Assembly (NCBI RefSeq): GCF_013036045.1
Contig: NZ_WTPX01000027.1
Location: forward strand, 1 to 41,659
Source: Alienimonas chondri
Lineage (GTDB): Bacteria > Planctomycetota > Planctomycetia > Planctomycetales > Planctomycetaceae
Direction: 5' to 3'
DNA length: 41,659 bases
Under the pieces are notes generated by a model. That model ran no database searches. It had not been told where the DNA came from and was given only the letters and a program-made list of their open reading frames with translations. Below, in pieces: positions 1 through 41,659 of the stretch (position 1 is the first letter of the stretch; every line of letters begins with the position of its first letter). The position numbers and the translations under genes were made by a program.

Positions 1-36
1 CGTCCCCGCCGCACGAACGCCCCGCCGCCCCGCACG

Positions 37-969
37 ATGACGACCTCCAAACCGACCGAAGAGGCGTTCTGGAGCCGCAACTCAAAGCCGACCTCGCAGC
101 GGAAGCTGAAGAAGCTGGCGGCGCTGTACGACGTTGATCTTCGATCGATCACGGCGCTGTTCAGCGCCCACGCGGACTTCGATGAGCGGGAGAACCGGCC
201 GTTTGACGACGGCGCGATCGTCCCGGAGGCGGAGCGGGCCCACCTGATCGAGTCCGGCGTGATCCCGGCGCCGCGCCGCCTCAGTCGGGACGATCTGTTG
301 GCCTGGCTGACCGAGGCGTGGGAGGCCTGCGACCGCACGGCGGTGCGGGACGCGTTCATCATCGGCACGGCGAACGGGCGGTACGACTTCCGCTCCGCAT
401 TGGGCACCTACGCCAGCTTTCACTCGCTCAGCGGCCCCGACCGCGACGACGCCGTGCGACGCGGGATCGCGGGATTGCCCGATGAGGGCACGACGGTCGA
501 CCAAACGACGGTCGAGTCGGAGTTGATCTATTACGCCTTCAAGCGATTCTGGATGCCGTACATGGTCATGGATCACGCCGACTACGCGGCGTTCGACCTG
601 TCTCAGTTCAATAAACGCCCCGTCCCCGAGCCGACCGACGCCCAGCGGGAGAACTTCACGGCACTGCTCGATGCGATCCGCGCCCTGCCGGCCGACGCCA
701 AGCTGACGGATTTACAGAAGGCCGGCACGGGACTGGTGAAGGGCAATAAATACGACCGCATTCATCTGCTGGAGATCCTCGGTTATTGCGACATCCTCGG
801 TTCGCCCGACCATCCGCCGGTGCGGGAGCGGTTCGTGAATCAAGAAAACCGCCCGCAGCCGGAACACTTTTATTCCCGCGACTGGCATTTCCCGGCGAAC
901 CTGTGGGACGGCACGGTCGGCGTCAACGAGGAAGCCGTCGCGTACTGGTTCCCCGGGTATGAGCGGTGA
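37..969 (+). CDS. Hypothetical protein, 310 aa
   Basis: I do not recognise the family. The protein starts MTTSKPTEEAFW, has no signal peptide or membrane segment, and is mostly charged and aromatic, so a soluble cytoplasmic protein is likely. The N-terminal 35 residues are basic (SQRKLKKLAALYDVD). Around residues 165-200 there is an aromatic and Met-rich stretch (FKRFWMPYMVMDHADY), and the C-terminal 40 residues are rich in Trp, Phe and Tyr (FYSRDWHFPANLWDG). Codon usage is GC-rich in the third position like its neighbours, which supports real coding. The gene lies at the window edge, so its upstream context is unseen. The next gene begins about 70 bases downstream on the same strand, but nothing links their functions. 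Confidence 0.75.
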   Translation: MTTSKPTEEAFWSRNSKPTSQRKLKKLAALYDVDLRSITALFSAHADFDERENRPFDDGAIVPEAERAHLIESGVIPAPRRLSRDDLLAWLTEAWEACDRTAVRDAFIIGTANGRYDFRSALGTYASFHSLSGPDRDDAVRRGIAGLPDEGTTVDQTTVESELIYYAFKRFWMPYMVMDHADYAAFDLSQFNKRPVPEPTDAQRENFTALLDAIRALPADAKLTDLQKAGTGLVKGNKYDRIHLLEILGYCDILGSPDHPPVRERFVNQENRPQPEHFYSRDWHFPANLWDGTVGVNEEAVAYWFPGYER

Positions 970-1038
970 GCGTCAGCGGGGCGTGGAACCTCACGACTTG
1001 CGAAATGCGTGGGGCGGGGGATCGACGTTAGGATTTTC

Positions 1039-2316
1039 ATGATGAGTTCCTCTTTGAGTCCCGTCCGCCTGCGTCGCCGTCGGTTTCTGCTGGGGTGCGG
1101 CGGCGCTCTGACGCTCGCGACGACGGGGCGGGCGCGGGGGCGGGAGGTCATCGAGACCGGCCGGCGGCAGCCCGATTTGGGTTCGTTCGATGAATTGATG
1201 CGTGAGGTCGTGGGAAGCCTGGGCGTCCCCGGGGCCGCATTGGCGGTGACGCGGTTTGGCCGGCTGGTTTACGCCCGGGGCTTCGGACTGGCCGACCGAG
1301 AACAGGGCGCGCCGGTCGAACCGACGTCGACGTTTCGCATCGCCAGCCTTTCAAAACCGATCACCGCAGCCGCGGTGATGCAGTTGATCGATCGGGGCGC
1401 ACTCGACGGCCGCAGCCGCGTGCTGGACGTGCTGAATCTCCCGGAACCGGCGGACGCTCGGTGGAAGCAGATCACGACTAAGCAGCTGCTTTGGCACCGG
1501 GGCGGGTGGGATCGGGACGCCGACTTCGACCCGATGTTCCGCTCCGGCGAGATCGCCCGGCAGATGAACGCTCCGCCCCCGACCGGAGCGGACCTCGTGA
1601 TTCGATATATGCTGGAGCGCCCGCTGGATTTTGAACCGGGGTCGAAATACGCCTACTCCAACTTCGGCTATTGCCTGTTGGGTCGTCTGATTGAGTCGGT
1701 CTCGGGCCAAACCTACGAGCAATATGTGCGCGATCAGATTCTCGCGCCGCTGGGCGTCCGGCGGATGCGACTGGGCCGGTCGCTGGCCGCGGACGCTCTG
1801 CCGGGCGAGGTTCGCTATTACGATGCGAAGAACCGGACCGTGCCCGCGGTGCCCGGATTGGCCGAAGGCCGCGTTCCTTGGGCGTACGGCGGCTTTTCTC
1901 TCGAACCGATGGACGCTCACGGCGGGTGGACGGCGACGGCCCCGGATTTAGTGCGATTCGCGTCCGCGTTCGACGATCCGCGACGCAGCAAAATCTTGTC
2001 GGAGGAAGCGATCGCCGACATGTTCGCCCGTCCGACGGGCGTCGATCCGGGAGACGCCTCTTACTACGGCGCCGGCTGGCAGGTGCGGCCGACGGGGCCG
2101 GGAAAACAGAATACCTGGCACAACGGGCTCCTCACCGGCAGCACGTCCGCCCTGATGGTTCGACGGCACGACGGATTAAACTGGGCCGTCTTATTAAACA
2201 CCGGCCGCAACGCGGAGGGACAGGAGTATGCCGGTATCCTCGACCCGCGACTGCACGTCGCCGCAGACGCGGTCCGCCGCTGGCCGTCGTACGATTTATT
2301 TGACGACCTGCTATAG
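1039..2316 (+). CDS. Tat-exported serine hydrolase, beta-lactamase/class C family
   Basis: This is a member of the beta-lactamase-related serine hydrolases (class C beta-lactamases, D-aminopeptidases, EstB-like esterases), which use a Ser-Lys-Tyr centre. Visible motifs are SLSK near residues 103-106 (SxxK, catalytic Ser and Lys), YSN near 206-208 (YxN) and HNG near 361-363 (equivalent of KTG/HxG). The N-terminus carries twin arginines followed by a hydrophobic stretch (RLRRRRFLLGCGGALTLA), so Tat export is inferred. I chose ATG 1039 because AGGA at 1030-1033 sits 5 bases upstream. An in-frame ATG at 1009 would add ten residues ahead of the Tat signal, and ATG 1042 is also possible. Substrate is unknown; in planctomycetes such proteins are usually annotated only as serine hydrolases. 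It converges on the aspartate kinase gene with a 30-base gap. Confidence 0.88.
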   Translation: MMSSSLSPVRLRRRRFLLGCGGALTLATTGRARGREVIETGRRQPDLGSFDELMREVVGSLGVPGAALAVTRFGRLVYARGFGLADREQGAPVEPTSTFRIASLSKPITAAAVMQLIDRGALDGRSRVLDVLNLPEPADARWKQITTKQLLWHRGGWDRDADFDPMFRSGEIARQMNAPPPTGADLVIRYMLERPLDFEPGSKYAYSNFGYCLLGRLIESVSGQTYEQYVRDQILAPLGVRRMRLGRSLAADALPGEVRYYDAKNRTVPAVPGLAEGRVPWAYGGFSLEPMDAHGGWTATAPDLVRFASAFDDPRRSKILSEEAIADMFARPTGVDPGDASYYGAGWQVRPTGPGKQNTWHNGLLTGSTSALMVRRHDGLNWAVLLNTGRNAEGQEYAGILDPRLHVAADAVRRWPSYDLFDDLL

Positions 2317-2346
2317 ACGCAGCGGGGCCGGGGGCGTTGATCGCCT

Positions 2347-4143
2347 TTACGCGATTCCGAACGCCTCTCGGACCGCCTCGACGGCGCGTTCGCCCTCGTT
2401 CGCGGCGACGACGACGCTGACGCGCATCTCGCTGGTGCCGATGAGCTGCACGTTCACCTGAGCCTCGGCCAGGGCGGCGAAGAGTTTGAGGCCCACGCCG
2501 GTGTGGCTCCGCAGGCCGACGCCGGAGACGCTTAGTTTGGCGACGTGCGGGTCGGTCTGCACTTCGCCCTCGCCCCAGGTCGCCGCGGGGGCGCCGGCGA
2601 GTTGGGCGGCAAGCTCCGCTTCGCTGGCGGGGACGGTGAAGCTGATCGCCGCGTGACCGGCGTGCGAGACGTTCTGGACGATCATATCGACCGTGGCGCC
2701 GGTGCTCGGGTCGTCGTCGGGGCCGCCGGCCACGGCCTCGAACAGGTCGGCCAGCACGCCGGGGCGGTCGGGGACGGGGCGAACGCTGAGTCGGGCCTGA
2801 TCCGTGTCCAGCGAGACGTCGGCGACGACGATGTCTTCCATCCCCTGGAGCCCTTCGACGACCGTCCGCACCCGCTGTTCGGCGGGGGAGAGCGGTTCGT
2901 TCCCGTCGCGCCCGGCGCCGGCCGATTCCTCCCGGTCGAGGGCGAATGCGGCATGCACCGCGCGGATCGCTTCGTCGGCGCGGTCGCGGGCGATCAGGCA
3001 GGAGACCTTGATCTCGCTGGTGGTGACCAGCACCACGTTGCAGTCGATGCCGGCGAGGGTGCGGAACATCTTCGCCGCCACGCCCGGCCGGTCCGGCATC
3101 CCGGCGCCGACGGCGCTGATCTTGGCGAGGTCCGTGCCCACCGTGACCTCGGCGCCGTCCAGTTCATCCACCGCGACCTTCGCCGCCGCGAGGGCGCCGG
3201 CGAGGTCTTCCTGCGGCACCGTGAAGGAGACCTCCGCGATGCCCGCGACGGACAGGTCCTGCACGACCATGTCCAGCGGAATCGCCCGGTCGGCCATGCG
3301 GCGGAAGATCTCGGCCATCACGCCGGGGCGGTCCGGCAGGCCGGCGAGCGTCACCCGGGCGGCGTCGCGCACCAGCGCCAGGCCGGTGACGGGGCGACTA
3401 GGCACGGAACCTGCGCGGGCGATGAGGGTGCCGGGTTCGTCGGTCAGACTGCTGCGGACCACCACCGGCACGCCGTACTTCCCCGCAAACTCAATGCTGC
3501 GGCTGTGCATCACCCCGGCGCCGAGGCTGGCCAGCTCCAACATTTCGTCGTAACCGATGCAGTCCAGCTTGCGGGCGGACGGCTCGATGCGGGGGTCGAC
3601 GGTGAACACGCCGGGGACGTCAGTGTAGATCTCGCAGCGTTCGGCGCCCAGCACCGCGGCGAGGGCGGCGGCGGTCAGGTCGCTGCCGCCGCGGCCCAGC
3701 GTGGTGATGTCGCCGCTCTCGGAGACCCCTTGGAAGCCCGCGGCGACGACGATGCGGCCGGCGTCGAGGTGCTCCTTGAGTCGATCCGTTTTGATCGCCC
3801 GGATGCGGGCCTTGCCGTAGGTGTCGTCGGTCGAGATCCCAATCTGCCCACCGGTGAGGGAAACCGCTTCGGCGCCGGCCTCGCGGATCGCCATCGCCAT
3901 CAGCGCGACCGATTCCTGCTCGCCGGTGGCGAGCAGCATGTCGAGTTCGCGAGCGGGCGGGTCGATGTCGAACTCCCCGGCGAGGCGGACCAGTTCGTCC
4001 GTCTTCTTCCCGCGGGCGGAGACGACCATCACCACCTGCATGCCGGCTTTCTGGGCCGCGACGGCGCGGGCCGCGGCGCGGCGGATGCGGGAGGTGTCGC
4101 CGACGGAGGTTCCGCCGAACTTTTGCACGATGATCCGAGGCAT
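2347..4143 (-). CDS. lysC: Aspartate kinase with four ACT domains
   Basis: This enzyme phosphorylates L-aspartate with ATP, the first step towards lysine, threonine, methionine and diaminopimelate. The amino-acid kinase domain fills residues 1 to about 250: KFGGTSV at 8-14, a TLGRGGSDLTA motif near 155-165 and IYTDVPGVFTVDPR near 175-190. The C-terminal half contains four ACT-like repeats, each with a PDRPGV or similar turn, at roughly 265-330, 340-405, 440-510 and 530-598. Typical monofunctional aspartate kinases have two ACT domains and about 400-450 residues; this one has 598. ACT domains bind Lys or Thr for feedback control, so the extra pair suggests more elaborate allostery, which is inference. 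Three small membrane protein genes lie directly upstream on the same strand. Confidence 0.96.
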   Translation of the reverse strand: MPRIIVQKFGGTSVGDTSRIRRAAARAVAAQKAGMQVVMVVSARGKKTDELVRLAGEFDIDPPARELDMLLATGEQESVALMAMAIREAGAEAVSLTGGQIGISTDDTYGKARIRAIKTDRLKEHLDAGRIVVAAGFQGVSESGDITTLGRGGSDLTAAALAAVLGAERCEIYTDVPGVFTVDPRIEPSARKLDCIGYDEMLELASLGAGVMHSRSIEFAGKYGVPVVVRSSLTDEPGTLIARAGSVPSRPVTGLALVRDAARVTLAGLPDRPGVMAEIFRRMADRAIPLDMVVQDLSVAGIAEVSFTVPQEDLAGALAAAKVAVDELDGAEVTVGTDLAKISAVGAGMPDRPGVAAKMFRTLAGIDCNVVLVTTSEIKVSCLIARDRADEAIRAVHAAFALDREESAGAGRDGNEPLSPAEQRVRTVVEGLQGMEDIVVADVSLDTDQARLSVRPVPDRPGVLADLFEAVAGGPDDDPSTGATVDMIVQNVSHAGHAAISFTVPASEAELAAQLAGAPAATWGEGEVQTDPHVAKLSVSGVGLRSHTGVGLKLFAALAEAQVNVQLIGTSEMRVSVVVAANEGERAVEAVREAFGIA

Positions 4144-4230
4144 GCTGTCAGGATACCGCTTGAGGCGATCAGGTTCGCGGCTCGCCCGCCGACCGGCGGT
4201 GCGTCATTCGTCCGCGACCGGGGGAACGCC

Positions 4231-4650
4231 TCAACTGTTGAGGACGACAATCAGCCAGACGATCCCCGCGACCAGCGCCGTCGCCGCCGCAAAACCGCCG
4301 GCGAACTCCGCTCGCCGCAGGGGCCACTCCGCTCCGCGGCGGCGATGGAGCCAGCGGCCGATCGCCCCGCCGACCCACCCGCAGAAGTAGCCGGGGACGA
4401 CGGCGAGAAACGCCGTGCAGGTCAGGCCGTACGCCGCGCCGAGCAGCCCGCCCTCCATCACCGCCCGACCGGACAGCGCTTCATTCAGCGACCACCACAG
4501 CCCGACGGCGATCGTCGGCAACGCCGTGCCGCACCACCCGCCGAAGCCCGCGGCGTTGGAGGGGCCGTAGCGCCGCGCCAGCCGCGGCGGGGGCGGTTCC
4601 GGCGGCGGGGGGGAGATCAGGACGGTTTCGTCTGAGGGAGGGATGCTCAA
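4231..4650 (-). CDS. Small membrane protein A of a six-member array, 139 aa
   Basis: I know no function for this protein. It begins with a Pro-rich segment (PPPPEPPPPRLARRYG), then GPSNAAGFGGWCG leading into the first hydrophobic segment, two more hydrophobic stretches (AAYGLTCTAFLAVVPGYF and the adjoining GWVGGAI), an Arg-rich loop (HRRRGAEWPLRRAEFAGG), and a final Ala/Val-rich membrane segment. It starts with TTG at 4650; GAGG overlapping the stop codon of gene B lies 10 bases upstream, so translation after B is likely. It is very similar to gene B (4663-5058) in both protein and DNA, which implies a recent tandem duplication. The order C-B-A-lysC on one strand could be one operon. Confidence 0.75.
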   Translation of the reverse strand: MSIPPSDETVLISPPPPEPPPPRLARRYGPSNAAGFGGWCGTALPTIAVGLWWSLNEALSGRAVMEGGLLGAAYGLTCTAFLAVVPGYFCGWVGGAIGRWLHRRRGAEWPLRRAEFAGGFAAATALVAGIVWLIVVLNS

Positions 4651-4662
4651 TGGTGCGCAACC

Positions 4663-5058
4663 TCAACTGTTCAGGGAGACGATCAGCCAGACGATCCCCG
4701 CAGCGAACGCGGTCGCGGCCGCGAAGCCGCCGGCGAACTCGGTTCGCCTGGGGGGCCACTCCGCTCCGCGGCGGCGGCGGAGCCAGCGCGCGATCGCCCC
4801 GCCGACCCACCCGCAGAAGTAGCCGGGGACGACGGCCATGAACGCCCAGGCCGCGAGGATGAAGCTGTACTTGAGCACCTCGCCGGCGTCGGTCCCGCGG
4901 GTGACGGTCCAGTTCGCCCCCCACCACCCGGCGACGGCCAACAACGGCAACGTGACGCCGCACCACCCGCCGAACCCCGCGGCGTTGGAGGGGCCGTAAC
5001 GCCGCGCTAGCCGCGGCGGGGGCGGTTCCGGCGGCGGGGCAAGGTCGAGATCGGTCAC
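4663..5058 (-). CDS. Small membrane protein B of a six-member array, 131 aa
   Basis: This is the near-copy of gene A. It shares the Pro-rich N-terminus (PPPEPPPPRLARRYG), the GPSNAAGFGGWCG entry into the membrane, the FLAVVPGYF/CGWVGGAI hairpin and the loop RRRGAEWPPRRTEFAGG before the last membrane segment. The middle part (residues about 45-75, WWGANWTVTRGTDAGEVLKY) differs from A, so divergence is concentrated in the loop between the first and second membrane segments. The start is GTG at 5058. It follows gene C by 37 bases and precedes A by 12 bases. No catalytic motif is visible; a structural or scaffolding role in the membrane is only a guess. Confidence 0.75.
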   Translation of the reverse strand: MTDLDLAPPPEPPPPRLARRYGPSNAAGFGGWCGVTLPLLAVAGWWGANWTVTRGTDAGEVLKYSFILAAWAFMAVVPGYFCGWVGGAIARWLRRRRGAEWPPRRTEFAGGFAAATAFAAGIVWLIVSLNS

Positions 5059-5095
5059 GCGGCGCAGCGTACCGGATGACGGGATCCGAACCTGT

Positions 5096-5506
5096 TCAGA
5101 TCAAGGCGTTCGTGACCCCGACGACCGTCACGAAGAGGACCGTCAGCACGCCGGCGACGAAGCCGCCGACGAACTGCGCCCGCCACGGCGGCCACGACGC
5201 CCCGCGGCGGCGCTCGACGAACCGCACCAGTCGTCCGCCGACGCCCCCCGCTCCCACCCCCAGCAGCAACGACGCCGAAGCGGCGCAGATCAGCCCGTAG
5301 ACGGTCGCCGGCGGGAACGCCGGCCGGCCGGCGGCCTGTTCCAAGAAGGCGTAGAACAGGAAGATCGCCCCCATCGGACCGAACACGCCCGCCCATCCGC
5401 CCAGCCCCGCGGCGTTCTCCGGCCCGAGGAATCTCGCCCAGAACCCCGGCTTCGCGGGGGCGTCCGATGTGGAAGCCTCGAGCGGCGGCAGGTCGTCGTC
5501 CGGCAC
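5096..5506 (-). CDS. Small membrane protein C of a six-member array, 136 aa
   Basis: This is a more distant relative of A and B. The shared points are an acidic/Pro N-terminus (PDDDLPPLEAS), the entry motif GPENAAGLGGWAG, several Ala/Gly-rich membrane segments, and the loop RRRGASWPPWRAQFVGG followed by a last hydrophobic segment. I place the start at GTG 5506, because the frame remains open far upstream but that extension is Arg-rich, overlaps a 20-base inverted repeat and does not resemble the relatives. The gene heads the C-B-A-lysC group and is divergent from the beta-helix gene. Function is unknown. Confidence 0.7.
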   Translation of the reverse strand: MPDDDLPPLEASTSDAPAKPGFWARFLGPENAAGLGGWAGVFGPMGAIFLFYAFLEQAAGRPAFPPATVYGLICAASASLLLGVGAGGVGGRLVRFVERRRGASWPPWRAQFVGGFVAGVLTVLFVTVVGVTNALI

Positions 5507-5566
5507 GGTCGCAGCGTAGCGGCTGCTGAACGTCAGGTTGAGGATTGCGCCCTCTCCTTGGATGCC

Positions 5567-5631
5567 GGCGTCGCTTGCGGTTTCGCGGGGCCGCAAACAC
5601 GGATCAACGCTGCGAAACCGCAAGCGACGCC
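5567..5631. repeat. Perfect 20-bp inverted repeat (REP-like)
   Basis: The arms 5567-5586 (GGCGTCGCTTGCGGTTTCGC) and 5612-5631 are exact reverse complements, separated by 25 bases. The element lies in the 256-base spacer between divergent genes C and the beta-helix gene, so it is not a transcription terminator for either. The right arm contains CGCAAGCG, a core also present in the inverted repeats at 7186-7287 and 24012-24072. A dispersed REP-like repeat or a shared operator are the two readings; I favour the first. Confidence 0.7.
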
Positions 5632-5762
5632 CGACCCCGGAGAGAAAACGACCCGCTCCCTGAGGCTCAACTGGGAAGCGCGACCGGCGCCGCGTTCGGT
5701 TGTCGGCGACCCGCGGTCGCGACAGCCTCGGGCGTTCGCCCCCCGCTTCTCCGACCGCTCGC

Positions 5763-7151
5763 ATGACGACGTTTCGCCTCGCTGCGCTGACCATGGCCGC
5801 GCTCTGCTCTGCCGCGTTCCTCGCGGGCCCGCTCCGCAGCGCCGACGACCCGGCGCCCGTCCCGGTCGGCGACGGCGTCGCGGACGACACTGTCGCCCTC
5901 CAAGCCCTCGTGGACGCCGGCGGCGCCGTGCGACTGCCGGCCGGGACGCATCGCATCACGGCCCCGATCGTGATCAATCTTCAAGCGATCGGCCGGACGT
6001 CGATCTCCGGAGACGGCGCCGCCCGGGTGGTGATGGCCGGGCCGGGGCCGGCGTTTCGGTTCGTCGGCACCCACGACGGCACCGCGGCGCCCTCGTCCGT
6101 AAAGGATCGCGTGTGGGCGCGGGAGAACGCCCCGATGCTGGACGGCGTCGAGATCGTCGGCGATCACCCGCAGGCCGACGGCGTCGGGGCCGACGGCACG
6201 ATGCAACTGACCCTCACCCGGCTGGTCGTGCGGAAGGCCCGCCACGCGGTCCGGCTGACCGGCCGCAACCGCAACGTGACGCTCTCGGAGTGCCATCTCT
6301 ACGAGAACCGTGGCGTCGGCGTGCTGATGGAAGACGTGAACCTGCACCAGATCGACGTCGCCAACTGCCACATCAGCTACAACGCCGGCGGCGGCGTGGT
6401 CGCCCGCGGCAGCGAGATCCGCAATCTCCAGATCGGAACCTGCGACCTCGAAGCGAACGTCGGCCCCGCCAACGAATACGGCGCCCCGGCGAACGTCTGG
6501 CTCGATTCGACGCACGGCACCGTCGCGGAGGTCGCGATCGTCGGCTGCACCATTCAACACAGTCAGAACGGCGAACGGTCCGCGAATATCCGGGTCACCA
6601 GCGGCGGGCCGTTCCCGGGCGAGAACGCCGACGACTTCCGCACCGGGCATCTGCTGATCGCGGACAACGTCCTCTCCGACGTGCAGACGAACATCGAGCT
6701 GACCGGCGTCCGCGCCGCGACGGTGACGGGGAACACCCTGTGGCAGGGATTCACCGCGAACCTCGTCGCCGAGGACTGCACCCGGCTGATCCTGGCGAAC
6801 AACGTGCTGGACCGCGGGCCGCTGTATCACGTCGGCCGCAACGCCTCCGCCAAGCTGGGCGTGCGACTGGAACGCTGCACGGACTGCACGATCACCGGCA
6901 ACCACAGCGCCGGCGAGGCGTTCGCGGAGGCGGCGGTGATCCTCCGCGACTGCGAGCGGGTGAACCTCACCGGCAACACGATCACCGACTACGGCGCCGC
7001 CGGCCTGCTGCTGGACGGCGTCACGACCGGCCTCGTCACCGGCAACCTGATCCGCGACGACCGCCCGGACGAGGCCGGCGTCGCCCTGCTCACGGAGAAC
7101 CTGCGGGGCGTGACGCTCGCGAACAACCTGCTGGGCGAAGACGCGGAGTGA
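5763..7151 (+). CDS. Secreted right-handed parallel beta-helix protein
   Basis: The protein has 462 residues. An N-terminal signal peptide is clear (MTTFRLAALTMAALCSAAFLAGPLRSA), followed by a pectate-lyase-3-like opening (VGDGVADDTVALQALVDAGG, then VRLPAGTHRI). The rest is a run of short repeats of the type NxxxxxNxx (ITGNHSAGEAF, LTGNTITDYGAAGLLLDG, VTGNLIRDD), which is the pattern of parallel beta-helix (PbH1/NosD-like) proteins that bind or cleave polysaccharides. Start ATG 5763 is chosen because the signal peptide begins there; an in-frame ATG at 5700 would put 21 Arg/Ser/Pro residues in front. No catalytic residues can be assigned, so carbohydrate binding versus lyase/hydrolase activity is open. 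Export fits the rich polysaccharide metabolism of planctomycetes. Confidence 0.88.
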   Translation: MTTFRLAALTMAALCSAAFLAGPLRSADDPAPVPVGDGVADDTVALQALVDAGGAVRLPAGTHRITAPIVINLQAIGRTSISGDGAARVVMAGPGPAFRFVGTHDGTAAPSSVKDRVWARENAPMLDGVEIVGDHPQADGVGADGTMQLTLTRLVVRKARHAVRLTGRNRNVTLSECHLYENRGVGVLMEDVNLHQIDVANCHISYNAGGGVVARGSEIRNLQIGTCDLEANVGPANEYGAPANVWLDSTHGTVAEVAIVGCTIQHSQNGERSANIRVTSGGPFPGENADDFRTGHLLIADNVLSDVQTNIELTGVRAATVTGNTLWQGFTANLVAEDCTRLILANNVLDRGPLYHVGRNASAKLGVRLERCTDCTITGNHSAGEAFAEAAVILRDCERVNLTGNTITDYGAAGLLLDGVTTGLVTGNLIRDDRPDEAGVALLTENLRGVTLANNLLGEDAE

Positions 7152-7185
7152 GGCACGCCCGGCGGTTGACCAATTGTGTTCAATA

Positions 7186-7287
7186 TCAGCCCGACGCGCA
7201 AGCGTCGGCTGTGAGTCGAAGCAAGCCTCCCGCGGTCGAGGACTCCCGCCGACTGCGTCGACGGCCGATGCTTGCGCATCGGGCTGG
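7186..7287. repeat. Paired GCAA-loop hairpins, BIME-like element
   Basis: Two 25-base arms, 7186-7210 and 7263-7287, are reverse complements at 21 of 25 positions. Each arm also folds on itself: CCGACGC-GCAA-GCGTCGG at 7191-7208, and CCGATGC-TTGC-GCATCGG at 7265-7282 (a GCAA loop on the other strand). Two facing hairpins separated by about 50 bases is the arrangement of bacterial interspersed mosaic elements made of two inverted REPs. It lies between convergent genes (beta-helix protein and membrane protein D), a usual REP location, and may also serve as a bidirectional transcription end. Confidence 0.65.
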
Positions 7288-7309
7288 TATCCGGTTCTGC
7301 GATCGCTCC

Positions 7310-7687
7310 TCACCCAATACGTAGCCCGACGGCCCAGAGGGCCGTCAACGGGGCGCTGGTCAGCAGCCAGCCGGTGAACGCCGCGCCGGAGAACGCGGCC
7401 CGGAACGGCGTGCGGAAGGGGCCGCTGACGGTCGCCCGTTTGGCGCGCACCTCCGCCGCCCAGAGTCCCGAGCACAGGCCCATCGGGAGCGTGAACCCCC
7501 CCCCGACCGCGCCGCAGTACAGCCCGTTCCGCAGCCCCTCCAGCGGCATGTCGGCCGACAGCCCCGCCGCGGTCGCGACCGCCGTGGCCGCGACGAACCC
7601 GAACGGCACGCCGACGAGCCAGCCCAGCATCGCCCCGCCGACGGCCGCCCCCTCGGCATGCGGCGGCGGATCGTCTCCGTCGCTCAC
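7310..7687 (-). CDS. Small membrane protein D of a six-member array, 125 aa
   Basis: It begins with an acidic N-terminus (SDGDDPPPHAEG), then Ala/Gly-rich membrane segments (GGAMLGWLVGVPFGFVAATA; CGAVGGGFTLPMGLCSGLW), a basic loop (EVRAKRATVSGPFRTPFRAAF) and a last hydrophobic segment. The order matches genes A-C although identity is low. Start GTG 7687 overlaps the stop codon of the Uma2 gene in a GTGA quartet, which makes translational coupling likely and settles the start. No function is known. Confidence 0.68.
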   Translation of the reverse strand: MSDGDDPPPHAEGAAVGGAMLGWLVGVPFGFVAATAVATAAGLSADMPLEGLRNGLYCGAVGGGFTLPMGLCSGLWAAEVRAKRATVSGPFRTPFRAAFSGAAFTGWLLTSAPLTALWAVGLRIG

Positions 7688-8421
7688 GCCGGGAAGATCC
7701 GCTTGTAAATCTCCGCTAACGGCAGCGTCGCCGCGGGCGCCGCCAGCGAGACGGACGCTTCGAGATCGGTCGTCCGCGTCACGGCCCATGCCGAGGGTTC
7801 GTTCGCCCCGTTCCCGCCCGACGCCCGACGATGGTGCAGCACGTTCGGCTCGTCCTGCGCGACGACGAGGTAATCGGTGACGCTGGGAATCGAGAGATAG
7901 TCCGCCGGTTTCTCTCGTAGATCGACGGCTTCCGTGCCCTCGGAGAGCACCTCGATACAGACGGACGGATTGAGCAGAACGAGTTCCCGATCCCGCGGAT
8001 GATCGGCGTAGCGGGCGGGGAGCCGAGTCAGCACGACATCCGGGAAGCGGCGCCGGCCCGTCAGGCAGACCACCTCCAGCGCCTGCGAATCGATTTGCCA
8101 CACGTCCTGATCGAGGGCCGCGATCAACAGCCCCATCAGGTTGGTGACGATCCGGCTGTGAAGTGCGGTGGCCAAGGCAAAGCCTTTGCGTTCGTTCGAG
8201 AGGCCGTCATGTTCCGGGAATCCAAACCGCGGCCAAACTTCCCCCAACGGCTCGCCGTCGCGAGTTTCCTCCGTCATGCCCAGCCACTCGACCCGCGTGC
8301 CGGGATCCTCGGCGGCGGCTTCAAACTCCGCGCGGGTCATCAGCAGACGCGGCGGGGTGGCGGGAGATGGCAGCTCGCTCGCCGGGCCGGCGGCCGACGG
8401 CGGGGTGAGGGCGGCGGACAT
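7684..8421 (-). CDS. Uma2 family endonuclease-like protein, 245 aa
   Basis: The Uma2 (DUF820) family has a PD-(D/E)XK nuclease fold and is greatly expanded in cyanobacteria and planctomycetes; its biological role is not settled. The signature is visible: RRFPDVVLTR with Asp128, then PSVCIEVLSEGTEAVDLREK with Glu157 and Lys171, followed by YLSIPSVTDYLVVAQDE, the usual DYxxI..V.EYW-like end of the core. The first 25 residues are low-complexity Ala/Pro. All three candidate active-site residues are present, so the fold looks intact. The gene overlaps membrane protein D by 4 bases (GTGA). Confidence 0.87.
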   Translation of the reverse strand: MSAALTPPSAAGPASELPSPATPPRLLMTRAEFEAAAEDPGTRVEWLGMTEETRDGEPLGEVWPRFGFPEHDGLSNERKGFALATALHSRIVTNLMGLLIAALDQDVWQIDSQALEVVCLTGRRRFPDVVLTRLPARYADHPRDRELVLLNPSVCIEVLSEGTEAVDLREKPADYLSIPSVTDYLVVAQDEPNVLHHRRASGGNGANEPSAWAVTRTTDLEASVSLAAPAATLPLAEIYKRIFPA

Positions 8422-8472
8422 CGGGCGGGTTTCCTCCGGGGACGACGGACACAGCGTAGGGCTCGGACCGGG

Positions 8473-8799
8473 TCAGGTCAGCAGGCCGGAGAGCAGCCCC
8501 GCGGCGGCGAATGCCGTGGCCACGAGGTACGACCCGACCGCCGCCGTCCAAGTCGCCGGCCACGTCGCGCCGCGGGCGTCCCGGAATCGAATCGACGCCC
8601 ACCCCGCGAGCAATCCGAACGGCAACGACGCCCCGATCAACACCGCAACGACGATCGCCCCGCATAGCACGCCGGCGGGGCCGTCCCCCTGCAGCAGGGC
8701 GAGCAATGCGAACGGGGCAAACGCGGTCGTGATCCCCAACGGCCACCCGACCAGCACCCCGGCCGCCCAGTCATCGCCGCGAGAGGGAGGATCGGGCAT
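8473..8799 (-). CDS. Small membrane protein E of a six-member array, 108 aa
   Basis: This is a short protein with an acidic/Pro N-terminus (MPDPPSRGDDW) and three to four hydrophobic segments (AAGVLVGWPLGITTAFAPFA; GAIVVAVLIGASLPFGLLAG; a C-terminal Ala/Leu-rich segment). Between the last two lies the loop IRFRDARGATWPATWTAA, which resembles the RRRGAxWP loop of A-C. Start ATG 8799 is the first Met just ahead of the acidic stretch; upstream codons add only a Ser/Arg-rich tail. No Shine-Dalgarno is visible. Function is unknown. Confidence 0.68.
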   Translation of the reverse strand: MPDPPSRGDDWAAGVLVGWPLGITTAFAPFALLALLQGDGPAGVLCGAIVVAVLIGASLPFGLLAGWASIRFRDARGATWPATWTAAVGSYLVATAFAAAGLLSGLLT

Positions 8800-8885
8800 A
8801 GAGCTAGTTGAAAGCCGGAGTGGCCGAGGCAGAAGCGAAGCGGATGCCCCCGGGGCGGACGGCGTGCGATCGAGTGGAGAACCGC

Positions 8886-9167
8886 TTATTCCAGCGTCGT
8901 CAAGAATCCCTCGACCCGCGACCGGGCGAACTGCAGTGGGGTTTGCGGGGACGCCGTGGCCTGATTCGCGGCCCATTCGTCATGCACCCACTCGAGGAGC
9001 ACGATGGGAATGGACGACTCCGATTCGAACTCGTCCAGAAACTCATCGACCGACGCATAGGTCGCCCCCATCGCCTGCAGCTTCGCGAGGACCTTCTGTT
9101 CCCGCTTCGAATCCAACTTGCCGACGGCCCGAAGGAGATACAGTTCCGCGGCGGTTTCGGGGGACAT
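8886..9167 (-). CDS. Small hypothetical soluble protein, 93 aa
   Basis: I do not recognise this protein. It starts MSPETAAELYLLRAVGKLDS, is predicted helical and acidic, and has no membrane segment. Start ATG 9167 is well supported by GAGGAG just upstream, about 6 bases from the start codon, one of the clearest ribosome binding sites in this window. A longer frame to 9239 would place this site inside the coding region. The helix-rich makeup (KREQKVLAKLQAMGATYASV, then DEFLDEFESE) could be a regulatory or adaptor protein, but that is speculation. Confidence 0.62.
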   Translation of the reverse strand: MSPETAAELYLLRAVGKLDSKREQKVLAKLQAMGATYASVDEFLDEFESESSIPIVLLEWVHDEWAANQATASPQTPLQFARSRVEGFLTTLE

Positions 9168-9285
9168 GGGGATCTCCTCGGCGTGGAAATGGGAGTGATA
9201 CGGGACGATCCAGCGCGCACGGAAACCGCCGCCGGCCAACGCCTCCTCTATTCAATCGTCGCCGTGGCGCGAGGTTACATCGACC

Positions 9286-9678
9286 CTATGCGGTCGGCGG
9301 GCCATCCGGCGGTCGGTCGGGCGGCGTCACCAACTCGACGAGGTGGCCGTCGAAGTCTTTCACCACGGCGCGGCGTCCCCATTCTGTAGCTGTCGGCGGA
9401 GTGCGGACCTCGGCATCGATGTCTCGAAGCAATTGAACGACGCCGTCCACGTCATCGACGTGGAAACCTAGGCGAACGTGTCTCGTCGTATCGGCGGCGG
9501 AGCGTTGCGGGTAGATCTCGAAGACGAACCGGTTGGACTCAGATGCGTAGTGTTTCGGACCGTTCCCGTGAGCGTGGAACTCGAAGGTCATCCCCATCTG
9601 TCGATAGAACGTCACCGCACGTTCAATGTCCGGCGAGCGGATCACGAGCAGGTTGGCGATCGGAGCAGACGTTTTCAC
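9286..9678 (-). CDS. VOC (glyoxalase/bleomycin resistance) family protein, 130 aa
   Basis: This is one vicinal-oxygen-chelate module. It has the two beta-alpha-beta-beta-beta halves: NLLVIRSPDIERAVTFYRQM with the FYRQMG turn, FVFEIYP, then VRLGFHVDDVDGVVQLLRD and the closing VVKDFDGHLVELVTPP. The D-P/F-D-G-H-L-V-E-L ending carries the usual metal-binding Glu. Family members include glyoxalase I, extradiol dioxygenases and antibiotic-binding proteins; the substrate cannot be told. Start GTG 9678 is chosen because the protein core begins right after it and the upstream frame overlaps gene F in another frame. It follows gene F by 13 bases and so may lie in the rpsL-rpsG-fusA transcript. Confidence 0.85.
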   Translation of the reverse strand: MKTSAPIANLLVIRSPDIERAVTFYRQMGMTFEFHAHGNGPKHYASESNRFVFEIYPQRSAADTTRHVRLGFHVDDVDGVVQLLRDIDAEVRTPPTATEWGRRAVVKDFDGHLVELVTPPDRPPDGPPTA

Positions 9679-9691
9679 TTCACCGCCCGCT

Positions 9692-10054
9692 TTACCGGGT
9701 TGCGTTCTCGACGAGTAAAAGCAGGGCGACGCCGGCGGCTGCGACCGCGAAGCCGATCGCTCCACCGGCGTAGCCGGCGGCAAACGCCGTCGCCCGCGGG
9801 CGGCGCCCGCCCCGCTCGGGGCGTATCCGCCGCAGGAGCGACTCCCCCGCCAAGCCGAATCCCCAACCGAACAGGAATGCGACCAAGGAAAGCGGGATAA
9901 GTGAGTCGACGTTCAATAGGTCGATCTCCCGGTGCATCGGCTGCCGCGTGAGAGCGTGTATGGTCAAAAGCGCCGACGGCAGACTGGCGAATCCCAGTAC
10001 TCCCCCGGCGATTGACCAGTCCGACGCAACGGCGGGAGGAGGGTCGCCGCTCAC
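9692..10054 (-). CDS. Small membrane protein F, overlapping the end of fusA, 120 aa
   Basis: It has a short N-terminus (SGDPPPAVASDWS), a first hydrophobic segment (IAGGVLGFASLPSALLTIHA), an acidic loop (MHREIDLLNVDS), a second membrane segment (LIPLSLVAFLFGWGFGLAGE), a strongly basic loop (RRIRPERGGRRPRATAFAAG) and a final Ala/Val/Leu segment. The plan matches genes A-E with low identity. Start GTG 10054 overlaps the fusA stop in a GTGA quartet, so it is probably coupled to EF-G translation. That would give it very high expression unless a transcription end intervenes, which is odd for an unknown membrane protein. Confidence 0.7.
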   Translation of the reverse strand: MSGDPPPAVASDWSIAGGVLGFASLPSALLTIHALTRQPMHREIDLLNVDSLIPLSLVAFLFGWGFGLAGESLLRRIRPERGGRRPRATAFAAGYAGGAIGFAVAAAGVALLLLVENATR

Positions 10055-12147
10055 CCCAACATCTCCGCCAGCAGTTCCGGCGGGGCGGCGTCGTATTTGA
10101 GCAGTTCCATCGAATAGCTCGCCCGGCCTTGGGACAGGCTGCGGACCTGGGTGCTGTAGCCGAACATCTTGGCGAGCGCGACCTCGGCGTCGACGACGGT
10201 CAGGTCGCCACGCGGTTCGCTGCCGGTGATCATCGCGCGGCGGCTTTGCAGGTCTGCCTGGATGTTGCCGAGGAACTCGCCGGGGGTCACGACCTCCAGC
10301 TTCATCTTCGGCTCCAGCAGCACGCAGTGCTCCTCGCCAAGGCAATCTCGCACCGCGCGGGCGCTGGCGGCGGCGAGCGCCGTCTCGGTGGTCAGGCCTG
10401 GGGCCTGCTCGACGGTCGTCAGCGTCAGCTTCACGCCGTTGAGCGGGTAGCCCACCACGCCGCCGCCGCGGGCTTCGTCCAGCGCGGCCTGCTTGACGAT
10501 CTCCAACGTCGCCTTCGGGAAATCGTGCGGCAGGGCGCTGACGAACGTGATCGGGTCGGCGGTCGGGTCGTCCGGCTCGAACCGCTCCAGCGTGGCCGTG
10601 ACCACGGCCCGGTCCACGGCGCCTTCGGTCAGCGGGCGCTCGAATTCCCCGCGGCCCTCGATCGCGGCGCCGGCCTTCACCGTCTCGCGATAACTGACGC
10701 GCGGTTTATGCACGCGGATCTTGAGATTGAAGTCCCGCTCCATGCGGTTCTTGATGACTTCTAAATGCAACTCGCCCATGCCGGAGACGATCGTCTGGCC
10801 GGTCTCGGGATTAATGCGGGCATCGAACGTTGGGTCCTGCCGGGAGAGGCGGACCATCGTGTCTTCGAGCTTCTTGCGGTCGGCGCTGCTCTCCGGCTCG
10901 ACCGCCATGCTGATGACGGTCTCCGGGAACCGGATCGATTCCAAAACCAGCGGCTGGGCCTGATCGCACAGCGTATCGCCGGTCACGGCTTCCTTCGGGC
11001 CGAACAGTCCGACGATGTCGCCGGGGCCGACCTCGTCGACTTTCTCCCGACTATCGGCCTGCATCCGCCAGATCTGATTGACCAACTCCTTCTTGCCGGT
11101 GCGAGGATTTAAAAGACGGGAGCCGGTCTTCAACGTCCCGCTATACACCCGCACGAAATAGAGATCGCCGTGCTTATCGGCGACGATCTTGAAGGCCAGC
11201 GCGGCGACCGGTTCGTCCGGGTCCGGCTTGCGGATCTGCGGTTCGTCGGCCTTTTTGGGGTTGGGATGCGTGCCGGTGACGGCGCCGCGATCGAGGGGGG
11301 AGGGGAGATAATCGACCACCCCGTCCAACAGCGGCTGCACGCCCACGCGGTGCAGGCTCGACCCGCAGAACACCGGTTGCAGCGCCCCCTTCAACGTCGC
11401 CGCTCGGAGGCCGGAGCGGAGATCGGCCTCGGGCAGATCGTCCGTTTCGAGGAAGGTCTCTGTGAGCGCGTCGCTAGTGGTGGCGACGGATTCCAGCAGC
11501 TTCGCCCGCCACTCCTGGGCGAGGTCGGCGTATTGCTCGGGGATCGGGCCGCGTTTGACCTCCTCGCCGTACTCGCCTTCGAAGGTGATCGCCTCCTGCG
11601 TGACGAGGTCGATGATCCCTTCCAACTGTTGCGGCTCGGGCATCATCGGCGCCGTGACGGGCACGGGAACGCCGTGCAAACGGCTCTCGATCTGGCCCAG
11701 GACCGCTTCCCAGTCCGCCCCGATGCGGTCCAGTTTGTTGATGAAACAGATGCGGGGCACGTCGTATTGATCGGCCTGCCGCCAAACCGTTTCGCTCTGG
11801 GCTTCGACGCCCTCGACGGCGCTGAACACGACCGCGGCGCCGTCGAGCACGCGCAGGGACCGTTGTACCTCGGCGGTGAAATCGACGTGCCCGGGGGTGT
11901 CGATGATGTTGACCGTGTGGCCGTTCCAGAAGCAGGTCACCGCGGCGCTATAAATCGTGATACCGCGCTGCGACTCCTCCGGGTCGAAGTCGGTCTCCGT
12001 GGTGCCGTCGTCGACCTCGCCCATCTTATGGGTCGACTGGGTGTAGAAGAGCACGCGCTCCGTGGTGGTCGTCTTACCGGCGTCGATATGGGCGACGATC
12101 CCGATGTTCCGCAAACGGGAGAGATCGGCTGGGTCGGGATCGGCCAT
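10051..12147 (-). CDS. fusA: Elongation factor G
   Basis: EF-G is the GTPase that moves tRNA and mRNA through the ribosome. At 698 residues it has the usual length. The P-loop AHIDAGKT is at residues 19-26, switch I contains QRGITI, then DTPGH and NKLD follow, and the C-terminal domains IV and V are complete. The sequence before RGITI is TETDFDPEES rather than the common MDWMEQEQE, which recalls the spirochaete/planctomycete type of EF-G; this is inference. The gene follows rpsG in the str order rpsL-rpsG-fusA. A 26-base palindrome sits in the spacer upstream. Confidence 0.97.
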   Translation of the reverse strand: MADPDPADLSRLRNIGIVAHIDAGKTTTTERVLFYTQSTHKMGEVDDGTTETDFDPEESQRGITIYSAAVTCFWNGHTVNIIDTPGHVDFTAEVQRSLRVLDGAAVVFSAVEGVEAQSETVWRQADQYDVPRICFINKLDRIGADWEAVLGQIESRLHGVPVPVTAPMMPEPQQLEGIIDLVTQEAITFEGEYGEEVKRGPIPEQYADLAQEWRAKLLESVATTSDALTETFLETDDLPEADLRSGLRAATLKGALQPVFCGSSLHRVGVQPLLDGVVDYLPSPLDRGAVTGTHPNPKKADEPQIRKPDPDEPVAALAFKIVADKHGDLYFVRVYSGTLKTGSRLLNPRTGKKELVNQIWRMQADSREKVDEVGPGDIVGLFGPKEAVTGDTLCDQAQPLVLESIRFPETVISMAVEPESSADRKKLEDTMVRLSRQDPTFDARINPETGQTIVSGMGELHLEVIKNRMERDFNLKIRVHKPRVSYRETVKAGAAIEGRGEFERPLTEGAVDRAVVTATLERFEPDDPTADPITFVSALPHDFPKATLEIVKQAALDEARGGGVVGYPLNGVKLTLTTVEQAPGLTTETALAAASARAVRDCLGEEHCVLLEPKMKLEVVTPGEFLGNIQADLQSRRAMITGSEPRGDLTVVDAEVALAKMFGYSTQVRSLSQGRASYSMELLKYDAAPPELLAEMLG

Positions 12148-12166
12148 CGGAGGGGGCGCTTCTGAA

Positions 12167-12192
12167 CGCGGAGGCTCCGCGGAGCCTCCGCG
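12167..12192. repeat. Perfect 26-bp palindrome between rpsG and fusA
   Basis: The half CGCGGAGGCTCCG is followed directly by its reverse complement CGGAGCCTCCGCG with no loop. It lies about 20 bases upstream of the fusA start codon. In RNA it would form a stable hairpin that could shield or process the mRNA; there is no U-tract, so a plain intrinsic terminator is unlikely. Confidence 0.75.
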
Positions 12193-12271
12193 TCACGGGG
12201 GAGGGAACGAACGCAGCCGCGGCGGGCGAGACCCGACGCGGCTGCAAAGTGTGTCGAGCGGAAGGCTCGGC

Positions 12272-12781
12272 TCAATAAGCGAAGTGGGCGAACGCTTTGT
12301 TGGCGTCGGCCATCTTGTGGATGTTTTCCCGCTTGGTCATGGCGACGCCTTCACGCTTGTAGGCGGCCATGAGCTCGTCGGAGAGGCTCAGGTGCGTCGG
12401 GCGGCCCTTCTTGGCGCGGACCGCTTCGAGCAGCCAGCGGATGGCGAGGGTCTGCTGACGCTTGGGGCTGACGGGGGTCGGCACCTGATAGGTGGCGCCG
12501 CCGACCCGCTTACTGCGGACCTCGATGGCCGGCTTGATCTGCTCCAACGCCTTGTGGAACACGTCGATCGGGGAGAGATCGGCGCCTTCGGTTTCGCCCT
12601 CGGCGGGTTCGGCCTTGGGCATCCGCTCGCCGATGCGGTCGAGGGCGTCGTAGAACACCTGGTAGGCGGTGCTCTTCTTGCCGTCGTACATCAGGCAGTT
12701 GACGAACTTCGCCGCCAGCAGCGAGTTGTACCGCGGGTCCGGCTTCAGCTGTTTGCGGGAAGCGGTGTAGGACTTGGACAT
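12272..12781 (-). CDS. rpsG: 30S ribosomal protein S7
   Basis: S7 binds the 3' major domain of 16S rRNA and lines the tRNA exit site. Conserved blocks are visible: [20 protein letters not shown] near residues 22-41, [14 protein letters not shown] near 90-103 and the C-terminal [13 protein letters not shown]. At 169 residues it is about 13 longer than common S7 proteins; the extra residues form an acidic insert ([15 protein letters not shown]) in the loop ahead of the PIDVFHKAL helix. It lies between rpsL and fusA as in the str operon. Confidence 0.97.
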
Positions 12782-12789
12782 AGGTGGGG

Positions 12790-12878
12790 GTTGAGAGTTG
12801 AGAGTCCAGAGTTGAGAGAGACGAGGGGGAGACGGCCGGGCGGAGCGTCGCTCTCAACCCTCAACTCTCCCCTCTCAA

Positions 12879-12879
<1 letters not shown>
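12790..12879. repeat. Purine/pyrimidine inverted repeat between rpsL and rpsG
   Basis: The left part 12790-12820 is built from GTTGAGAG units and the right part 12851-12879 from CTCTCAAC units, so the two can pair as a long imperfect hairpin of about 29 bases with a 30-base loop. The right arm runs into the rpsL stop codon. A similar arrangement lies at 30467-30549 between two tRNA genes. No protein is encoded. Confidence 0.6.
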
Positions 12880-13250
<371 letters not shown>

Positions 13251-13376
13251 CGCGGGTGTTTCGTGCGCCGGTGCGGCGGGCGGTACTTGTCAGAGACAGG
13301 CCGTGGACGATCCGCCGGCGGCGGGTCGGGGAGTGTAAGGAGGCGACCTGAACGGTTCAACCGGGAGGGACGCCCA

Positions 13377-13408
13377 TAACGCAGAGGCCTTGCAAGGCCT
13401 CTGCGTTA
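13377..13408. repeat. Perfect 32-bp palindrome downstream of rpoC
   Basis: The half TAACGCAGAGGCCTTG is followed directly by its exact reverse complement. It lies 12 bases beyond the rpoC stop codon and about 125 bases ahead of the rpsL start codon. The hairpin is strong but has no U-tract, so it could be a mobile palindromic repeat, an RNA 3'-end stabiliser or a processing site between rpoC and the str genes. Confidence 0.75.
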
Positions 13409-13420
13409 CGTCGACCGTCA

Positions 13421-17854
<4,434 letters not shown>

Positions 17855-17959
17855 GGTGCGGTGCGGCGGGGAGAGAATGAATGAAACGCTGCGGGGGGCG
17901 GGCGGCGGTCCGGGCGACGAGAACCCGGGACGGCGGCCCGATACGTTTGGCCGGTCGGC

Positions 17960-19534
17960 CTATTGCGGACCGGCGGGGCGCGGTGAGCCTGTTCGGGCAA
18001 GCTGAGCGAACATCTCGCGGAGGTTCTGAACGATCTGTACGGTCGCGTCTTCTTGAACGCTGCTGGTGCCCAGCCAGGTTTCGTAACCGCCCAGGACGTG
18101 CTGCTCCGGCGTGGGCAGATAGCCGTAGGCGCCGTTGGCCAGTTCGATCGTGAAGGCGTCCTCGAACGGGTCGATCCGGGGGATCTCCCGCTTCAGTTCG
18201 AGGCCGGTCTGCGTGAAGGTCTCGAACGGAATGGCGGCGACGGCCACGTCGCCGATGCGATGGGCCTGCAGCAGGATCGCGACGGTGTCCGGCCCCTCGG
18301 CGAGGGTGCGACCGCGGCGGGCGTAGTTTTGTTCGTGCCGCTGGTACGGCTTCTCGCCGGCGGCGGCGCGGGCGTCGACCTGCTCGAAGAACGCGAGTTG
18401 CTCCGGCGTCGGTTTGCGGACCTTCAACAGGACCTCCCGCTGAGCCGAGGCAAGCGGCACGTCGCTGTGGAAGTCGAGGTCGTCGTAGACGGCGGCGATC
18501 TTCTCGGCCAGATCGTCGGCGACGATCTGCATTTGTTCGTAGGGCGCCCGATTCACGCTCGCGGCGGTGAAGTCGACGTTGTTGACGTCCCCGCTGGTGC
18601 CGTTGGAGAGCATCCCGACGAACCGCGGCGTGAGCCGTTCCGCGTTCAACCGGGCGGCGATGCGACGGGCGAACACGCCGAAGTAGTCCGCGGAGAGCTC
18701 GCCCCCCGGCACGCCGCCGACGTAGTGCAACGAGTAGTTCGCCATCAACGCGATCGGCCGGGGCAGGCCGACGCCGACTCCGCGGGTGCGCACCGACAGA
18801 AAGGAGACCTCCGGGTCGACCGGGCCGGCCTGCTTCACCAACGCCCCGCTGCGACGCGGCGGGTTCATGCGGACCTTATCCACGCCGCCGAACGGGTTGC
18901 GGGCGAGGTCCGGGTCGCTGACGAACCAACGGCGGTTGAACACGTGCTCCGGCGCCTGCACCGAACCCCACGCCAGCTCCGCGGGTTCGAGCTGATCGAC
19001 CGCCTGCTCGACGGCGGCGGCGATCCCCTCGGCGAGCATCTGCTGGTAGGCGGTCCCCTTGGGCAACGCCGGTCGATCGCCGTCGAGCGTCGGGCTGCCG
19101 CCGACCTCGCCGGCGTTGCTGCGGGCGGAGACCGAGGAGTGCGTGTGGGTCGACGCCGTCAGCACCTGCTCCGGTTTGATCCCGGTTCGGGCTGCGATGC
19201 TCTCTTTACCGGCGTCGAACACTTCGCGGGGGATGCCGACGTTATCGCAGAGCACCAACGCCAGCCGGTCGTCTCCGTTCTTCAGCACGAGCGCCCGCAC
19301 CATGATCGGGTCGTGGACCCGCTCGGCGGGGGGCGAGTTCCAGTTCCCGACGATCGGCAGCCCCAGCGGCGGGGTGACGTCGACCGCGGCGGCGCCGGCG
19401 TACAAGCCGTCTTCCCGCTTGGGTTCGTCCGCCGCGTCTGCCCCGGCCGGGAACGCCGTGCACAGCGCCAGACAGACCCACGCCGCGACAGCGGCGGGGG
19501 CAAAGCGGGCGGCGGCGAACACGGAACGCGTCAT
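17960..19534 (-). CDS. Neutral/alkaline ceramidase-like secreted hydrolase
   Basis: The protein (524 aa) has a signal peptide (about residues 1-35, AAVAAWVCLALCTAFPAGADA) and the core of the neutral/non-lysosomal ceramidase family (Ceramidase_alk): AGAAAVDVTPPLGLPIVG, then the zinc-binding ASTHTHSS at 127-134 and NGTSGDVNNVDF with the candidate nucleophile Ser314. Ceramidases cleave the amide of ceramides; planctomycete relatives are mostly uncharacterised and may act on other N-acyl compounds. The protein is shorter than classical ceramidases, and the C-terminal Ig-like domain seems missing. It is on the same strand as rpoB and rpoC and lies between them, 64 bases after rpoB and about 105 before rpoC, so it is probably co-transcribed with them or has its own promoter inside rpoB. 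Confidence 0.88.
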   Translation of the reverse strand: MTRSVFAAARFAPAAVAAWVCLALCTAFPAGADAADEPKREDGLYAGAAAVDVTPPLGLPIVGNWNSPPAERVHDPIMVRALVLKNGDDRLALVLCDNVGIPREVFDAGKESIAARTGIKPEQVLTASTHTHSSVSARSNAGEVGGSPTLDGDRPALPKGTAYQQMLAEGIAAAVEQAVDQLEPAELAWGSVQAPEHVFNRRWFVSDPDLARNPFGGVDKVRMNPPRRSGALVKQAGPVDPEVSFLSVRTRGVGVGLPRPIALMANYSLHYVGGVPGGELSADYFGVFARRIAARLNAERLTPRFVGMLSNGTSGDVNNVDFTAASVNRAPYEQMQIVADDLAEKIAAVYDDLDFHSDVPLASAQREVLLKVRKPTPEQLAFFEQVDARAAAGEKPYQRHEQNYARRGRTLAEGPDTVAILLQAHRIGDVAVAAIPFETFTQTGLELKREIPRIDPFEDAFTIELANGAYGYLPTPEQHVLGGYETWLGTSSVQEDATVQIVQNLREMFAQLARTGSPRPAGPQ

Positions 19535-19539
19535 CGACA

Positions 19540-19569
19540 GGGGGGCGAAACGACGGGGGGCGAAGCGAC
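19540..19569. repeat. Two tandem 15-bp repeats before the ceramidase-like gene
   Basis: GGGGGGCGAAACGAC at 19540-19554 is followed directly by a copy with one change (A to G) at 19555-19569. A third shorter relative (GGGCGACGGGG) continues at 19570. They sit in the 64-base spacer between rpoB and the ceramidase-like gene. Replication slippage is the simplest explanation. Confidence 0.5.
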
Positions 19570-19598
19570 GGGCGACGGGGAACGAGGGCGGGACGGAC

Positions 19599-23318
<3,720 letters not shown>

Positions 23319-24011
23319 CGGGATGTCGAGCTAAGAAGGAGAAGGGCGGGGCCGGCGACGGCAGGTCGTGCAGAACCGGCAAAGGGGGCCGAACGGAGCG
23401 AGAACGCCGCCGCACGCCGGAGGGCCGGACGCGGGTGGGGTTCGACCGACGGCCGATTACCGTGAACCGGGGCGGCGGCTGGTCGGAATCCGACCCAACC
23501 GTGAGCGGCGACGCCGCAAACGAAGGGACGGTCGACCGGCGAGAGAACCGAGCGTCGCCGCGTTCGACCCCGGCCGGGAGGGGGTCGACGCCTTCGCAAA
23601 CGCGGGCGCCTTCACAGACGCCGTCGGGGACAAATACGCGGACAAGTCACGCGCAGACGACAAACCGACACGCCCGAAGACGCGTCGGCAGAGAACCCGG
23701 CCGCCGCAAGCGGGACCGGGGGCGATGGGAGTACGGTGGTGACGCCGCAAGGGGGGGAGGCCGCCGCTGTCGGGTGCGCTGGTCGGGAAGCCGCGCGCGG
23801 GGAGGAACCGCGCGTCGCCGCGGAACCCGTCGCCGGGAGCCCACGAACCCGCCGGAGTTCGAGGCAAGGTCCAGTGTCACGTGTCAAGCCGAACTGTCAA
23901 CCGGCCGCGGACAATTCTCGTGCCAAACCGTCCGGAGAAACCCTGAGCCGCGCCGCAATCTTTGCCGTTTGTCCTGCTGACGCGTCTGTTCGATCGGTCT
24001 GGCGCCTCTCC

Positions 24012-24072
24012 GTGAGCCCGAAGCGCAAGCGAGGACCGTGACTGGCCAATCTCGCTCACGCTTCGGCCTCAC
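24012..24072. repeat. REP-like inverted repeat, 22-bp arms
   Basis: The arm 24012-24033 (GTGAGCCCGAAGCGCAAGC plus GAG) and the reverse complement of 24051-24072 match at 19 of 22 positions, with a 17-base loop. The left arm contains the core CGCAAGCG shared with the inverted repeats at 5567-5631 and 7186-7287. Confidence 0.6.
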
Positions 24073-24170
24073 TCGCGAACGCCGCACTGATCCGTTGGAC
24101 GCTCTATCTGTCCGGGATCGCGTGCTGGGCCTTCGGCCTGTTCCTCTGGGCGATCAGCCTTCCGCCATAA
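24042..24170 (+). pseudogene. Possible remnant of a small membrane protein gene
   Basis: A 43-codon open stretch ends in TAA at 24168-24170 and reads ANAALIRWTLYLSGIACW followed by AFGLFLWAISLPP, a plausible single membrane segment. It has no ATG, GTG or TTG start and begins inside the REP-like repeat, so if it was a gene its 5' part is lost. Chance hydrophobicity cannot be excluded. Confidence 0.25.
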
Positions 24171-24217
24171 CGCCGGGAGTCATGGAAGCAGGGGCCATGC
24201 CGGCGTGACCAGCGCAC

Positions 24218-24251
24218 GAAACGACCCGGACGCTGGGCAGCGTCCGGGTCG
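24218..24251 (-). terminator. Intrinsic terminator after rplL
   Basis: Read on the minus strand, CGACCCGGACGCTG and CAGCGTCCGGGTCG form a perfect 14-base-pair stem with a two-base spacer (24222-24251), followed by GTTTCGTG. It starts 31 bases after the rplL stop. The U-run is short, but stem strength and position make it the likely end of the rplK-A-J-L transcript or a strong attenuator before rpoB. Confidence 0.65.
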
Positions 24252-24281
24252 CGAATCGTCGTCGGTGGGACGAGCGGGGCT

Positions 24282-24692
24282 CTACTTGAGTTCCGCTTCG
24301 CCGCCGGCTTCCTTGACCTCGGCGACCAGCTTCTCGGCATCTTCCTTGGGAATGCCTTCCTTGATCGGCTTCGGGGCGCCTTCGACCAATTCCTTGGCTT
24401 CCTTGAGGCCCAGGCCGGTCGCGGCGCGAACGATCTTGATGACCGGGATCTTGTTCCCGCCGAAGCTGGTCAGGATCACGTCGAAGTCGGTCTTTTCTTC
24501 GGCCGCTTCGCCGCCAGCGTCGCCGGCCGGGCCGGCCATCATCACGCCGCCGCCGGCGGCGGGCTCGATGCCGTATTCGTCTTTGAGGTAGTCAGAGAAT
24601 TTCTTCGCCTCGAGAAGCGTCATGTTGACGATCTTCTCGGCGAGTTCCTTCATGTCCGCCGGGATGTCGGCGGTCGCGGTGTCATCGGCCAT
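24282..24692 (-). CDS. rplL: 50S ribosomal protein L7/L12
   Basis: L7/L12 forms the flexible stalk that recruits translation GTPases. The N-terminal dimerisation helix ([20 protein letters not shown]), a Gly/Ala hinge ([17 protein letters not shown]) and the C-terminal domain ([20 protein letters not shown], then [12 protein letters not shown]) are complete. At 136 residues it is slightly longer than average because of the N-terminus. GGAGGA lies 7 bases before ATG 24692. It is the last gene before the terminator at 24222-24251. Confidence 0.97.
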
Positions 24693-24821
24693 CGGAATGT
24701 CCTCCGGGGGTTGTGCACGGCCGGACGAAAACGACGCCGGCGGGGCTTTCGGTGAGTGGTGAGGGGGGCAACAACAAACGTTGGGCCGCGGGTGTGACGA
24801 TCCCGCCGCGCACGAGAGGTT

Positions 24822-25355
24822 CTAAGAAGTCTTGTTCGGGCCGGCTTCGCCGTCGCCGATCTGCTTGACCTGGCTGGCGATCAACTTGCCCGGACCCAGC
24901 AGGGCGGCGGAGATGTTGGCGCCCGGGCTGAGGATCTGCGCGACGATCGTCGCCAGCAGTTCTTCGCGACTGGGGCTCTTGGAGAGGGTCTGGACGCCCG
25001 CTTCGTCGAGCGTTTGCCCGTCGACGGAGCCGCCCTTGATCTCCAGCTTGCCGATCTCCTTGGCCCACTTGGTGATCTCCTTGGAGAGTTGGACGACGTC
25101 CTCCCCTCCGAAGACCAGCGTGCTGGGGCCTTCGAGCACCGGGTCCAGCCCGGTGACGCCCTTCCGCTCCAACGCTCGACGGGCGAGGGAGTTCTTGACG
25201 GTCAGCGCCTGGATGTTCTGCTTCGCCAGCGCGATCCGCCATTCGTTGCAGGTGATCGCGTCGACGGTGGAGACGTCCACGACCAGCATGTCCGTGGCGT
25301 CGCCGATGCGGTCCGCGACCGCGTCGATCAGCATGCCCTTGACGTATTTGCTCAT
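24822..25355 (-). CDS. rplJ: 50S ribosomal protein L10
   Basis: L10 anchors L7/L12 dimers to the stalk base. The protein has 177 residues with the usual N-terminal RNA-binding domain (VDVSTVDAITCNEWRIALAK, then VKNSLARRAL) and the C-terminal helix that carries L12. AGGA lies ahead of the start. It precedes rplL by about 130 bases, in the standard L10-L12 order, where autoregulation by the L10-L12 complex is common; I could not pick out the leader structure. Confidence 0.96.
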   Translation of the reverse strand: MSKYVKGMLIDAVADRIGDATDMLVVDVSTVDAITCNEWRIALAKQNIQALTVKNSLARRALERKGVTGLDPVLEGPSTLVFGGEDVVQLSKEITKWAKEIGKLEIKGGSVDGQTLDEAGVQTLSKSPSREELLATIVAQILSPGANISAALLGPGKLIASQVKQIGDGEAGPNKTS

Positions 25356-25412
25356 GAGATTGTTCCTGCGGCCCCCAAGTCGACGGCGAGGCGTCGAACC
25401 CGGCGGGAGGGG

Positions 25413-26114
25413 TTAGAGGGCGATCTGGATGGAGGGCATCATCGTGGCGGAGAGATACACGCTCCGCATGTAGATCCCTTTGCTGGTCGCGGGCTTCATC
25501 GACTCGATCCGGCCGATCATCGCCCGAGCGTTCTCGGAGAGGTTCTCCTCGGTGAAACTCATCCGGCCGACGACGACGTGGACGACGCCCTCTTTGTTGA
25601 CCTTGAAGGGCACCTTACCCGCCTTGTACTCGCGAACGGCGTCCGCGACGTTGGGGGTGACGGTTCCGGCCCGCGGGGAGGGCATCAGGCCGCGGGGACC
25701 GAGCACGCGGCCCAGGGGGCCGACGACGCCCATCATGTCCGGGGAGGCGATCGCGACGTCGAAGTCGGTCCAACCTTCTTTGATCTTCTCGGCGAGGTCC
25801 GGGCCGCCGGCGTAGTCGGCGCCGGCCGCTTCGGCGGCGGCGAGCGCGTCGCCGCGGGCGAAGACCAGCACCCGCTGCTCCTTGCCGATGCCGTTGGGCA
25901 GCACGATCGAGCCACGGATCATCTGATCCGCCTGCTTCGGGTCGACGCCCAGCTTGAAAGCGAGTTCGACCGTCTGGTCGAACTTGACCGCCGGGATGTT
26001 TGCCGGCAGTCCGCCCTCGAGGTTCTTCAACCGCTTAACGGCGGCGTCGACGGGCATCGGGGTGTAGCTGCTGGTCTGTTCCAGCAGGTACTTCATCCGT
26101 TTCGATTCGGCCAT
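25413..26114 (-). CDS. rplA: 50S ribosomal protein L1
   Basis: L1 binds 23S rRNA at the E-site stalk and in many bacteria represses its own operon. At 233 residues it has the usual length. The signature [20 protein letters not shown] followed by [20 protein letters not shown] is intact, as is the C-terminal RNA-binding part ([13 protein letters not shown]). It follows rplK by about 95 bases; a small inverted repeat (GGTTCCA/TGGAACC, 26180-26207) lies in that spacer. Confidence 0.97.
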
Positions 26115-26210
26115 CGGTGCGTCTCTAACGTCTCTAAGAGCGGCGTGCGGGGGGATGCGGGGCGGGTCGCGGGCAAGCAGGTTCCAAGTGCAATCTTGAC
26201 TGGAACCGAA

Positions 26211-26639
26211 CTAGCCGACGATCGTGATCCCCATGCTGCGGGCGGTGCCGGCGATCGTTTTCTTGGCCTGCTCCAGCGAGCCGGCGTTGAGGTCTTCCAA
26301 CTTCGTCTTGGCGATCTCCTCGACCTGCGCGTCGGTGACGCTGCCGACCTTGTTCTTCAGCGGGTTGCCGGCGCCCTTGGCGACGCCCGCGGCCTGCTTG
26401 AGCAGCACCGGAGCCGGCGGGCTCTTGACGATGAACTCGAAGGAGCGGTCGTTGTAGACCGAGATCACCACCGGCACCGTGGTGCCGGCCATATCGCGGG
26501 TCTGCTCGTTGAACTGCTGGACGAACTGTCCAATGTTCACGCCGTGCGGACCCAGGGCGGTACCGACCGGGGGAGCCGGCGTCGCCTGGCCGCCGGTGAC
26601 CTGGACCTTGATGGTGGTGACGAGTTGCTTTTTGGCCAT
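26211..26639 (-). CDS. rplK: 50S ribosomal protein L11
   Basis: L11 forms the GTPase-associated centre and is needed for RelA activation and thiopeptide binding. At 142 residues it is complete: the N-terminal proline-rich segment ([20 protein letters not shown], with the Pro residues near 22-26) and the C-terminal RNA-binding domain ending [12 protein letters not shown]. It is the first gene of the rplK-rplA pair, following nusG. Confidence 0.98.
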
Positions 26640-26710
26640 CGTGCTTTAAATCCTGGAAGGCGAGCGGCCGGACGATGCCCGGAGTTCCCTCGCGAATCGA
26701 ACTCTCGCCT

Positions 26711-27475
26711 CTAAACCTTCTCGACCTGCCAGTACTCGAACTCGGTCGGCCGGGGGCTGCCGAAGATCTCGATCAGCACCGTGACCTTGCCGTGCAGCTC
26801 GTCGATCGCTTCGACGGTGCCCTCGAAGGTCTCGAAGGGGCCTTCCTTGATCTTGACGGTCTCGCCGATGGGCAGATCGATCTGCACCTTCGCCGGTTCG
26901 GCTTCTTCGCCCTCGGCTTCCTCGCCGGTTCCCAGCATCCGGGCGACTTCGTCCGGCCGCATCGCGGCGGGCCGGTCGTCGGCGCTGGTGAACGAACCGC
27001 TCGATCCCGTGAAGCCGCCGACGCCGGTGGTGTCTCTCACGAGATACCAGCTGTCGTCGTTCAACTTCATCTGGATCATCATGTAGCCGGGAAAGAGCTT
27101 CTGCTCAATCACCCGCTTCTTACCGCCCTTGGGGTCGACGACCTTCTGGGTGGGAATGACGATTTCCCCGAAGTCCTCTTCCAGACCCTCGCGACGAATG
27201 CGCTTCTCAAGCGACTTCTTGACGGTCTTCTCGCGGTTCGAGGTGACCTTCAGCACGAACCATTCGTAGCCGTGCTCGTCGACCGTCGACTCTTCCTCCG
27301 GGGCGGGGAACTTCCGAGCCGGAGCGGACTCCTCGTCGCTGTCGTCGGAGGCTTCCTCTCGCGGCGCTTCCTCGGAGGTGACTTCGCCATCCCCCGCATC
27401 CGCAACGGCCTCGTCGGCGGCGTCCGAATCGGACGCCCCGGCGGCGGGGTCGGCGGACACAACGGGATCGGTCAT
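26711..27475 (-). CDS. nusG: Transcription elongation/antitermination factor NusG
   Basis: NusG binds RNA polymerase through its NGN domain and links it to Rho or the ribosome through its KOW domain. The NGN domain begins near residue 70 ([20 protein letters not shown]) with the [10 protein letters not shown] core, and the KOW domain ([18 protein letters not shown]) lies near 205-225. Two additions are seen: an acidic, Ala/Ser/Asp/Glu-rich N-terminal extension of about 65 residues, and an acidic insert ([15 protein letters not shown]) between the domains. Start ATG 27475 is chosen because further upstream the frame becomes Arg/Ser/Pro-rich and unrelated. Total length is 254 residues, longer than the usual 180-190. 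Confidence 0.95.
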
Positions 27476-27684
27476 GGGACCGGGGCGAGGGGAGAGAGGG
27501 GCGTCCCGCGAATCGTCGATCCGGAATGAACCGGAGGACGGCGGACGCCGAGAATGCGAACGACCGGCCGCCGAGGCGACCGGTCGGGTCGTGCAGGATG
27601 GCCGGGCGGCCACGAAACTTCAAGCCACCGCGAACGGTTTTCGAGCGACCGATCCGAACCGCTCTCCGGCTCGGGATCGGCGGG

Positions 27685-28146
27685 TCAGTTCGCCGGATCG
27701 ACGGGGTCGGCGTCCTTGAGGTTCAAGACGCCGAGCGACTCGAAGACCCAGCCCCACAGCATGTCGAACAGGAACAGCACCGTGGCGAGCAGCAGCATGA
27801 TGGCGATCACCACGAGGCTCGCCCGCAGCACTTCGGGCCAGGTCGGCCAGGAGACCTTCGCCATCTCCGCTTCGACGGAGATCAGGAAGTCGGCGAACTT
27901 CGGGTAGTTGACCAGTCGAAACGCGAACCAGCAGCCCGCGGCGAGCAGGGCCGCGGGCACGCCGTAGCGGATGGGGTCGTCGTACTCCGCCAGCCGGCCC
28001 TGGGCCAGCACGTAGCAGCCGATGAAGACGACCAATCCGACCGCGGCCCCGGTGGCCTGCCGCACGATGCGGCCTTGGTTGCGCTTGTACAACCCGGCCG
28101 CAAGCAGCTCGGACCAGATAGAGCCGGACGCCTGTTGCCGGGACAT
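27685..28146 (-). CDS. secE: Preprotein translocase subunit SecE
   Basis: SecE clamps SecY in the protein-export channel. Three membrane segments are predicted near residues 32-49, 61-79 and 107-130. The essential SecE core is at the end: EMAKVSWPTWPEVLRASLVV, the amphipathic helix and the last membrane segment. At 153 residues it is a long form like the three-segment E. coli SecE rather than the one-segment form. It lies between tRNA-Trp and nusG, the standard order. Confidence 0.95.
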   Translation of the reverse strand: MSRQQASGSIWSELLAAGLYKRNQGRIVRQATGAAVGLVVFIGCYVLAQGRLAEYDDPIRYGVPAALLAAGCWFAFRLVNYPKFADFLISVEAEMAKVSWPTWPEVLRASLVVIAIMLLLATVLFLFDMLWGWVFESLGVLNLKDADPVDPAN

Positions 28147-28279
28147 GCGAAGTCCGTTCGCCGGGCGGGCCCGGTGTTAAAGGAAGCTGTGGCCGAACAT
28201 CGCGTCGTGCGCGTTCGACGGGGAGTGGGGGGACAATCTAAGCCGGAGGTCGACCTGCGGCCTAGTCAAACACGGGGAG

Positions 28280-28352
<73 letters not shown>

Positions 28353-28398
28353 TCGAGCGAGCCGCCTCCGAGAAAACGAGGGCGACTTGCACGGCGAC

Positions 28399-28554
28399 TT
28401 ACTTCTTGCGGTCTTCCTTGTGGATCGTGTGCTTGCGCAGCTTCGGGCAGTACTTCAGCAGTTCAAGCCGGTCGGTGCCGCGCATCTCCTTCTCGACGCG
28501 GTAATTCCGCTCGCCGGATTCGGTGCACTTCAGCCAGACGTATTCGCGGGCCAT
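28399..28554 (-). CDS. rpmG: 50S ribosomal protein L33
   Basis: This is a 51-residue protein, MAREYVWLKCTESGERNYRV and then KEMRGTDRLELLKYCPKLRK, which is the L33 pattern with the C-terminal KHTIHKEDRKK. Only Cys10 and Cys36 are present, so the four-cysteine zinc ribbon of the C+ form is not complete and this is best classed as a zinc-free form. Start ATG 28554 fits the family; the frame stays open upstream without resemblance. It lies between tuf and tRNA-Trp. Confidence 0.95.
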   Translation of the reverse strand: MAREYVWLKCTESGERNYRVEKEMRGTDRLELLKYCPKLRKHTIHKEDRKK

Positions 28555-28614
28555 CGTCGGGGACGCCGTGTTGTAAGAGGACCGCGGGAAAGACGCGGGG
28601 GACGAAACGCAGGT

Positions 28615-28649
28615 TCGCCCGTCCCGCGAAAAGGTCGCGAAACGGGCGA
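28615..28649 (-). terminator. Hairpin between tuf and rpmG
   Basis: TCGCCCGT (28615-28622) pairs with ACGGGCGA (28642-28649), with a smaller CGCG/CGCG pairing inside. It starts about 18 bases after the tuf stop codon. There is no U-run, so it may be a processing or attenuation hairpin rather than a full terminator. Confidence 0.35.
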
Positions 28650-28667
28650 GGGGCCTGCTGGTGAAAA

Positions 28668-29864
28668 CTACTCGACGATCTTGGTCACGATGCCGGAGCC
28701 GACCGTCTTGCCGCCCTCGCGGATGGCGAAGCGGGCGCCGTTGGACAGGGCGACCGGCTTCTCCATCTCGACTTCGAGGTTGACGTTGTCGCCGGGCATG
28801 CACATCTCGGCGCCGCCCAGCAGGCTCACGCCGCCGGTCACGTCGGTGGTGCGGAAGTAGAACTGGGGCTTGTAGCCGGTGAAGAACGGGGTCTTCCGGC
28901 CGCCTTCGTCCTTGCTGAGGACGTAGACCTCAGCCTCGAACTTGGTGTGCGGGTTGATGGTCTTCGGCGCGGCGAGCACCTGGCCGCGCTGGACGGCGTC
29001 CTTGGCGATACCGCGGAGCAGCACGCCGACGTTCTCGCCGGCTTTGCCGTGGTCCATCGTCTTGTTGAAGGCTTCGACGCCGGTGACGGTCGTCGTCTGG
29101 GTGTCCTTCAAGCCGACGATCTCAACCTTTTCGCCGACCTTGATGACGCCGGATTCGATCCGGCCGGTCACCACGGTGCCGCGACCTTCGATCGAGAACA
29201 CGTCCTCGATCGCCATCATGAACGGTTTGTCGGTTTCGCGGGGCGGCTCTTCGATGTAGCTGTCGAGGGCTTCGACCAGCTCGCCGATGCAGGCGTTGGC
29301 GCCGGCGTCGTCCGGGGTCTCAAGCGCGGCCTTGGCGTTGCCCTTGACCAGCGGAATGTCGTCGCCGGGGAAGTCGTACTTGTCCAGCAGCTCGCGGACT
29401 TCCATTTCGACCAGGTCGAGCAGTTCCTCGTCGTCGACCAGGTCGACTTTGTTGAGGAATACGACGATGGCCGGCACGTTGACCTGCTTGGCGAGCAGGA
29501 TGTGCTCGCGGGTCTGCGGCATCGGGCCGGCGTCGGCGGCGACGACGAGGATGGCCCCGTCCATCTGGGCCGCCCCGGTGATCATGTTCTTGACGTAGTC
29601 CGCGTGGCCCGGGCAGTCGATGTGGGCGTAGTGGCGGGACGGGGATTCGTACTCCACGTGGGAGACGGCGATGGTCACCGTCTTGGAGGAGTCGCGGACG
29701 GTGCCGCCCTTGGTGATGTCCGCATACGGAATCGCCTTGGCGAGGCCTTTGGTGGCCTGCACATTGACGATCGCCGCGGTCAGCGTCGACTTACCATGGT
29801 CGATGTGACCAATGGTGCCGACGTTAACGTGGGGCTTGGTCCGCTCGAAAGTGGCCTTGGCCAT
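28668..29864 (-). CDS. tuf: Elongation factor Tu
   Basis: EF-Tu delivers aminoacyl-tRNA to the ribosome. At 398 residues it is complete: GHIDHGKST at 19-27, DCPGHADY at 83-90, NKVD, and domains 2 and 3 ending [15 protein letters not shown]. The switch I region is unusual. Where most bacteria have PEEKARGITI, this protein has [18 protein letters not shown] (about 52-69); the Mg-coordinating Thr before Ile is kept. I recall the same form in other planctomycete EF-Tu proteins. AGGAAG lies 9 bases before ATG 29864. It follows the tRNA cluster. Confidence 0.97.
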
Positions 29865-30028
29865 CGGTGTGTTCTTCCTGCCTGTCGCCGGACGCCGGCG
29901 GCCGTGCGGCCCGTGTCGCGCCGGGGGTGGGACTGTGGGGGTCGCGGTGGAAAATAATCACCCCGCCGGTGAGGGCCTTCGCCGAGACGGTTCAACGAAC
30001 CAAATCGGACGGACCCGCTGGCGGGGAG

Positions 30029-30100
<72 letters not shown>

Positions 30101-30388
30101 CTGACTCTCGGGAGAGTCTGTCCCGGGCGAGCCGGGGGCCGATGTCGAGCCGATTCCCCGTGAGAACGGTGGACCGGATGCGTCATCGGGCGAGCATCAT
30201 TGCGGGTCTGGCCGATTCGGCAAAGCCCGGCGGGGGGAAAATCCCGGCGAACCCGCGGAATCGTCATCGCTTCCGACGCCGAACCCCTCGCGGTCGCCCC
30301 GTGGGGCAGGCGATTCGGGCGCAGCGGGGCGCGGGCCGATCGCTCGTCGTCGGCCCGCCCCGTGATCGGCCGATCTCGCGTCGGCCAG
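30101..30388. other. Spacer between tRNA-Gly and tRNA-Thr(GGT)
   Basis: This 288-base spacer has no recognisable gene. Next to the tRNA-Thr 5' end it has a short inverted repeat, GACTCTC at 30103-30109 and GAGAGTC at 30112-30118, which could guide 5' leader processing. Confidence 0.4.
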
Positions 30389-30459
30389 AGCGGGTGAAGG
30401 GAATCGAACCCTCATCACAAGCTTGGAAGGCTAGTGCTCTACCATTGAGCTACACCCGC
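30389..30459 (-). tRNA. trnG: tRNA-Gly (TCC anticodon)
   Basis: The acceptor arms GCGGGTG and CACCCGC pair, the anticodon loop is CTTCCAA with anticodon TCC between CTAGC and GCTTG, and the T arm has GGTTCGATTCC. The discriminator is U and CCA is not encoded. Confidence 0.96.
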
Positions 30460-30466
30460 GGCGGGG

Positions 30467-30549
30467 GAGTTGAGGGCGTTGAGGCGAGTGTCGAGAGCCG
30501 GGCCGGCCAGCGCCGGATCTCTCAACCCTGAACTCTCATCGTTCAACTC
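30467..30549. repeat. Inverted repeat between tRNA-Gly and tRNA-Tyr
   Basis: The left part (30467-30497, GAGTTGAGGGCGTTGAGG onwards) and right part (30519-30549, CTCTCAACCCTGAACTCTC onwards) form an imperfect hairpin with a GC-rich loop. It resembles the element at 12790-12879 in composition and in the CTCTCAACCCT string. It fills the spacer between the two tRNA genes. Confidence 0.55.
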
Positions 30550-30552
30550 GAG

Positions 30553-30634
30553 TGGGAGCGGCAGGATTCGAACCTGCGAAGGCGTAGCCACCAGATTTAC
30601 AGTCTGGCCCCTTTGACCACTCGGGTACGCTCCC
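30553..30634 (-). tRNA. trnY: tRNA-Tyr (GTA anticodon)
   Basis: This is a class II tRNA of 82 nucleotides with a long variable arm. The acceptor arms GGGAGCG and CGCTCCC pair, the anticodon stem CCAGA/TCTGG encloses CTGTAAA with anticodon GTA, and the T arm has GGTTCGAATCC. The discriminator is A. Confidence 0.96.
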
Positions 30635-30689
30635 CGTTTTCGATTTGTCAAACCGACGCGGCGGCGAATGCGAATCGCCCCGAGCCGAA

Positions 30690-30762
30690 AGCTCGCGGCG
30701 GGACTCGAACCCGCAACCTTCGGTTTACAAAACCGATGCTCTGCCAGTTGAGCTACACGAGC
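30690..30762 (-). tRNA. trnT: tRNA-Thr (TGT anticodon)
   Basis: The acceptor arms GCTCGTG and CGCGAGC pair with one G-U, the anticodon stem TCGGT/ACCGA encloses TTTGTAA with anticodon TGT, and the T arm has GGTTCGAGTCC. The discriminator is U. It is the first gene of the tRNA-tuf-sec-nusG run. Confidence 0.96.
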
Positions 30763-30826
30763 GCGACCTTCGCCACGCAGCGCCTCGCGCAACGGCCCGT
30801 TCGCAACAAGTCGCGAGCGGGCCGAG

Positions 30827-30854
30827 AGTCTAGCAGCCCGACACGCCGCCGCAA
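30827..30854 (-). promoter_or_regulatory. Candidate promoter of the tRNA-tuf transcript
   Basis: On the minus strand TTGCGG (30854-30849) and TAGACT (30832-30827) are separated by 16 bases and lie about 65 bases upstream of the first tRNA, with a GC-rich stretch (CTCGGCCCG) after the -10 box, typical of stringently controlled promoters. The -35 side lies in the 29-base repeat also found at 32296-32324. Confidence 0.42.
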
Positions 30855-30865
30855 GTCGAGGTTCG
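30837..30865. repeat. 29-bp direct repeat, copy 1
   Basis: This 29-base segment (starts CCCGACACGCCGCCGC, ends TCGAGGTTCG) recurs without mismatch at 32296-32324. Copy 1 lies upstream of the zinc-ribbon membrane protein gene and inside the candidate tRNA promoter; copy 2 lies upstream of its shorter paralogue. Confidence 0.85.
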
Positions 30866-30952
30866 GTTCGAACCGATCGCGCCTTCGACGCTGCTACCAC
30901 GCGATCCTTCCCCCAGTCTCGCGACGTTCGCCATACGTAGACATTGGCATAG

Positions 30953-31951
30953 ATGGCTTCAGAAACGACCTGTCCCACCTGCGGCGCCGCTGTGGCGAAG
31001 GACAGCGGCTCCGGCCGGTGGCGGGTCTGTCCGCGCTGCCGGGACATGTTTGACGCAGACACGGCCGATACGAAGGCCGACGAGCGTCCCGCGCCGATCG
31101 TCGTGTTCGAAAGCGTCGACCCGGAGACCGCCCTCGAAAGCGACGACTCGGGGATCATCGTCATCAAGTCGTCCGACAAGCCGCGGCGTCGCTCGGGCTC
31201 CGCGGAATCGACCGCAGACCCGGCCGGGGAACGCGGAGCCCGGGAGTCGGTGCGGAAACGCACCAAGTCATCGTCTGCCAATAGGTCATCGCCCGCCGAC
31301 AAGTCGTCGTCCGCCAAACAGCGTCGTCGCCCTCAAGCGAGCCGACCTCCAACGAAACGCAAGTCGTCCGGTCCGAACCCGCGACGGGACAAGCGTCCGC
31401 CCGTTGAACCCAGCGATTGGCTGACCGGCGACGGGCTGGACGACATCGATTGGGAGGACGATTCCGCCGCCCCGTTGCCGCCGCCGCGGGCTGTCGTCCG
31501 AAAGGAGCGGGAGCGACCGCGACCCAAGCGGCCCAGGCAACGGAAGCGGCCGGCGTCGAACGGGGATCTCTCAGCGAACGTCGGGTTGGGAATCATGGTG
31601 ATCCTGACGCTGCTCATGGTCGGCCCGCCGTTGTTGACGATTTCCAACCAAGTCGAGGCGGGCCGGGGGCCGACGGTGGTGGAGGTCGTCCGGTGGGTCC
31701 TGACCGCCCTATTGCTGATCGGGTTGTGGAGCGGCTCGACCTTCGTCCGGCTCGTTTGGTGCGTCCTGATGTGGTTCGTGGCGCTAATCCTCAGCGGCGT
31801 CACTCTGATCGCCTTGGGGGGCGGCGATCCCCGATCGCCCTTGCTGATCATCTCGACCGGCATCTACGTCGCGGCCGTCTTCGTGCTGACGCTGATGGTC
31901 TACAACCCCTGTTTCAACGCGTTCATGGAACGCCGACGCGGCGAGCGGTGA
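30953..31951 (+). CDS. Zinc-ribbon multi-pass membrane protein, 332 aa
   Basis: The N-terminus is a CxxC...CxxC zinc ribbon (TCPTCGAAVAKDSGSGRWRV, then CPRCRDMF; Cys pairs near residues 7-10 and 27-30). It is followed by a long, disordered Ser/Lys/Arg/Asp-rich linker (about 35-205) and by four hydrophobic segments (near 206-225, 240-255, 262-285 and 295-315) ending in YNPCFNAFMERRRGER. The membrane part is homologous to the 32371-32769 protein (VVEVVRWVLTALLLIGLW versus VTDVIRWALTAGLLWGLW). The linker is basic and could bind nucleic acid or a partner protein; function is unknown. Confidence 0.8.
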   Translation: MASETTCPTCGAAVAKDSGSGRWRVCPRCRDMFDADTADTKADERPAPIVVFESVDPETALESDDSGIIVIKSSDKPRRRSGSAESTADPAGERGARESVRKRTKSSSANRSSPADKSSSAKQRRRPQASRPPTKRKSSGPNPRRDKRPPVEPSDWLTGDGLDDIDWEDDSAAPLPPPRAVVRKERERPRPKRPRQRKRPASNGDLSANVGLGIMVILTLLMVGPPLLTISNQVEAGRGPTVVEVVRWVLTALLLIGLWSGSTFVRLVWCVLMWFVALILSGVTLIALGGGDPRSPLLIISTGIYVAAVFVLTLMVYNPCFNAFMERRRGER

Positions 31952-32006
31952 CGATTGATCGTCACCTCCCGCCGCGTCGCGGACCGTCGAGTGCATCCTC
32001 GCCGCA

Positions 32007-32090
32007 TTACCGATCGTGCAGGCCGGGGACTTCCAGGCGGGCGCCCTCGGCGTGCTTCTTGAGCTTCCGCAACGCCCAACCCTTGAGCTG
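32007..32090 (-). pseudogene. Relic of the sigma factor 3' end
   Basis: Read on the minus strand this stretch encodes QLKGWALRKLKKHAEGARLE and then VPGLHDR followed by TAA. The intact sigma gene ends QLEGRALRKLKKHAEGARLE, VPGLHDR, TAA (32861-32944). DNA identity over about 84 bases is around 90 percent. Upstream of it the similarity stops, so it is a truncated duplicate. Confidence 0.85.
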
Positions 32091-32201
32091 CAAGACCGCA
32101 CGACCGCCCGCCCCGATTGTCGCCGAACCTTCAAGTCACGCCCCCGCCGGAAGCCCCGGCGACCGGACGTCGCCGATCACGGCACTTCATTGGCGGGGCT
32201 T

Positions 32202-32285
32202 AGAGTCGGCACGCTCGTGCTATGGCTCCTGCTGTACAACCGCTGCACGACCGCATTCTTGGAGCGGCGGCGGGGCGAGCGATAG
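32202..32285 (+). pseudogene. Relic of a membrane protein 3' end
   Basis: The frame reads VGTLVLWLLLYNRCTTAF, LERRRGER and TAG. The intact gene at 30953-31951 ends VAAVFVLTLMVYNPCFNAF, MERRRGER. So the last 27 codons of a paralogue survive, without a start or the preceding membrane segments. Confidence 0.75.
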
Positions 32286-32295
32286 CGCGAGACAA

Positions 32296-32324
32296 CCCGA
32301 CACGCCGCCGCAAGTCGAGGTTCG
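32296..32324. repeat. 29-bp direct repeat, copy 2
   Basis: This copy is identical to 30837-30865. It begins 10 bases after the membrane protein relic and ends 46 bases before the next intact gene, so it marks the boundary of a duplicated unit. Confidence 0.85.
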
Positions 32325-32370
32325 CTCGGCAGAAGTTCCCAGCGTTCCGCCGGGGCGTTACGGTTCCAGA

Positions 32371-32769
32371 ATGAGCGAACCGGAGACTTCGCATTCCGCA
32401 TCCGAAGCCGCGGATGTTTCCGCGGGGCGGGCGATCTTCTGGGGAGTCGTTGCGGTCACGCTGCTGCTCAGCATGGTCGGCCTCGGCATTCGCCTGCTGC
32501 TCGGCAAGCCGCTCATGGGCGTGACGGACGTCATTCGATGGGCGTTGACCGCCGGCCTGCTGTGGGGGCTGTGGAGAGGAAGTCGCACGTCCCGGGCCTT
32601 GTTGGCGATCTGCTTCGGCCTCGGCCTCTTCTACACGGTCGGCCCCGCCTTGCGGGGCGATTTGGTCTCCGCCTCTCTCACCGTCGTCCTGGGAGGGCAG
32701 GTGATCGCCCTGATGAGTTCGCCGGTCGGGGACTTCTGCGACGAAATGAAGCGACGGCGGGAGGTTTGA
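32371..32769 (+). CDS. Small membrane protein, paralogue of the zinc-ribbon protein, 132 aa
   Basis: It has four hydrophobic segments after a short acidic N-terminus (SEPETSHSASEAADVS). The second (VIRWALTAGLLWGLWRGS) matches the corresponding segment of the 30953-31951 protein, and the protein ends in the basic tail EMKRRREV, much as the relative ends in ERRRGER. The zinc ribbon and linker are absent. It is convergent with the sigma factor gene, 91 bases apart. Function is unknown. Confidence 0.75.
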   Translation: MSEPETSHSASEAADVSAGRAIFWGVVAVTLLLSMVGLGIRLLLGKPLMGVTDVIRWALTAGLLWGLWRGSRTSRALLAICFGLGLFYTVGPALRGDLVSASLTVVLGGQVIALMSSPVGDFCDEMKRRREV

Positions 32770-32860
32770 CCTCCCGCCGTCGCGAACCCTGATCCAGCCG
32801 CCTCCCTCATTCGGCGCGCCGCCTGACGGCGACGGCGAAGCGGGGGGCGCTCATCCGGGT

Positions 32861-34549
32861 TTACCGGTCGTGCAGGCCGGGGACTTCCAGGCGGGCGCCT
32901 TCGGCGTGCTTTTTGAGCTTCCGCAACGCCCGGCCTTCGAGCTGGCGGATGCGTTCCTTCGTGACGCCGAAGCGGTTGCCGACCTGCTCCAACGTTTGCG
33001 GTTCGCTGCCCTGCTCAAGCCCGTAGCGGTAGCGGAGGATGTCCCGCTCCCGGTCGTCCAGCTCCATCAGGATGTCGCCGATCACCTTCCGCTGGCGGTT
33101 GTTGGTCAGCTCGTCCATGTAGGGGTTCGCGCGGTCCTCCTTGGAGAACTGAAAGACCTCCTCCTTGCCGGTGCGGAACCGGTCGAGCTGGCGATGCTCC
33201 TGCGGGATACTGCGGGCGAAGTTCTTCATGATCGCCCAGGTGGCGTACGTGCTGAACTTGTTGCCTTTGGTGTAGTCGAACTTTTCGATCGCCCGCATCA
33301 GCGAGACGTTGCCGTCGCTGACCAGGCTGAAGAAGTTCGCCCCCGGCTTGATGTGCCGCTTACCGATCGAGACGACCAGCCGCAGGTTGGACTGCGTGAG
33401 GAAGTTCTTCACGTCGATCGCTTCCCGCGTCCAGGCTTCCAGGCGGTCGAGCTGCTCCTCCGTCGGGTCGCTCTCGCCGATCTCCTCCCGCAGCGTCGCC
33501 GCTTTGAACTTGAGGTAGTTCATCTTGCGGAACCAGTACTGCTCGTCTTCGCGAGTCAGCAGCGGGTAGTTGTAGAGACTGGCCAGATAGGGCGGCAGAC
33601 CGCTGGGCACGCGGATCCGGCGGTGCGGTTTCTCCTTCACCGGCGGTTCGCAGAGGATGACCTCGTCCGCGTCCGGCGTGTGGAACTCCGGGGAGTCCAT
33701 GTACGCCGGCGGGTCGCCCATCACCTCTTCCGCACGCAGTTCGTGCAGCGCCCGCTTGATGATCGGCTTGGTGCGGCCGAACGTCTTCGCCAGCCGGGCC
33801 AGCGTCACGCCGCGGCGGCGACGGCGGAGAATCTCCTCTTTCTCCGCCCGGGTCAGATCGCCGGGACGCACGCGGAAGACGGGGCGGTCCGGGTTCGCTC
33901 GCTCGAACTCGCGGAGGAGGGTGCGAATCGACTCCGGGCTTCGGCCGAACTCTTCGGAGAGCTGCTCCGCGATCTTCGGCGGCGTGAATCCGCTGTTCGC
34001 CAGGCTGCGAGCCTTGCGGACGATGCGCCCCCGGTCCGCGTCGGAGAGGGAGACGGACTTCCGGCCCTGCTCGATGACGTCGGCGTGATCACGGACGAAC
34101 CGATCGACCGTGCTCTGCAGGAAGCCGACCCGGCGGCGGCCGTCGAGCTTGAGCTTGCGACTGACCAGCCCGCGGTCCCGCCAGCGATCGACCGTCTTCC
34201 CAGAGACGCCCAGCTTGCGGGCGATTTCGTCGACGGTCAGCACCGGTTCACCCACTTCCTCCGCAGACAGGCCCACGGAGGTGGAGAGGTCTTCGGCGAA
34301 CAGACGGAGATCGCGGAGGGCGTCCTCGCCGCGGAAGGTCGCTTCGCCGTCCGCTTCCGCGGCGGCGGGCACGTCGCCCCCGGCCCCGTCCAACGATCGT
34401 CTCAGATCGGTGGCGGCGTAGGCGGCGTCCGGGTCGAGGCGGCCGGCGAGTCGCTCGGCACGGCGCACCCGGGCGAGTTGCACCTCGCGCGGGGTTCCGT
34501 CAATGTCGTCGGCGGTTAGGTTCTTGAGATCGGGAATCGAGTAGCTCAT
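32861..34549 (-). CDS. Sigma-70 family factor with extra N-terminal HTH segments
   Basis: This is a 562-residue sigma factor. Region 1.2 is near 318-350 (LPPYLASLYNYPLLTREDE), region 2 near 385-450 (NLRLVVSIGKRHIKPGANFF, then FDYTKGNKFSTYATWAIMKN with the -10 recognition part), and region 4 near 490-550 (DDRERDILRYRYGL, GNRFGVTKERIRQLEGRALR for the -35). Region 3 is essentially missing. The N-terminal 280 residues hold an excisionase-like HTH (DEIARKLGVSGKTVDRWRDR, 107-126) and two further HTH-like parts (about 186-212 and 238-270). It is probably an alternative, planctomycete-type group 2-like sigma and not the housekeeping one, though that is inference. Confidence 0.9.
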   Translation of the reverse strand: MSYSIPDLKNLTADDIDGTPREVQLARVRRAERLAGRLDPDAAYAATDLRRSLDGAGGDVPAAAEADGEATFRGEDALRDLRLFAEDLSTSVGLSAEEVGEPVLTVDEIARKLGVSGKTVDRWRDRGLVSRKLKLDGRRRVGFLQSTVDRFVRDHADVIEQGRKSVSLSDADRGRIVRKARSLANSGFTPPKIAEQLSEEFGRSPESIRTLLREFERANPDRPVFRVRPGDLTRAEKEEILRRRRRGVTLARLAKTFGRTKPIIKRALHELRAEEVMGDPPAYMDSPEFHTPDADEVILCEPPVKEKPHRRIRVPSGLPPYLASLYNYPLLTREDEQYWFRKMNYLKFKAATLREEIGESDPTEEQLDRLEAWTREAIDVKNFLTQSNLRLVVSIGKRHIKPGANFFSLVSDGNVSLMRAIEKFDYTKGNKFSTYATWAIMKNFARSIPQEHRQLDRFRTGKEEVFQFSKEDRANPYMDELTNNRQRKVIGDILMELDDRERDILRYRYGLEQGSEPQTLEQVGNRFGVTKERIRQLEGRALRKLKKHAEGARLEVPGLHDR

Positions 34550-34953
34550 AGCGTCCGTTCGGCGGGAGATAGGAGGAACGCCGACCGGATAAGGTCGGAC
34601 TGTTCAAAGGCGCTGCCGCTCCGTCACATTGGCGGGCGAGGGGACATTGGTGCACGTTCGGCGCCGATCCCAGCCTCTGGTCAAAACGGCGGCGGGAGGG
34701 AGCGAACGAGGGGGGCGAGGAGACTTACGCCGATTTCCGACACAAAGTTTGGCGGAAAGTTCGGGTCCGGCGTCCCGAGAGAAGAACCGCACCTAAACCC
34801 GGATCGTCACGCGGTTTCCGTCAAAAAACAGTTTCCCCCCGGATCTCTTCCCCCGCCGGTCGTCGGCGCGGTGTTCGCTGTGAACGCGCCTGATACAGTC
34901 CGCGGCGAGATCGTACACCTTGTTTCCCGCCGCCCGCCCCGTACACCGTTCCG
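34550..34953. other. Spacer between sigma factor and small membrane protein
   Basis: This 404-base divergent spacer has no gene I can support. A small hairpin (CCGACC at 34581-34586 with GGTCGG at 34593-34598) lies about 32 bases upstream of the sigma start codon and could influence translation initiation. Promoters for both directions should lie here, but I see no clear -35/-10 pair. Confidence 0.4.
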
Positions 34954-35361
34954 ATGGCTGCCGATTCTTCCGTCACCAACCCGGCCGCCAACGATCCGGC
35001 GCCGTTTTACGCTCTCGGAGCGGGCACCGCTCTGATCGTCGTGGGAGCGGCGGGCTATCTGCTGAGCGAGGAGAGAAGCCCCACCGCATTCATTCCCGCG
35101 GGCTTCGGCGTCATCCTGATCGTCTGCGGCCTGATCGCCCGCTCCGGGGAGAAGGCGTTGAAGCACGCGATGCACGGCGCCGCGATGGTCGGGCTGATCG
35201 GGTTGATCGCGGGTGTCGTCGTTTTAGTAACGCGGTGGCCCGGCGAGTTCGGTCTGCCACAAGTCTGTCAGGCCGCGATGGCGGTGATCTGCGCGGCGTT
35301 CATCGCCCTGTGCATCAAGAGCTTCCGCGACGCCCGCAAGCGCCGCGAAGCGGCTGCCTGA
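34954..35361 (+). CDS. Small four-segment membrane protein, 135 aa
   Basis: After a short hydrophilic start (MAADSSVTNPAANDPAPF) there are four hydrophobic segments: YALGAGTALIVVGAAGYL, FIPAGFGVILIVCGLIA, AAMVGLIGLIAGVVVLV and CQAAMAVICAAFIALCI, with the loop ARSGEKALKHAMHG between the second and third. The tail SFRDARKRREAAA is basic. The family is unknown to me. A degraded copy of the part around EKALKHAMHGAAMVG lies at 36118-36190. Confidence 0.8.
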   Translation: MAADSSVTNPAANDPAPFYALGAGTALIVVGAAGYLLSEERSPTAFIPAGFGVILIVCGLIARSGEKALKHAMHGAAMVGLIGLIAGVVVLVTRWPGEFGLPQVCQAAMAVICAAFIALCIKSFRDARKRREAAA

Positions 35362-35413
35362 CTCGCAGCGATCGTTACGATAGGGCAGTCCTTTCCCCGC
35401 CCGGACCGCTCCG

Positions 35414-35668
35414 ATGGCCACGCTGACGATCGATGACGAGACCTACGACAGCCTGTCGCGGCTTGCCGCGAAGCAGGAGATGACGGTGGAGGAGTGGTTG
35501 AACAAAACCTACACGGGCCGACCCTCCGACGAGCCGCTGCCGCCGCTTCCGCCGGGCGAATCAGCTTATGATGCGTTTCTCGCGGCCGGCGCGATCGGCT
35601 GCGTGAAGGGCGGCCCGTCGGACGTGGCGACGAATCCGAAATACATGGAAGGGTTCGGCAAGTCGTGA
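35414..35668 (+). CDS. vapB: Antitoxin of a VapBC-type module, 84 aa
   Basis: The N-terminal TLTIDDETYDSLSRLAAKQE has the look of a ribbon-helix-helix antitoxin, which binds DNA and neutralises the toxin. The C-terminal half (AAGAIGCVKGGPSDVATNPK, YMEGFGKS) is the toxin-binding tail typical of PIN-toxin partners. It overlaps the toxin by four bases (GTGA), which couples their synthesis. Such modules usually repress their own promoter. Confidence 0.87.
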   Translation: MATLTIDDETYDSLSRLAAKQEMTVEEWLNKTYTGRPSDEPLPPLPPGESAYDAFLAAGAIGCVKGGPSDVATNPKYMEGFGKS

Positions 35669-36087
35669 GCAAGCCGGTTTTGATCGATACCAGCGTGCTC
35701 GTCGCTGCGGTTCGCCAATCGGAAGCGGCGCACCGGGTTTGTTTGCAGGCGTTGTCGGCTGTGCCTGTGCCGCTCCCGACCACATGGCCGGTCTTGGCCG
35801 AGACTCTTTACCTGCTGCGACGCGAACGCCTGGCGGTCGCCGGCGTGATCAATCTGGTCCGACGCGGGATCATTCGCATTGAGCCGCTCGAGCCGACCTT
35901 TCTCGATTGGTACGAGGGGTTCGCGGCGACCTACAGCGACCGCGAGGTCGATCTGGCCGACGGCTCGCTCGTGCACGTCGCGGAGCGGCTGAAGACGAAC
36001 GCCATTCTCACGCTCGACCGCCGGGATTTCTCCGTGTATCGCATCCCCGGAGGGGGGGCTTTTCGCATCCTCCCCGAGCCGATGTGA
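35665..36087 (+). CDS. vapC: PIN-domain toxin, VapC-like, 140 aa
   Basis: PIN toxins are Mg-dependent ribonucleases. The acidic residues of the site are all present: Asp8 (LIDTS), Glu46 (PVLAETLYL), Asp99 (VDLADGS) and Asp118 (LTLDRRDF). Start GTG 35665 overlaps the antitoxin stop. At 140 residues it has the usual length, so the module looks functional. RNA target is unknown. Confidence 0.92.
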   Translation: MSKPVLIDTSVLVAAVRQSEAAHRVCLQALSAVPVPLPTTWPVLAETLYLLRRERLAVAGVINLVRRGIIRIEPLEPTFLDWYEGFAATYSDREVDLADGSLVHVAERLKTNAILTLDRRDFSVYRIPGGGAFRILPEPM

Positions 36088-36117
36088 ACGCTGTTCGCCC
36101 GTTAGAACCCACCGCGG

Positions 36118-36190
36118 TTTCGGGGGAAAAGGTTGAACCACGCGATGCACGTCGCCGCGATGGGCGGGCTGCCATTGGGGCGGTCGCCTT
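36118..36190 (+). pseudogene. Relic of the 34954-35361 gene
   Basis: About 60-70 bases align with 35144-35215, including an exact CACGCGATGCACG and CGCCGCGATGG, with a two-base deletion near the start (AAGGCGTTGAA versus AAGGTTGAA) and many changes at the 3' side. The deletion breaks the frame. No start or other part of the gene is present. Confidence 0.65.
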
Positions 36191-36298
36191 TCACTGAGAA
36201 GCATGGACCGCGTCCACGAAGACCGCCGCGTCCGAGGTCGGACGCGGCGGTCGTGCTTCCCTTCTCGGGAACGTGACGGCTCGGGAGTGTGACGGCGG

Positions 36299-38656
36299 TC
36301 AGCGATCGTCGTCGTTCCCCTCATCGCTCGGTTCGACCAGCGGTCGGTGCAGTTCGGCGAGTTCCTCGGGGGTGATCTTGATGACTTTGCGGTCGTAGGT
36401 CATCAGGCCGTTGATCTCGCCCTCGACGTCGGTCGTTTGGGTGTAGACGCCGCCGGCGATGCCGCGGTCCTTCAACTCGACCATCCTCTTGGCGCTGCGG
36501 CGGTAGCGGCGGCGGTACTCCTCCTCGTCCTCCGGCAGGTCGCCGTAGGAGAAGATGCGGGCGTTCGGATCCCACTCGTGCCCGCGGACCCGCAGGCCGT
36601 GGCCGCCGTACTCGCCGATCACCTTGGCGTAGCCGTCGAATCGGCCGCCGTCCTGGTCGAACCGGAAGGCCGGCTCCGGGTAGCTGTGGTAGTCGACGAC
36701 GTCGCCGGAGGGCCACCAGTTCCCGCCGCTGGCGACGTTCACGATCCGCGAGGGATCGCGGCGCTTCGTCCAGTCGCCCACCTCGACGGTGCGGTGCTGG
36801 CCCCACGCCTCGTTGAACGGCACCCAGCTGACGATGCTGGGGTGGCTCTCAAGGAGCGAGATCATCCCGTCCAGTTCCGCCATGTATTGGGCGTGAGCGA
36901 CGGCCGGCCACTCCGCATCCTGGGGATTCGGGTCGAGCCGGGTCCAGGGCGGGTTCGGGAAGCCGCTGACCTGATCCTGCCAAACCATGATCCCCAGCCG
37001 ATCACAGTGGTAGTAGTACCGCCGCGGCTCCACCTTGATGTGCTTGCGGAGCATGTTGAACCCGGCCGCCTTCAACCACTCGATCTCCCAAACCATCGCC
37101 TCGTCCGAGGGCGGGGTGAGCAACCCGTCCGGCCACCAGCCCTGATCCAGCGGTCCGAGGTGGAACGTCGGTTCCCCGTTGAGCGTGAACCGCGGGTGCC
37201 CGTCCGGACCGGTCGCCATGCCGACATCGCGGATGCCGGCGTAGGAGTGGACAGTATCCCCGCCGAACGATTCATAGACTGACGAGGCTGGGGAAACCAA
37301 CTCGATCGTTAGGTGGTAAAGGTGCGGCGATGCCGGTGACCAGAGTTTTGCGTCTGAAACTTCGAGGGTGATCCCCTCTAACATTCCGGACTTCTGAGCG
37401 ACCTTTGTCTCGCCGTCAAGAACTGTCACTCGCATCTCCGGAAACGGGCTACCGTCAACGGGAAACGTGTGAGGAACGAGCGGCACACTTGTCTCCGCCG
37501 CGACGGTGATCGTGCCGGCCTCCGCGTCGGTCGAAACCTTGACGTGCTTGATCGACTGCACCGGCACGGTCTCGGTCCAGACGGTGCCCCAGATGCCGGA
37601 GACGCGGGTGTAGAAGATGGCGCTAGTCTGCAACGCCTGTTTGCCGCGGAGCTGGTAGTCGCCGGTCGCGTCCTCGACGCGGAGAACCAGTTCGTTTTCG
37701 CCCTCTTCGTTCAGGGCGTCGGTCACGTCGAAGGAAAACGGCAGGTTGCCGCCGACGTGCGTGCCGACGGACTGGCCGTTCACCCGTACTTCGCAGCGGT
37801 AGTCGACTGCCTCGAAGTGCAGCAGCGTGCGTTCGGTCGCGGACGTCTTCGCCTCAAACGTCCGGCGATACCACAGCGATTCGTCCGGGTTGAGCAGCCG
37901 TTGGACGCCGCTGAGCTGCGATTCCAGCGGGTACGGCACGAGGATCTTGCCGTCGTACGCCTCCGGCGGCGTGCCGGCGGCCAGCGGGGCGATCGCGTAG
38001 TCCCATTTCCCGTTGAGGTTCGTCCAGTTCTCCCGCCGCATCTGGGGACGGGGGTACTCGGTCCAGGCGTTCTCGGGGGTGACCTCGGCGCCCCACTCGG
38101 TGATGAGGTCCGTCTTGAACGGCTCCGTCATCGGGGCGGGTTCCGGCAGCATGGGAACCGCATCCGCGGAGACGAGGTGGACGTCGACGAACTGCCCGCC
38201 GTTCGTTTGATGGCAGTGCACTGCGAGGACGTTTTCGCCGACCTTCAAGGCCCCGGCCGCCTGCTGCGACAGCGGGACGGTGAAGTACTCGGTGACGAAT
38301 CCGTCGAAGTCGGCGACCTTCTCGCCGTTGAGGTAGACCTCCGCGTCCTCGTCATGACTGACGAGCAACGCCGGTTTCGCGGGCAGCGATTCGAGCGTGA
38401 CCGTCTTCCGCAGCCACACGTCGTCCGTGCCCCAGTTCGTGCCGACGCGGGCGCCGTCGGTGCCGCGGGTCCCGTACCCGCCGCCGCCCTCGTCCCACGC
38501 GGAGGCGTCGAAGCCCAGTTTCTCCCAGCCGTCCGCGGGGCGGTCGAAGGTGTAGCGGGCGGAATCGACCAGCGGCGGCGGTTCGGCGGCGGACAACCGG
38601 GCGGCGAACGCGGTCGCGGCCAGGGCGACGCTCAAAGCGAACGTGAGGCGATGCAT
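36299..38656 (-). CDS. Secreted glycoside hydrolase family 2 enzyme
   Basis: This 785-residue protein has a signal peptide (MHRLTFALSVALAATAFAAR) and, after a beta-sandwich part that binds sugar (PRPQMRRENWTNLNGKWDYA and then the GH2 N-domain), an immunoglobulin-like GH2 domain and a TIM barrel. The acid/base is Glu616 in PFNEAWGQHR and the nucleophile is Glu682 in VIGEYGGHG. Family 2 includes beta-galactosidases, beta-glucuronidases and beta-mannosidases; the exact substrate is open. I start at ATG 38656, because the frame upstream is Arg/Pro-rich and the signal peptide begins here. The gene lies alone, 114 bases from the protease gene. Confidence 0.92.
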   Translation of the reverse strand: MHRLTFALSVALAATAFAARLSAAEPPPLVDSARYTFDRPADGWEKLGFDASAWDEGGGGYGTRGTDGARVGTNWGTDDVWLRKTVTLESLPAKPALLVSHDEDAEVYLNGEKVADFDGFVTEYFTVPLSQQAAGALKVGENVLAVHCHQTNGGQFVDVHLVSADAVPMLPEPAPMTEPFKTDLITEWGAEVTPENAWTEYPRPQMRRENWTNLNGKWDYAIAPLAAGTPPEAYDGKILVPYPLESQLSGVQRLLNPDESLWYRRTFEAKTSATERTLLHFEAVDYRCEVRVNGQSVGTHVGGNLPFSFDVTDALNEEGENELVLRVEDATGDYQLRGKQALQTSAIFYTRVSGIWGTVWTETVPVQSIKHVKVSTDAEAGTITVAAETSVPLVPHTFPVDGSPFPEMRVTVLDGETKVAQKSGMLEGITLEVSDAKLWSPASPHLYHLTIELVSPASSVYESFGGDTVHSYAGIRDVGMATGPDGHPRFTLNGEPTFHLGPLDQGWWPDGLLTPPSDEAMVWEIEWLKAAGFNMLRKHIKVEPRRYYYHCDRLGIMVWQDQVSGFPNPPWTRLDPNPQDAEWPAVAHAQYMAELDGMISLLESHPSIVSWVPFNEAWGQHRTVEVGDWTKRRDPSRIVNVASGGNWWPSGDVVDYHSYPEPAFRFDQDGGRFDGYAKVIGEYGGHGLRVRGHEWDPNARIFSYGDLPEDEEEYRRRYRRSAKRMVELKDRGIAGGVYTQTTDVEGEINGLMTYDRKVIKITPEELAELHRPLVEPSDEGNDDDR

Positions 38657-38770
38657 CGTGAGAGGCGGGCGAGGGCTTGGGGACGACCGCGGGACGATCG
38701 CCCCGGTCGGTCGTGGAGGAACGACCCTACGATACTGCCTCACCCGATTCGAGCGTCTCCCCCGTCTGGG

Positions 38771-39994
<1,224 letters not shown>

Positions 39995-40313
39995 CGGCGG
40001 GCTCCGAGGGGCGGGGACGAACAGCGTTCGTCGGGGACGAACCATTCTTCCCGCGGAAAGGCCGCGTGCAATCGGTTCTTGTGCGAAGGGTCCGGCTGAC
40101 CGGCCCCCGGACCGCTGCGATCGCCGGGCCAGGGACGATCGCGAACCGCTTCGCGACCGCCGCAGCTTCTCGCAACCGGACGATCGGTAGACCTTGCCGG
40201 CTGGCGCCGGCCGTTCGTCGCCCGCGGCCCGGGGATCGTCAACCCGCCGTTGACCGGTTGCCCCCGCGTACACTGGACTGTCAGCCCCCGTTCGTCCCGC
40301 CGCCCGGCCCGCC
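39995..40313. other. Divergent spacer between HtrA-like and LptF/G-type genes
   Basis: This 319-base spacer holds no gene I can support. It should contain both promoters. A near-palindrome (GCCGGCTGGCGCCGGC, 40197-40212) could be an operator. TTGACC at about 40249 and TACACT at about 40268 are too close together (13 bases) to be a standard promoter. Confidence 0.35.
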
Positions 40314-41492
40314 GTGTCCTCGACCTTCGACCGATTTCTGGTTCGCCGGTTCCTGCACACGTTTTCCGTGCTGTTCGTGACGTTCTACGGGCTGTACTGC
40401 GTCATCGACGGCTTCACGAACGCGGACGACTTCACCGAAGGCGAACCCGGCGTCTTCGTCGTGCTGTCGCGGATGGCCAGCTACTACAGCTGGCAGAGCG
40501 CGTTGGTGTTCGACATGACTGGCCCCGTGCTGCTGGTGCTGACGGTGATGGTCTCGCTAGCGTTGATGGTGAAGGCGGGGGAGCTGGCGCCGATGCTCGC
40601 CGCCGGCGTGCCCACCTACCGCCTGGCCTTACCGCTGCTGATCGGCACCGGGGTGGTGACCGCGGTGATCGTGGCGAACCAGGAGCTATTGCTGCCGGCG
40701 ATCGCGGCGAAGCTGGGGGCGCCGCGGGGCGGCGCCGCCGAGGACGACTTTCCCACCCTGCAGCCGGTCGAGGATTTCTCCACCGGCGTGACGTTCTTCA
40801 GCGGCCGCTTGAACCTCGCCCGACGCTGGATCGAGGAAGCGGAGATCATCCTCCCGGTGCCCGGCGTGATCTCGGAACCGCCCGGCGCCCTGACCGTCGG
40901 CCGCGCGGAGTTCCACCCCAACGCCCCGGTGATCGGATTCGACGAACCGGTCGCCGGCTGGGTGCTGACGGACGTGAACTACGCCTATGAAGACCTCCCG
41001 CTGACCCCCCCGGCGTCGAACCGGGGGCCGGTCGTGTTGCAGGTGAATCGCCGGAACCCCGCGACCGGCGAGGCCGGAGCGACCAACGAACTGTTCATTC
41101 GCACCGACATCGACTTCGATCAACTGCACGACGAGGCCCGCGCCGCCCAGATCTGCGGCACGCCGGAGCTGGTTCGTCGCATCCGCAATCCCGCCTACAG
41201 CGGGAACGTGCGACACGCCTTCACGGTGAAGCTGCACGAACGGTTCCGTCAGCCGTTGCTGAACTTGCTCGCCACGCTGGTGGCCGTGCCGCTGGTGATT
41301 CGCCGCGAGGCCCGCAGTTTGGTCGTCTCGCTGGCGGTCTGCGTCAGCGTGATGGGCGGACTGATGGGCCTGATGCAGGGCGCCCAGTTCGCCGGTTCGT
41401 TCGGCCTGATCCCCACGGATCTCGCCGCCTGGCTGCCCGTGATCGTCGCCGGCACCTTCGCGACGGCCTTCGCGGGGAAGGTGCTGACGTAG
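40314..41492 (+). CDS. LptF/LptG family permease
   Basis: The LptF/LptG (YjgP/YjgQ) family forms the inner-membrane permease that extracts lipopolysaccharide for the Lpt bridge. The 392-residue protein starts with FDRFLVRRFLHTFSVLFVTF and has three N-terminal membrane segments (about 12-30, 65-85 and 105-125), a periplasmic part rich in beta strands (about 150-300) and three C-terminal segments (305-325, 333-352 and 362-385). This is the family's topology. Start is GTG 40314. Lipid A and Lpt genes are known in planctomycetes, so an Lpt role is likely but not shown here. Confidence 0.9.
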   Translation: MSSTFDRFLVRRFLHTFSVLFVTFYGLYCVIDGFTNADDFTEGEPGVFVVLSRMASYYSWQSALVFDMTGPVLLVLTVMVSLALMVKAGELAPMLAAGVPTYRLALPLLIGTGVVTAVIVANQELLLPAIAAKLGAPRGGAAEDDFPTLQPVEDFSTGVTFFSGRLNLARRWIEEAEIILPVPGVISEPPGALTVGRAEFHPNAPVIGFDEPVAGWVLTDVNYAYEDLPLTPPASNRGPVVLQVNRRNPATGEAGATNELFIRTDIDFDQLHDEARAAQICGTPELVRRIRNPAYSGNVRHAFTVKLHERFRQPLLNLLATLVAVPLVIRREARSLVVSLAVCVSVMGGLMGLMQGAQFAGSFGLIPTDLAAWLPVIVAGTFATAFAGKVLT

Positions 41493-41514
41493 GCGGCCGT
41501 ACTGCGTTTTTCCT

Positions 41515-41537
41515 CCCCTCTCCCTCAGGGAGAGGGG
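41515..41537. repeat. Dispersed GC-rich inverted repeat
   Basis: CCCCTCTCCCT and AGGGAGAGGGG are separated by one C, followed by CCGGGGGTGAGGG (41538-41550). The end of the window (41646-41657, CCCTCACCCCCG) is the reverse complement of that 3' part, the edge of a second, inverted copy. Elements with this sequence are common between genes in many GC-rich bacteria. It comes 22 bases after the LptF/G-type stop codon and may help to end transcription. Confidence 0.65.
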
Positions 41538-41659
41538 CCGGGGGTGAGGGTGGCGAGACCTCTCACGCAATCGTCGGCGGGGTGAGCGAGATTCGGTCGT
41601 AGCGAGAGCGACCGTGCCGTGAACGGCGACCGCACGGTTAGCGCCCCCTCACCCCCGAC

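Follow-up and report, generated by a model that had tools for sequence, protein, structure and literature searches.

Recently duplicated flanks around an older membrane gene at the 3′ end of a sigma-70 family gene in Alienimonas chondri

The repeated sequences around a small membrane gene next to a sigma-70 family gene of Alienimonas chondri are the scar of an ordinary rearrangement, and this rearrangement is not a simple tandem duplication. With roughly even confidence, we attribute the scar to an additive recombination of the one-sided, homology-facilitated illegitimate kind, in which the partner was a close relative's version of the locus. The original prediction had been a tandem duplication of a block of repeat, membrane gene and sigma gene, followed by deletion of the inner sigma copy. 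The recent duplication of the flanks stood up to the analysis; copying of the membrane gene together with them was not supported.

The window analysed was the whole of contig NZ_WTPX01000027.1 (41,659 bp) from the 5,295,625-bp draft genome (355 contigs) of A. chondri LzC2, a cultured type strain. The sister genome used for comparison was that of Alienimonas californiensis CA12 (5,475,215 bp). The features of the locus are listed in Table 1. Apart from its right-hand end, where the REP-like repeat lies, the added DNA has no second copy in the A. chondri genome.

Table 1. Features between the tRNA cluster and the sigma-70 family gene in the A. chondri window
Feature	Position	Strand	Description
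tRNA-Thr(TGT)	30690..30762	-	First gene of the Thr-Tyr-Gly-Thr tRNA cluster; ARAGORN and synteny in relatives
Repeat A, original copy	30834..30865		Minus-strand -35-like TTGCGG within the repeat
M1	30953..31951	+	332 aa; Cys4 zinc-ribbon-like N-terminus, charged low-complexity middle, 4-TM C-terminal domain
Hairpin over M1 stop codon	31934..31979		z -4.8; kept in A. californiensis
Relic of native sigma 3′ end	32007..32090	-	Last 27 codons and stop; orthologous position beside M1
Added DNA	32091..32860		770 bp; missing from A. californiensis
M3, 3′ fragment of M1-like gene	32215..32285	+	72% nucleotide identity to M1 over 67 bp
Repeat A′, second copy	32293..32324		-35-like hexamer kept, -10-like hexamer absent
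M2	32371..32769	+	132-aa 4-TM membrane protein without zinc ribbon
Hairpin over M2 stop codon	32751..32783		Perfect 15-bp; z -6.8; terminator-like for the sigma transcript
Half REP/BIME-like dispersed repeat	32814..32849		66 copies in A. chondri, 73 in A. californiensis
Sigma-70 family gene, intact	32861..34549	-	562 aa; long N-terminal extension with helix-turn-helix-like matches; has the new 3′ end

Close relatives had been proposed as the place to look for a single-copy ancestral state, and this state was present in the sister species. The order in A. californiensis is tRNAs, A, M1, 52 bp and sigma gene, and M2, A′ and the relic are all absent. A single alignment spanned M1, the spacer and the relic (31417-32091 against A. 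californiensis 7722-8383) and was followed by a jump of 854 bp. Because the alignment is continuous through these three parts and pairs the relic with the A. californiensis sigma end, the relic is the native sigma end, displaced from its gene and still in its original place, and 32091-32860 and the second sigma end are added DNA. Elsewhere in the class, at loci where the tRNAs were located, the Thr-Tyr-Gly-Thr tRNA cluster mostly lay 80-520 bp beyond the sigma gene, with one gap of 1.1 kb, and no recognisable M gene stood between the two. In Alienimonas, M1 sits between the sigma gene and the tRNA cluster and is convergent with sigma. The succession of sigma gene and Thr-Tyr-Gly-Thr cluster, often with tRNA-Trp further on, is common to many planctomycete genomes.

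All features named in the original prediction were present at, or very close to, the positions given there, the two repeated flanks among them. The exact repeat of 29 bases (30837-30865 and 32296-32324) is part of a 32-bp repeat that has a single mismatch (30834-30865 and 32293-32324), and A and A′ were its sole two copies in the 5.3-Mb genome when up to 3 mismatches were allowed. The relic, expected as an 84-base copy at about 90 percent identity, matched the sigma end at 77 of 84 positions (92%; 32007-32090 against 32861-32944). A self-comparison of the region, suggested at the outset, returned self-BLAST E values of 6e-10 for the A/A′ pair and 5e-30 for the relic and the sigma end, and the succession of membrane-gene end and sigma end was seen twice, as claimed.

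The duplicated flanks were used to place the addition relative to the species split. The relic and the sigma end differ from each other at 7 of 84 sites, and from A. californiensis at 16 and 15 sites respectively, the remaining differences being common to both. Changes on the sigma side numbered 3, all at third codon positions, and those on the relic side numbered 4, of which 2 were not. Because the two copies differ less from each other than either does from A. californiensis, these comparisons date the addition, barring gene conversion, to after the A. chondri/A. californiensis split. The same timing is given by A and A′, which match at 31 of 32 positions, the A of A. californiensis being visibly more different. 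Together with the single-copy sister species, these identities support A and the sigma 3′ end as recent duplicates and bear out that part of the original prediction. The relic itself looks like non-functional debris; a role as a functional antisense element was considered, and the genome sequence offered no evidence in its favour. The private changes of the relic also weigh against an assembly error that joined alternative alleles. A draft genome in several hundred contigs leaves room for such an error, but a mixture of strains is unlikely in a cultured type strain, and we find this explanation hardly credible.

The membrane genes did not share the age of their flanks. The flank differences were 3% for A/A′ (1/32) and 8% for relic and sigma end (7/84), with a pooled 95% upper bound of 13%. 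If one block had been duplicated, M1 and M2 should differ about as much as the flanks, at most by ~13%. Instead, only 39% of their aligned residues match, and roughly one in two alignable codon bases is different. In a tree of 13 proteins that included other planctomycete homologues, M2 fell outside the pair formed by M1 and A. californiensis M1 (split 97/99), and a topology deriving M2 from A. chondri M1 was rejected (AU p 0.003, and 0.014 without the two longest branches). An older clade of M1, A. californiensis M1 and M2 was marginally rejected (AU p 0.04). M2 stands on a long branch, and removal of two long branches placed it weakly beside the M1 pair. On this evidence, M2 predates the separation of the two Alienimonas species, and it could still have come from an old duplication within the genus.

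These results bear directly on a tandem duplication of A, membrane gene and sigma gene in which the inner sigma copy was deleted and the second membrane copy diverged fast. Such a duplication would give the doubled A and sigma end in the right order, and the single-copy state that it expects in a relative was found. The similarly recent divergence that it expects for all parts of the block was not found, the divergence between M1 and M2 being far above that of the flanks and the AU tests speaking against M2 as a copy of M1. Duplication followed by one deletion also fails as a full account of the locus, since it does not produce M3 between the relic and A′. We consider it improbable.

M3 had been predicted as a third membrane-gene 3′ fragment at 32202-32285, and DNA-level support for it was obtained over 32215-32281 (67 nt), which shares 72% identity with M1 positions 31881-31947 (score 39; best of 300 shuffles, 28), with a stop codon at 32285. 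With 19 differences from M1 over 67 positions (28%), M3 is of greater age than the flanks (Fisher p 0.002 in comparison with the relic). The stretch 32091-32201 had no significant further homology to the sigma gene, M1, M2 or the tRNA region (best 7/300 shuffles in ten comparisons). The age of M3 is relevant to a two-step history, in which a recent local tandem duplication from A to the sigma end was followed by replacement of the second membrane copy with an unrelated M2. Young flanks around an old gene would then arise without a donor allele for the flanks, but two recent events would be required at one spot and M3 is too old to be a remnant of the replaced copy. This history is unlikely, though it deserves some weight.

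Homology between the two membrane genes was confirmed for the proteins (score 84; best of 1000 shuffles, 62) but not for the DNA, where the similarity of 32325-32860 to 30866-32006 was not significant, 50 of 300 shuffles being equally good. Alignments and profile searches indicated a common 4-TM domain with a motif of the type LT--LL---W-G---R and a basic C-terminal tail, the TM count of M1 and M2 being read by eye from the sequence. No Pfam family scored over its cut-off for the M1/M2 family, and NCBIfam gave no match. The M1 orthologue of A. californiensis lies at the same position and has 81% amino acid identity in the TM domain. The layout of M1, with a Cys4 zinc-ribbon-like N-terminus and a 4-TM domain, also occurs in a protein of another genus (L173). 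The best relative found for M2 was a protein from another genus (G008), closer to it than M1. A first impression that M2 was confined to the A. chondri locus was dropped after a wider profile search found further homologues; some hits of that search, judged by eye to be ammonium-transporter-like false positives, were excluded from the tree. M2 had no match in plasmids and phages. M2 may be expressed as a small membrane protein.

Under additive one-sided recombination, a segment of ~0.85 kb would have been inserted within the final 84 bp of the gene for sigma after the two species separated. The segment would have provided a new sigma 3′ end, so that the gene stayed intact and the native end was left as an 84-bp relic beside M1, and it would also have brought A′, M2 and the M1-like fragment M3. 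We infer that one side of the segment was joined by pairing of homologous sigma sequences and the other side illegitimately, at 32090. The most likely source is a variant of this locus carried by a close relative, because close copies of the locus's own flanks surround old, divergent membrane genes. The relic stops abruptly at 32090 and the other copy runs on as an intact sigma gene, an arrangement compatible with homology-facilitated illegitimate recombination without being exclusive to it. No donor allele was present among the two Alienimonas genomes, the 770-bp insert had only REP-like and chance-level matches in 100 genomes of the family, and no mosaic boundary was demonstrable in the sigma gene. 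A donor of the same layout needs at least one further rearrangement, because M3 rather than tRNA-operon sequence lies upstream of A′.

The short lengths of the duplicated flanks (32 and 84 bp) and their origin within 1.5 kb would also suit template switching during microhomology-mediated break-induced replication, with A′ and the sigma end as patches from the neighbourhood that join an insert with M3 and M2. The half palindromic REP-like repeat at the junction of M2 and sigma could then mark the break site. The relic, however, is the native end and not a patch, and template switching appears rather unlikely. An insert that restores its target gene and lies between direct repeats of that gene's 3′ end likewise recalls a small element that integrated site-specifically at the sigma 3′ end, with the 84-bp repeats as att sites. 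Against this, the 770 bp hold only M2 and the M3 fragment, with no integrase or excisionase, M2 matches no plasmid or phage, and the insert has no second copy in the genome; integration of this kind is very improbable. On a further reading, the interval between sigma 3′ end and tRNA operon might be a small exchange site of Alienimonas, where divergent 4-TM membrane genes convergent with sigma are swapped between strains along with the sigma 3′ end and leave stacked relics, the membrane protein being a functional partner of the sigma factor. We regard this reading as quite improbable.

Putative signals were also located around the duplicated sequences. On the minus strand, the -35-like and -10-like elements TTGCGG-16-TAGACT correspond to CCGCAA at 30849-30854 within A and AGTCTA at 30827-30832 just outside it, and both are present in A. 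californiensis. These elements were read by eye and were not reported by a consensus scan; repeat A probably overlaps the promoter region of the tRNA operon. The hairpin at 31934-31979 is probably a bidirectional end signal between convergent genes. The strong hairpins across the M1 and M2 stop codons both face the convergent sigma gene. An Rfam search gave no meaningful match. Several helix-turn-helix-like matches lie in the N-terminal half of the sigma protein. The sigma regions of this protein also hit MzaA from the MZA anti-phage system in NCBIfam and PADLOC, with a score far under the NCBIfam cut-off. This match probably reflects just sigma-70 homology.

Copies of the REP-like repeat (32814-32849; loci L138-L166) were counted at no more than 3 mismatches to a 29-nt core, and the reversed control gave 0. 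Like REP/BIME repeats, the element has units of ~29-36 nt, occurs in dozens of copies and forms many head-to-head inverted pairs ~20 bp apart; unlike them, it is present as a single half at the M2/sigma junction, the only one in the window.

In the orphan immunity-gene arrays of the Vibrio cholerae type VI system, displaced gene 3′ ends have been described and homology-facilitated illegitimate recombination has been proposed (PMC5361080). The A. chondri locus resembles these arrays in that a module anchors in a conserved gene region and adds a small gene, while the old 3′ end and the old neighbour remain downstream. It differs in its anchor, here a sigma-factor gene to which a membrane gene is convergent, in the single event, in the absence of effector-immunity logic and in that no donor was found. 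With tandem duplication and partial deletion it shares directly repeated flanks, a truncated gene copy and a single-copy sister species, but the genes enclosed by the repeats did not arise recently from one another. The locus provides a small case, dated in relative terms, in which one gene received a new neighbour at its end and remained intact, and it indicates that a gene flanked by near-identical repeats is not necessarily a duplicate itself.
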